DNA of 64,000 bases. Origin: Lyophyllum atratum. Its lineage: Eukaryota > Basidiomycota > Agaricomycetes > Agaricales > Lyophyllaceae. Of this stretch, positions 1 through 64,000 are shown piece after piece; position 1 is the stretch's first letter, and every line of letters starts with the position of its first letter. The position numbers and the translations under genes were made by a program. Location: contig JACGCN010000010.1 in NCBI GenBank assembly GCA_014905825.1, positions 1,488,001-1,552,000 of the forward strand. The letters run 5' to 3'. Under the pieces are notes generated by a model. The model was not told the DNA's origin and did no database searches. It saw only the letters and a list, made by a program, of their open reading frames with translations.

Positions 1-1805
1 GATTTGCGTAGTCGCAGTCACAGTAGGATTTGGTGGAGCGTTGGGAGACGTGATAGGTGTCGAAGCTGGAGGTGTGGTGGGGGTGGCTTGGGGTGTAGGC
101 GTGGGTAGGTTTGGAGTGATGGCGACGCTGGGTAGAGTCACTACAGTGAACCAGGGCGCGATGCCGAACTGCCGAGGACAACTGATCGGCTGGGAGGAAC
201 GTTCGCGGACCAGTCCGCGAACATGTCCGCCGAACTGGCCCAGGCCACCTGACTCAGCGGGTCCATGCACTGTTTGGCAACAGCGGGTAAGCAAGCACGC
301 TATTGTTCACTCAGGGTGGTCTTCACCATCGACAACGACGACGACCGCCCAAGCTAGACAATAACGAATGTTCCCTGTACTTAACACCACTCAATCAATG
401 CATTCTTACATATGCCGGCTGATCTTTCTCTCGGGGCACTTGCTGCCAGCCTTAGCAGACATCCTCTGCTTGCAACCGCACTTGATGTGACCACGCTAAC
501 CAAATTCCTTCACATTATATCTCTTCTGCAACGAGCTCGAGGCCGGTGAAGTAGGCCTGGGCACCCATGTGAAGCTTATGCACACGACAGTCCAAGGAAA
601 AAGCGGTTTATATGCAGTGAGACGGCCAAAGATGTACGCGCCAAAGTGCCCTACGGAGGACATGGTCCTTGACAGCTTCGGCTCAAGCTTTGACGCCGTT
701 GGCGATGGTGTCGACGTGCTCAGACCCGCCGACACATGGCGTGGGAATGCGTACGTATGTTATGTTTATCAGGTGACATGTTCGCGAACATTGTGCGTGA
801 ACTGGCCACCCAGCCGATCAGACTTCCTGGAACTGCCCATAGGGACTCGTTGAATCCCAGCCGGAATCATCGAATGACAAAGCCTGGAAGTTCGAAGGAA
901 TTACTTTGTTTGCGCGCCAGTCCTTGTCCGACGTAAGTATGGTTGTTGTTCCGTCGGAATGGGTAATCTGGATGGCGATGAGGAGACCTGCGGAAGTGTC
1001 CTCTCCAGTGTGTATATCTTGGAGGTTAATCCCATGGACTGCGAAGACATTCGGGCCTGGAAATAGAGGTACATGGTACCGCTGTGCCTTCTGCCAAGCG
1101 AATTCGTCGCTGCTCCCCTCGTTCGACCCGGCCAAATTTCCGTTGATATATAGGGAATATCGATCATCGACTGTTATAAGGATGTCTGCCGAAGTGGCTG
1201 TTTTCCCGTCCGGTGGTGTATACCTCCGGCGAAAAGCGCGAAGTTGACCTGGTGCCACCGGAGGCGTTATTTCCGATGTCCACACCCAGGTCGCGGATTT
1301 GAAACTGCGCGCAAGTGCATCATCTGTCTGGCGCTTTTGGGCCACTAGACTTGCGCCCGAGCTAGAAGGGAGGGTGCCAGCCAGAAATTGGGACGAGGCC
1401 GCGACTGATCCGCCTGTGGTTTCAACTTGAAGGGTCCAGAAGTAATAAGTGTGTGATGAGAGGGGCGGGCCAGAGTATTCGATTGGAAGAGGTGTTTTTG
1501 CGGCAACCACTCCGCTGCTCCATACGTCACTGGCACCCGCTCGGTATTTCGAGATTGATATTTGGTAAGAGTTTTGAGTGACTTCTGGTTGTGAAAAGGA
1601 CACAGTCCAAGAAAAGAGGGGATTTGTATGAGTACCAACAGGAGGATCCACTCGAAGATTCGATAAAGTGGCCTGCGCAGCTTCAAAGGATTATAAGGTT
1701 TTCTCCGCTGCAAAATCGAGGATTCGACGCACCAGCACTAAGTACTCCCATGGACCTACTCATGCACACTAACACAAAGAGAGACCCTCCCCAATTCACT
1801 GTCAT
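1..1805 (-). pseudogene. Secreted GH78 rhamnosidase-like N-terminal domain protein, interrupted by a MITE and running off the left edge
   Basis: The reverse-strand frame at 837-1690 encodes a fibronectin-like beta domain (motif NPLFSW near its start, then WSSGVV, then YYFWTLQV) followed by a jelly-roll with DDRYSLYINGN. This is the layout of the N-terminal modules of family 78 alpha-L-rhamnosidases and related fungal lectin-like proteins. A plausible first exon starts at 1805 and supplies a signal-peptide-like stretch, joined by an intron ending just before 1690. The frame stops at 818 inside a transposon end. If the 656 bp insert (174-829) and one copy of its 8 bp duplication are ignored, the same frame continues from 173 to position 1, through GIAPWFTVVT and into a Pro/Thr-rich linker. 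The catalytic (alpha/alpha)6 barrel is not in view. It may lie beyond the window, or the protein may be one of the short lectin-like types with a Thr/Pro stalk. Insert position and frame continuity are seen directly; loss of function is inferred. Confidence 0.72.
174..829. mobile_element. 656 bp non-autonomous DNA transposon (MITE) with 8 bp target duplication, possibly KDZ-related
   Basis: Ends form inverted repeats of roughly 50-55 bp: the left copy (about 174-232) and the reverse complement of the right copy (about 769-829) share CTGATCGGCTGGG and then CGCGAACATGTC. The 8 bp GAACTGCC lies directly outside both ends (166-173 and 830-837). The host reading frame resumes exactly when the insert and one duplication are removed, which fixes the boundaries. 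The interior has no convincing gene. The octamer TTCGCGAA (781-788) and a CTGAT..GCTGG..GTG block also occur at the ends of the large KDZ element at 41807-54490, so a KDZ-type transposase may mobilise it. An hAT family would also give 8 bp duplications and cannot be excluded. Confidence 0.8.
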
Positions 1806-2354
1806 TGCACCTTGAGTACCCTTCGAGAACGGCTCGCTAGGTAGCACTCACCTCGCATCTTGAAGGCAAAAGTAGAGATGAGGCAAAAGTAGAGATGTGG
1901 ATATGCCTGTCAGTTTGGGCCTCGCTACTTACCATTCTGTGATGATATCGCGGACCTAAACTAGTTCATACGTATTCATATGTAAGGGGCGTCTCGCAGT
2001 CAGCGCGGTTCTCAGCTCGAAAAGGGAGCTCTGGTCTCCATACGAAGGGTTGTGCTTCTTCTGAGCGCGATGGTATCATGAAAGATGCTGATTGAAATCC
2101 GATGATTGCGCTCTATTGATATCAAGCGGATGTGATGTAGGCTCTCTGCCTCCGTGTCTAGTTGTCATTGAGCAGCGCCTAGCACTGTGTGTCAACTTGC
2201 AAGGGTTCAGAATTGCGCCGAAGTTGGTAGGAAAACTCCTTCATTGTTACTACTCCCAAAATATGCACAGGCATTCATGTGAGTCCATACGTCGGAGTCA
2301 ATAGAATACAGCCGGCGTCATGAGTACCTAGTGGAATCGGGGTCAATGGCCGCG
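1806..2354. other. Intergenic, no gene recognised
   Basis: Short open frames only, none with a recognisable domain or a good splice context. It lies upstream of the interrupted rhamnosidase-like gene and downstream of the hydroquinone reductase gene. Confidence 0.5.
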
Positions 2355-3761
2355 CTACAATGGCCTGATGTGTGGAAGGGGGCCAATTGGGATAACCCGA
2401 TGTGGATTTAGCTTGAGATGACAAAGTTATTTCGATACCATCAAAATGTTAACAAAAAGCGCTCACGAATGTATGAGACCAGTAATAGTGGGTCTTTATA
2501 TGGTCGAAGTCGGTCGTGGATTTAAATGCGTCATTGTTCCAGTATAACTGCTGCATCCACCTGTAACATCGGCGTCAACGTCAAGCTCCGATGCTTCGTC
2601 AGGAGTCAGGAGTGCGCACCTATGGATTGCAGGGTAGCCATCGCGGATAGTACGGACGTTGCACTTGAAGTGTCCTACGTACACAACATCAAACCGAATC
2701 TAGGTGGTCCACTTAGAATGAAGGCAGTATGTGTCGCGTCAAGTGCGAGATACGTACGGTGGTAGCAAAGAGCCTGATATCTGCTTCGGTAAGCTGGTTT
2801 CCAACAAGGTAGTCCTTGCCCTCAAGGATTTTTTCGACCTTATCTAACGCCTCAAAAACATCTCCGACTGCTGTCTCATAAGCAGTCTGCGTAGTGGCAA
2901 CTCCCGCACGGTAGACACCGTCTAATAGAGAACGAGGTCAAACACTTATCTTATCTCTTGAAAACGAGATTTGGACGTACTGTTGATGTTGGCATAGATC
3001 CATTCATTGACCTCGTCAATTTCTGTGCGCAGGGCCTCGGAGTAAAAGTCCAAGGCTGCTTTATCCGCAGGAATGAAATCGTTGAAAGCGGTATTGAAGA
3101 TGCGGATGATCTCAGAACTCTCGTTATTGACGATTGCGTGTGTTTTCTTGTCCCACAGTATCGGCACGGAGAACCTAGAGGACTTCAGCCCCAGAAAATG
3201 ATGTCATAGTACGAGCAAGACGAACCTGCCCTGAAAGTCCGGGTCAACTTTGAAATACAGATCCTTGACGTGGTCAGATTGGTAGAAAGGATCTACATCT
3301 GCACCCGGATAGTCGTCAACATTCGCAAATGGCCATCCAAGGGTGCCCATGCGGGGGGACACCACGGTGACGGCTTGAAAGATCGATCAGTCTAGCAGAA
3401 ATCCAGCACGCCACAAATCTTACAGATGATATCTTCGAGTCCCTTCAGCTTCCTTGAAATTAGAGTCCTTGTCGCCCAAGCTATAATCAACGGAAGTTTG
3501 CTTAGCAACATCCACTGGTAGCTGTCACCAAAAGGTGTGCTCACGGCAAGCCAGTGAAACGTAAAGGTGGTATCGACCTAACGTACGCTTAGATGTAAGT
3601 ACAAATGTTGGAAGGACGGGTGCTGGCTTACCGGCTTCAGGCTCGAACTTTCCACCTTGCTCAATTACACTGCGGAATACAGCATCCGGGCGCTTGAAGC
3701 TACCATCTGCTTCGAGTTTGAACTTGGTAACATCGATGACTCTGTCTTTGGCTAGAGACAT
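2355..3761 (-). CDS. Glutathionyl-hydroquinone reductase (Omega-like/Xi-class GST, ECM4/GHR family)
   Basis: This cytosolic thioredoxin-fold enzyme reduces glutathionyl-hydroquinones with glutathione. In wood and litter fungi it handles lignin-derived quinones. The model starts at 3761 ([14 protein letters not shown]) and runs through about eight exons with short introns to the TAG at 2355. The active-site motif ACPWATRTL is rebuilt across the exon 2-3 splice (exon 2 ends near 3549, exon 3 begins near 3493), with the catalytic cysteine present. Downstream are [29 protein letters not shown] (glutathione-binding ESS), the GST C-terminal helices, [25 protein letters not shown] and a terminal INP-like [11 protein letters not shown]. 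All are hallmarks of this family, not of classical GSTs. Every exon junction keeps frame and the length of about 320 residues is normal, so the gene looks functional. Confidence 0.93.
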
Positions 3762-4327
3762 TGCGAAAAGGCGTAAATTTTCTGAAGGTCGCAGAAGATC
3801 TGGTGGGTTCAGCTTACCACAGTAAGGTCCATATTTGAAGCACTCCTCGTCCGAAGACCGAGCTGATCCTTGTCATATTATCAAGAATGAACTGTATTGA
3901 CCCACGAAAGGACCATATGATTAAAACTGAAAGCAGAGAATGTCATGTGAGCGGCCCAGAAGAAGTCGTTCAACTTCAAGGTGGGTCGGGGGGGCCGCGT
4001 TGAAGGGTGTTACTTACGTAAAGCTATCCACGTCAGCAGTCCAGTTACACTAGCAGCGACTTGAAGGAGAAGTTATTGGAAGATCCCCTAACTTCCCATA
4101 GCCGCAGTATTTTGGAATCGGCATAGGAGGTAGTATGAGTACGGTATGTTCGGTGTGTTAGGGACGACGGGTAAAACCGCGTCAGGGTTTTATTTCTAGG
4201 GCGCGAGGGGCGATACCATGTTGACCAAGTTCACTGTTGCGGTTTCCTAGCTAGCATCATGTAGCAGCCTATCTTAAGTGCCAAAATACAGGTATCTTCA
4301 TTGAACATACTCCAGTAGTGAGGCTGG
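3762..4327. other. Intergenic, no gene recognised
   Basis: Upstream region of the hydroquinone reductase gene and downstream region of the next reverse-strand gene. No domain-bearing frame was seen. Confidence 0.5.
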
Positions 4328-5530
4328 TTACTTGAGGATAGTTTCCGACCTGTATACCCAGTTATGCCCGTTGGTATGCACCATTTTGTACCCCAATACC
4401 CCTTCGATGAAGGCTAAGACCAGGGCTGGGTTGATCGCGTCGTTACTAGTCCGGAAGTTGATGTGAGGTTCAATCGTCAACATATCATTGACCCCATTGC
4501 AAAACGCCGATTCGACCAGCTCAACCTTCAGGATGTTCCTCTGTAGGGCGTGGTCAAGGGTCTTATAATGCGAAGAGCCGAGTAGATGCTAGTAGAACTC
4601 ACCCTCATGCTATCAGCGCTATTCTGTCTGCCCCATCGAGTAAGGTAGGACCATATCAATTCGAGGCTCGCCTCATGACTGCACCTGATGATGAGCGGAT
4701 TGCCGACGTCCAGAGTCAGTATATAGGGCGCCCGCTGCGCGAACAGCTCATTAGGACGAGATAGTTCGCCCAGACCAGGTAAACGATCAATCTTAGGGAT
4801 TTCTGCAAAAGAAGCATCGCTGACGGTGTGAGTGGTCACAGTCCTCGTGGGTTCTGCAGCTGCGCTGCGAGGCGCGCCACGTGCAGGTGCCCGACTGGGT
4901 TCCGTTGCGAGGTCGTCCCAACCTTCATCGGCCGGACCGCCTGCGGCGTCGCCCTGTACCAACAGGTTCTCGAAATCTTGGTCGAACGCAGCCACGACCT
5001 TTGAGTGGGGTGGGGGTGCTATCTTTGGAATTCCAAGGTAGAACGAAGATGTCCTGGCATCCCAGGATGTTTTCGGACGATTATGGGGAGGTGGGGAGGG
5101 CTGTGAAGCGTTGTTTAGATATTTGTGTCAGTAGAGAACATAGCCAAGCCTACCTCGATGATTAACTGTTTTCTTCCTTGGGATAACAGCGCGAGCAGCT
5201 CCTCTGTCCATTCGGGAAAGTTGTCGCTATCGAGTCTCCAGAGAAGTCGGTCATACCACGCGATCGCGATACGTGAGATAGAAGGGATGAACGTGGCTTT
5301 GTCTGGAAAACGGCCTTGCAATTCGTTCCAAAGAATGGGCCATTGAACAATTGGAACGATTCTGTGACCCAGAGTTTTCTCTAATGCTGCAATCGACGCT
5401 TGTACATCTGATTTTGGTGAGTCCCATAAGTCACGAACATCGACGCGAATCTTGAGTGGTCTGAAGTAGATTAGGTTAGCTACAAGGACGAGAAAACATT
5501 AAGAGGCAATGCGACCTACACTTCTGACAT
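4328..5530 (-). CDS. Uncharacterised fungal protein, four exons
   Basis: Four exons join in frame: a tiny first exon (ATG at 5530, then three codons), a second with LWDSPKSDVQASIAALEKTL and an aromatic-rich helical stretch (QWPILWNELQ, RLLWRLDS), a third beginning PSPPPHNRPKTSW that carries a low-complexity Ala/Pro/Arg linker and then YILTLDVGNPLIIRCSHEAS, and a last ending YRSETILK before the TAA at 4328. The introns are about 50 bp with good GT and AG ends. I do not recognise a family. The protein is probably globular at both ends with a disordered middle, has no signal peptide or membrane segment, and is about 350 residues long. Conserved splicing across three introns argues for a real gene. 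Confidence 0.6.
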
Positions 5531-6161
5531 GTTGAGAAGTACAGAGTCGGTAATGGGCTCCGGTTAGCTTCGTTGTCGAAAGACGATGGGGGAATATGTC
5601 GTTTCTCGCTATTTGTCCGGTCCTAAGCTATGACCGCAGAGTGGTCTACGTGGTCCTTCTATCAGCAAATTGCCGATGTCAAGCTGGGCATTCTTCATGA
5701 CATTCAGTTGTCCCGCCCACCGCTCAAAGTGACGTATCGACGCACCTCTGAAATGTGGGGGTTGACATCGACAAGCACGACGTATCATTGATCTTCGAAG
5801 GAAGCGCAGCGCCGAATGAGGCAACGATAGCTTCTGCATCCAAAGTTGCAGTCCAGATTATGCTGGATTTCCTCTAAGGACGGACGTTAGACGATGGGAG
5901 TGGATGGTACTACGTGGGTTCATCCCTCATCGTTGATCGATGATCCTTCACGCCGAGATTCATAATAACATGCATGAGGTAGCGACCCCATTCAGTCCAA
6001 TGGCCGTAAACACTCTGGCAAGGTCGTGGTCAAGACCTGGTGACGATCTTGGTGGTTCTGAGGGATCGACGTTATAGCACTTACTGAGGTCAGTGACCAC
6101 TGACTGGAGCTAAGTTGAAAGAAGTTCAACGTTCGATGGCAGCACAATGAGCCTGGTTATG
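5531..6161. other. Intergenic, possibly with a decayed relative of the upstream gene
   Basis: A reverse-strand stretch near 5640-5720 reads AQLDIGNLLI, recalling TLDVGNPLII in the gene at 4328-5530, but no continuous model could be built. Nothing else is recognised. Confidence 0.35.
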
Positions 6162-6164
6162 TAA

Positions 6165-6780
6165 GGGTCTGTTCGGCAACCAAACCTGGGTCAGGTTTGG
6201 GGTCAGGTTTGCTTACATATACGTCAGGTGACGATTTCGGAAACGACCGAGCGCATGTGATGCAGTATTTAGAACTCGCAAATTCTGACGCTTTCTGGAC
6301 CGGCTTCATTCCGCTGAAAGTATCTTCAGGGATTTCTACATTGTTATTTTGCATTAATATACTATATTTGCTTTTTTGTCCTGCCTAAAAATTTGAGAAG
6401 CCAAAGCCAGCAAGAAACTATTGAAAAATTATATTTTAAGATTTTCTCCCCACGGAGTTTTTTAAAACTCCTAAATTGTAACATTTTCTGAGCCCGGCTT
6501 CATTCCGCTGAGAGTATTATCAGGGATTTCTAAATTCTTATTTTGCAACGGTATACTAAAAATGTTTTTCTTTGACTCCGAAAAGTTTGAGAAGAAAAAG
6601 TGGACAGCAAGTTATTAAAATATAAATTCTAAGACTTTCTCGAAACTCCTAAGCAAGCTCGACCAAGCAAACATGGACGCGACGCGACGCGCGCACGATC
6701 GTTTCCGGAACAGTCACATGATGTCTATGTAAGCAAACCTGACCCCAAACTTGACCCAGGTTTGGTTGCCGAACAGACCC
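6165..6780. mobile_element. Tourist-like MITE (PIF/Harbinger superfamily), 616 bp
   Basis: The element starts GGGTCTGTTCGGCAACC at 6165 and its reverse complement ends at 6780. The terminal inverted repeats are about 55 bp and nearly identical, extending to GCTTACATA, with weaker similarity further in. The trinucleotide TAA flanks both ends (6162-6164 and 6781-6783). The GGGTCTGTT terminus and a 3 bp TAA/TTA duplication are the signature of PIF/Harbinger-derived Tourist MITEs. There is no transposase inside; the interior is AT-rich and consists mostly of a diverged direct duplication. Confidence 0.9.
6290..6660 (+). repeat. Diverged internal direct repeat of the Harbinger-like MITE, two units of about 185-190 bp
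   Basis: Two units, about 6296-6483 and 6487-6655, each begin near CCGGCTTCATTCCGCTGA, continue with CAGGGATTTCTA and end with a tract finishing AAACTCCTAA. The similarity is obvious by eye but carries many substitutions, so the internal duplication predates the present insertion. Confidence 0.75.
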
Positions 6781-6783
6781 TAA

Positions 6784-7891
6784 GGCTCCACTCAGAAGTT
6801 CTTCTCAACCACCATCGCCCCTCATCGCCCCTGTTACTTATCAGTCTGAGTATCTGCTGAGCATTATAGCTTTTGTCCCGAAAATTGCATAAAAATCGAT
6901 TTCCTATCCGGCGATTTCCACTGATTTACATTGCCGTTGCTTGCTACCGCTCCTGCCAGTTATCAGTGCTACTAGTACGGAGTCAAATACGAATGGCAGG
7001 TTTCCAACGCTCACCATGCGGCCATGCAGGGTAATCCCACCATCGCATGGACAGTGAATGACACCTTCACTCCTGCGCGTTCGACTTCTTCCCACAACAG
7101 GTGAATACAAGTGGTACGCAATTTGCATCATCTCAGGCCGTGTGCCTCATGCAATCGTTTGCCAATTTCCGCTATGAAAGGCTATTCCATCGGTTGTTCT
7201 AGTCGATAGCGAGTCGTAGACTGCGTCAGTAACGGCACGAATGACAGAAGAAGACGTATCGGTGATACGCCAAGAGCGCAAAGTCTTCGGCAGTGTATGA
7301 AGGGTATGCTACCAGCTCTATACTTATCGCTGACCTTCAGGGTTTTCCCTGTGTTACATACCGCAGCAAATATTGCTAATTGTCTTCGCGATGTTCTGCG
7401 ACACAGTTCGCATGCAACTGGATCTGGATTGACTCAAGTCTGTCGTTGGTCAAGAACAGCCGATCTTCCAACCTTGCAGTAAGTACAGCAAAACGTATGT
7501 CGTCTTCTGATTCCTAAAAGAAAGCGTCTTGACATAGTCAAATTTTTTGACATTGGGCGCTCATTGGATTGAACGTGTGGAGCCTTTCTAGCTATGAAAT
7601 CTCATTTTTTCTCGTCCACGAGACTATGCGAAGCCTTGCGATTGTCAGAGGTCACCAGGCCCATTATCCCCCGCTGCCACCGGCTACCAATTAAGGCATT
7701 GGGTATCTGCCTCGGCTGGCTTAACCACCTGTTCTACCTTGACCTGCGCCATTTTGAACTTCATCGCCACTGGCACTCCAAGAATAATTTTGAAGGACGT
7801 TGTGACGTCGACATATCATTGATACAACGGCGGCAGTCGCTTACATAGGTCTGAGGTTTCTAAATGCTCACTGGGATGGGGGTACAGCTTT
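6784..7891. other. Intergenic, about 1.1 kb, no gene recognised
   Basis: Only short frames without recognisable domains are present. The right part is the upstream region of the gene at 7992. Confidence 0.5.
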
Positions 7892-7897
7892 GCAAGG

Positions 7898-7905
7898 TAT
7901 AAAAG
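7898..7905 (+). promoter_or_regulatory. TATA box (TATAAAAG)
   Basis: A consensus TATAAAAG lies 94 bp upstream of the ATG at 7992 and is followed by a pyrimidine-rich leader (CTCTCACTCCTCTATCCCC), as in strongly or inducibly expressed fungal genes. Confidence 0.7.
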
Positions 7906-7991
7906 GTCTCGTTCGACGAGAGACCGATCCCAGGACCAGACTTCAATCGCACTCTCACTCCTCTATCCCCTACTTTCTTCTTCTCTACAAC

Positions 7992-9191
7992 ATGCCTAAA
8001 GTTGCTCCCTTCGTTCCCAAGCCCGCAATCGAGAAGCTTCCCTTAGCTGTCCGCAAAGATAGTAAGCAAACACCGTTTTGCCGTGAGGGTTACCGAAGCT
8101 AACACCAAGCGCCAGTTCGCGATAACTATGAATCAGAAAAGGCAGATTTCGAGGCAACCATTACTGAGCTCCTAGGAACACCTTTCCATATCAACATCAA
8201 CGCGGGTGAGGTCTGGGCCTACAACCCACCCGACTCCAACACCTCCGCCGGAGGAATGCTCAAACGGTTCGTTTCGCACTCTGATCGTTTTTTAATCCAT
8301 AAGACTAACAGTAAACTCCTAGCTACGTCGAGGGTTTCGTTGATGCGCTTAAATCTTATCTTACCAAATACGGTGACGAGGGCAAGACTCACTTCAACGA
8401 GGCTGTCACCCAGTCTGAACTCACTGTCAATGTTAACGACCTCGGCGACAAAGTAAGCATAGTCCCTCCCATGATAAGTGCTCGACTGACCAAGCTTGAA
8501 CTTAACAACAGGCCGAGACTATCACTTGTGACGTTAAAGATGGCGTTTTCCGCATCCTTTTCCACCACCAGAAACTTGGTTACAACCAGAGCTACATCAG
8601 TGACCACTTGTTGAAGGCCATCGAAAATGTCCCCCGCGCCGGCTTCTCGGTCGTCGCCAAGCATTCGATTGAAGAGCACTACAACTCAGAGATCGAAGAC
8701 GTTACCAAGGAAATTGGTGAAATTCTTGCCATGCCCGATGTTGTCCTCGACCCCAACTTCGAGGAGAACTATGCAGCCTTGTCGGTCAAGGAAGATAAGG
8801 ACTGGCATCAAAATTTTGGCAAAGCGACATTCCAGTACTTTAAGTAAGTCTGTTCACATCGGCACCCTGACCCATTGATCCTCACGTACCATGTTACAGC
8901 GATGGCTTGAAGTATCAGCTGAACAGCCAAGGCTTCAAGGGCGACGATATGCTCCAGGAAGGTATCGCCGAACTTCTTGAGTCCAAGACCTTCAAGGTTC
9001 GCGTTGTGAAGAAGACGAAGAACAATGCCACTATCGAGACGATCCTCGACGGCGGCGTCGTCTACATCCAGGTTAGCATTCCGCCCTCTGGACATCTGTC
9101 TCATATGTACTGACAGCTCCCATAGATGACTCCTGAGAAGTGGTGGTACAACACCAGCGATGCCGGCAGAGGTCTCATTGACCTGCTTTAA
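7992..9191 (+). CDS. Conserved uncharacterised fungal protein, no known domain
   Basis: The model starts MPKVAPFVPKPAIEKLPLAV and is built from about six exons; every GT-AG junction I checked keeps frame. The product is about 300 residues, soluble, without signal peptide or membrane segment. It has an acidic, mixed helix/strand N-terminal half (ELLGTPFHININAGEVWAY, then a helix rich in Glu/Asp/Lys) and a C-terminal half ending IQMTPEKWWYNTSDAGRG and LIDLL. I do not recognise the family. The consensus TATA box, pyrimidine-rich leader and strongly C-ending codons suggest a highly expressed cytosolic protein. Confidence 0.8.
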
Positions 9192-10236
9192 AGCCGCTCG
9201 TCGATCCATGCCTGCATCTCTTGATATGTCCCGAATGTCCCAATTTATTGAAAGTGGCATAGGTTGTTGACACAATACGTCGTCGATCGTAGATAGAGTC
9301 TATGAAGCTTTGACACCTATGCTAGATAAATCAGAAACTTTATGCCATGATCGCTGTATTGATCACTGAGTCTATCAACGACACTCGTCACACGTTAGAG
9401 TCAAAGTCACTCTCGTGGTGTGCTTCCTGGGTGCGTTGACTCAGACTTTCATATCACCTCAGAGGCATCATGATAGGGCACCGAAAGTGATACATCTATT
9501 TAGGAAAGCAAAATACATTATTACGCTTCACACATTCAAGCCAGCCCAGTCCCGAAGTCTGAATTCATCCACATGTCCCGAAAGATAGAATGCCTAAACA
9601 GTGCAACTCGTAACGGTGCGATTGCACGTAAGTGCTATCCCCAAGAGTCGATCGGCCTATTTGTATCGCTTACCAGGATCAGACAGCCTTGCTGACACCC
9701 TCTTGGCCGTCACAATTCACGTCCTATCGCCGTCTGATCGCAGGTTCCTTTGACGCCTTGCAGACGCATGTTGATGCAAGTTGCTTGTGTGTCCATGCCA
9801 CTATAAGGGTAGGTGCGCTGGACAATTGCTCTCTCGACAGGTAAGTACGGACCTTCAACCTCGGTTCCGTCGCTGGGACCCCTGTGAACTGTGCATGGAG
9901 GATTTGCATATAATGAGATAACGGTGTGCAGGGCCCAATAACCTCACGCGGTTCCTCGGGCTCGTCCTGCTCATTCATCGTTCAGCAGTCGCGACTCCGA
10001 GTACTCACGTGCCTGTGCGCGCGCACACCGGGAATTGTGAAAAGTTGGGAACGGGCACAACGAGGAAGCATCTGGAATGACCGGTGTCGTAAGACACAAC
10101 AGGCCTGAGTTGGGCGAGAAGGTTTCATCGCGCCGGAAAGCAAGCCCCGATTATGGATGTGGGATAAAACGATACGATAGATACATGGAAAGCACCTGTG
10201 CAGCAAGCTCTCTAAGGGCCGATACCCGCACCACGC
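9192..10236. other. Intergenic, about 1 kb; one doubtful short reverse-strand ORF
   Basis: A reverse-strand frame at 9724-9978 (84 codons, starting MNEQDEPEEPREVIGP) has an ATG and an internal GT-AG pair, but no recognisable domain or convincing continuation. It may be a small gene or chance. The rest is unassigned. Confidence 0.35.
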
Positions 10237-11064
10237 TCAGTCAATGAGGTACTTCCGCTTGAAGAACGCCCGGAGGTGGAAAATCTGCCATACGCCCAGG
10301 CCGGCGAGCGAAAAAATTGTAAACCAGGCGAAGGTCTGAACGCGTGCGTTTGTCGAGGCTAAACGAGGGGTGAGTAATGACACAGGGGATAACGGGTTTG
10401 GCACACGCACAGTTGGTGTCGGTGAATTTCTCTTCGCGTGTTTTGAGGTACCCCATCTCGTCGACAATTTCTTTAACGATTCCTTCCAGCTTCCGCATCT
10501 CTGTCTCGAGCCCTGAGAGGGACTCCTGGTTGGCAATGGCGCTGTGGAAAATCATTGTAAGTTGAGAAACCACGACCATAGGTGATTTGTAGCGCACTTG
10601 TAGTCGACGGCATCGGCGCCAATGTCGACGTCGAGGTCGACTACGCGGAACAGCTTTGATGCTGCATCGTACGACACGTCTATACAGAAAAATTGAGTCT
10701 TATTCTCCTTGCCACTGATAGATACCGAGTAATACGCACCGCCTTCAATATGGTTCTTGAAGCAAACTCCAACCTCTCCCTCTCCATGCGTCGTAATAGC
10801 CAGCCTCGACTCGCTCTTGATGCCCTTCTTGCTGAGGTAAACATTCTTCTTCGGACTCGAGTCTACGATCTCAATGTCCACACGCTGGTTGGCACCAGCC
10901 CCAACGTTCGCCGTTACGATGACCAGCGCATTGGGGTGCGCAGTATTCCAAATGCATTTCGGTGGGGGGTATCGATGTGCTTGGAGATTAAACTTGATTG
11001 CATGTATCGGAACGGACAGAAAGAGGAGTGTCGAGAGAATTGAGAGCGGGAGTGATGAAAGCAT
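10237..11064 (-). CDS. p24/TMED cargo receptor of COPII vesicles, delta type (Erv25-like)
   Basis: Type I membrane protein of the p24 family, which helps sort cargo between ER and Golgi. The ATG at 11064 opens a signal peptide (MLSSLPLSILSTLLFLSVPIH). A GOLD domain follows, with the two family cysteines (PKCIW and VGVCFKN) and the motif KKNVYLSKKGIKSESR. Then come a coiled coil (LETEMRKLEGIVKEIVDEM), a membrane span (AWFTIFSLAGLGVWQIFHL) and a short cytosolic tail FFKRKYLID, which carries the paired aromatic COPII signal and basic residues. Four exons join in frame and the length of about 210 residues is standard. The GOLD motif fits the delta (Erv25/TMED10) branch best. Confidence 0.92.
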
Positions 11065-11400
11065 GGGAAAACCTCGGACGGCGGAAGGGTATGGTCCAGG
11101 GGCGTACTTATGATGTCGTAAAGGACTGTATGGTCGATGGATACACTCAATTAGTGAGTATCTCAGTAAGTCGTCGTTCGCTCGCAATGGCGGATTTCGT
11201 GGTCGGAGGAGGTGCAGGACGACGTGGGTGTCTGGCTCGAGGGGTATTGCCTTGTGTTCCAAACTATCACAAATAATGTCCAGGCACAGTCGCGGAGAGT
11301 CGCGGCAGTGACTTCGACCGACGACTGAGGCCTTGAGGCTGCCTCAAGGCCTCTCTCAGGCTCTCTGGGACCTTTCTCTTGTCACCGCCCAGACTGAACG
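11065..11400. promoter_or_regulatory. Shared upstream region between divergent p24 and NLR genes
   Basis: The 336 bp between the two divergent start codons must hold both promoters. It contains CCTTGAGGCTGCCTCAAGG, a short inverted repeat near 11331-11349. No TATA consensus was seen. Confidence 0.5.
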
Positions 11401-14400
11401 ATGAATTTACTATGCCGCATCCTCTCTTCTCCTTTCGTCATGGTCATTGTCGCTGTGATTGCGATGTTGATAACCTATGATGTATCCTTGCGGAAACCTT
11501 TGGAGCTATTGGTCCCTTCGCCGCAACATCTCGATAATCAGTTTGGCTTATTCGAACTGGTCCCTGGCACAAACTCGGTCGTAGAGTGCGTGAAGTGGAT
11601 ACATCATAACACAACAGATAAAATCCATAATGCTTGCATATACTTAGCATTGTAGCCATCCATGGACTGGATGGACATTATAGAGATTCGTGGACGGCGG
11701 CGAATGGGAAGTTCTGGCTCGAAGACTTCTTGCCCGATAAAATCCCACAGGCGCGAATAATGTCGTATGGTTACGACGCCTACACACGCAATCGACCTCA
11801 GTTGTCAGACATGACCATAAATGATCACGCAGAGACTCTAGTGGCTGCCTTAGCCGCCGAGCGAAAGAAAACTGATGTCAGTCATATCATTCTCCATGAA
11901 TTCATCGTGCTCATCGTCATGTAGACCGAACGGCGACCTATTATTTTCGTGGCGCATAGCCTTGGTGGAATTGTTCTGAAAAATGTGAGTTAAGCATGTA
12001 AGGCTTTCGAAGACGTCGTGTGACTTTTGATAGGCCATGGTTCATGCTCATTTGTCCACGAGAAGCAATAAGTTCCATCATAAGTCTGTCGAGCTTTCAA
12101 CTTACGGAATCAACTTTCTTGGAACACCACATCTGGGCACTGATACCGACCTTGCAGATCTTCTTCTAAGCATACAATCCATCTATTCTGACACGAACGA
12201 CGCCGTTCTTCGTGACCTTGCACTCCACTCTCCTGCACTACAACAACAACTCTCACAGTATGCATCGATAAGCGGAAACTACAAGACTAATTTCTTTTTC
12301 GAGACGTTCGATACTGAATTATTTGGTGGAGTGAGGAAAAGGGTGCGCTGTTTCATTACATCGGAACGCTAATGGCCTAAAATGGGAGACCTTTAGCTTG
12401 TTCCCAAGTTCTCTGCAGTTGTTCCAGGGGCGACGGATGTGGACTCGATTCCTCTGCACAAGGACCACGTGGGTATGGCGAAGTATGAAAGCGGCAATGA
12501 TGGTGACTTCCAATCCATTGTTTCGCACTTGAGGAACATGGTCAAGGCTGCCCCGCCGGAGATCGAAAATCATTGGGAGTCGTACGATCGGCATGAGGGT
12601 GAGTAGTATGCTTGAACTCGTCCTCGAAGCTATCTCCATCTATTTTGTAGAAATGAGCCAGAAAGAGAAAGCTGGAATACAAATAATGAGTCTCGGTGCG
12701 TATTGTTACCTAGTTCCTCTACGGTCGACTCTAAATTGGTTCATTTGCAGCCGAGAGAGGTCTGTTCCGGATAGCCTTTGTTTCAAAGCTTTACGACTCA
12801 TACAGCACCTCATCCAGCCACTCTGAATACGCTCCCTTACGCCGACGGTGCTTTTTATAACGTGGAAAAGGGCTGCCTGCTCGGCACGAGAGCGGTTATC
12901 GTTGATTCCATTTTGGCGTGGATCAAATCAGCCAACCACACCGAGGCTGCAGAACTCTATTTCCTGACTGGCGGTGCGGGTGTGGGGAAGACGTCAATTG
13001 CCCACACCGTTGCCCAACGCTGCGAAGGCGAAAGTCTGTTGATGTCGTCTTTCTTCTTCGATGCACAGATGTCACAAATCAAACCTGCAAACTTATTTAG
13101 TACCATAGCGCGTAACCTGGCGGAAAGGAGCCCAACCTTTCGACGAAAAATCGTGCATGCGCTCGAGGAAACAAGGAGTCTGGCAGGCGCAGCTGTCCTT
13201 GACCATTTCACAGAATTGATCCTCAAACCGTCTCGTTCATTGCGCGATAACGAACCCGTGGTCATCATAGTCGATGCGCTAGACGAAGGAGATCTTCGAG
13301 AAACGCTCCAGGTTCTGCGAGTTCTTCGTGATGAGGTTCCTAAGCTCCCCGGGACGTTCCGCATACTTGTCACCGCGAGGATGACGCCAGACCTTGAATT
13401 TTATCTTCAGGACAAGCCTCATGTGCGAACGGTATCCATCAATACAGACGACCAAAACAATAGAGACGACATAGTTATCTATTCTCGCCACGTACTGCGG
13501 GATATCGCAATACAGAAGCGTCTTGGCGGCGATTGGCCAAGCCCGTTGCTGTTGAAAGACTTCATTTCGAGATCAGGCGGACTCTTCATCTGGGTTTCTA
13601 CAGTTTACGACTTCCTTCGCTCGTCTGTGAATGCAGATAAGCAACTCAAGTCGATCATTTCATCAGATACTTCACCTCACCTGTCCCCCGAACAGATCAT
13701 GGACGAGCTATATCTGACCATTCTCCAAAGGTGTAACTGGAAGGACACTGACTTCGCCCACGGGTATCACCTAATCATAGGATCCGTAATGGCTGCGAGG
13801 ACACCCCTCTCAATATCTGCACTACAGTCACTACATCGTCACACGTTATCATTCCCAGTCAGAAATCTCCTGTTACCGCTCGCATCCCTCCTTACGGGCA
13901 TCACAAACGAGGATTCGCCTATACAGATATTGCACCAATCTTTGAAAGACTTTATCACATTTCGCGCTCGGTCCTTGCCCAGCAGTCAAGACATTTACAT
14001 AAACGAAACACAACACAGCCAAAGACTTGCGCTTCTATGTCTCGTCGTACTGAACGAAGACTTACCGCAGACTGCCATGGCAGTGGGGGGCTACCTGGCA
14101 GCGACGGAGTCAGAAGGAATTCCACAGATCGCTGGACATACATTTTCGGCACATCTGCTATATGCATGTGAATTCTGGATGGACCACCTTGCTACAGTCG
14201 AGCAGCCAACACGAGAACTTGTTGATGCGTTGTCGATATTTCTGTCTACCAACATGATTACCTGGATGGAGGTTGTGACCGTTACACGGCAATTCGAAGG
14301 ACTTTCGAGGCTGAGGGATTGGATTGATGTAATTCTTTTCCATCACTCTCATTGCGAATGTATCCTAACATTACCTTCTAGGAAGAGCTTTCGAGCGACC

Positions 14401-16490
14401 GTGATATAGCAAGTCTCATAGTAACTGAGGAGATGGCTCAATCGCTCTTTCGCTTATCCGACAGATTGAGCTACATGGACCGTCGAAGAGAAGCTTTGAA
14501 AGCGGTTCAGGAAGCCGTCCGGCTGTACCGACTCCTTGCCCATGCCCAGCCCGCCGCATTCAATCCAGGCCTTGCACAATGTCTGAACCGCGTGGCTTAC
14601 AGACTCTCTGACCTAGGACATCGAGAGGAAGCCTTGAAGGCCGATGAAGAAGCTGTTGCGATATACCGACTACTCGCGAAGAAAATACCTAACGTATTCA
14701 AAGGAGATCTCGCATCGTGTCTAAGTAGCCTCGCAAGCAGGCTTACTGCGCTCGGCCACCGCGAAGAAGCCTTGAAGGCTTCCGAACAGGCTATAGGAAT
14801 CTATCGACAGCTCGCAACGGCACGCCCCAGTGAATTCAGCTCACATCTCGCCGATTCCCTTCAGGGCCTTGGGGAAGGACTGTTGGCACTTGGACGTCGA
14901 GAAGAAGCCTTGATGGCCCTTGAGGAAGCTGTCACCTTATATCGCACACTTTCGCAGGCACGTCCTGGAGCGTATAGCGACGGCCTGGCATGGGGTTTGC
15001 ATAGTCTTGCAGACATGCTCACCAGGCTCGGACGTCGAGAGGAATCCTTGAAAGCCGTTGAAGAAGCCGTCGGCATATTTCGATCACTCGCAGCGGAACG
15101 TCCCGATTCCAGATCGTATCTCCCGAGCGCCCTGCATGAGCTCGCATACAGCCTTCTCAAGGTTCAGCGACAGGAAGACGCCTTAGCGTCTGCCGAGGAA
15201 GCCATCAGGCTTTATCGAGCATTGTTAACGGCACACCCAAATGTCTTGGACTCCGAGCTTGCATGGTGCCTGGAGACCCTCGCGCTTGTGCTTTCTGCCC
15301 TTGGTCGTCGAGAAGAAGCATTGACCGCCAGTAATGAAGCTGTCTCGCTACATCGTCCACTCGCGGAGGCACACCCTAGCGCATTTAACCATGCCCTTGC
15401 ACGGTCTCTGAACAATCAAGCATACATGCTTTCCGAACTTGGGCATCGATACGACGCCTTACGCGCCGCCGAAGAAACAACGTCACTATTCCAGCCACTC
15501 GCAAAGGCACATCCCACGGCGTTCAACGGAGATTTTGCATGGTCCTTGAATAGCCTCGCAAACAGGCTTGCAGAATGTGGGCGTCGGGATGAAGCTTTGA
15601 AAGCTTCCGAGCAAGCCGTCGGTGTGTATCGAACAGGCGTAACAGCGCTCCGCGATGATGAAGTCGGCCACGACTTTCCGGAGTTACTTGTTGTACTCGC
15701 GCAGCGGCTCTCCGCGCTTGGATATCGGGAAGATGCCTTAGCAACTATTCACGAAGCCATCGCGATGTATCGACGACTTGAAACGGCACGTCCCAAAGCA
15801 TACAGCCATGGTCTTGCATGGGCTCTGCAGAACCTTGCAGACCTGCGTACGAGGCTTGGATACCGGCGCGAGTCATTAGATGCCGCTGAAGAAGCTGTCG
15901 AGCTGTTTCGTCCACTCGCAGTAAAGCACCAAGATTCCAGAACAAGTCTCCCGTATGCCTTGCATGAGTTAGCCTATAGCCTTTTCATGGTTGATCGGCA
16001 TGAGGAAGCCTTGGAAGTCGTTGAGGAAGCCATCAGGTTGTTTCAGCCATTCGTGAAGGCATATCCCACTGTATTCAACCCGGAGCTAGGTTGGTGTCTT
16101 GGGACTCGCGCGCAGGTGCTTTCCGCCCTAGGACGGCGAGAAGAAGGTTTGGTTGCTATTGAAGAAGCCGTCTCATTGCATCGAGCACTCGCAGAGGAAC
16201 ACCCTAATGTGTTCAATGACTCCCTCGCACGGTCTCTCAACCGTTTCGCCAACATCGTCTCGCAACTTGGGCGTCGAGAGGACGCTCTGAGCGCTGCTGA
16301 AGAGGCCGCCGGGCTATATCGCCCATTGGCAAAGGCCTACCCAAAGGCCTTCAACGGAGAACTCGCGTGGTGTCTGACTACGCTGGCAAATCTGGTCCCT
16401 CCACAGACTGAGATTACCCTGGCAAATCTGGTCCCTCCACAAACTCCCGAGTATGCCTGGATCTTCGCCAAAGATGCCGCCCTGTTGTGA
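11401..16490 (+). CDS. NLR immune-type receptor: membrane segment, SesB-like alpha/beta hydrolase, NACHT, 14 TPRs
   Basis: Fungal NLRs are thought to mediate non-self recognition. Eight exons (11401-11585, 11648-11876, 11925-11984, 12034-12330, 12397-12598, 12651-12695, 12806-14328, 14382-16490) join in frame to 1549 residues. The N-terminus has a hydrophobic span (FVMVIVAVIAMLITY, residues 13-27). Next is a SesB-like hydrolase with AIHGLDGH and the nucleophile motif AHSLGG (Ser at about 150). The NACHT domain has Walker A GGAGVGKTS (about 395) and Walker B VVIIVDALDE. After a helical region come 14 TPR units of 45-47 residues (877-1518). The TGA at 16488-16490 falls inside a further, degenerate TPR unit. 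Domain order matches known fungal hydrolase-NACHT-TPR proteins. Ligand and effector outcome are unknown; loss of the last repeat may or may not matter. Confidence 0.92.
14472..16397 (+). repeat. TPR-encoding repeat array, 14 units, with a six-unit block duplication
   Basis: Units of 45-47 codons share the core LGRREEALKA.EEAV.LYR.LA...P..FN..LA..L..LA. Units 3-8 (14745-15569) and 9-14 (15570-16397) correspond one to one: 5 and 11 both carry DSR..LP.ALHELAYSL and are one codon short, 6 and 12 follow with EEAIRL, 7 and 13 with SALGRREE, and 8 and 14 with LAKA.P.AFNG. An ancestral block of six was therefore copied in tandem. Confidence 0.85.
16383..16445 (+). repeat. 36 bp in-frame tandem duplication near the NLR C-terminus
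   Basis: CTGGCAAATCTGGTCCCTCC recurs with a 36 bp period (first at 16383, second at 16419), so the protein repeats LANLVPPQT. Only one or two differences separate the copies, so the duplication is recent. It lies at the junction between the last good TPR and the degenerate tail. Confidence 0.85.
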
Positions 16491-16586
16491 CGGTCACTCG
16501 CAATGGCGCCCCCCAAAGCATTCAATGCAGATCCTGCATCGTGTCTGAATACCTTCGCTGCTCTGCTTTCTCCGATTCCGTTATAG
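16491..16586 (+). pseudogene. Untranslated remnant of a 15th TPR of the NLR
   Basis: Directly after the NLR stop codon TGA the same frame continues as RSLAMAPPKAFNADPASC and LNTFAALLSPIPL to a TAG at 16584-16586. This matches the second half of the other repeat units (LYRPLAKAYPKAFNG..AWCL). The TGA stands where the other units have a Tyr or His codon, so a nonsense change has probably shortened the ancestral protein by 32 residues. Confidence 0.75.
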
Positions 16587-17151
16587 TATCAAGAAGCCTT
16601 GGGGCTTTTATCAAGCCCTGTCAGAGGCATATTCTGACATATATTCCATCCAAATTCTATAATGACCATGATTGCCGTCACGGAGTTGGCAGCGGGAACT
16701 CGGGGGCACAGAAGACTTGAGCCTTTTGACCGACTTTTGACAAACCCAGAGACTAGTGCAGAATTTTCGGGAAGCTACTTATAGTATGCCGTTAAATCGC
16801 TGGACTAATTCACGTAGCATGAGGGACGTACAATACGCCTAAAAGTTGTACGCGTTTCGGCCTACGATCCCTTACCAGACATCGGAATTCGAGTTATGGC
16901 CATTCTCGGTCATTCTTGCACCATGAGTGAAAGTGAGCGAAGGTTGGCAAAGGGTATGCGGAAAGCACTCGATTTGTCCTGCTTGAACAATCCCGGAATC
17001 TTGCGTGATTGCTGATCAGCTCATGTTCTTGCAGCCACATGCGACTTCTACGCACTACGGCCCGGATGGGAGAGGACCATGCTCCAAAACACAGGGGTTC
17101 TCGTTGTAATAATCAACGAAGTTGAAGCTTGACCTATAGTTCTCGCATCCC
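16587..17151. other. Intergenic, upstream of the dehydratase gene
   Basis: No gene recognised in 565 bp. Confidence 0.5.
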
Positions 17152-18783
17152 ATGGCCCCCAGTATCATAACCAAGTTTGAGGTTCGTGAAACCTTTCTCC
17201 TCTCCACCTAAGTGGGAAGGCTGATATCATCGAAACCCAGGTTTTCCGAGTGCCCCCACGCTGGCTGTTCGTTCGTCTCGAAACCTCCGATGGCATCGTC
17301 GGATGGGGCGAAGGAACGCTCGAGGGCCACACTGAAGCCGTTGAAGGCGCCTACCGGGACCTCATCGACCGGTTCGTGGGCTGCGATGCGGACAACATCG
17401 AAGATATATGGCAGACTGCACATCGCGGCCGGTTCTATCGCGGCGGCCCCGTCCTAATGGTAGGTCTACCCGTCCGTCGCGATCCAGTAAATTGATTAGT
17501 CGTGACTATTTTAGAGCGCGCTTTCCGGATTAGATATCGCATTATGGGATATAAAGGGAAAGAAACTGGGGGTTCCTGTCTGGCAGCTACTAGGAGGCAA
17601 AGTTCGTGCCCGCGTGAGGGTGTATGGGTGGATTGGCGGCGATCAGCCCTCCGACACATTCACCGCAGCTATGTTCCGTAAAAGCCAAGGCTTTACGGCG
17701 GTAAAGATGAACGCTACTGGTACGTCACTTCAGCATCTAATCGACATTCATAAAGGCTGATCGAAGACGGATGTAACAGAATCTATCGCCTGGATTGATA
17801 ACCCTTCTATCCTGAACGATACAGTCACTCGTGTCAAAGATATCCGATCTTTAGGACTGGATGTCGGCGTGGACTTCCATGGGAGGTTGCACAAAGGGAT
17901 GGCAAAGCAGCTTGCTAAACTCCTGGAGCCCTATCAACCACTGTTCATCGAAGGTCAGATCCCCATGTTTTTCCTTCTCCTCGCGTCATCAACTCATGCT
18001 ACCGTCCAGAACCTATGCTCCCAACCCAACCCGAAGAAATCGCAGACCTTTCGAAAACCGTCTCAACACCAATCGCGCTAGGGGAGCGTCTGTACACCCG
18101 CACGGACTTCCGTCCTTACCTCGAGAAACGCGCAATTGATATCGCCCAACCCGATGTGAATGGCAAGAACGTTATTTAATGATTTCACTGACGCCTGCGA
18201 ATAGGTATCGCACTGCGGTGGAATCAGTGAATTACACCGTATTGCCACCCTCACCGAAACCTACGATGTGGCCCTCGCGCCTCACTCGCCGCTCGGCCCC
18301 ATTGCTCTTGCGGCATGTATGCAGGTTGCGATAAACGCGCCGAATTGTGAGTCAATCAAGACACCCTGAATACTGACCTGTGTTGATCCATTCCACAGTC
18401 GTCATCCAAGAAATGAGCTGGAATGTGCGTCTTCGTTCTGCCCGCCTTGGATACGTAGATATCTTACCGGGCTTCGGCACCTAGATCCACTACAACACTG
18501 CAGCATGCGCGGATCCCGCTATGAGAGCCGACCTGCACACCTACATGTTGAATCCTGATGTATTTACGGTGTCAGAAGGACATATAGCTGCGCTGGAAGG
18601 TGCGTCGCTTGTGCCTTGCTGACCTCGTGAATGCTCCGGCCAACACAATAGCCAGGTCCGGGGATAGGAATTGAAATCAATGAGGCGATGGTGCGTGAAG
18701 TATCAGCCAAGTATGTCGCGACATACCCAGCATGGAAAAATCCTGTGTGGCGTGGCGAGGACGGGAGCTTGCGGGAGTGGTGA
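17152..18783 (+). CDS. Enolase-superfamily sugar-acid dehydratase, D-galactonate dehydratase-like
   Basis: Predicted to dehydrate an aldonic acid (probably galactonate or a related acid) to a 2-keto-3-deoxy acid, with Mg2+. The start codon at 17152 gives [10 protein letters not shown]. Short introns in normal fungal style join the N-terminal capping domain ([20 protein letters not shown], then YRGGPVLM) to the barrel ([19 protein letters not shown]). The three expected acidic metal ligands are visible in DFHGR, FIEEP (rebuilt over an intron) and GERL. They are followed by the catalytic His region [13 protein letters not shown] and the C-terminal EMSWN, then YNTAA. The last exon ends at 18783. 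All junctions keep frame. Mandelate racemase/muconate lactonising family membership is secure; the exact substrate is not. Confidence 0.85.
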
Positions 18784-18962
18784 GGCGTCTTCGTCACACT
18801 GTTAATCGGTGCATATCCTGCTCCTTCAACTGTACTACATATATCCACCGGAAGAAATACCAAGCTGAGGGGATGGATCAAGGAGATAACACGATATGTT
18901 TCAGCGTGAGGTTCCTATAATCCCCCAAATTACCCGGCGTGGAGCCGCGTGCGCCATGGACA

Positions 18963-20368
18963 TTATTGACGCATTTCCTCCATGATGCTCTTCGAAGCGT
19001 CCATCCACGCCGCCGCAAGGATTTTTTGTCCTTCAGCTGTCGGGTGTAAACCATCCATTGTATGCTCCCGTCGAAGACTGCTTCCAATATCGCAAGATGA
19101 TATATTGATGTGCGGAACACACCTCGAAAGTGCGTCCACGAATGATGGAAATTGTGATGCAAGCGAAGGAACCGCCTCAGCATCTGAAATATCATCAATT
19201 TGTTCATCCGTGAAATCGGGAAACGGATGCTTTTGGTAAAAAACATATTGAGTATGCAGTCGGGAACGCCACACTAGGATTAGTAGCAATAGATTGTGAC
19301 ATACGACAATGATGATTTGTTCGAGGGACTTGGAATAGAAGGTCGATAGTTTCGAAACGAACGCGGATAGAGCGGTTTGGAACCTCTGAGGATCCACATC
19401 CTGGGCCTCATCGTTGGTACCTAGCTATGATCTTGAGAATTAATGCTCAACGAACAGAGACAAACATGTCTTGCCCAATGCTATAACAAGCAAATTTGAA
19501 TGAAGGTTCTCGTCGTCTGAATCATAGACAGAGTCGGACCACGGAGAAGCCTTGAAACCAGATGAGGCTCATCCACAATCTTGCTTTCCAGGACAATCAC
19601 AGACATGAAAAAATCGCGTCCCCATCCCCTTGGACAAATCACCACCGCCTTCCTCTTGCTGTATCCCTTCTTCCGCCGGGTCCGTCAACCTCATACCCGG
19701 AAATGCGAGCAGATCAACTGCTATCTGGACTCCCATTTCCTTCCTTAACCTGTCTCTTGCAAGGAAGGGAAAGGCGTCCAAGCAGCTTCTAGGTATAAGA
19801 GCTGAGCCATCGGTGTAGCCGCAGGATACCGAGTCGCCGACGAATAAGGCACGTATTGGACTTAGAGCTTCGACAAGTGATGGGGGAGGGTGGATATCAT
19901 CGGCCTAGGCGGGGTAGTCAGATGGGTTAAGAGGTAACATGTAAACGAGGAAGTGGGTACAGAGGGTATGATTATTGCCTCCAGCTCAAAGACACAGGCC
20001 CAATCAATAAGGGTTAGCTCAACCACCCTGCCGATCGGTATTTCGACGTCCTCTTGTGAGCTGTTGAACAGCTGTATCGTCTGTGAGGCTTCCATATCAT
20101 ACAAACCAACGACATTCTCTGAGCCTCCCGTCGCCCCCGAAATGACATAACAGATCATGGGTGTCCCTCCGTTGAAACGATCCTTGCGCTCCGTGAGAGG
20201 CCCAGCTCGAATGCTCAATGACCGACCAGTGCATAGAAGCCTGAGAGACGCGCCACACCAGGAAGCGACTAGAGAGCCTGTGTTCGTCTTTTGCCATCTT
20301 CCAGAGCGTTCAAGTTGGCATAGGCCGGCCGGGTGTAGTTCACCGAGGGGGACAGGGAGTGTTGACAT
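18963..20368 (-). CDS. SGNH/GDSL hydrolase with N-terminal beta-sandwich (carbohydrate-esterase-2-like)
   Basis: Probable esterase that deacetylates a polysaccharide or sugar. The start at 20368 gives MSTLPVPLGELHPAGLCQLE. The first exon encodes a beta-rich domain without signal peptide (SGRWQKTNTGSLVASWCGAS, later VVELTLIDWACVFELEAIII), as in CE2-type enzymes. The SGNH domain follows: block I is ALFVGDSVSCGY (nucleophile Ser), block III is LGTNDEAQD, and block V is DGLHPTAEGQ with the catalytic Asp/His. The exon carrying GDS starts near 19913. The intron at 19421-19474 has a GC donor. Near 19310 the frame also runs through a possible intron; splicing it gives IIIVHPFPDF, which resembles the family better. 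It is tail to tail with the dehydratase gene (180 bp apart). Substrate unknown. Confidence 0.75.
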
Positions 20369-20871
20369 ACCTCAGGTGCCTTGGCAGTAGTGGTGATGAT
20401 GGTGGTCAGAGGACGACCCGAAATCGGCAAAACCCGATTGACTTCAACCTGGGATTGTCAAATTGCTATGGATATTCGTCAGTGCAAGGGCCGAAGGCCG
20501 ACTTATGAAGGTAGATATCATACGCCTGATGAAACGAGGCTGACGACGTCGAATTCTGCTACTTAGTTGCGCCGAGGATTGATAGCTGCACTATTACATC
20601 GATGATTGCCATCATGACCGGTCTGAATAGCCATTTCCAATGTTTCATGGCCCGGGTGTCTGTGCGGCTTTACATAGGGAAATCACATATGGCGCAAATT
20701 GTCGCAATGGTTGGATGAAGACTTGAAGGAATGTCAATGTCATGATGCCAATTCAGGAGGAGGTTCCCACGGACCCTTTGATCGAAACCACCAGCTCCGA
20801 GTCGGTTGGTTCGCATCTTCGCCGATAAACTCTTCTTTCTCTTTCTTCCACCAGTTTTTTCTGCCCAAAAC
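20369..20871. other. Intergenic between divergent esterase and splicing-factor genes
   Basis: The 503 bp hold the two upstream regions. No gene or clear TATA box was seen. Confidence 0.5.
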
Positions 20872-22745
20872 ATGGCTGACGCTGGTAAGGCCTAGGACAC
20901 GACTATTTGTTTCCTAGTGTGCTCATCGTATACTGCTTTCAGGATTCTTTAAAGGTACCTCAGCCGACCAGGACAGACGCTTTTCAGACAAAGAGGTTAA
21001 GCTTCTCAAGTCCATGAAGTTTCCTGCAGAGTTCGATAAAAAGGTACTGCTCGTGTTGCATCGTGTTTTGCGTTATCTCACCTCATTTCTCAAGGTCGAC
21101 ATGCGAAAAGTCAACCTCGCTGTCATCAGACCCTGGATTGCCAAAAAGATCGTCGAGCTGGTCGGCTTCGAGGACGAGGTCGTAGTTGAATACGCCATGG
21201 GACTCTTGGAAGACGAGCAGCAGCCGGTACGTGTCCTCCTCCCCGCGCACGCGCTGCCTATGAACTAACTTTCCCTTTGTCTCTCGTGCAGACGCCTGAC
21301 CCCAAAAAGATGCAAATTAATCTAACAGGCTTCCTTACTAAAGACACGCCTACATTCATGACTGCTCTCTGGAATCTCCTTCTCGAAGCCCAAACTGACG
21401 TGTCTGGCGTGCCACGCACTTTCGTCGAGGAAAAGAAGGCGGAGATGCGCCGCGCCCGGGAAAGCGGCACTCGCGCAATTGACGAGAGCGACCGCAGGTT
21501 CCGGCTGGATGAGATCCGTGACGGGGAGCGCGGCGGGCGTGGAGGATTCCGTGGACGAGGCCGGGGGCGGGGTGGCAGGGGACGCGGAGGGTTCGATGAC
21601 GATCGCGGTGGAGGAGGCGGCAGGTCCCGGGATGGAGGCTGGGGAACCAGAGGCGGAGGTCCTCCTGGTGGCGGCGGCGGCGGCGGCGTAAGAACCACAC
21701 TCCTTCTCATCGCCTAATCTGAATTCTCACCAGTTCCCCGATATTTAACAGGGCCCACCACGACGTCGCTCCTCTCGCTCGCCCCCACCCCGGCGACGTT
21801 CCCGTTCCCGTTCCGTAGGCAGCTCACGCTCCCCCAGCAACATGCGCCGGTTCCGTTCTCCCCCACCCCGCCCCGGGCGCCGCTCTCCAGACCGTGACAT
21901 CCGCAGCTCTCGTTCCCCGCCCCCACCCCGTCGCAGATCACCTCCACCCCACATGCGCGGTGGCAGCAGCGTAGACCGCCCCCCTTCCCGCTCCCCTTCC
22001 CGCTCCCCTCCACCTCCGCCTTCCCGCCGCAGGCCCCGCTCGCCCTCTTTCACACCCCCGCCCCGCGAGCGTAAGCGCGGCAGCGACAGGCGCTACAAAG
22101 GCCGCGACAGCAACAGCCCCCCCGCACGCCGGCGCCGCCTCTCCCCCGGTGCACGCTCCCAATCCCAGTCCCTCAGCCGCTCGCGCTCTCCGCCTCCTGC
22201 ACGGGGCTACCCGAGGCGCCGCAGCGTCAGCCACAGCCGCAGGAGGAGCGCCAGTCCGCCGCGTCGGTCCCATCGCCGCAGGAGCCCGTCGAGGTCGAGA
22301 TCTCCCGTATCCCCGCCGCCGCCGAGGAGGAGGAGCCCATCTCCGGGTCCGGGTGCGAGGAGGCGTGCGGTGGGGGGTCATGGCCGGAGCAGGAGTAGGA
22401 GCACTGGGAGTCGGTCCCCGCGCCATGGGCGTAGGGAGGACAAGATGGATGTTGATCGAGGAGAGGGCAGAGGGAGTGGTGGTGGGCGTGGGGAGTTGAA
22501 AATCAAGGGACAGGCTGATGCGGAGCGGAAGAAGGGTAGACGGGATGACGAGGCGAGCGAAGTGGGTGTTTCTTTTTCCTTTCTCACTGCCCTTGCTGAG
22601 TTCTTGCGCTAATTTTTCTTTCGTTTGGCTTTGCATCTTCAAGGAACCCGAGCGGAGCAATCTGGAGCTGGAGAAGAGGGAGAACGAGTTGAAGGAAAAG
22701 GCGTTGAGGAATAAGGTCATGAGGACGCGGAAGGGGAGTAGCTAA
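20872..22745 (+). CDS. SRRM1/SRm160-like splicing coactivator (PWI domain plus RS-rich tail)
   Basis: Nuclear mRNA-processing factor. The start at 20872 (ATGGCTGACGCTG, then an intron) leads to GFFKGTSADQDRRFSDKEVK and a complete PWI nucleic-acid-binding fold: VNLAVIRPWIAKKIVELVGF, EYAMGLLEDEQQ, PDPKKMQINLTGFL, MTALWNLLLEAQ. This is followed by an RGG/Gly-rich segment, a long Arg/Ser/Pro domain (many RSPPP, SRSRS and RRRSPSP units) and a Lys/Glu-rich coiled C-terminus ending MRTRKGSS at 22745. Six or so exons join in frame. Domain order and RS richness match SRRM1. The very GC-rich RS region makes long spurious frames on both strands, which I ignored. Confidence 0.92.
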
Positions 22746-23168
22746 TCGCTGAGGCTGGGGCTTTCTGACTGACGGGCAAGTAATCCGTACCTTTTCCACA
22801 ATTTTGTTCTTCTCCTTTCCATATATCGATACTTAGGGCCTTTGTACACAGACCGGACTAATTTCCAATGCGAATGTTTTAAGTGGGGGGTCGCGCCCTG
22901 CGCCCTCGCAGGAAGTATTCTCCTTTGATCTTGCGATGAGCATCTGCGTCTTGACGTCTGTATAAGCGCATGTGTCGCTGGATCGAAGGTCGAAACCGGG
23001 TCACATTGAGCCAACAACCCACGCCAGGATGAACCCCGGAGGACAGCCTGATCCCGAGGTTTACGCAAAGGTTCCCTACTGTTGCCAAGCCCGTAGTTAT
23101 TTCTCCGCAAAAGTGGCTCCTTCCCTTCACCGTGCACGAGATCCCAGGGGAGAAGCCTCTTTCTCGCC
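22746..23168. other. Intergenic, upstream region of the LPMO gene
   Basis: About 420 bp with no gene recognised, ending at the TATA-like box of the LPMO gene. Confidence 0.5.
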
Positions 23169-23175
23169 TATATAG
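23169..23175 (+). promoter_or_regulatory. TATA-like box (TATATAG) of the LPMO gene
   Basis: TATATAG at 23169 lies 69 bp upstream of the LPMO start codon, a usual spacing for inducible fungal carbohydrate-active enzyme genes. Confidence 0.5.
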
Positions 23176-23237
23176 ATGGGATGTACCCCAGCCGAGGCTG
23201 TTTGCCAGATCGATCCCTCTTCTGAAAACCAACTGAT

Positions 23238-24584
23238 ATGCGTCTTTCAACTCTTTTCGCTGCGGCGACTTGTATCGTCGCGGCCTCTGCGCACGCGACG
23301 TTCCAGGAGCTCTGGATCAACGGCGTCGATGCCGGCTCGTCCTGTTTTCGTAAGCCTGCAAGCAACTCGCCTGTCACGAGCGTTGGCAGTGCCGTACGTC
23401 TGTTCCTTTTCGCATGTGTGGACTCCATGAGCTGATTGATGTATGCGCACGACAGGACCTGGCCTGCAATGCAGGCGCTGCAGCGAGTTCGGGCGTCTGC
23501 CAGGTCAAACGTACGCGCCCATTTCCCATTGGTGGTGTCAGTGTGGCGTGCTGACCATTTTGTTCGACGCGCAGCTGGTGATGATGTGACGGTTGAGATG
23601 CATCAGCAGCCTGGTGATCGTGCATGCCGCAATGAGGCCATCGGCGGGAACCACTTTGGGCCCGTCTTGGTACGTGCAGCCCCGCCGCATTCCCCCGGCT
23701 GCTCATGCTCAACCTCCCATTTTTTAGGTGTACATGGCTGCTGTGACTGACGCGAAGACGGCCGTTGGTTCGAGCGCCAGCTGGTTCAAGGTCTCGCAAA
23801 TGGGCCTCGTGTCGAACAACCCTGATTACTTTGGGTCTCGTGCGTCGTCTTCCTGTTTCCAACTTATAAGCCGCTTACAGATGGTTATTCTTGGAGCAGA
23901 GGTGCTCAATAATAACTGCGGCCATTATACGTTCAAGGTCCCTGCTAACCTCGCACCTGGAAATTACCTCATCCGCGCGGAAGTGATCGGTATGTGTTCC
24001 TTATCTCACCAATGTATTATAGATATGGGCCAACTAAATATATTACCAGCTCTTCATGTCGCTGGTGGAGTCGGAGGCGCACAGTAAGTCCATGCACTCC
24101 ATCGTCGCTCGGCGCTCCATCTAAGCGGCCCGCACAGGTTCTACCCCGCGTGCTTCCAAGTCAACGTGCGTGCAGTCATCGTGCCCCGAGATTTCAAGTT
24201 GACTTGCTACTAGGTCGGAGGCACCGGTACCGTCAAACCACCCACCGTCAAGATCCCTGGTAGGCTCCTCCCTCTTCGCACATGTTCTCGCGCTCACGAT
24301 GTCCAGGCGCCTACGGTGCCAATGACCCTGGCATTCTGGTCAACATCTACCAGGACCTTACCACCTACGTCCGTGAGTGCACATACCGGCTCCTGAATGC
24401 CTTGGGCGAGCATTGACTCAACATCGTGAACATAGTTCCCGGACCCACGGCGTACGGTCAGGCATCCCCCGTCCCCGCGATCACTGCGTATCCCACGACT
24501 GCGACGTGGAATACGGCCTTGCAGCCGTCGACGGTGCCCACTGTCGTTCCTACTGCTGGCGCGACTGGGATTGGCAAGGCATAA
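23238..24584 (+). CDS. AA9 lytic polysaccharide monooxygenase (former GH61)
   Basis: Secreted copper enzyme that oxidatively cleaves cellulose or hemicellulose. The start at 23238 gives a signal peptide (MRLSTLFAAATCIVAASA) whose cleavage exposes HATFQELWINGVD, so the mature N-terminal His that begins the copper histidine brace is present. The second His is in GGNHFGPVLVYMA and the axial Tyr in AQFYPACFQV. CGHYTFKVPANLAPGNYLIR is the usual core. About nine short introns interrupt the gene. The join near 23838 works best from GGTCTC to a distant acceptor before AGGTGCTC (about 60 bp intron), giving YFGSQVLNNNC. There is no CBM1; the C-terminus is a Pro/Thr/Ala-rich tail ending TGIGKA. All key residues are intact. 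Confidence 0.92.
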
Positions 24585-24953
24585 AGTAGTTCGGCTTGGG
24601 TGTCTTCTCTATATTCACAATCAGACGAGTCGGAGTCGTCCTGTGAATGTACAACACGTTACACAAAGGGACGTATGAATATGATGTTTCAATTTTCCGT
24701 CTTTGCTGTGCTGCATCCTAGATTCAACTTCTACTCTACGGGCAGGGGCGGACACGGTCAGGAACGGCAGCGCCAGTGGGATCGAGAATTTCTATGAGCA
24801 ATGTTTCATAGACGGGCATAAGGAGAGTCAGGGTTGGTTAGCAAGGTATCCAGGTGCAATGTGCTATTAAACAGACTTTCATACTAAATATCCCAAGTTT
24901 CGAAGTAACATTTTCTGATCCTTGCTTGTGCCTCTCACATACTAACATAACCT
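24585..24953. other. Intergenic
   Basis: The 369 bp separate the LPMO gene from the next start codon in the same direction. No feature recognised. Confidence 0.5.
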
Positions 24954-25660
24954 ATGTCGCCCTCGTCCTCCTCAGGTGAGCTCCCTCCCGCCACTGTCCG
25001 CCCTCCTCAACGCTGGCTTAGACGCGTACCCAGATTCGGGGAAACATGACCTGCGCAACGTGAGATATATCTTCGGATTCGGCACCTCCTTCATGGTGCT
25101 TTGCCTCCTCCTCACTGGATGCGGGCTGCTTTGGCGACGGCGGATCCTTGAGCGTAGAAATGCGCTACTCATGGGCTCCAGCGATGCGTATCGCGACCCT
25201 GAAGAAGACGTGGAGTATGTCCATCCAGTGTGGGTGGAGCGCCTCTTTGAGATGAAAGTAGCAGGAGAGTGGGCGGGGATCATGGTTCGTGTTTTAATAT
25301 CAACTGGGGAGCTCCTGGGCCTTTTAACATGGAATGCAGCCGTTATCCACGGGTGTTGTACGTCTAGGCACCAAGGCAGAAGACGACAACGAAAACGGGC
25401 ACGAAAACGGAAGGACAGGCTGGGCATCCCCGACGTCGAAGTTCGCGTTTTCCTCCCATCGAGCTTCTGTCTCGAGGGCCAATACCCCTGGAGAACAAGA
25501 TCCAGGACCCGCTCTAACACAAAGCGGAATATTTCTTGATCCAAGAGCACAAGTGCATATCGCAGTATTGATCGCCATGCCGCAGAATCCTGAGATATGC
25601 AGACCTCCGGAATACGATTTTGGGGTAGCGAGGGTGCCATTCGGGGCTAGGCTGGGGTAA
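24954..25660 (+). CDS. Small single-pass membrane protein, tandem paralog A, unknown function
   Basis: Exon 1 (ATGTCGCCCTCGTCCTCCTCAG at 24954) joins over a 47 bp intron to DAYPDSGKHDLRNVRYIFGF, followed by one membrane span (TSFMVLCLLLTGCGLLW) and a basic stop-transfer RRRILERR. The cytosolic part has HPVWVERLFEMK and, after a second intron, PLSTGVVRLGTKAEDDN, a variable Ser-rich stretch and a conserved tail HIAVLIAMP...PPEYDFGVARVP. The same architecture recurs at 26445-27153. I do not recognise a characterised homologue. The topology resembles small adaptor-type proteins with a single N-terminal helix and a conserved C-terminal peptide. Confidence 0.7.
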
Positions 25661-26444
25661 TTGGAGTCTAGCGTCCAATTACATACACCTTGGCCTTGCC
25701 GTCGACGATGACGAGTGTGTGAGCGACCGTGGCGCTCGACAATCAATAGACACTCCAACACAGTTCCCGGGTCAACGCGTAAGGACCTTCTCGGCCTGAG
25801 GTTTCCCCCCCCGTGACTACACCATAATCGCCGACAATGATATGGGACATGGTGTTTTGGCCAACTGCTGACTGAGATCTGCCAGGCGCGAGATGTTTCA
25901 CTGCCTCGAGGAGTGCAGTCCATGCATTCACAAGTAGCTGGTGACCTATCCTGCACGAAGGAGGATATGCTGGTTTAATTGGTATGCCGTCATATGGTAT
26001 TCCGCGGGCAGGCTCGCTTACGGTCAGGAGCGGAATGGGTGCCACCACATTAAGGAGGCACGGGCACCAGTGATAGAGAGAAACGAGTTTTGTGTGATAC
26101 AGCTCATCGAGGGATGATCGGCAATTTCATCTAATCTGATAATCACACAATGGCAGTACTACAGTCCTTCAGGAGACGTGAATCTAAAATCTCATATCCC
26201 TTCTGCGGGCGCTCTCAAGGCGTAGTGTCATTATGAGAACATGTATGCAAGAACAAGAGCAGTCTACCCGCGCCATCGGAGATAACAGGGGCGGCTAAGT
26301 GACGTACTCTTATCTGCCACCGCGAATCCCGCGCCTCGGCATCCGACATCCAAGCCTCTATTACGCTTTAAGTAAATACTGACACCGCAGTACCCATGCC
26401 CCCGCGACTCCCCGTTGCCTCCGCAGCAAATCCCCCACCCACCC
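25661..26444. other. Intergenic between the tandem paralogs
   Basis: A 101-codon reverse-strand frame (25743-26048) lies here but lacks a convincing start context or domain. Otherwise nothing is recognised. Confidence 0.4.
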
Positions 26445-27153
26445 ATGTCGTCCACAACAGACGCGTTCCCCTGGCCCCTGCCCACCACAGTACTAGAAGG
26501 CTCCACCACCGACGAAGACTCAGGGCCAGGCGGCATGACGCGCGGCGCGAACTACTTCTTCGGCTTCCTCATCACCTTCGTCGTGCTCCTCCTCCTGTTC
26601 GTCGCGTGCGGGCTGGCCGCGCGGAGGCGGCTCCTGGCACGCAGGCAGGTGCTGCTCGTCGGCCGCCGTGGTGATCCGTGGGTGTTTGGGTACCAGGGCC
26701 CCACTGGGGAGGAGGGGGGGCATGTGGAGCCGGTGTGGGTGGAAAGGTGGACGGAGAAGGGGGATGGGGAGGGGTGGGCGGGGATCATGGTGCGTGTTGT
26801 TATCTCATTCGACTTCAATGTATGCGCGTCAAACGTAATATCAGCCCCTTTCCACGAGCGTTGTACGTTCTGAGACGGGAATAGAACGTGAAGATGCAGA
26901 TGCAAATGGACACGAGGGAGAATTGACGGGGCGTGGGTCACCGACGTCTACAACCACGCGCCGAGCTTCCTTCTTCTCCGTCTCATCATGGCTTAGCACC
27001 ACGAAGGAGACCACGCTCCTAACCGAACTGCTTGATTCAAACGCGGAGGTGGATGTTGCTGTCATGGTCGCTATGCCGCGGAGGTCCAAGATTCACGGGG
27101 TGCCGGAATACGAGTTTGGCGTAACGAGAGTGCCGCTGAGAGGACCACCATAG
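26445..27153 (+). CDS. Small single-pass membrane protein, tandem paralog B, unknown function
   Basis: The start at 26445 gives MSSTTDAFPWPLPTTVLEGS, an extracytoplasmic Ser/Thr/Asp-rich head. One span follows (NYFFGFLITFVVLLLLFVAC), then basic RRRLLARR, HVEPVWVERWTEKGDGEGWA and GIM at the exon end. After the intron (acceptor near 26847) come PLSTSVVRSETGI, a Ser/Thr-rich stretch and the tail VAVMVAMPRRSKIHGVPEYE, then FGVTRVP. Intron position, the WAGIM/PLST junction and the tail match paralog A 1.5 kb upstream, so the pair arose by tandem duplication and has since diverged in head and linker. Confidence 0.72.
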
Positions 27154-27835
27154 CAGTGCCGGTCTATCCTGATTCTTGCCCCTATACTATTGACGGTGTA
27201 GGATAGTCTTTGTCGTGTGGTGGCGCGTAGCTCTCAAGTAGTGCCCCAAGGGAATCCATGGCTCGAAGAAAACGGTTGGCTGTAGGGAAGTGAAGAAAGT
27301 TGACTGAAATCTGAAGGGTTATTGGAGTTACGGAACGGCCACGCACCGTTTCGCCAAAAAAATGGGCAAAAATCTGTAGGAGGCAGCTTCACCCGAAAAT
27401 CAGTAACACACATTTATGCCGGAGCCGGTGCACTCCAACCACGTTCTCTCCAGAGATTTCAATTTGGTCTTGAACGCCAATTCTCTGCATATCATGCTTG
27501 TCATGATGAGGTCGTGTCATTGTAGCTTGTCATCATTCTCTTGCTTCATGTTTCTGGTCTTAGGAAGGCAAAACTGTGACAGAGCATGGAGTCAGAGATT
27601 GGAGGGTGGAAGGTGGGCACACCCGACGCACCTTCGCTTAAACCTTGCAAACAGGGAGTCAGTCCCAACTTCATTTCAAAGAAACATACCAAACGCTACA
27701 AATCACGCGCCGCAAAAAAACCCGCACCGCACGAACCGGAAAGAATATTCGCGTCGCAAGCCCAAACGGTGTTTGGCTCCGAACGCCGATTCTGTATTTC
27801 CAAAAAAACACGAGGCACACACAATCCATCCAAGT
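27154..27835. other. Intergenic, convergent 3' region
   Basis: About 680 bp between convergent genes with no recognised feature. Confidence 0.5.
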
Positions 27836-28377
27836 CTACTTCGCCCCCGCCTCCTCCTTCCCCCGCTGTATTAGCCCGAGGCCCACGATAACGCCGTCTG
27901 CCACCACATCCGCGGCCTTCTGACCCTCCTTCGCACTCGCCTCCGCCTGGCGAATGAATTCGTCCTGCACCGCTTTTGCTCTGGCCACCTACAAAGCACA
28001 TGATAGAGTGGTTAGTGGCATGCGCGAGGAGATAGACACGGTGTACGCACCTCTTTGGGATGGTGCAGGCACTCGAGGTAATCCTCGGATTGCGGGCGAC
28101 ATGCGGTGGGGTTATCGGTTTGCGCGTAGCACTGACGTTGTTAGTGACTATATAAGTGGCCTGTGTATGTTCGACAGGTGTGATGCGGGCGTACTTTGGA
28201 GAATTCCTGCCAGTAGGCAAAGCACCGTGAACGTCCTACGTGCCAGGTGGTGAGTCTGAGAGATGGGCATGGGGAGATGGGGTAGACGGACCTCCGCTGT
28301 AGCCGAATCCGGACTATAGTAAGAGATGACCGTCAGCGAAGAAGGGTTGGAGGGGAGGGAAGGTACCGTACAGCCAT
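27836..28377 (-). CDS. NADH:ubiquinone oxidoreductase 15 kDa subunit (NDUFS5, complex I)
   Basis: Accessory subunit on the intermembrane-space side of mitochondrial complex I. The first coding exon is only ATGGCT (28377-28372). Three further exons give SGFGYSGGRSRCFAYWQEFS, KCYAQTDNPTACRPQSEDYL, ECLHHPKE and VARAKAVQDEFIRQAEASAK, then a helix ending GLGLIQRGKEEAGAK before the TAG at 27836. The twin CX9C motif typical of NDUFS5 is exact: CFAYWQEFSKC (rebuilt across an intron) and CRPQSEDYLEC. The length of about 95 residues fits fungal homologues. All introns have GT-AG ends and keep frame. Confidence 0.93.
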
Positions 28378-29127
28378 GGTTTATTTGCGCCGACGAAGAG
28401 TTGAAGGTCGGGATGCGGGAGGAGTGACGTTTGATTGTCACTGTCACACGCTTTGCCAGTGATTGATGGCTACCGACTCGGAGTGAACTCGGAGTGAACC
28501 TTGACTCTGACCATAGCTATGTACGCCCATTGCAGGGCATGTCAATGCCTCATCTACAGCTCAGCTCGACAAAAGTACGGGATCACTAGCATGAGGGCCG
28601 TCGATCTTCACTGCTATGCTCAGCTAAACTCTACCGAAACCTCTCCGTCTGATTCGAGAATTGGGACTTCTTTAAGGCCCACTTTGACCGCCGCTCCATC
28701 CAATCACCATCGTAAAAATTATATTCATACCTCATCAATAATGCACAGAACTCTCTGGTTAGCTTTTGATCGAAAGCCAGAGCTACTGTATTTATCGAGG
28801 GTTCGCCTTTCCGTGTTGACGACGATTTTTTGGACCATGTATCTTTTCGACGACTGCCAATTTGATTCCAATATACTCTGCATTTCCTTGTGCCATTCTG
28901 GCGCGAGGTAGATACTTAGATCCACCGGATAGGTCTACTTGAGCATCATAAACTCATTCTGACAACTGAAGTAGGGCGGAAAGCCCGGACCGGCATATCT
29001 TGATCGTCACAAGTGCTTGTAAGTTGTCACGCACGCCCGCTCGTCGTGTACCACAATCCAATCGATTTCATTCTCTCGGCCGTTTTCCTTCGTTCCCTTG
29101 TATTTCCTCTATCTTCCAACCTAAGAG
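28378..29127. other. Intergenic between divergent NDUFS5 and Get5-like genes
   Basis: The 750 bp hold the upstream regions of both genes. Short frames in it have no recognisable domain. GGAGTGAAC is repeated in tandem near 28480-28500. Confidence 0.45.
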
Positions 29128-30393
29128 ATGGCAGATCAAGCAGAACTAGCGTTTGCGAAGACGTTCCTGAACACAATCTCGTCGCAACCGGTGACATACT
29201 CCAACGACTCCCAGCAGCCGCTGCAGAACTCGCTGAAGAAGGTCCCAGTGCTCCCGGTTAGCTGATCACCACACATGACTCCGCGATTCTCAATGCCACG
29301 ATATCCATTGTTCTCAGATTCCAGTCCCTGCCCCACCCACGCGAGCCGCCACAGCCTCCTCTTCTTCTTCATCAGGTATGTTCTCGAAGTCTGATCGAAC
29401 CTCCTGCTCCTTTTTTTCTTGACATATTGTGCACAGCCTCGGTCTCCGTGACCTTTAAATCCCTCAAGCCACCCGCATCCTTCACCATCTCCGTCCAGCC
29501 CACCGATTCCATCGCCGCCGTCAAGACACAGCTCGCCGCACAGCCCTCCGCGCCTCCAGCCGACGCCCAGCGCCTCCTCCTCAAAGGCAAGGCCCTCGCA
29601 GACGCAAAGCTCCTGAAAGAGTACAACGTCAAAGACGGCGACACCATCAACCTCGTCCTCAAACCCGGCTCCGACTGGGACCCCACCAAACCCACCATTC
29701 CTACAGTAACATCGTCACCTTCTCCCGACCCAATGGCCTCATCCCACTCCCTTTCCATCGCGTCGCCCGCGCCGTCGGGATCCACCAGACGAGGCCACCA
29801 GCGTATACCGTCTGTCGTGCTCTCGCCGTCGCCCTCGAGCGAGACGCCGGGCGCTGTGGAGAAGGATATACTGCTCACGCTTGATAGCGCGCCGGGCCCG
29901 GTGCAGACGGAGCCGCTGTCGACGTATGGCGCGACTGTTGCACAACCGGAGTTCTGGAAGCGGTTGTACGCGTTTTTGAAGTACGTGTCATGTCGTTCGT
30001 TTCGCGTCTTTTTCGTTTCCTGGTTCTGTTTGGAGGAGTCGTTTGGCTTCGTGCATGCCCTTGTGTCACACATGTTATTTCTCCATGTTGCATCCCACCC
30101 TCGCCTTACATACAGTTTGCCCACTTTCCAAGTCCTCTGCCAAGATTCGTTTGTGATTAGCTTCACTGTTCTCCGTTCTCCTACCCCGCTTTCCCATATC
30201 TATTAATCCTCCTACCTCGCTGCGCCATACTGACTTATGCCCCTCTACCCCTTACAGATCAGAATTCACCACTGAATCAGACGCGCTAACCGCGTTCGAG
30301 GACTTCTTCCGCGCGAGCAAGGGATCGCTCACTGTGAACCAGATTGCGAAGATCCGCGATCAGGTTGGGATCGTCGGTATGGCTGGGACGTGA
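29128..30393 (+). CDS. Ubiquitin-like protein of the GET pathway (Get5/Mdy2-like)
   Basis: Probable cytosolic factor that, with Get4, hands tail-anchored membrane proteins to the targeting machinery. The start at 29128 gives MADQAELAFAKTFLNTISSQ followed by PVTYSNDSQQPLQNSLKKVP, matching the Get4-binding N-terminus of fungal Get5. A ubiquitin-like fold follows (VSVTFKSLKPPASFTISVQP, then LKGKALADAKLLKEYNVKDG, then TINLVLKPG). After a Ser/Pro-rich linker is a C-terminal helical segment (ATVAQPEFWKRLYAFLK, then ESDALTAFEDFFRASKGSLT) compatible with the dimerisation or extended domain. A long intron of about 275 bp precedes the last exon. The UBL is certain; Get5 identity is likely. Confidence 0.8.
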
Positions 30394-32634
30394 TGAGTGG
30401 GTGCTGGTGGTGCAACCGTGCAGAGGCTTGGTTCTGTTTTCTTTCCTTTTTCTTTTACTTGTTTTGCGGCCCCGGGCTTTGAAGTTTAATTTACGGGGTG
30501 TATGAGGGACATGGCCACTTGAACTTGAAGTCTTGAAGGTTTTGAGTTCGTGCAATAGGCACGTGTGATTCCCCTGTACTTGGCATACTTCAACTTGTGT
30601 GCCCAGTCGGTGCCCAGTGCTTCTTGGTTCGTTCGCAGCCCTTCTTCTTGACCAAGCTTGCCACATGAAAAAAACACTTCCAAACCCTCTCCGTTCGGGC
30701 TGATGATGCTACAGTAACACCAATGCCACACTGAAAGATGCTGCCACCAGGCAGCCAATGCGTCCACTTGCCGGGACACTGTCACTTGTCCATGTCAGTC
30801 CTGACGCGTGAGCTCAACTTCTGCCTGCTTATTAGACTGTTCACATCTGCGCTCAACGTTTGACATTGGATGCTACGAAAACATGGGAATTGCACCCTAC
30901 TACACCGTCACGGTCCATTAAGGAGAAACATATGAATCAAGCGCGGGTCGCTCCTCTTCTAAGTAACAAACAACACTTCCCGTTCCTCCCTCTTCGACTA
31001 AAAAGGAACTAGGACATAGCGTGAATACGTGCCATGTCGTCCGTTGTTTAAGCACAAGGCCATATCTTCCAGGCACTTGACAACTGGCAGCGACGCATGC
31101 TGCTCGATCTTGCTCGATGCTGCTCTCGAACTGAACGACACGGTGTTCCTCGGTGGAATTCTTATGGTTACCAGGGGAACCCTAGTCTCCGGTAGCTGAA
31201 CTTACTGTATAACAGGTGATAGTCGATCTGTTTGTCAAGGGGGAAACCTGGAGATTGAATTGGCACAGACATTGACAGCAGTCCGCATGGACCTTCCCCA
31301 GATCACACTCTCCATGCTTTTCCACCATTCCTCTCCTATGCTCTTGGCACGTCTCATGAAGCCATGATTGCAGAAGTAAGTCGGTGCTCTGGGAGCTATT
31401 TCTCGCATTGACACGCAACATGGTGATTGATAGCTCAAAAACGGCGCCCACATATCGAGCACACGAGATGGACCGACGACCAGTAACACCAGGAACAGCC
31501 GATCAGATCGTTTCAAGGATGCTGTTAATCGGTGGCTTGATCGGTGGGCATACAGAAGCATGAGTACGCTGGGTGCCATGATCATGAGCGTGCCACCGAA
31601 GTTGCCGGGGCTCGGAGATGACTGAAAGCACCTCCTTCCTTGATTGCTTGCCTTTGCGCCTCACTAACACCAACCCAGCCGCTCAGGCTGCCCATCAATT
31701 GCTTCTGAGGTGCCTGTGTACATATACCCCACAACCCGTGGTACAGTTGGCCGGTCTGAGCGGAGCCGAGTCGTGCAACCGTACCAGCAACGTGAAAGGG
31801 ACAATACGGACTTCGCCTGCTACGAGAGGCATCGCATGCATGTATTCGTTCGGGAGCCCAGATCGCCAAGGCTTAGCGGGTTGGGAGTTTTTCATGCTAT
31901 CGCAGTACGACGTGAGACCTCTCTGCCCAACCCTTGACTTAGCATGGGTGCCGACTATGCGCTCTAGTTATGAAGCAAGGAGAAGCAGATGCCTGGCCGA
32001 GGACCTGAGGTTCGTGTTCAAGGATGCTTATCGTGACCTTAGCGAGTGAAATTGATGTGGCAGGTCAACTAAATCACGCGTTTGATGCGGTATGCCAAAT
32101 TCGTGGCGTCACCTACACCACATTCGCGTGCATCCACCCGACTACGTTGCACTACCACGTCGACCTCCAACAGCAACCGTCGAATCCCGTCGATTCATTC
32201 GGTTTTCCCCCTGAGTACACCATGCGCCGCATGCTCTAGTCTCTAGATGAACTAGTATTTCCGTGGCTTGAGACCACTCATCAGCTCTAATCAAGGCATA
32301 TGGCGCGCTGGATGCGGTCTATTCTTGACATATCCCCAAGATCCGATCCCAACGTCATATACAGAGGTGGGCGACGTGAAGGGAGTCCATAGCAATCAAT
32401 TGCCGCTTCTTTTTGCGTTGACAGGACCTCTACACATGGCTCCTCATCGCAAAGAAGCATCTCAGATAACTCCGCCCCCGCCCAGGAATTCTTCCCGGGT
32501 CTTCGCTTTTTTTCCACGGGGACTCCTATCTGAATTATAGAAAAGGGTGAACGCGAGATTTGACGCGACCTTCTTCGCAACCCCCACTTGGAGCAGCTGT
32601 TCTACCGAGTAACGGTACCAGTGGAAAGTCAAGC
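30394..32634. other. Intergenic, about 2.2 kb, no gene recognised
   Basis: The largest apparently empty stretch among the host genes. A 143-codon forward frame at 31618-32049 has no recognisable domain and a poor splice context. Reverse frames near 31200-31870 overlap it and look like chance. A lineage-specific gene or a non-coding transcript cannot be excluded. Confidence 0.4.
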
Positions 32635-35600
32635 ATGTCCACCGTTGCAGAGACCAGTACTCTGCCTGCCGCGGACCACGCCGGCACCCCTGCCTCCTAT
32701 CCTAGCGAGAAAGAGGCCTCAATGTTGGAGAAGTCACTAGAGGAAGAGGAGACTTATGGCGACCACGACGTGTTCGTATCGTCGGTACCCCCCTGCATGC
32801 TGTCCGCTAATGATTCCTGATCTATACAGAACGCGCCCGTTCCCTATCGACCCAGAATATGTTGAAGAAACACATCAGCTGACCTTCAGGTTCGTCTCCA
32901 CTCAACTACCATCTCCGTATCCCTTCCGTTAACCACTGCCATAGAGCAGTATTCGTTGGATGTGCACTCGGTGCCATTGGTGAGCCTTTCTCGAGTCCAT
33001 GTGCTACGTGCGACCCGTCTGACCCGTTCGTGTCGCAGTTGGTGCTTCGAACATCTATCTGGGGTTGAAGACCGGTTTTACCTTCGGTCCCCAACTGTTT
33101 GGTTCCATCTTCGGTTTTGCAATCCTCAAAGCCATCTCCCGGATCGTTCCCGAATCGGGACTTTTGGGTCGCTTCCTTGGCGGTCCCTTTGGTCCCAAGG
33201 AGAACTGTACCGTCCAAAGGTCAGTCCCATCCCCAATATACTCGCATGGACCATCACTCACGGCGTTCATCTTCACTTAAAGTGCTGCAACAGGTTCGTG
33301 TTTATCTTCAGAATCATGATTCGGTGGTGTTAAATGTGCGTTTCGTTACAGCGTCTGGTGGCTTGGGGATTCTGTTCGTCGGCGCTATTCCCGCCATGTA
33401 CCGCCTAAATCTCCTTTCGGAACTTCCAGAGCAAGATATCGGCAAACTGATCGCGCTTACTACCTGTGCGGGCTTCTTCGGCGTGTTCTTCGTTATCCCT
33501 CTGCGAAAGTACTACATCGTGCATCAAAAGCTTACTTTCCCCACACCCGCTGCCACCGTACGTTACCTGTGTGTGCTCCATTCTGATCCCTTTTTGACAT
33601 ATGTCATATCATAGGCCTACACAATCCGATCCTTGCATAGCGGTAAATCTGGCGCTGTTGCTGCCAAGAAGAAATCTCTTGCATTGTTGTACTCCTTCTG
33701 TATCACATTTGTGTACAAGGTTATGACCGGTTATGCCCCAGGCATCGTGAGTCTCAATCATTGGGCCTATGCTGTTCGGGGCGTTATCTGACTGTCGTCC
33801 ATAATTTGCAGATCTACGACTGGCACGTTGGCTGGACTCTTTTCCGATTGGGCTTCACTAGCATTATTTCCCTTGAGAACTACGGCTGGTTCATTGAATG
33901 TGAGATCATAACAAACTCTGCGTTTATTTGTCTCCCAGTATGACTTACTATCTACTGCAGTCACACCGGCGTTCTACGGTGCAGGCATGTTGAGCGGCTT
34001 GAATGCTTCCTGGAGTTTCTGTAAGTGGTTATGATGACACCAGACCCAACCTAGATCTAAATCAAGACATCTTCTCCAGTTGGCGGTTCTGTCCTAGCTT
34101 GGGGAATCAGTGAGTTCTGCTGTCTTTAGGGCTTCCCGTCTCTCACTGATGTCTCAATCATAGTTGCACCCGCTCTCGTCAAGAACGGTCTCGCGTTCGG
34201 CGTTCCAATTAGCAAAGAATTCCCTTTGGTTTCCTACCAGGCCCTGTCCTTTGAGGACCCCACGCTCTACGTCACCAGACCCTCCCCTCGCTACTGGCTC
34301 CTGTGGCCCGGTGTTTTCATGATGTTGCTTTACTCTTTTGCTGACGTCATGATCACTGTCCTGCCTCTCCTCTCGAGTAAGTCCGCCAAGGTTGTTATTT
34401 TTACATGTCGCTGACCCAACGTCTTGCAGAAATTAGGATGCCTGGCAAAATCAACGTCCGCTCATGGTTCGCGCCCCGCTCAGACATTGACCCCGAAGAC
34501 GAAGACCAGACCCCTCTCGAGGACCGCATCCCCACCTCCTGGTGGACCATCGGCCTTTTCCTCAGCACCGTTATGTGCTGCGCCATTCTCGCGACCCAAT
34601 TCGAAATGAACGTCGGAGAAGCCATCCTCGCCCTCATCCTCGGCTTCATCTTCTCCTTCATCGGTGTCCAGTCCTCTGGTCACACCGACGTCAACCCCGT
34701 CTCGACCGTCGCGAAGGCTTCCCAACTCATCTTTGGTGGAATCGGCAAAGCGTCCCACCTCGCCACTAACCCCGCACGCACACTCAACTTGACCGCCGGT
34801 GTCATCGCTGGTGGCTCCGCCGCCCAGGCTGCCGATATGACTGGTGATCTCAAGACTGGATATCTCCTACGCGCGAAACCCAAAAATCAGTTTATTGCCC
34901 AGCTCGCCGGATCTGTCGTCGCTGTCTTTTTGACTTCGGGCCTATTCATCCTGTTCACCAAGGCCTCGCCTTGTATCCTGTATGTCGCGACGTCCTTTTT
35001 TGACGATGAGCTGCTGTCTGACATACTTGTGCAGCCATCCTCCTGAGTCAGGCGAGTGCACATACGGTGCTCCTTCCGTATCTGCGTGGGCAGCTGTCGC
35101 GGTCGGCGTCGCGTCCCCTTCTCTTCGTGAGTAATATCAACACTATCCCCAGTAATACCACTAAGGTTGGTGTGTCGCCAGCTATCCCCGCGTCTTCAGG
35201 TTACACCGCCATTGGTCTCGGTATCTTCAGCATCATCAGCTTAGTCGTTAAGGTTCGTTTTCCCCACCCCCCGCTCCTAAAGTTGGCTCTCAAGCTCACA
35301 TCGACAAACTCCACAGCATTATTGGATTCCCAAAAAATACTGGGCGTACGTTCCCAACTGGAACGCCGTCGGCCTGGGTTTCGTCGTACCCCAGGTGTAC
35401 TACTCGTTGGCCATGGCGGTTGGCTCGACAGTGAACTTCTTCTGGCTGAGGAACAACCCTGCAGCTTACGATATGTACATGTTCGCTCTTGCGGTATGTG
35501 CCCTCACTTCTCTGTGTCGTTGTTACCTCGCTCACGCATCGCTCTCGTTTAGGCTGGTCTTCTAGCTGGTGAGGGTATTGGGGGCGTGTTCCAAGCGCTG

Positions 35601-35739
35601 CTCGCTGTTGTAGGTGTTGATGGAACCAGTAAGCACCCTTCCTTGTGCTGCAGTCGACGTGCTTTCTAAAATCTTGCTTTTTCCTTCATAGAATATGGCA
35701 CCGCCATCGGCTGCCCTGGCCTCGAATTCTGCGGTTGAT
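32635..35739 (+). CDS. OPT-family oligopeptide transporter
   Basis: Plasma-membrane proton-coupled importer of small peptides or metal-chelate/glutathione-type substrates. The ATG at 32635 (MSTVAETSTLPAADHAGT) starts a hydrophilic Glu-rich N-terminus. The transport domain follows over about 14 exons with RPFPIDPEYVEETHQLTFRA, GASNIYLGLKTGFTFGPQLF, NCTVQSAATASGG (rebuilt over introns), GMLSGLNASWSFFGGSVLAW, SSGHTDVNPVS, QLIFGGIGKA, GGSAAQAADMTGDLKTGYLL, PSVSAWAAVA and NWNAVGLGFVVPQVYYSLAM. These include conserved OPT signatures (NPVS, GDLK, SAATASGG). The last exon ends GTAIGCPGLEFCG at 35739. More than twelve hydrophobic spans and about 720-760 residues fit the family. No frame breaks were seen. 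Confidence 0.92.
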
Positions 35740-36441
35740 CTATGTAGTAGTAGTAGTATATTATTGGCATGGTCAGGTCGCTGAACGCCGGGGATCCGAG
35801 AGTTTCCTGATGTTGCTAAGTGAATTGAGGTTTCATGATTAGTATCATGTTGGGGACGAATACTTTACGATTGTATTATACCCTTTTCTTGTTTAAACGA
35901 CATCGTTCGGGGCGGTTGGTCTTGGTGTCCGAAGACAAAGTCGCCCGGACCACACAGGGAATTGTCACATATGATGCTGCCGCCTGTTACGCATTTATGA
36001 GTCTGCCACATGTCTCGCACGACTTGTTCCCTCACATCAAGGAAGAAAGTATCATACAACATTTTGAAGTTGTAAGTCCAGCGAGAATGGTCTGTAACGT
36101 ATTGCACACCCCGACGTCATCTCGATATAATGAACCATGCTAGCCTCGAGACTGATCCCTAATCTTATCAGCAGGTACATAGTGATTGATGGAACCTGGC
36201 CGGTAGGGATTTTTTGTTCTGTTGATTCCGAATCTATCGGACCACCATCGACTTCCATTACCACGTTCATCAACATATCTACGACATAGGTCCATCCACG
36301 AATCAGGACAAACCGTACAACACGTCCACAAACGAGCGCTCTCATATAGTCCTCGTTTATCACTTCAGCATGAGCCTGTTCGGTGATGAAAAAAGTGAGA
36401 GTGCCTCTCTTGCGCCCCGTTTTCAAGACGAGTCCTCGACC
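35740..36441. other. Intergenic, about 700 bp
   Basis: No gene recognised. Short opposite-strand frames near 36052-36447 lack domains. Confidence 0.45.
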
Positions 36442-36551
36442 ATGCATTTGTCCTGCAACGTCAAAGTGAGCTTATGATGATCTTCGAAGAAACGTATGAT
36501 TTAAATCTCATTGCACAGGTAGCAGACGATACCCAGGAGCCTAACTCAAAG

Positions 36552-38606
36552 ATGTCTGGACGTTTCGCGATACCCTTCGACCTCGACATTCAACTAAATT
36601 GTCATTCTTCTGAACAGATCCTAGAGTCGGTCAACGAATCACGAAAGGATGAATGTAGGGACAAAGCAGTACGTATTCTTTTGCCTGGCTTGTCTCTCTT
36701 CTCAACCTCGTACTTATCAGGAGGAGCCTTGGCGGTGTGGAGACCCTTACCGACATAGCGTTCCGAAGACGGGAGACCATTGGGAAGACTGCCATAAATT
36801 GGTGAAGAAATATGATAAAGACATGTGCGATGCGTGGCGAGACGAAGTCGACAAATTGCTTATTTTCGTAAGCTGCAATGATCGCTGGGCGTCCCATCCT
36901 GTCTGCTTACAGTCGTTATACAGGCTGGTCTTTTCTCTGCCGCAGTGACGGCTTTTACGATTGAGTCATATAAATGGCTCACGGAAGGCTCTGATGACCT
37001 CACCCTTCAAGCTCTTGCAGAAATTTCTCAGCAACTTCGGAATGCTGGCCTTGGCAATACTACTGTTTCGAATTTCTCACCAACACCCTTCGTTCCTTCC
37101 CCATCCGTTGTGCGAGTCAACGTATTCTGGTTTCTCAGCCTTACTTTGAGCTTGGCCACGGTACTCATTGGTATTCTTTGCATGCAATGGCTTCGTGAAT
37201 ATCAAAGAGAGTCCACCCTCTCCTACAAAGGTGGAGTCGCATTGCGGCAGATGAGGTATGAGGGTTTCATGACCTGGGGGGTGCCCGCGATCTTGTCTTC
37301 GTTGCCGCTACTTTTGCAAGCCGCCGTCATATTATTCTTCGTGGGCCTTCTGGATCTCCTACGCACCTTGAATACCATCGTTGCCACATTCGTCACCACA
37401 GCCGTGGGGATTGTACTCCTTTGCCTCATCCTCACAACAATTGCGCCAACCTTGCAATATATCCTCACCCCAATGACCGACCTTCGAATTGCACAATGCC
37501 CGTTCAAGTCACCGCAATCATGGGCTTTTCATCGCCTTGTTTTGCATTCGGTGAACGTTATTCCACGGGGGTTCGTCTGGCCCATTCGGCGCAACTTCTC
37601 TCGCCTCGCCCGGTCATTAACGTCATTGCACGATCACAACTGGACAGATTTTGATATCCACTGGAGACATATGCGAGACGCCTCCAAAATCCGGTTTGGG
37701 ACACCATTAGATATGCGGGATGGAGACGACATTGTACATGGGTTGAGCTGGATACACAAGACCTTCACACAGAGCGTGGATGTCGTGTACCCCGTATACC
37801 ACTGTTTTCGCGATTTGGAAAGCTCTGCCGCGGTCCAAGCGGTCAGCGAGACCTATCCTGACTTTGCGGACCATTTTCATGAGCTATTGGACGATCCGAG
37901 CTCCCCATACGACGCTCAAACAAGGAGGGAGATCCTCTCAACGATCGTGCTTGGTTTTTACGTTCACACACATCCAAGCCTGGAGATCTATAACCTCGAA
38001 TCCCAGATTCGCATTACGAATTCCGTTGGGGTCCTTTGGTTCGACCCATCGCTGCTTTTCCTACAGAAGATCTCCGACGGGTCATCATCGTACCTGCCGG
38101 CATCAATTCCAGCTGACTTGCTCGGCCAATTCTTGTCGTGTTTGAAGACCCATTTTTCACAGGATGTTTCGTCAATCGAGAAAGCTGTCGACATTTGGGA
38201 CATCATTAATCATCTACTAGAAGGGTGGCGCCCGGGTGCGCACAATCACGCCCCAGAGTGGTCGTTTGCCATGATGGAGGAATATGAGATGTGGCTCAAA
38301 CGGTCCGGGGAACTAGAGCAGCGTAAATTCCGTGTCCAATTATGCGTCTCTGGCATGGTCACCGCATTCCGCAGGACTAAAAACTCCCAGCATCTGTGGG
38401 CCACGTTTCCAGAATTTCGGCATGCCATTTCGTTAATCCGGACTCTGGATGGTTATGTGGTTGCGATGGGCGGAGTATCACGTATGCGGAAGGAGATAGG
38501 ATGGATTGATTTGGGGCTGGAATTCGATGACGAGGAATGGAGAGACCTAGTGAACAATATACTTCCATTACCAACTACTTTCGATACCAACTATATACCA
38601 ACCTAG
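36552..38606 (+). CDS. DUF6535 multi-pass membrane protein, copy 1
   Basis: Basidiomycete-specific membrane family of unknown function. Exons 36552-36668, 36721-36867 and 36924-38606 join in frame. The domain opens with DPYRHSVPKTGDHWEDCHKL and DAWRDEVDKLLIFAGLFSAA. Hydrophobic spans follow (RVNVFWFLSLTLSLATVLIG, WGVPAILSSLPLLLQAAVIL, TFVTTAVGIVLLCLILTTIA) with the signature MQWLREYQRE and the loop LRQMRYEGFM, then a long cytosolic C-terminus with SPQSWAF and an alpha-helical region. An upstream ATG at 36442 could be used through a further intron (36466-36518), adding about 19 residues. The gene is convergent with a paralog at 38603-40593. Confidence 0.88.
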
Positions 38607-40593
38607 TCTTTTGCAGTGTCAGCGTCCGTACGAAACCCATCGAAGGACGTTTCAATCTTGGGCCAATCCCGAGGAACACAGCGAACGACCAATTCCTCCC
38701 AGCGCTGCCTGACATAAGGTGTCAGCGCTTCGGGTATCACGCCCTTTTCCATGTACTCGTTGAGGGTCAGCACGAGTGAAACCACTGTTTCAAGGCCGGG
38801 ATACTTTTTTCCGCCTGAATAAAAATCAAAAGAAGGCCTGAACACTTTGACCATGCCGTAGACACATATCGACACTCGATCCTTCTGGTCAAGTCCTGGA
38901 CTGAACCGTGGGACCCACTGTTCAAATTGCCCCATGATGGCAACCACTAATTCAGAGTAGGATTCCAAGTCACCGGAACCCCAGACACTTCGCTCCAGAA
39001 GCCGTTGCACCAGTGCCCAAATGATTATCGCGTTAGGGGCTGTGACGAGGTCGCGGGCGACCATGGATGAAATGGACATAAGGAACTGCTCGACTATGTC
39101 TATGGAAGTGAGATTGATTGAATCGGCTTGAAGGATAATGGTTGATGTTGGACTAACCATGCGGGAACGTAAGAATATCACGGACTGGCCAATCAACGAA
39201 TGGAAGATCGTCCTGCGTGTTCAGTATGCGGATGATGGCTTCCAAATAGGACGCTCCAAGAGTCGGATGTGCGCGATGGTGCAGCTCCAAGAAGGATGCA
39301 TTTATATTATCTCTTTTCTGTGATGCAAGTTGAAATGTATGGCTCCCCATTGCGAGGTTCAGACGGTCAGCCGCCCCAGGGTTGAGGTCAGATACCGCCT
39401 GTGCTGCACTTGGGATATCCATGTCTGAGAGACAGTGGTAAACCGAGTATACCGCGTCGAGGCTTTGCGTGAAGACCTCGTCAATCCATGTGATTCCATG
39501 TATGAGGTCATCCAGACCACGCAGCCTCCGCCATTGGCGTAGATCGTACTCTATCCAACTTTGATCGTGAAGAGAGCGTTGTATCTTGAGGAAGTTGAAA
39601 GCCGAACTACTGCTAATCGATTTGATTGGTTCGGTACTCCACGTCGCCAGCCATAGGAAGCGCAGCCCAAGGCGGAAAAAAGCCCACGACTGGGGTGATT
39701 TATATGCACACTGTGCCGCATGAAAGTCCCTCTCTCCGAGCACGATATATTGAAAGAATGGCACGATTGTCGTAAGGGCGAGGAAGGTCATCGCCAGGCT
39801 GACAGCCGCTGTCACGAATATGGCCACAAATCTATTGAGGGACCACAACAGCTCCAAAAGACCAGCAAAGAATAGAACCACTGCGGATTGCAGAAGAAGT
39901 GGGAGCGACGACAGGATAGTGGGTACTTTCCATTTCAAAAACCCTTCGTAGCGCATTTGGCGAAGAGCTATCGCGTCCTTGTGGTTGATATGCGCATCGC
40001 GATGATATTCGCGGATCCACTGCATGCAGAGTATGCCAATGAGCACGGTTGTCAAACTAAGCGTCAGGCTGAGGAACCAAAAGATGTTGATTCGTACAAC
40101 ACTCGATGACAGTCCAGAGATCGTCTCAGTAACGTTGTTCGACACCTGTAGGTTAGGAGAGGGGAGTGAAGTTCGTCTGAACTCTTGCAAAAGCTCTTCC
40201 AGTACTATACGCGTTGAAGGGTCAGTCCGGTCCTCTTGAAGCCACTTGGATGACTCGATAGTAAATGCAGTAACTGCTGCAGAAAATAGACCTGCCTGTA
40301 GTGGAGAAATTAACCATTCTGCAGCCTGAGGTTCACATCGGGAAAGTTAAACTCACGAAAATGAGTAGTTTGTCGACTTCATCCTTCCACGCCTCCAGCA
40401 TACCCTTATCATAGTCTTGGACAAGCGTGCGGCAGTGTTTCCAAGGTTCGCCCGGCTTGGGAACAGTATAGTGGTATGGGTCTTCAGAATGCCAGGGTTG
40501 CTTGACTCTGGGCTGATCGGATAGAATACTCAGAAGATACAGGGGCATATATCTCGCTTGCCCACTCACCTGCTCACCGGTGTCTGGGGGCAT
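38603..40593 (-). CDS. DUF6535 multi-pass membrane protein, copy 2, with a possible frame break
   Basis: Exon 1 (MPPDTGEQ at 40593) splices to PRVKQPWHSEDPYHYTVPKP, GEPWKHCRTLVQDYDK and DEVDKLLIF, then to the long exon with SSVVRINIFWFLSLTLSLTT, MQWIREYHRD and LRQMRYEGFLKWKVP, parallel to copy 1. The long frame ends at 39153 while the homologous C-terminal part continues in another frame from about 39160 to 38603. They join only by a 31 bp GT-AG gap (39126-39156), shorter than normal introns, or by a one-base frameshift. Copy 2 may therefore be a young pseudogene or use a very small intron. Identity with copy 1 is partial, indicating an old duplication. Confidence 0.8.
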
Positions 40594-41320
40594 CGTTCAA
40601 AGGTCCCCGAAAGGAACTTCCCTCAGAGGTCCCTGCCCTGGACGCCGATCTTGATGTTCTTCCCATGGCTTATCTTCAGCGAATCTCAATTCAGTAAACC
40701 ACGACACAGCGCATATAGAGCTCGAATACACCTACGGTGTGGTGTATTGCGTTATAAGGAGCATCGTCACGAAAGAACCCAGGGCTGTGGGATTTTAACG
40801 TAACAGTGCATCATGACAAGATCTCCTTCTGGATCGAACTGCCCACATGTGGGTTCCTAACGACCCCTGACGGTGAAACAGCACCGAAGACGATATCGAT
40901 GCATAAGTGTCGATGACCAGTGGTCGAGGGTGTGTCGCTGGCGGTCGGTTGGCGGGCGCCCAGTCCGATGCGGCTGGGTTTGAATTCCGAATACCGCTAC
41001 AGACCGCCACTATAGACCACCGAGGAACGAAGAGTCAATGGTCGAACCGAAGCGAAAGCATGTGTAGCCCTCTATCTAATCTGCTTTTGACAGAGATTTT
41101 GATACTAGGAGAGCTTCGAGTCAACTTCGAGTCTTCGCATGATGTCAAGCCCTCGGGAACTTCGAAAGGAGCTGACACAAACTGCACCCTCTCTAGTTCA
41201 GTTTCAACCCAGAACGTGTTCGCGCAAGTACGAAGAACACACCCTCCATAAATCTTTGTGAGGCCTGAACCGTGCCAGTGGCCCATCAATTTACAGTATA
41301 GTGGTCTCTCAACCTGTCCT
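40594..41320. other. Intergenic, about 730 bp
   Basis: No gene recognised between the DUF6535 gene and a short doubtful reverse-strand ORF. Confidence 0.45.
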
Positions 41321-41398
41321 CTACTTCTTCCTGCTGCCGGAGTGGGACGTAGTGATGGTGGTAGTGGTACCGCATTTGCCACATGCTGAGCTAGGCAT
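41321..41398 (-). CDS. Possible 25-residue micropeptide gene
   Basis: A short frame (MPSSACGKCGTTTTITTSHS then GSRKK) starts at 41398. Upstream on the same strand are a TATAAAA box (41588-41582) and a leader containing a typical fungal intron (donor GTAAGTG near 41493, acceptor TTTTAG near 41407), an arrangement seen for short, strongly expressed fungal transcripts such as metallothioneins. Only two cysteines are present, so a metallothionein call is not supported. The open frame could be longer if another splice removes the stop. Confidence 0.28.
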   Translation of the reverse strand: MPSSACGKCGTTTTITTSHSGSRKK

Positions 41399-41581
41399 CT
41401 TAGTCTAAAATGGTGAAGATGGGATAGCGAAGATGGGATGGCGAAGATGAGTCTCGAGCTTAATGATCAGGGACGATGCTTGGTGAACACTTACGTGTTA
41501 CTGAGGGTGTAGTGGAGCCTGGTCGAGAGTGGGTTGGGAGTAAGTGTTGCTTTTCTTGCTCCTCATCGACCGCAATGAGAG

Positions 41582-41588
41582 TTTTATA
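41582..41588 (-). promoter_or_regulatory. TATA box (TATAAAA) on the reverse strand
   Basis: Consensus TATAAAA about 185 bp upstream of the short ORF at 41321-41398, or about 85-100 bp if its leader intron is removed. Confidence 0.4.
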
Positions 41589-41825
41589 CGGGCAAAGGCG
41601 CTTATCTTCCAGTATTTGTCGTGCACTGGATTCGCATATGGTATAAATGACAACGATGATCATTCAAAATAGGCGCTACAAAGTCGATCCATAGTTGAGC
41701 ACTATTCGCTTATTTGACTTCCCTCGATATGTCACCGCGCATTGACAATGAGTATCAGTCTGGTTGGCGGTGCGCGTGGACACTGACAAGCTTCGATCGT
41801 CACCGTCAGGCTATGTAACCAATAA

Positions 41826-41926
41826 TTCGCGAACCCATCTTCTGATGAGATCAAACAGGGTTCGCGAACGTTCCTCTGATCACAAGGACGACCCTTAGAG
41901 GGAGGGTTCGCGAATAGGTTCGCGAA
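41826..41926 (+). repeat. Left terminal inverted repeat of the KDZ element with four TTCGCGAA octamers
   Basis: Perfect palindromic octamers TTCGCGAA stand at 41826, 41861, 41907 and 41919. The segments between them match the right end in inverted orientation, at least over the first two octamers and their spacer. Confidence 0.88.
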
Positions 41927-41943
41927 CCCTCCTTTCCCCACCT

Positions 41944-42600
41944 CGTTTCGGTTGCTCCCGCCAGCCGCACCGCGCCCTCCACGTGCACCGCCACTGTTTC
42001 GGTTGCTCCCGCCAGCCGCACCGCCCCCCCCACGTGCACCGCCACTTGATAGGCCCCGCTCGTCGTCTGGTACAGCAATCAAAATCGTTCCCTTTTCGGT
42101 CATCGCTTACCACTACCCGAAATCCTCCTCCCCCTCCGGTTCCGCTCCGCTCGTCGTCTGGGACAGCGATCAAATCGTTCCTTTTTCGGTCGTCGCTTAC
42201 CACTACCCGAAATCCTCCTCCTCCTCCGGGTTCCCCTGCGCTCGGGGCGGCTTCCACCCTCGATACAGCACTCCATGCCTCTACACGCCCAGCTACGCAA
42301 TGGGCCCAGGTCGTCGACCGGTACACCTCCGGTTCCGCTCCGCTCGTCGTCTGGGACAGCGATCAAATCGTTCCTTTTTTGGTCGTCGCTTACCCTACCC
42401 GAAACCCTCCTCCTCCTCCGGGTTCCCCTGCGCTCGGGGCGGCTTCCCCCCTCGATACAGCACTCCGCGCCTCTACATGCCCAGCTACGCAATGGGCCCA
42501 GGTCGTCGACCGGTACAGCGAGCAAAACATTCCGTTTTCGGGGACCGCTTACCACCTACCCGGTTTCCTCCTCCTCCTCTGGTCCCTCCGCATTCGGGGC
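41944..42600 (+). repeat. Subterminal tandem repeats in the left arm of the KDZ element
   Basis: Two copies of a roughly 50 bp unit (starting GTTTCGGTTGCTCCCGCCAG, near 41944 and 41996) are followed by three copies of a unit containing CCGCTCGTCGTCTGG and AATCGTTCC (near 42055, 42147 and 42340). The last two lie inside a duplicated block of about 190 bp that also contains GCTACGCAATGGGCCCAGGT (near 42289 and 42484). Long forward and reverse frames over this stretch are by-products of the GC-rich repeats. Confidence 0.8.
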
Positions 42601-43038
42601 GGCCTCCACCCTCAATCGAGCATCCTACGTTGCGATACGACTATGGCATACATATCTAGGTGTGCTATGCCAATTTCTTCGTCGATCCATGGCTTGGATC
42701 CTGCTTTGGCCGGCCTACCGGGTACTACTGCACGCACTTGGTATCCTGTACCCAGCCACTCACTTACATATATATATCTTATAAAGTCTATAATCATGTT
42801 ATTACTGTTCCCTATGTCGTCTCTCCCCTCCATAGTCTATTTTATGTTGCCTAATCCCAATCCGACAGATTTTGCACTTGAGCAATTTTTCTAAGTCGTT
42901 ATCAGCAACCTGATAAGATAAGATGTTCAGGCTGATATTCCTTGTGAGGGGTACCATCAACATTTACGCATCCAATCATATCAAGTACGCCCAAGGCATG
43001 TATATTTCCAAGTATCTACTAACAGATATTATCTACAG
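42601..43038. other. Non-coding left arm of the KDZ element
   Basis: About 440 bp between the tandem repeats and the first cargo gene. No gene recognised; it contains the AT-rich tract CTTACATATATATATCTTAT near 42763. Confidence 0.5.
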
Positions 43039-45312
43039 CTACTTCTTGGGCTTCTTGGACTTACTCCCAGAGGCCGCTGCTTTCTTTCGCTTTGCGGGAA
43101 CGGTGGACTCAGGGTCAGGCACGGCAGCGGCAGCGGATCTATGGGAGTTCGCCCACGGCTGTTCGATGACCTCACCATCAGGATGGCGTACCGGAACGCG
43201 CTCGCGACGCCCGGTTACCTTCTCCTTCTCCTTTCGTACCTCCTCCAACGCCTTGGCCTTCTCCTTGTTGGCCTGTCGTGTCGCCTTGGCCTTCTCAGCG
43301 CGTGTGAGTTCTGGAGGCTTGTCGGTTGGCTGGTTAACCACGAGGGGTTCGGAGATTGTCGCGCCGGCTAATAGATAGTCTTGATCTTGATCAGACACCT
43401 GACCTTTTTTCCCGCGTGCCGGTGCCTTCTTTTTTGATTTGGTATGTTTCACTGCTGCTGGCTTGGGTGGCGGGGGAGGGATAGGGGGAGGAGCAGGGGG
43501 AGGAGGGGGAGGGGGAGGGGGAGGAGGAGGGGGAGGAGGAGGGATCGAAGGTTGGGAAGAGGCCAGGGATTCCGGGATTGCGCTGTCGACTGGTGGGATG
43601 GGGGGAGGAATCAGAGGCTGTGTTCGGAACTGCGGATCAAGGAACCCTTCATCTGCATCATGATCATCATGACGCGCGTCTTCAGCTGGAAGGCCCATGC
43701 GTCGAAATGCATGCTCGATCGGGGAGCTCGGCCCGCCTGGAGCATTTGGGAACATAGTCGGCACAGACGGGGGGGGAGGCAGAGGTACGAACGGTTGAGA
43801 GGGAGGGGGAGGGGGAGGCACAGACGGAGGAGGGGGAGACATGTGTGGAGGAGGCGTCGGGGATGCGCGGGCGACTGGGTGCGTTGGTTGAGGGGGAGGC
43901 AGAGGCAAAGATGGAGGAGGGGGAGGCGTGTGTGGAGGAGGCGTCGGGGACGCGCGGGCGACCAGGTGCGTCGGTTCAGGCCCGAAGTCTTCTTCCTCAT
44001 CGTCATCTGATCTTGATCCATCAGACCCTTTGCTGCCGTCGCTGTCATGGGTTTTGTCGTCGTCCGAGGGTGGCTCTATGCTATCCATTCGGTAGGGCGC
44101 ATCCACCACAACTTGTGAGTCTAACTCTGTATCTACGCGTGGTATACCAACCGTTACATCATAGGCCTTGGATTTGCCCACTGGTTGCATGCCTTTATGG
44201 GGTAAGGCGCGCTCGAGACGAACTTCTGGGGCTTAAGTTACGGTCAGCGCTATGGACTCACACCAAGCTAGAGTAGGGATACATACGGAAGCAATTCGAC
44301 ACATGTTTACCAAAGGGATCTTGTACGTTCTCGTCAAACGCTAAGTACGAGTCTTGAAAGTCATTTCCAACTTCCGAGGTACGCCCATAGTAGAACCTGG
44401 AAAGAGATTAGAAGTTGACAATGGTCTGACAGAGTAATGAGCACATACGACTCCATAAAGATTGTCCCATGCACGTCAGGATTAGGACCACCAGCCGAAA
44501 CAAAAAAGACCCATCCTGTCGCGTCTGCCAGGGGCCGCATCGCAGCGGCGAGCATTGCAGGAAGTGATTTGATTGCCCTGTGTTTTGAAGGATGTCGTGA
44601 GTTCAGTGAGCAGTAATAAATCCTCAACGACGTACTCGTGGTACTGAGACGGTGTTCTCGCAGCGCCAGCCTCTTCATCGTTCTCTATCTTCTTCAGCGT
44701 CTCAACCTCGGCCTGCCTCTGCCCCCTCAGCTCCTCTGCCTTCGCGTCAACCTCGGCGTGTATCTCTGGCGGCTCCTGGTCCAAGAATTTCACGACTACC
44801 TTACGACGGATACCCATCACCGTGTCTTCCTCGGTAGCGGTTTTCATGGCCTCCTCGACGGCGGCCGCTATCTTCTTCTTATCACCAAAATACTTTTGGT
44901 AGACCTCTACACGCTGGAGAGTTCGCTTTCGAGGCTGATTTTTCTTCACCACCTGCATGAGCTGTTTGAAGTCGGATGCCGTTGACCGCGTCTCCTTCCC
45001 TACAGAGCGCATCATCCACGCGCGTAATTGCTGCATCGCAGTCAGTCTCGTATACCGAAATAGGTTAGTCACACGTACATTCCTGCGCTTTTTGACCGCC
45101 TTGTTGACTTTTTGCTTTTGATCTGCATCCAGCTCGCCTTTGTCGATATCGGGGAAGACCCGCCCTTCCTCAGGCCACTCCTGGAACCAGTCCTCGATAA
45201 GAGATGTAAAAAAGCGCGAGACTCGGTCGCGTCGCCTGGACTCGTGATATGCAGGTAGCTTAGACTGCAGCCAGGCAAGTTCTTCATCAGTAGTCCAGCG
45301 TTGACCACCCAT
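43039..45312 (-). CDS. KDZ cargo protein 1: large Pro-rich, Lys-rich probable nuclear protein
   Basis: The start at 45312 gives MGGQRWTTDEELAWLQSKLP. About six exons join in frame to roughly 700 residues. The N-terminal domain is helical and charged (FFTSLIEDWFQEWPEE, then a basic KKRRN segment and MQVVKKNQPRKRTLQRVEVY). A coiled stretch follows, then ASLPAMLAAAMRPLADATGW-like sequence (seen as SLPAMLAAAMRPLADATGWV) and FFVSAGGPNPDVHGTIFMES. The C-terminal half has a Ser/Asp/Glu run, long polyproline tracts, a Glu/Lys-rich coiled coil and a basic nuclear-localisation-type end (KRKKAAASGSKSKKPKK). I do not know its biochemical role. Similar TDEE.AWL..KLP-type proteins are familiar from basidiomycete genomes, so the N-terminal domain is probably a conserved family. 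Its position inside the transposon marks it as cargo or as a factor for transposition. Confidence 0.75.
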
Positions 45313-45582
45313 AGAAGCGACACTGAAGGTGAGGGATTAACCATATCGATCTATTTCTCATATTGACATACTCCTCCTTCCTCTCGGTCCTCCCTCACAT
45401 TCCGATTCCCGAATTTCATAACAATGTCCCATGATGCTCCTCTGACACATGGTAAGGAAGGAGGCACCTGAACGCTCAAGCACGACCACACCTCGGTAAA
45501 CTCCATTCCAATAAGATAAATAGCCACCTCATTTGATCGATGTTAAGTGAAACCCAGATCACCATCTACTCTCTCTTTCGAC

Positions 45583-46561
45583 ATGACCGACGACAAAGGA
45601 AAGCAGGCAGTTGGTGGACGGAGGCCTTGCGCCTCGTGTTCAGGAACTGCTGAAGCCCTCCGCGTCCTCGCCATGGCATTACGGACCGCTCAAGATGGTA
45701 TGTCTGTCAGTGTTGTTCTAGCTACGTCGTTCCTAACCGTTCATGTGCAGCTCTTGTTCATATTCGCGTGCCCATCCCCAACGGTATGTACTTGGATGAA
45801 GTTGGATCTCATACTTGCTACTCACTGCTTACCGTTTATTTTCAGAGGTCGCCCTCGCAATGGGGTATAGCGCTGTCCCGCAAGCAGATCTGCCTCAGCA
45901 ACTTCGAGATATGTGTGCCCGCATGGGCTATCTCGTTCTGGAACGTACGTCTGATCATCACACCTCAAAATAGGTTAATGCTTAAATTCAAATTCTATTT
46001 TTAAACAGAAGATCCAATTCGCGTGCCGGATCTCGCTGATCCGGACTTCCACTCGGATGCGATCTCCGTTGCGAGCAGCACCCTGAGCGATTGGACGCAA
46101 ACACCCACTCCCTCCGAGTTAGGCGGTAAGTAACCCCTATCCCTTCATGTGCACCGCATGTCTAATATACCTACCATCAGACCCCGTCCCCCCGCCTGCA
46201 GTCACCACCACGAGTGCTCAGCCTGAGGCGGAAGGTCCTGCCGATGATCGCTGGTATGCCGTGATTTCTGGCCGAAATCCCGGAGTGCATCGCGGATCGT
46301 ATGTATATCCTCGTCTCATGATTGGATCGCACCCTAATCAAACTCGTTAGGCAAAATCTCGCGGGCAACGCAACAGGTGTCCCAGGTGGGTTTGCCCAAC
46401 GCTATGCGACGCACGCGAAGGCACAGGCAGCGTACGACGAGGCTCTTGCCCTTGGCAAGGTGTACAAGATCACCTTCGATGTGGGAAGGGACCAGCTTCA
46501 CCCTCCCGGCCCTTCCGGTCCTCCTCCACCCCCCCCTGCCGCTGGGGCCGCTGCAGCTTGA
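45583..46561 (+). CDS. KDZ cargo protein 2: RNase H1 N-terminal-like (hybrid-binding) domain protein
   Basis: The start at 45583 gives MTDDKGKQAVGGRRPCASCS. Six or so short exons join in frame: helical RVLAMALRTAQD, HIRVPIPNEVALAMGYSAVP, an acidic EDPIRVPDLADPDF-like segment, and then a C-terminal domain WYAVISGRNPGVHRGSQNLA followed by GNATGVPGGFAQRYATHAKA and QAAYDEAL. That last part has the layout of the caulimovirus P6/RNase H1 N-terminal fold (Y.V..GR.PG...........G..G...R..T...A..A), which binds RNA-DNA hybrids or dsRNA. No RNase H catalytic domain follows; the protein ends in a Pro/Ala tail. It is divergent from cargo gene 1, only 270 bp away, so they may share a promoter region. Function in the transposon is unknown. 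Confidence 0.78.
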
Positions 46562-46685
46562 ATCATATCTCCCTCACTGTGTATGTATGTAGACGTACAT
46601 ACATCTTCGCCGTTTGTAGCCTGCTGTGCACGGCAATAGACGCCGTTCCCTTCATCGCGGTGTTGAATTCTAAGTTGTACTGAAG

Positions 46686-47864
46686 CTAGTATACACATGG
46701 TCCCTCGTGCATACCCATACAGTACCATTCGTGATGGGACTCGTCATCTGACACATAGCCGCCCTGGACTTCGTCGCCGTTGTCGTTGTTCTCGCCCTCG
46801 TCATCGTCCTTGTCATTGTCGTTCCCCTCGTCCTCGTCCTCATCTTCGTCCTCGTCCTCGTCTTCGTCGTTGTCGTCGTCATCGTTCTCGTTCTCGTCCT
46901 CCCCTTCGTCACCACTATCGGTTTCACCACCATCAGTTTCGACAGCGCTGTCTGATTCAGCGTATACCACTGTGCAGAGGCTTGGGAGAATCGAGGTCTT
47001 GAGTTCCAGAATGGTGATGCCTTTGACGAGGATCTCCACCAATTCAATCTGGATCCGCCACAACTCTCGTATTTTCCACATCTCCAGGGGTAAGTCTCCA
47101 TCCATGAAGTGTAGTCGGCTGAGCATGCGGCGTCCTCGCGCCGCGTGATTATGCAGTTGTGCTCGCCAAACTTCCACACGGCGCTCCTCCACTGCCAGGT
47201 TGAACGACTTATCCAGCCCAATGCTCCAGTACGTGACACCTCCCCATCCGTTAGCCCAGTTCAAAACTGCTGTATGTAATTTCAGGAGGACATCAAGCTC
47301 AAGGTATTGCGTCGGGTAAGGCTTCTTTCCATCATAGTCAACCAGGTTGTTGATCATGTTACCCAGTAGTGCTTCCGGGTGAATGGACTTGGTGCGGTGG
47401 AAGTCCGACGGGAGGGAGTGGGGGGGATTATGGGTCTCGATGTCGAGCTCGGCCGCTGCTGTATCCGTGGTGTGCGGCCCGTCTTCGACAGCGATATCTT
47501 GTGTCAAGAGTTCATAAGTGGAAGAGTCGGTGGAGGACTCTTCAGACGAGTCGGGAAGGGGGGACATAAGCTCAGATACTGGGACGGGTTCTGTGGGGGG
47601 AGGGAGCATGGTCGATTCAGAAATCTGTACGCTAGGTTCGGTACTGGCAATTGTGGATGGTGCAGCATCCTTCTGTGATTTTAGCTCACGACGACGACGC
47701 TGTCGCTCCCGATTCTTTTCTTTCACCTCTGGATGCCTACGAATATCGAGTTAATTAAATGAATAATAACGAGAATACGGTACATACTTTTGATAATAGC
47801 GCTGATACTTGGTCAAGCCGTCTTTTCCTTTCTTCAGTGTCGCCTTGGTGTTACTCGTAGTCAT
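46686..47864 (-). CDS. KDZ cargo protein 3: basic N-terminus, acidic C-terminus, unknown function
   Basis: Two exons: MTTSNTKATLKKGKDGLTKY then QRYYQK from 47864, spliced to HPEVKEKNRERQRRRRELKS and a long frame ending at 46686. The N-terminal YYQKHPEVKEKNRERQRRRR motif looks like a short basic DNA- or RNA-binding helix. A Ser/Thr/Pro-rich acidic linker follows, then a helical core (HPEALLGNMINNLVDYDGKK, LNWANGWGGVTYWS, LEMWKIRELWRIQIELVEIL). An almost uninterrupted Asp/Glu/Asn tract then leads to GGYVSDDESHHEWYCMGMHE. The acidic tail is reminiscent of histone chaperones, but I see no recognised chaperone fold. It is convergent with cargo gene 2 (about 120 bp apart) and divergent from the TET/JBP gene. 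Confidence 0.72.
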
Positions 47865-48262
47865 ATTTGGACTTTGAATTTCCCACTTCTAAGTTTACCG
47901 ATGTGCAACCGGCGTGTGAAAAGGTGGTGAAAGGTGGTGTTCGAATGTTTCCGACTTAAATGTACGCAACACTACCAGTATGTACTATTCTTGCGGTTGT
48001 GTACCGTGATTTCCAACCAATCTAAGGAGCATTTCCTTGTACGCCACGCCCACATGCTAAGTTGGAAACGCGGGAAGGTCAGCAACCACACGCATCAGCA
48101 ACCTTAATTTTCTAATTTGCCGAGACATCAATCTCGATTTCGATGATCTCACCCATATGGTTGCACACACACGGTGAGCAACCTCGTTCTTTAAATTTGA
48201 TTCTTTAGTCTCCCACCTTTTTTCTGTCTCCCACCTTTTCCTCCCACCTTTCCTGACAAAAA

Positions 48263-49834
48263 ATGTCTCGCCTCCACTTCGAAGCCGCTCCAGGCTGTAC
48301 CAACTCTGGGTTGCGGTTTCAGGACCATCGAGGCCTACGTACGTCATTGTTTATCTCGGACCGACTTGCCACGCTGATCATCAATTTCCGAAAACAGATC
48401 ATCCGAACCTTGGACCCTTTCTTTCACCGCCCACCGTCGAGCCGCTCGGCACCATCCAAACCTCCTTCAACCTCGATGATCTCCCCCAGCGCACCAGCGG
48501 CTGGACCGTGCCCGATGTCCCAACAAACTCCGAAGTAGTACCGACACTACAGGACCTCAGGAAGGAGGGTGGTTACCGGCTTTTCAAGTGGGATGGCATG
48601 TGCGTTCTTTACTTACTTAGAAACATTTTTGATTAGGCTAATGATCATAAAGTACCCCCTATGCTCTTTTAGACACAGATGCACGCATCTTCGGGCTCCT
48701 AGCAGGCGTGCCAGCCGTTCCCGCACCCCAACACCCATCCAACAACTTCTCCCACGATTTCGACAGTCGTATGGACACGCTAGACACGTCCGACATGCCC
48801 GGCCTCGTCTCGGACGACAGCGACGACGGGGATGGGGACGATAGCGAATCGGCGACTAGCGAATCGGCGACTAGCGAGTCGCGACCATGGTCCGACGTCG
48901 TGACGGGCTTCGAACATGCCCTGAAGGCTGTGCGTCTCATCGGCCAGGCCTCGGGTACATTCTCACCTGTTGCTGGGTCACATCGTCGTGGTAATTATTT
49001 TACCTTGACCTCTGGGATATCCTTTGGCGGCGGCCAGACGGTACGTTCTGAGTTCAACGTCGTTCTTTAACTTTATCTAACTGACTTTTCGAAACCCTTC
49101 CAGGAGCCACAAAACCTTGTCCACACACGCGAGGAGCAACAGCTCATCGATAGCCTCCTCCTCAACGACCATGTTGAACGCGTAGCGGCTTTCCAGTCCC
49201 GTATGTGAACTATGTAATTATCTACTATGAATACATATCAAATGGTTTTGGTTTTACTACAGAAGCTCTCGGATATATCGCCCCACGCATATACGAAGAC
49301 ATCGCGGTCCACCTAGCCGTGCTCATGTTTGCAGGCAAGAAGAGAGATCAGTTCCAAGCGAACTTCTCCTCCTCGGTTTACCCGGCTGGAACGTTCAACC
49401 TCGGTCCGGAGACCGTCACGGTACTCCACAACGACGGCAAGAACTCCAGGTACAATCTGTGCGCTGTGACCGTTGGGGGGCATTTCGATTCGAAACGCGG
49501 TGGTCATTTGATTCTATACGACTTGAAATTGATCATCGAGTTTCCGCGTGGTTCCACGATCCTCATACCTTCCGCCCTCCTTCGCCACGGCAACACCGCC
49601 ATCCAGCCTGGTGAGGAGCGCGTATCTTTCACTCAGTACTGTGCAGGAGGTCTACTTCGTTGGGTGAGCCACGGTTGTGTCACTGATGCGTCCATCAAGG
49701 AGTCGCATCCTCACACTTGGCAGGCGAGGATGAAGGCGATGAATGTGAGTCGAGGTCAGGGGTTCAATTTTTTTTCCAAGTTCCACGAGCTAGCGAGGGA
49801 CCGGAAGGCAGTGTTCCGGAACTTGGGGCTGTAA
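48263..49834 (+). CDS. TET/JBP-family 2-oxoglutarate/Fe(II) dioxygenase (predicted 5-methylcytosine oxidase)
   Basis: Predicted to oxidise 5-methylcytosine in DNA. The start at 48263 gives MSRLHFEAAPGCTNSGLRFQ. Later exons carry GGYRLFKWDG, then RIFGLLAGVPA, an acidic Ser/Asp segment, GISFGGGQT and EPQNLVHTREEQQLID, and a catalytic exon from about 49261. The double-stranded beta-helix is clear: TFNLGPETVTVLHNDGKN (Fe ligands H.D), LCAVTVGGHFDSKRGGHLIL, IIEFPRGSTILIPSALLRHG (distal Fe-ligand His) and GEERVSFTQYCAGGLLRWV (2OG-binding Arg). These match fungal TET/JBP proteins and all catalytic residues are present. The join near 48569-48672 is uncertain: the usual GT donor there puts the next exon out of frame, so a GC donor, an earlier donor or a one-base frameshift must apply. 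The gene lies head-to-tail before the transposase. Confidence 0.88.
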
Positions 49835-49837
49835 TTA

Positions 49838-50127
49838 CATATGCTTATCGTACTTCTATTTTTAAAATCTGATCAGATTATTTGATTTCCACCAGCGGTG
49901 CATGTGGATGCGCCACTTTTGAGTCGTTCGTTCGGGCGGTATTTGTCTGATGTTCATGTGAGTTGTCCGATGCCAACGAATGCATATGCTTATCGTACTT
50001 CTATTTTTAAAATCTGATCAGATTATTTGATTTGCACCAGCGGTGCATATGGATGCGCCACTTCTGAATCGTTTGTTCGGGCAGTATTTGTCTGATGTTC
50101 ATGTGAGTTGTCCGATGCCGTCGAATT
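49838..50127 (+). repeat. Tandem duplication, about 145 bp period, at the 5' end of the KDZ transposase gene
   Basis: The segment beginning ATGCTTATCGTACTTCTATT at 49841 is repeated at 49986. Both copies contain TTTTTAAAATCTGATCAGATT and reach GTTCATGTGAGTTGTCCGATG. Copy 2 carries the putative start codon (CATATGGATGCGCC, ATG at 50049) where copy 1 has CATGTGGATGCGCC. Copy 1 is therefore a duplicated promoter plus first codons lacking the start. Confidence 0.88.
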
Positions 50128-53100
50128 TGAACGTACCTGATGCACAATCCACATGGACAGTGTCCGATGCCGTCGAACCGGGACCTCGATTCCACATTGA
50201 CGCAGCAGTGCCCTTTCCTTCTCCCTTAGCGTCGATGTCAACACACCACCCAAGAAAGAAGGCTCGTCGTCGTGGGGGGATGTTTGCTGTGCCCTCTGAT
50301 GAAACCCAAACCCCTTCCCAATCTACCATCATCTCAACCCGCTATCGCCTCCCCCCACAAGCCAACGCGTACAGTACCTCTACCACCGTCTTCAACGTTC
50401 CCACTCCGCATCAAGCACTTTCTACCGTAGTGCCTCCGGCGGACGACCCTGCCCTTTGGAACGACCAATCTGCAGAACATTTCTCATCTCTGGATGCCGA
50501 CGCTACCCTCGATCCTACCCTCGATCCCGCCTATGTCGCTGAAGTGGAGGCTGAGAGAGTCACTGCGAAGCGTGCAAGAGTTCGTGTTAGTACATTCCAA
50601 TTTTTCACACTCGTCACCGTCTCACTCGACCTTTGCCAGATAAACCAGTTGAAAAAATGGCTACCGGATCGGGACCTTTACCTTGCGGAATTTCTGCGTC
50701 TTGAAGGGCGTGGAGACCACCCTGATATCTGCCCTGGCCATACAGAAACCTCCGAGCTTCACCACGCATCATATCGATGTGTCGATTGCGCTGGCGGCCA
50801 CCTGTTATGCCAGGTGTGTATGGTGTCTACGCATCGGCACAACCCCCTCCATGAAATCGAGGTTCGTTCTCTTCGTTGTCATTTTTTACCTAGTCCCTGA
50901 ATATTTTCCTCGACAGCGTTGGACAGGCACTTACTTCGAAAAAGCTAGTCTGAAGTCTATCGGCCTCCGAGTCCTTCTAGGTCACCCTCTCGATGATTCT
51001 TGCCCCATCCCTTACCCGGTCAACGACTTCGTCGTCGTCCACACCAATGGAATTCACGAAGTTGCGGTCGACTTTTGCGGCTGCCAACAGGCGAAACCCC
51101 ACATCGTTCAACTTCTTCGATATCACTGGTTCCCCGCCTCCATTGATCGACCCTGCACGGCAGCCACTCTGGCTGTGCTTCGACATTTTCAGCTTCTCAG
51201 CTTCGAATCGAAGGCTTCCGCATTTGAATTTTATAACTCTCTCAAGCGTCTCACTGAGAATACAGGGGTGTCACCACCAAAGGTAAGATTCCGTGCTATA
51301 ACATATTTCCTATGCTGACGAACACCTCCAGGATCGGTATCGTTTGTTCATGACCATGGTGCGCGAGTACCGGCATCTGAAGATGCTCAAGCGTGCGGGG
51401 CGTGGCCATGATCCAGCTGGCACCGTGGCTACAAAACCAGGGGAGTGTGCCGTTCTTTGCCCCGCATGCCCGCAGCCTGGGATCAATTTGAAAGAGGGCT
51501 GGAAGAATGCTAGTCCCGAGGATCGGTGAGTGCTTCGTCTTCTCAGAATTAACCCTTTCTAATAGTTTTTATCATGTTAGATTTTTATACCGTCTCTTCC
51601 TCGCCATCGACGCGAACTTTCGCCTGAAAAGGAAAAAAGTGTCATCCTATGAAGCCGATCCGGGCTTAAGCAAGGGATGGGCATACTTTCTACCGGAAGT
51701 GGAGTACAAATCGTTTCTCAAAGCGTTTGATAAGCTTATAGTGCAAGAGGTAAATCATTCTTATTGTCAATCTCTATAAAATTCTGACTTTGCTATCAGC
51801 GTAGTACCTGTTCCAACCACAAGGCCGTCGACGCGGAACGTGCGACTAAGGGGCTTGCGGCAACGGGTGTAGCTGCGGTTGACTGTGCAAGGCACGATGT
51901 GAAGCGCCCACTCGCAGTCGCAGATCTCATTGGAGGAGAACGGTGCGTACTTCACGATTGTCATAATCAGTATTTCTGACGAGAAATTTCCAGATATGTT
52001 ACGATGGATTCTGTTTTTTTGGGTCGCTCAAGGACATCGACCTCTTGGAGATTGTTGTTTCCTACGATATCGTGTGCCAGTGGAGTAAGCATGTCTGGGA
52101 TCGGATGGCCAAGTACCCGCACAAGATGCACATCAATGCCGACGATACTACACATTTCTACTTCTACATTCCCAAGTTTCACCTCCCCGCCCACATCATG
52201 GCATGCCAGACCATCTACTCCTTCAACTTTAACCCCTCTGTTGGACGCACGGATGGCGAAGGTGTTGAGCGCGGCTGGTCCCACATCAATCCGGTTGCAA
52301 CAAGCACACGAGAAATGGGACCCGGAAGTCGTCGAGATACTCTCGACGACCACTTCGGCGACTGGAATTGGAAGAAGACATCATTCATGGGTAAGCTATT
52401 CATTCTTCTTTTTGAGGGCATATATCTAACGTAATCTATACTCAGGCGCATCTTTACTACGAAAGATAGAAGAGGCTGTAGTAGAAGGTAATGATCACCG
52501 ACAACTTCACGATGAATTCAACGCCGGGCTCGACCCCGAAATTACTGGCCGCTGGCGAGCCGAGTTGTCGACGTGGGAAGTGAGGGAAAGCAATGAGAAG
52601 GGACCGAATCCTTTCGAGCGGAAGTTTCAAGGTATGTTGCCAGTCATTGTCCCACCTTACTGCTACTAACCCTTGGCAAGTCATTTCTCAGGATGCTGTT
52701 CGGAAAAAGCTCGCTCTTCAGGAGAGCGAGGATACCAAGGCCGGTCGGGCTTATGCGCTTCATGAAGAGATCTCGGCATCGCAGCTCATAACCATGGGCC
52801 TTGACTTTGAGGAAAAACAGTATGTATTCGACTATAATCTGTGTTATTATCGCTCAGTGAGTACTCTAGACGCTGCCTTGCTGTGGATCGAGCTGCTTTG
52901 GGCCAGCATGCGACGGACAAGCAAAAGTCTAAGCTTCAGACGCAGTCCAACATTCTGCGTCGGAAGATTGATGCATGGATTGCGGTCCAGCATCTGTACA
53001 TGCCTGCACTTGCTACCATACGCACGCGTGACGCTGAAGCAGACGATCACGATAGTGACCCCACGGAGGACGTATCACTATACCTCCCGTCCGCCCTTGC

Positions 53101-54003
53101 TCACTCCTCCTCACATCCACGCGCCCTCCCATCATCTCGCTTACAGGCCCCTGTCGTCCCTTGCGACATTCGTCTCCGTGAGATGGAATGGGAACTTCGG
53201 AATGCCCAGGCCAGTGATGCACTTGCGGAGCTTCGTGACGGCCTTCGTCTCCGCTCCTACCTCTACATCGACAAGGACCGTTTCCAACGTGGTCAGCGCC
53301 ATAATACTCGTTCCAGAGGCATCATCGACCGTACTGAGGTCAAGATCGCCGCCGCCGCTTCGAAGTACCGTGCAGCTCGTCTAGCAATCGAGGGTCTTGC
53401 ACCAGCGTTGGATAAGGTTGGCTGGGAGGATGCTTATCCTCTGCTAGCCCGTGAGGATATCAGGGCGATGGGCGAGGCGGATCCGAGTGTCCGTGTGCGA
53501 CCCGGGCCAGCACAGGGTCGTCACAGGGGGTCCTGGATATGGACACGGCTGGGAGATCTGGAATACAAGGACGACGACCTCCTCCAGGACGGTGCGTTCC
53601 TCATCATCTTCTGTAGATATTTTTCTCACAGAGCATATATCTGACAGACCTCCGCATTGAGTGGTGTAAGGGCAAAGCTCGTGCGGACCGATGGCAAGAG
53701 GAGGTTCGATTACTCCTGGAGGAAATGGAGAGGGTTGACCGCTTCTTTAACCATAAGGCGGTGGAATGGGAAAGCCGTACGCTAGTGGTCTGTTCTGCGG
53801 GCAGGTACGATGATCGGGCAACAGCAGAAGGGAGGAGGGCCTACGCATACCAGCAGGCTGCCACGTATTCTGCTATGCGGCGCCGCGCTGCTCACTTATG
53901 GCACCATGTACCCACATTCGTCGCACAGGGGCATGGCTTGCTGGTACCGGAAGACGTCCAGACCGCCGAGAAGGGCGACGACGATGCGGAGGAAGAACAG
54001 TGA
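50049..54003 (+). CDS. KDZ (Kyakuja-Dileera-Zisupton) transposase, CxC2 type, with an apparent frameshift
   Basis: Cut-and-paste transposase of the element. The start at 50049 gives MDAPLLNRLFGQYLSDVHVS. A disordered N-terminus with a basic patch (PRKKARRRGG) is followed by the CxC2 cysteine cluster (YRCVDCAGGHLLCQVCM). The RNase H-like core comes next: IDANFRLKRKK (first catalytic Asp region), GWAYFLPEVEYK, STCSNHKAVDAE, GVAAVDCARH, VSYDIVCQWSKHVWDRM (second Asp region), KFHLPAH and GRTDGEGVERGWS (Glu region), then a long helical C-terminus with the DLGDLEYKDDDL-like segment and an acidic end at 54003. Around ten short introns interrupt it. Between GER/YVTMDSVF and SLKDIDLLEIVVSYD the frame changes at a run of seven T (52014-52020). 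One more T would keep frame. Unless this is a sequencing or assembly slip, this copy is inactive. Confidence 0.88.
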
Positions 54004-54088
54004 TTTTTATACTGTACTAGGTAATAATACATAATATACACTATTTTGCTCGTCCTAGTGGGTTCCGTAATATGCCTGCTACGGTCAA

Positions 54089-54180
54089 GGCGGGTGCGGG
54101 ATCGGGGTGCACATTTGCCGACCTGGAGGGCGGGAATCGGGGTGCGCATTTGCCGACCTGAAGGGCGGGAATCGGGATCC
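54089..54180 (+). repeat. Short tandem repeats in the right arm of the KDZ element
   Basis: About 2.5 copies of a roughly 37 bp unit containing GGGGTGC.CATTTGCCGACCTG, each followed by GGGCGGGAATCGGG, lie between the transposase stop and the right inverted repeat. Confidence 0.75.
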
Positions 54181-54364
54181 GAATACACGGAACGGAAGGG
54201 CGGGGTGAGTTGTACCTAAATGGAGGTCGTCCCAATGAGGAAGTGGGGGCGCGACTGCTCTGAACGATGAGCTCGAGTATTAGGGACGAGCATATCCATA
54301 TTGAGCGATATAGGCGGGAATGGGTGTGCGGAAGGACGTAGGGTGCTTCTAAGCTAGAGCAATA

Positions 54365-54472
54365 TTCGCGAATACCGCCTTCTGATTAGAGGCAATATTC
54401 GCGAAGTCATCCTCTAGATTAGAGGCAGGTTCGCGAACCCTATCTGATGTCATCAGAGCGTGGGTTCGCGAA
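54365..54472 (-). repeat. Right terminal inverted repeat of the KDZ element with four TTCGCGAA octamers
   Basis: TTCGCGAA occurs at 54365, 54398, 54430 and 54465. The reverse complement from 54472 aligns with the left end from 41826. A CCTCTAAT-like element sits between octamers on both sides. Confidence 0.88.
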
Positions 54473-54498
54473 GTCACGCCAGCATCAGGTGTCACCGT

Positions 54499-55664
54499 AT
54501 GGGGTGTATGACACTGGAGCTGACAATTTTCTTCTTCGCGATGACTTTTCTTTCCTTCATCTTCAGTTTTCGTGCGCTATTCGCCGTAAACGTTTATCAT
54601 GCGGTTTACTGTCTTCCTGGATCGTGGCGCAGGCCTTCGGGGTCAGTAGATCTCCTATCATCAATCCGCGCGTCTATCAGAACCCATCCTTATCTCATAT
54701 TATTCGACAGGGCTTTATCGTTGGAACAAAATGAGTACATGCCTATCTGCCATATTCGAGTCTCGACGTATTTCGATGGCTTTCTTCTGATGTTTTTGAT
54801 CCTTCTTGAGAAACAACAGAGTAAGTAATCAATACTAATGACTATAGTCAATAGCGGTCGTCGATTTATCCTGATTGACTTTCAACTGGTGCCTGGGTGC
54901 CTTCAAGTCTTCCTCAACGAAATCGTTGAGCAACCAAGTGAGCAGCTACTCGTATTTCGACACAGCGATGTGCATCGTTCCGGGTAGCCTGGAGGGCGGC
55001 GGACGGATCATGTTCTTATTGGCGCCCGGTGCTGCATTTGGCGATGATAAGGACTTCGTCAAGACTTCGCGCGTCCGTTATAAAGTCGTGTCACGGCAAG
55101 GCGCATGGAGCTCGAGGAACTTGTAGCGTTAGAGGACACGATGTGCGATCGCCAGATTGGCTGTGCCGCCTCTGTCGTGACAATGTAAGTCGGGCAAGAA
55201 TGCAGAAAAAGTGGTCATCGTCGGGTTACAGGGATGGTGATGCCGATCCCTTCTGTTATCAAGCTGCAAGCGCAAATTGAACGGTAAATTATCGGGTTTA
55301 GACTTTGTTTACGCAAGTCCAATGATAACGTCCAAGGGTCTGGTTCACAGCAACGCCACCATTCAACACCTACATACAAACGCGCCGCGCGTTTTTGGGG
55401 TATGGCGTCGATCATTGGGCGGTGCGTGATCGTGATGAAACCTTTCACCTATAGAAGAGGGAGCCGTCATATGAGACTTCCCCCGGGGATCTCTTCTTGA
55501 CCGTTCCTCCCTCTTCTCGGTGAGTTCATACACGTTCCCTTCTCGAGGGATATCTTCCTGATCATTCATCCCTCGTACACTCAGTCACAGACCCTTGGTC
55601 TTTTTCTGTCTTATAAATCCATCTCGTTGTTCAAATCTTCCATCTGTCTCTGAGACATCTACCT
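54499..55664. other. Unassigned sequence between the KDZ element and the DIRS-like gag
   Basis: About 1.2 kb. The last 200 bp are pyrimidine-rich and probably the 5' leader of the DIRS-like element (TCTTATAAATCC at about 55608-55619 resembles a TATA box). The part nearer the KDZ element has short frames without recognisable domains. The terminal repeat of the DIRS-like element could not be delimited. Confidence 0.4.
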
Positions 55665-57149
55665 ATGCCTGAAGAACATGGTCAAAACTTCGCAAACATA
55701 TCGCACAGAGCCTCCGGATCCGGAGCGGGAACCCTACCAAGGCCCGAACTTCCAGGATCCGGATTTGCTGGGAGTGGACGACAAAATCCCGCTGATAAAT
55801 CGACTTACGGATCCTTCTTCGGAGGACCAGGAGGTGGCGCATCGACGCAGCCTTCTGGAACGAATGGAAATGCCGCCGACCAAACTCCAGGGTCAAGCAC
55901 TACAATCCCAACACCTGGATCGAGCATTAGTCTTGGCGGATCCCAAGCGGTGCCGGTCGGATGTGATTTCGACCCCATCATCGCGAAAAAGCAGGAGGAG
56001 ATCATCGTCTCGTACAGGCACGGAGATATCAGCAAATCCGATGCTATCCTTGGCGTCCAGGACCTCCTCGACCACTGCAAAGGAGAGAAAGCAGACCAAA
56101 AGAAGCTTGCCTTCGAGGAATTCCTCGCCGCTCTTGAATCCGTCGAGTTCCTTGCCAAATGTGCTAAACGCCGAGGGAAACGCGCTGCAGATGGGTTATC
56201 GAACGAGGAAGGAGGCCCTGGAGAGGGAAACGAAGGGGATGAAAACCAGCCTCCCGGCGAAGCCGTCGACAAGACCCTTGATGACTTCATCACGCGTGCT
56301 GGAGCGAGATCTAAGCATGGAAGATCTGACGATTCATCCGATGAAGGGGACGCACCTGACGGACTCGGAGCACTTGGTGAAAGGACAAGTGGAAAGAAAA
56401 GGAAGCTCAAGTCCTCAGATCTCCCCTGGTTCAAGGAAGAAACGGCCGCTCGAGACACGGCTCGAATCTCCTGCCAAAAGACACAGGAGCTCCTCTACAC
56501 CTACGAGAAGGATCCAAACTGGGTTAGAAGACAGGTCATCATTTCGGGAATCGCCCCCACGAGCATCCCCCCTGGAGAATGGGATTCCATCTTCCGAGGG
56601 ACTGCCGTCAACCTCGACGCCGTCTTCAGCCAACTGCACCATGTTCTCCCTCCTAAAGACGACCTTGGACGCGTGGGACCATGTGAAATCAGATTTTCGA
56701 ACCCAGAACCAGCGAAAAAGATCCAGAGCGCGGGGGATTGGACAGCCACTTGGGACGACGTCTCCGAGGCTACGATACTCGCATTCCCACATCGCGCGAA
56801 GGAACTTCGGGAATACGGCCAATACATCCGATCCGAATTTTCTGCCAAACAGTCCACTTCCCACCGAAAAATCATCATGCTCGACATTGCCATCAGGAAC
56901 TTCGTTGCTGGTGGGCAACGACACCTGCTCACAGACTTCCACCTTTTCACCCGTTTCCACTCCGCCATCGTCGCCCCGGACGGAATCGAGGCCGGTAACG
57001 GAAGCAGATCCGGTTCAGGTTCCGCGTCGCGTGGCCGATCATCCGGACAGAGGGGAAAGAAATCAGGTACCGAAATCTGCGACAGATTCAACGCGGTTGG
57101 AAGGTCATGCCCGTTCCCAACCACTTGTCGATACACCCACACCTGTAAG
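55665..57149 (+). CDS. DIRS-like gag protein, 3' end displaced by the copia insertion (resumes 62141-62212)
   Basis: ATG at 55665 (MPEEHGQNFANISHRASGSG). A Gly/Ser/Pro-rich N-terminus is followed by a helical region (KQEEIIVSYRHGDISKSDAI), a charged linker with KKRKLKSSDLPWF, and then the capsid-like NWVRRQVIISGIAPTSIPPG and EWDSIFRGTAVNLDAVFSQL segments typical of these elements. The C-terminus holds a Cys/His cluster GRSCPFPTTCRYTHTC. The copia element sits exactly inside this cluster, after codon TGT. On the far side the frame resumes at 62141 as GCGSSGHGERDC and stops at TAA 62210-62212, so the cluster would be complete without the insertion. A second frame of 507 codons overlaps it almost completely (55678-57201). 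Confidence 0.78.
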
Positions 57150-57455
57150 TGTTGGAGATAGGATCGCGCGCACGCGTCGGGATCACGTGGTGCGTGCGTG
57201 ACTAGAGGGCCAGGCTCGCTCTCGAGGGTATACGAGTAGGGGGAGACGGAAGCATTTTGGTACTGTACAGTTTTACATATATGGACGATCGGACGGACAG
57301 GACATACCTCAGTCGTTCCTACAACCGACTGAGGTATGTCCCTTAGTTTACCTACTTACTATACCGTGATACTTACCGCCCGTTCAGCTTATTCACAACA
57401 GGTACATAACAAATACATAAGTCGTTCCTACAACCGACTGAGCTTATTCACAACA
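57150..57455 (+). repeat. Left LTR of the copia element
   Basis: 306 bp, starting TGTTGG and ending CAACA, identical to 61830-62135. It contains a strong hairpin (57300-57341), the AT-rich tract TTTTACATATATGG as a possible promoter element, and a repeated motif GCTTATTCACAACA near its end. Confidence 0.95.
57300..57341. repeat. 16 bp perfect hairpin inside the LTR
   Basis: GGACATACCTCAGTCG and its exact reverse complement CGACTGAGGTATGTCC flank a 10 nt loop. The same structure is in the right LTR at 61980-62021. Its place in the middle of the LTR suggests a role in transcript ends or folding, which is inference. Confidence 0.9.
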
Positions 57456-57468
57456 GGTTATGGGCCCC
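57456..57468 (+). promoter_or_regulatory. Candidate primer-binding site of the copia element (internal initiator-tRNA type)
   Basis: Directly after the left LTR stands GGTTATGGGCCCC. It resembles GGTTATGAGCCC, the complement of the anticodon arm of initiator methionine tRNA, with one mismatch. Half-tRNA priming from this region is known for Drosophila copia and some fungal copia elements. Confidence 0.6.
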
Positions 57469-57591
57469 GTTGCACTTAAAGGAAGTCTCAGTCACATAGG
57501 AATTTGCTGCTACACAACTACCGAACTAAACCGAAACCTACCTAAATTTTTTTTAACCGACCGACCACCGAACCCCTACCACATCTAAAAT

Positions 57592-60500
57592 ATGTCTAAC
57601 CCCGCCCTGTTCCTCCTCCCTACCGAGGAGAAATTCAACGGTGATAACTGGTTGGCTTTTAAAACTACTATCAGCGACGCGGCCGAGGCCCGTGGCGTGC
57701 TCGGGTACCTCGATGGTACAATTACTGCCCCCCCACCCCCCGTTTCCCCCGTCTTCTCGCCACCGCCGACCACCAGCTACTGGGGTTCTATGACCCCGAC
57801 CCCGGAGGAGTGGGCCCAGCGCAACGCGTATGCGAAGGGTCTGATCACCCTGAATGTCATCAACCCTATTGGACAGGGTGTGAAACGGGATGGTACCGCG
57901 GCCGAGACATGGGCGTCACTCACCTCCATACACGACGTACAGTCGGATCTCGCCCTTATTAACGCCGAGGAGGCGCTGAGCGCCATAAAATTCAACGACG
58001 GCGGGAATATCGGTACACACTTCGCTGAATTGCGCAGCGCCTGGGGTAAGGCGAATGCCCAGGGTGCCAATATATCCGACACGAAGTTCCGGATGTTCGT
58101 GTTGAAGTCGATGCCCAGGAACGCGACCTGGATCGCACTGCTCGGCTCCCTCGTCAGTGAGACGACTTCCGCAGCCGTCATAACCAGACTCACCACCCAC
58201 GCACTACTATCCGGCCCTGCGCCGGGCGTCGCGCCTGCCAAAACAGCCCAGGCCCTATCTACCCAATTCCCTGGAGGGAAGCGCCCTGTACGGAACCCTG
58301 AGCTCAAGTGCACGAACTTGCCTAATTGCGGACGTATTGGTCACACCGCAGACAAGTGCTTCCGACCAGGGGGTGGCATGGAGGGCCAGTACCCCGAATG
58401 GTGGAAGGGGCCTCGTACACATACACCTAATGCTCCTACCACTGGCGCACCACAGCCCGCCGCGAACTCCGCGATCGCTCCTGCTACCAACTCAGCTACT
58501 ACTCGGTGCCTCGCGTTCGCTACAGTTGTCGCCTATCAAAATTCCCAAGGCCCCCGGATCACCTATGCCGACTCCGCGGCTAGCCAGCACTTCTTCGTGG
58601 ATAAGGAGGACTTCGAGATATACACACCCGCAGTGGACGATGTCGGTACCACTGCGAGCGGGGGAGAGTTCACTATACTGGGGAGAGGGCGTGTCAGAAA
58701 GGCAGTTTTATTTGAAGGCGAGGTAGTCGAACTCACCTTCGATGACGTCCTGCACACCCCTGACTTGGACCATAACCTCTTGTCTGTCGGCTGCCTCGAT
58801 AAGAAAGGGTGCACCATTGTCTTTGGCAGCGGGAGTGCGACCTTCTACGGACCCGATAACAAGCCGTTCATGCGCGGAGCAGCCTATAATGCCACCATGT
58901 ATCGCATCGAGTTCATCACTCAACCAAAAGCAATGTCGGCACGGTCCCTGAAGCATCCCACGGACGTCGAGACCTGGCACCGGAGGCTTGGTCATGTGGG
59001 GGAGAGTGTCCTTCGCAGCATGGTCCGAGAAGAAATGGTTGAGGGGCTGGATGTGACGAAAACGAGCACGAGGGGACGATGTGAAGACTGCATCATGGGA
59101 AAGCATGCCCGCCGCCCTTTCGACGAGGAAGTGGTGCCAGAGTGTGAACCGAACGAACGCGTAGCCTTCGACTTGTGGGGACCAGCACGTGTGAGGACGA
59201 CTGGTGGGAAATCATACATGATGTTGGGGTGCGATCAGGGCGGCGCGGGCACGGAAGGGTATTTCCTGGCGGATAAAACAAAAGAGACGACAGTGGCGGT
59301 ATTGGCGGCGTACCATGTGGCATCAGAGAGGCAGACGGGGAATAAGCTGAAGGTTATTCGGACGGATGGCGGGGGCGAGTTCATCAATTCAGTGTGGGAG
59401 GAATACTGCAAGAGATTCGGTATAACTCACGAAACTATCGCTCCCCACTCCTCCTCTGCCAACGGTGTGGTCGAACGCATGAACCGCACCGTACTGGATC
59501 GTGGACGAAGCATGTTGGCCGACTCAGGATTACCCGCCCATTACTGGGGTGAGGCCATGGCGACGGCCGTTTACCTGTCACAATTCATCCCTTCATCACG
59601 CCACCCTGGGAAGTCACCGTACGAGATCAGAACGGGGAAGAAGCCAGATATCGCTCACCTCAGACCGTTTGGGTGTATCGCGTACGCCAAGATACCCGAG
59701 GAGGATGGCGGAAGCAAACTGGATGCCCGATCGACCAAATGCGTCCTGCTCGGTTATTTCGGGCGCGGCGACTACAAGCTTCTTGATCGATCAAATGGAC
59801 GCGTCTTTCGTTCTCGTGACGTCATATTCGAGGAAGGCCCGTCTAACCGCACCTTACAACCCCCACCAGACGACGACCCCGAGGATGAGCTCCCTGCCCT
59901 CGTTTTCGATGACACCATACCTGAAGGCAACCCAGCTGCAGCCGACCCCGTGATCGCGGCGCCTGTACCACAGGCGGTTGACGTCCCTGCCGCCCAACCA
60001 GCACTTCGCCGCTCTGCCCGCATCAGAAACCCATCAGAAGCTGCTGTCAACGCAGCTGCAACAGAAGCTGGGGTCACCGCCGCAGCTGAACTTGGTCTGG
60101 ACTGGGCCAGAGGTAACAAAGTTCCCACCGGCACAGCTCTCTCTACCGTCGCAATCACCACCGACGCGGACGCATGGATCCCGAAATCGTATTCAGAGGC
60201 GATGAAAAGGCCAGACCTTTGGAAGGGTCCGATGGATGAGGAAATGGCGAGGATGCATGAGCGGAAGGTGTGGAAACTGGTGGAAAGGCCGGAGGGGGCG
60301 AGGACGATGAAGAATAGGTGGACATATGCCCTGAAATACGACGCGGACGGGAAGATCGTTGGAAGGAAGGCTCGTTTAGTCGCGAAGGGCTTCTCCCAAA
60401 TCCCTGGAGTCGACTACTTCGCCAGCTACGCATCGGTGGTAAAATACGAGTCCCTCCGCATCAACCTCGCTCTGGGCACGGTAGAGGACCTCGAAATATG

Positions 60501-61806
60501 GCAGATCGACTACGCCAGCGCTTACCTCAATGCACCGAACCAGGTACCCGTCCTCATGGAGCAACCCGAGGGATACGAGATGACACCTAGCCAAATATTC
60601 GAGATCACGACGTCCTCAGGAACTAGGGTCGTAGACGAGGGGACAGCGGGCGACAAGCGGGAACTTGTGGCGCTGGTAGATAAGGCTATCTATGGGACTA
60701 TGGACGGGGCATATAACTGGTGGAAGACGTTGGATGAGGATATGGGAAGGATGGGATTCATGAGGTCGAGGGCGGATCAGTCGGTGAGGTCGAGGGCCGT
60801 CGACGGGGAGAGGACCATTACGAGCACCTATACGGACGACACCACCGGCATGTCCACGTCGAAACAGGAATGGGAACGCGCGGTGCGAGAACTGGGGGAG
60901 AAATATAAGATAAAGGATCTCGGAGCCATCAAGCTCGTCTTAGGCATTCGCGTCACCCGCGACAGGGAGTCGCGCCTCCTCACGATGGACCAGGAGGAGT
61001 ACCTTAAAAGAGTTCTCGACCGCCACGGCATGACTGACTGCGCACCGAAATACACTCCATTACCACCAGGGGTCGTCCTCAATAAATCCCAGGCACCCAC
61101 AACGGACGAGGATAGGTCTTTCATGAGGGACAAGCCATACAGTGAGGTGCTCGGCGCCATTATGTACGCACAGATCGGGACTCGCCCCGACCTCTCTTTC
61201 GCTGTCGCCTCCCTCAGTCGTTACTCATCGAACCCCGGCAAAGCGCACTGGCAGGCCCTCACCCACGTCCTTCAGTATATTAAAGCGACGCTACACTACA
61301 AGTTACGCTATGGGGGCCCGGGTTTTGGTGACTACACCCCACACGGCTACGTTGACTCCGATTTCGCGGCCGACACCGACACACGCCGCTCAGTAACCGG
61401 TTTGGTTTTCCTCCAAGCCGGCGGTCCAACACTATGGGGAGCTAAATTCCAGTCCACGGTTGCCACGTCCACTACCGAAGCGGAGTACATGGCTATGGCA
61501 CGAGCCGTCGAGCAAGTCCAATGGATGTATTCATCCCTCAACGAAATCGGCTACCCGCGCCCTCGTCCTGCCGCCATCCGCGCAGACAACAACGGCGCCA
61601 TCTCCATCGCAGAGAATAAAAGAAACCACAACCGTGTCAAGCATATCGACGTGCGTCATCACTACATACGCGAGCGCATCGAGGCTGGAGAGGTATCCAT
61701 CGACTACATCCCTAGTGCCGAAAATATCGCGGACCTATTCACGAAAGCGTTACCCCGCCCAGCGCACCACAAGTTCTGCGTCGCGCTACGACTCTGTGAC
61801 CCCTGA
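57592..61806 (+). CDS. Ty1/copia gag-pol polyprotein (gag, protease, integrase, RT, RNase H)
   Basis: A single frame of 1404 codons from MSNPALFLLPTEEKFNGDNW. In order: capsid-like gag; a zinc knuckle CTNLPNCGRIGHTADKC (about residue 238, CX5CX4HX4C, wider than the usual CX2C); aspartic protease ADSAASQHF (about 325); a GAG-pre-integrase HHCC zinc site (WHRRLGH, CEDCIMGKHAR; about 461-505); the integrase core with FDLWGP, IRTDGGGEF and NGVVERMNRT (D, D, E); reverse transcriptase with IDYASAYLNA and the active site YTDD (about 1078, where most copia elements have YVDD); and RNase H with YVDSDFAADT and TTEAEYMA, ending KALPRP..HK. No stops or frameshifts. The 3' end is 23 bp before the right LTR. 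The element is predicted to be autonomous. Confidence 0.96.
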   Translation: MSNPALFLLPTEEKFNGDNWLAFKTTISDAAEARGVLGYLDGTITAPPPPVSPVFSPPPTTSYWGSMTPTPEEWAQRNAYAKGLITLNVINPIGQGVKRDGTAAETWASLTSIHDVQSDLALINAEEALSAIKFNDGGNIGTHFAELRSAWGKANAQGANISDTKFRMFVLKSMPRNATWIALLGSLVSETTSAAVITRLTTHALLSGPAPGVAPAKTAQALSTQFPGGKRPVRNPELKCTNLPNCGRIGHTADKCFRPGGGMEGQYPEWWKGPRTHTPNAPTTGAPQPAANSAIAPATNSATTRCLAFATVVAYQNSQGPRITYADSAASQHFFVDKEDFEIYTPAVDDVGTTASGGEFTILGRGRVRKAVLFEGEVVELTFDDVLHTPDLDHNLLSVGCLDKKGCTIVFGSGSATFYGPDNKPFMRGAAYNATMYRIEFITQPKAMSARSLKHPTDVETWHRRLGHVGESVLRSMVREEMVEGLDVTKTSTRGRCEDCIMGKHARRPFDEEVVPECEPNERVAFDLWGPARVRTTGGKSYMMLGCDQGGAGTEGYFLADKTKETTVAVLAAYHVASERQTGNKLKVIRTDGGGEFINSVWEEYCKRFGITHETIAPHSSSANGVVERMNRTVLDRGRSMLADSGLPAHYWGEAMATAVYLSQFIPSSRHPGKSPYEIRTGKKPDIAHLRPFGCIAYAKIPEEDGGSKLDARSTKCVLLGYFGRGDYKLLDRSNGRVFRSRDVIFEEGPSNRTLQPPPDDDPEDELPALVFDDTIPEGNPAAADPVIAAPVPQAVDVPAAQPALRRSARIRNPSEAAVNAAATEAGVTAAAELGLDWARGNKVPTGTALSTVAITTDADAWIPKSYSEAMKRPDLWKGPMDEEMARMHERKVWKLVERPEGARTMKNRWTYALKYDADGKIVGRKARLVAKGFSQIPGVDYFASYASVVKYESLRINLALGTVEDLEIWQIDYASAYLNAPNQVPVLMEQPEGYEMTPSQIFEITTSSGTRVVDEGTAGDKRELVALVDKAIYGTMDGAYNWWKTLDEDMGRMGFMRSRADQSVRSRAVDGERTITSTYTDDTTGMSTSKQEWERAVRELGEKYKIKDLGAIKLVLGIRVTRDRESRLLTMDQEEYLKRVLDRHGMTDCAPKYTPLPPGVVLNKSQAPTTDEDRSFMRDKPYSEVLGAIMYAQIGTRPDLSFAVASLSRYSSNPGKAHWQALTHVLQYIKATLHYKLRYGGPGFGDYTPHGYVDSDFAADTDTRRSVTGLVFLQAGGPTLWGAKFQSTVATSTTEAEYMAMARAVEQVQWMYSSLNEIGYPRPRPAAIRADNNGAISIAENKRNHNRVKHIDVRHHYIRERIEAGEVSIDYIPSAENIADLFTKALPRPAHHKFCVALRLCDP

Positions 61807-61819
61807 CGCGTCGCACGAA

Positions 61820-61829
61820 TCCGGGGGAG
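61820..61829 (+). promoter_or_regulatory. Polypurine tract of the copia element
   Basis: TCCGGGGGAG lies immediately before the right LTR. This G-rich purine run is in the expected place for plus-strand priming. Confidence 0.65.
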
Positions 61830-62135
61830 TGTTGGAGATAGGATCGCGCGCACGCGTCGGGATCACGTGGTGCGTGCGTGACTAGAGGGCCAGGCTCGCT
61901 CTCGAGGGTATACGAGTAGGGGGAGACGGAAGCATTTTGGTACTGTACAGTTTTACATATATGGACGATCGGACGGACAGGACATACCTCAGTCGTTCCT
62001 ACAACCGACTGAGGTATGTCCCTTAGTTTACCTACTTACTATACCGTGATACTTACCGCCCGTTCAGCTTATTCACAACAGGTACATAACAAATACATAA
62101 GTCGTTCCTACAACCGACTGAGCTTATTCACAACA
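61830..62135 (+). repeat. Right LTR of the copia element
   Basis: 306 bp, identical by eye to 57150-57455, followed by the GTAAG duplication at 62136-62140. Confidence 0.95.
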
Positions 62136-62140
62136 GTAAG

Positions 62141-64000
62141 GGCTGCGGTTCATCTGGGCACGGCGAGCGAGACTGCATCAAGGACGGACGCGATACACGG
62201 AGCAAGGCCTAAGTACCTCCGGTACAACTTATGGCACGACGACGACACTCTTTCATTTTCGACTGCAGAATGGACCGAGCACGCCAAACCTCTTCCATCC
62301 GCGCCGTTATCCGAGCTTGCAAATCCTGTAGTCGCCAAAACTATTGCCGAAAACCCCTCCTTGTTCGCTATCATCACTCCTATCAAAGTCGACGTCTTCG
62401 AGCGTCTCCTCTCCACACATCCGAATAAACCTTTCGTTGCATCAGTCTGCCGTGGTCTCAGGGAAGGGTTTTGGCCATGGGCCGACACCCAATTCGGCGT
62501 CTATCCCGACACGGTAGATGAGTCGTTCCCTACTCCTATTGATCTTCGCGAGGCGAACTTCCTGCGTAGCCAGCGGGATACTGAACTGAAGAAGAATCGT
62601 TTCTCCCCTTCGTTCGGTGACCACCTCCTGCCAGGCATGTACTGCATGCCCATCCATGCCGTACCCAAATCTGATTCTGACGACCTGCGTATGGTTACCA
62701 ATCAATCTGCGGGTCGTTACTCTCTCAACTCCATGATCCCACGCGAGCGTATTCGTGGTTATCCCCTCGACAATATGCGGCATTTGGGTGACGAATTACT
62801 TTATCTCCATAGTTCATCCCCCAACTCCACTTTCTCCCTATTCAAATCCGATGTCGCCGAGGCATATCGCTTGATGCCTGTCCATCCATTTTGGCAGATC
62901 AAACAGGTGAACACGATCGATGGCAAACGCTACATCGATCGGTGCAATGCTTTCGGTGGGAGAGGTTCGGGGTGCATTTGGATCGCTTTCATGGGCCTCG
63001 TCGTTTGGATCGCCCGCTATGTGCGATTCATCGAATTCCTGCTCGCATATTCCGATGACAACTTCGCCCCATGCATACTCGACGACACTTCACTTTATCC
63101 CCCTTACAACAAAATCATCCCAACCAACCAACGCGACCTCCTCCTCCTTTGGGACGAGCTCGGTATCCCCCACAAGGAACGTAAGCAGGTTCATGGGTCG
63201 CCTCTCACCATCATTGGGATTTCCGTCGACCCTAACTCCTTGACGCTCACGCTTCCCCTCGAGCGCAAGGTCGATCTCCTCAAGGAAATCGAGAAGTTCA
63301 CAGACTAGACCAACAAACGGAACCCCCGTTTCGCCTTGAAGGTTTGGCAACGCCTTTCGGGATGGCTAAATTGGAGTTTCAACGTCTTCCCGCTCCTTCG
63401 CCCCTCCCTCGCTAATGTATACGCCAAAATCAATTCCAAGACTGCTCAAGGCCAGCTCATTCGCGTCAACGCCCTTGTTCGAGCTGACCTCACTTGGGCG
63501 GCTCAACATATCGCGCAGTCTTCGGGCGTTCACATCATCTCGGCTCTCGATTGGGATATCGACGACGCCGATATGTATGTTTATTGCGACGCTTGCCTCG
63601 ACGGTATGGGTTTCTGGTTCCCTGCCCAGAAGATGGCGTACTATGCACCCGTTCCTACCAACCCGCCTGCCGACTGCATCTTTTTCTTCGAGGCGTTTTG
63701 CGTCGCATGCGCATTATTCGAGGCCTCTCGTTGGCCCGACCGCGCCATGCGCCTGGTCATCTATACCGACAGCTCTAACACTGTCGCCATTTTCAACTCT
63801 TTCCACGCCCTCCCCAGCTACAACCCCATTCTAAAATTCGCCGTTGACATCCTCCTGCGAACATCCCACCAGCTTCGTGTTATCCACGTCCCTGGCCACC
63901 AAAACCTTGTCGCCGACGCCGTCTCCCGAGCCCATTTCGACAAGGCCCGAGATCTTTGTCCAGATCTATATATCAAGGACGACTTTCAACCCCCTCAAGT
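62141..64000 (+). CDS. DIRS-like reverse transcriptase/RNase H (pol), with an in-frame TAG, running off the right edge
   Basis: The pol frame overlaps the gag end in the +1 frame and reads KYLRYNLWHDDDTLSF, then the RT fingers and palm: GMYCMPIHAVPKSDSDDLRM, TNQSAGRYSLNSMIPRERIR, SLFKSDVAEAYRLMPVHPFW, CNAFGGRGSGCIWIAFMG and the catalytic YSDDNF. A TAG interrupts it at 63306-63308 (KFTD, stop, TNKRNPRFALKVWQRLSGW). Beyond it the same frame continues through the RNase H-like part (VYCDACLDGMGFW, FEAFCVACALFEASRW, IYTDSSNTV, VIHVPGHQNLVADAVSRAH). The downstream tyrosine recombinase typical of DIRS elements would lie past 64000. The stop codon suggests this copy was already decaying, unless it is read through. 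Confidence 0.8.

Follow-up and report, generated by a model that had tools for sequence, protein, structure and literature searches.

A complete KDZ DNA transposon occupies positions 41807-54491 of the window, the 64-kb stretch of Lyophyllum atratum DNA analysed here. The borders of the element (CAGG..GGTG ends) were set at the points where the matches to other copies break off, and the assignment follows from the fact that these matches end at the same bases. The element is enclosed by a 7-bp target site duplication, TCACCGT, at 41800-41806 and 54492-54498. The joined flanks have a 90% match at C119:1520556-1520915, an empty site with a single copy of the duplication. The first-pass annotation had described inverted ends, a right border at 54490 and an 8-bp duplication. 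Inverted arms are present, but the right end lies one base further and the duplication measures 7 bp according to the copy borders. Self-comparison of the window places the arms at 41826-41892 and 54406-54472 (67 nt, 81% complementary), next to the outermost 19 bp of the element, in which no inverted repeat is found. Copy comparison also reveals the Kyakuja-type 5'-CA..TG-3' termini, with CAGGC at 12/12 left ends and CAGGTG at 12/12 right ends seen. A 7-bp duplication borders nine of the 11 copies having both ends, the exceptions being C97 and C111; this count omits C67, which is truncated at its left end, and the C119 fragment, which has a left end only.

Nine TTCGCGAA palindromes occur in the 64-kb window, and eight of these are located at the ends of the element, four per end, with no internal site within the element besides them. 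The left array (41826-41926, starts at 41826, 41861, 41907 and 41919) has its sites 20, 55, 101 and 113 bases from the left end, and the right array (54365-54472, starts at 54365, 54398, 54430 and 54465) has them 20, 55, 87 and 120 bases from the right end. Two CpGs are contained in every site. All eight sites are retained in the four full-size copies described below, six or seven in seven short copies, and four at the ends of the copy on C71. Judged by sequence, the arrays are putative transposase binding arrays.

Five genes lie between the ends in the order and orientation A(-) B(+) C(-) D(+) E(+). This layout had been proposed from the open reading frames and is borne out by spliced models with GT-AG introns. 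Gene A (43039-45312, reverse strand) comprises 5 exons and encodes 686 aa with a proline-rich and basic C-terminal half. Gene C (46686-47864, reverse strand; 2 exons, 375 aa) shows a basic N-terminus, a helical core that is conserved, and an acidic tail. For both no Pfam family was found above cut-off, and the domain search revealed no DNA-binding or nuclease domain in either. Gene B (45583-46561, forward strand; 6 exons, 230 aa) had been described as a hybrid-binding-domain protein. A match to the RNase H1 N-terminal (hybrid-binding) domain is indeed obtained, but it is weak: B reaches 17.4 bits against Cauli_VI (PF01693), below the cut-off of 21 bits, and two relatives reach 19.8 and 19.9 bits. 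Gene D (48263-49834, forward strand; 5 exons, 444 aa) encodes a 2-oxoglutarate/Fe(II) dioxygenase of the TET fold. Gene E (50235-54003, forward strand; 11 exons) encodes the KDZ transposase with a CxC2 cluster, both recognised by Pfam. Its protein of 1075 aa was taken from the copy C67, where the open frame matches KDZ (PF18758) over the full length 1-217 with 203.4 bits at a cut-off of 26.6. The interval separating the D stop from the E start contains a 144-nt direct repeat in two copies, 145 nt apart and 94% identical (49838-50126). A glycosyltransferase or other hypermodifying gene was not detected by Pfam within the element.

The assignment of D to the TET/JBP dioxygenases, already made in the first-pass annotation, is supported by its relatives and by structure prediction. 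D itself gave no Pfam match and no PDB sequence match, and Tet_JBP (PF12851) is found in 12 of 26 relatives at E <= 0.01 (best 5.9e-8). The structure model of the relative P0004 has a pLDDT of 95.4, and its best matches are CcTET, NgTET1 and TET2. In 49 relatives, hand-picked from 120 listed, the residues of the HxD..H iron ligands and the 2-oxoglutarate Arg are kept in 49/49, 47/49, 48/49 and 48/49, respectively; the D of the window possesses all of them. Asn and Cys stand at the positions of CcTET Gly331 and Asp337 in 49/49 relatives, the register being set by the distance to the iron His and by hhalign alignment with CcTET-like proteins encoded in the same genome. The position of human TET2 Asn1387 is likewise occupied by Asn in D. 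Two known types were considered and rejected. AG-type TET/JBP proteins have Gly/Ser at 331 and Asp at 337 in place of Asn and Cys, and the PE-type is characterised by HxE, whereas these relatives have HxD with Asp in 47/49, the two others carrying Asn and Ser. D thus separates as a TET branch with Asn/Cys where CcTET has Gly331/Asp337, and this branch looks new. Since the Asn corresponds to TET2 Asn1387 and the Gly331/Asp337 pair is missing, D should act as a conventional 5mC oxygenase and is not predicted to be bifunctional for 5mC and 6mA.

A search of the 64.8-Mb L. atratum assembly (G000) with the left end gave 24 matches. Further copies with the same five genes had been named beforehand as the observation that would support a mobile set, and three more full-size copies (C67, C141 and C97) do carry the same genes, with 99.3-99.8% identity to the window copy over the aligned parts. 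Seven short derivatives of 1.6-1.8 kb (C77, C111, C89, C24, C130, C2:1007737 and C65) have only the ends in common with the window element. The same search also led to C71, a copy of 9.5 kb, and to C119, where a fragment of the left end is present. We conclude that the window element is real, complete and recently mobile.

As assembled, each of the four full-size copies examined contains lesions. In the window copy A-D are open and the frame of E is broken inside the KDZ core near 52.0 kb. Comparison of the window copy with C67 and C141 shows open frames for A, B and D throughout. In C67 the frame of C is interrupted close to its end and E is open, with short in-frame losses; in C141 E is broken as well. 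In C97 a second, truncated D together with pieces of B and C has arisen by partial tandem duplication, and gene A differs in length by a number of bases not divisible by three. At the nucleotide level the E exons of C97 align gap-free except over the stretch broken in the window copy. Over the five genes, pairs of recent copies differ by 10-15 silent versus 9-13 amino-acid changes, numbers too small to reveal selection. The C97 duplication (L025-L027) has also produced the annotated protein P0001, a truncated D fused to the end of B. The C71 copy (L028-L029) looks like a nested insertion, in which a segment of about 7.8 kb, bounded by inverted ends of its own and containing a D-type gene, lies inside a short derivative.

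The distribution of the companion genes was followed through the whole genome. After reduction of the search results by hand, 14 A, 10 B, 16 C, 59 D and 65 merged KDZ loci remained. All A loci (14/14), all B loci (10/10) and 14/16 C loci are situated upstream of a KDZ locus at a distance of no more than 15 kb, a zone that makes up about 3.1% of the genome. Relative to the KDZ locus, A and C invariably lie antisense and B invariably sense. These loci are not all independent, as they include the four near-identical copies and, for B and C, score the C97 duplication twice; nominal p values for the association are therefore too favourable. On C61, B and C are located 13-14 kb from KDZ, and their inclusion depends on the 15-kb cut-off. 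The remaining two of the 16 C loci, on C119 and C57, lack a KDZ match. Among the D-type loci 28/59 are near a KDZ locus, 19 of these 28 upstream and sense, and for 31/59 no KDZ locus was found within 15 kb. The earlier proposal that the companions are part of the element is upheld by these counts as well as by the gene order kept in three relatives. The opposite case, companions scattered at random loci and absent from matched copies, is not what this genome contains.

Other arrangements were noted during these searches. The interval C119:10340-15927 holds a C homologue with 84% identity to the window C near a D-type gene of 44% identity, with no KDZ match within 15 kb, which is possibly a mosaic or broken element. 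At C46:630085, C130:257188 and C63:138365 (L048-L050), CcTET-like genes of the AG-type lie upstream of weak KDZ matches, at a distance of about 10-14 kb and in antisense orientation. No A, B or C match adjoins them, and they apparently represent another type of TET-KDZ linkage in this genome.

Three diverged relatives (C13a, C117 and C13b) were fetched, and in all three the A-B-C-D-E order and orientation are identical to those of the window element. Of the three, C13a (C13:861523-878141) is complete, having matching ends and a target site duplication of 7 bp; for C117 and C13b no ends were found. In 15 comparisons of aligned codons the amino-acid identity ranges from 0.35 to 0.74, with pS of 0.68-0.81 and pN of 0.17-0.47. 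The dS values are saturated or infinite in many of these comparisons, and alignable parts alone were scored, which favours low pN. Between the diverged families amino-acid changes are far fewer than silent ones. The five-gene set is a conserved module within the L. atratum genome, and because the same genes recur in the same order in distant relatives within this genome, the extra genes look like working parts and not like passengers. As C13a is the nearest relative for each of the five genes, comparison of the sequences also suggests joint descent.

A comparison with proteins of Crassisporium funariophilum (P0121, P0122 and P0002) showed that the window C is 84% identical to P0122 over 232 aa and D 69% identical to P0002. 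Other L. atratum families are less close, with 43-49% for C and 47% for D to P0004. The closeness of C and D to the C. funariophilum proteins may be due to either horizontal transfer or slow change.

Transitions among three full-size copies affect 22/1769 CpG bases compared to 6/4926 other C/G bases (Fisher p 1e-8), as expected for methylated, deaminating copies. The flank compared with the empty-site locus is CpG-biased as well, though more weakly (90/470 versus 240/2335 columns, about 1.9-fold). Among five pairs of end-sharing copies, four likewise show a weaker CpG bias and the fifth pair is identical. The bias is not specific to the element, being present also in the flank and in the short copies. 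The element has a CpG observed/expected ratio of 1.00, compared to 0.96 for 20 kb of flank, and seven DNA methyltransferase matches were found in the genome.

A linkage of TET/JBP and KDZ genes in basidiomycetes had been taken as known, in agreement with the TET-carrying Kyakuja elements published in 2025 (Kojima 2025, PMC12730594). According to that account these have 7-bp target site duplications and CA..TG ends, occur in five agaricomycete orders and await functional validation. Similar to the Kyakuja-1_LB and Kyakuja-2_LB described there, the window element combines a KDZ transposase, a 7-bp duplication, CA..TG ends and an internal TET/JBP-fold gene in an agaricomycete host. The Kyakuja enzymes are given there as AG-type (Gly/Ser and Asp at CcTET 331/337), in contrast to Asn and Cys in the window D. 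For two Laccaria families terminal inverted repeats are described as absent; here the outermost 19 bp are not inverted either, and subterminal inverted repeats follow them. The main text of PMC12730594 contains no description of other Kyakuja genes, and compared to the elements as described there the window element has three further conserved genes. D is about 16% identical to CcTET of Coprinopsis cinerea and does not have the Gly331/Asp337 pair to which the 5mC and 6mA bifunctionality of CcTET is ascribed in PMC11040006. KDZ1-KDZ3 of Cryptococcus are also KDZ DNA transposons, reported as 9-11 kb long and moving in the laboratory (PMC12810828). They differ by CxC1 transposases, terminal inverted repeats of 139-241 bp and duplications of 4-8 bp, and the portions of PMC12810828 considered mention no TET gene, in contrast to the gene present here. 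The KDZ elements of Marasmius oreades were typed via transposase homology, as stated in PMC8290104. In the anti-silencing proteins of plant Vandal/MuDR elements and in the SET-carrying HarbingerS, as summarised in PMC12730594, a transposon gene acts on its own epigenetic state. The analogy to the window element is functional only; the proteins and superfamilies are unrelated. TET-carrying Kyakuja are thus known already, and the conserved five-gene set and the Asn/Cys TET branch look new.

On balance we consider it fairly probable that the window holds a Kyakuja-like KDZ transposon of the cut-and-paste type, recently mobile and with five genes, in which D counteracts silencing, the Kyakuja-like placement resting on the ends and the target site duplication. 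E, perhaps together with A, B or C, would bind the TTCGCGAA arrays and cut with a 7-bp stagger. Host CpG methylation of the arrays and of the divergent promoters A/B and C/D would silence the element, and oxidation of 5mC by D at arrays and promoters would restore expression or binding. A, B and C would serve as accessory factors, and B may bind RNA-DNA hybrids. Points that speak against this reading are the lesions in every full-size copy examined, the CpG bias shared with the flank, the 31/59 D-type loci away from KDZ, the negative Pfam and PDB sequence searches with D, and the lack of an informative domain in A and C. We infer that demethylation of the element by D is plausible. A more far-reaching version, which we put forward tentatively and with considerable doubt, would be a long-conserved five-gene machine for transposition and anti-silencing. 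There D would be a further TET2-like type with Asn at the 5mC contact that, together with A, B and C, demethylates the arrays, and methylation of the ends would act as a switch of transposition.

It is almost an even question whether A, B and C are instead transposition factors for end binding, target choice or complex assembly, with D as the only epigenetic component. The three genes remain beside KDZ loci, and at C119:378642-384694, C119:1571424-1576731, C46:504155-509867, C141:717828-724490 and C1:3186124-3192177 A occurs with KDZ and no D or C was detected nearby, although a D at these loci may be too diverged for detection. The domain search, on the other hand, gave neither a DNA-binding nor a nuclease domain for A and C. 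Such a role is largely compatible with the anti-silencing model. D might also leave silencing in place and write a lasting oxidised base (5hmC or other) on ends or promoters as a signal to transposase or host. Oxidised methylcytosines are reported to build up in or near transposons of Coprinopsis and Laccaria (PMC12730594; PMC8889193), and D is neither AG- nor PE-type; the Asn at the TET2 Asn1387 position, however, fits ordinary 5mC oxidation, and the element comes without a glycosyltransferase or other hypermodifying gene, so that we rate a lasting mark as unlikely. A chance capture of three host genes by a single copy, as the origin of A, B and C, could be argued from the lack of an above-cut-off family tying them to transposition. 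It is contradicted within this genome by the three more full-size copies holding all three genes, by the KDZ loci adjoining A, B and C in the proportions given above and by the common gene order of the diverged relatives, and is extremely improbable.

With these results three orphan mushroom genes become conserved parts of a defined mobile element. By its pocket the D branch should differ in substrate range from CcTET, the sole fungal TET whose structure has been solved. Should transposition be gated by methylation of the end arrays, the element would offer a direct test of a eukaryotic transposon opposing DNA methylation.
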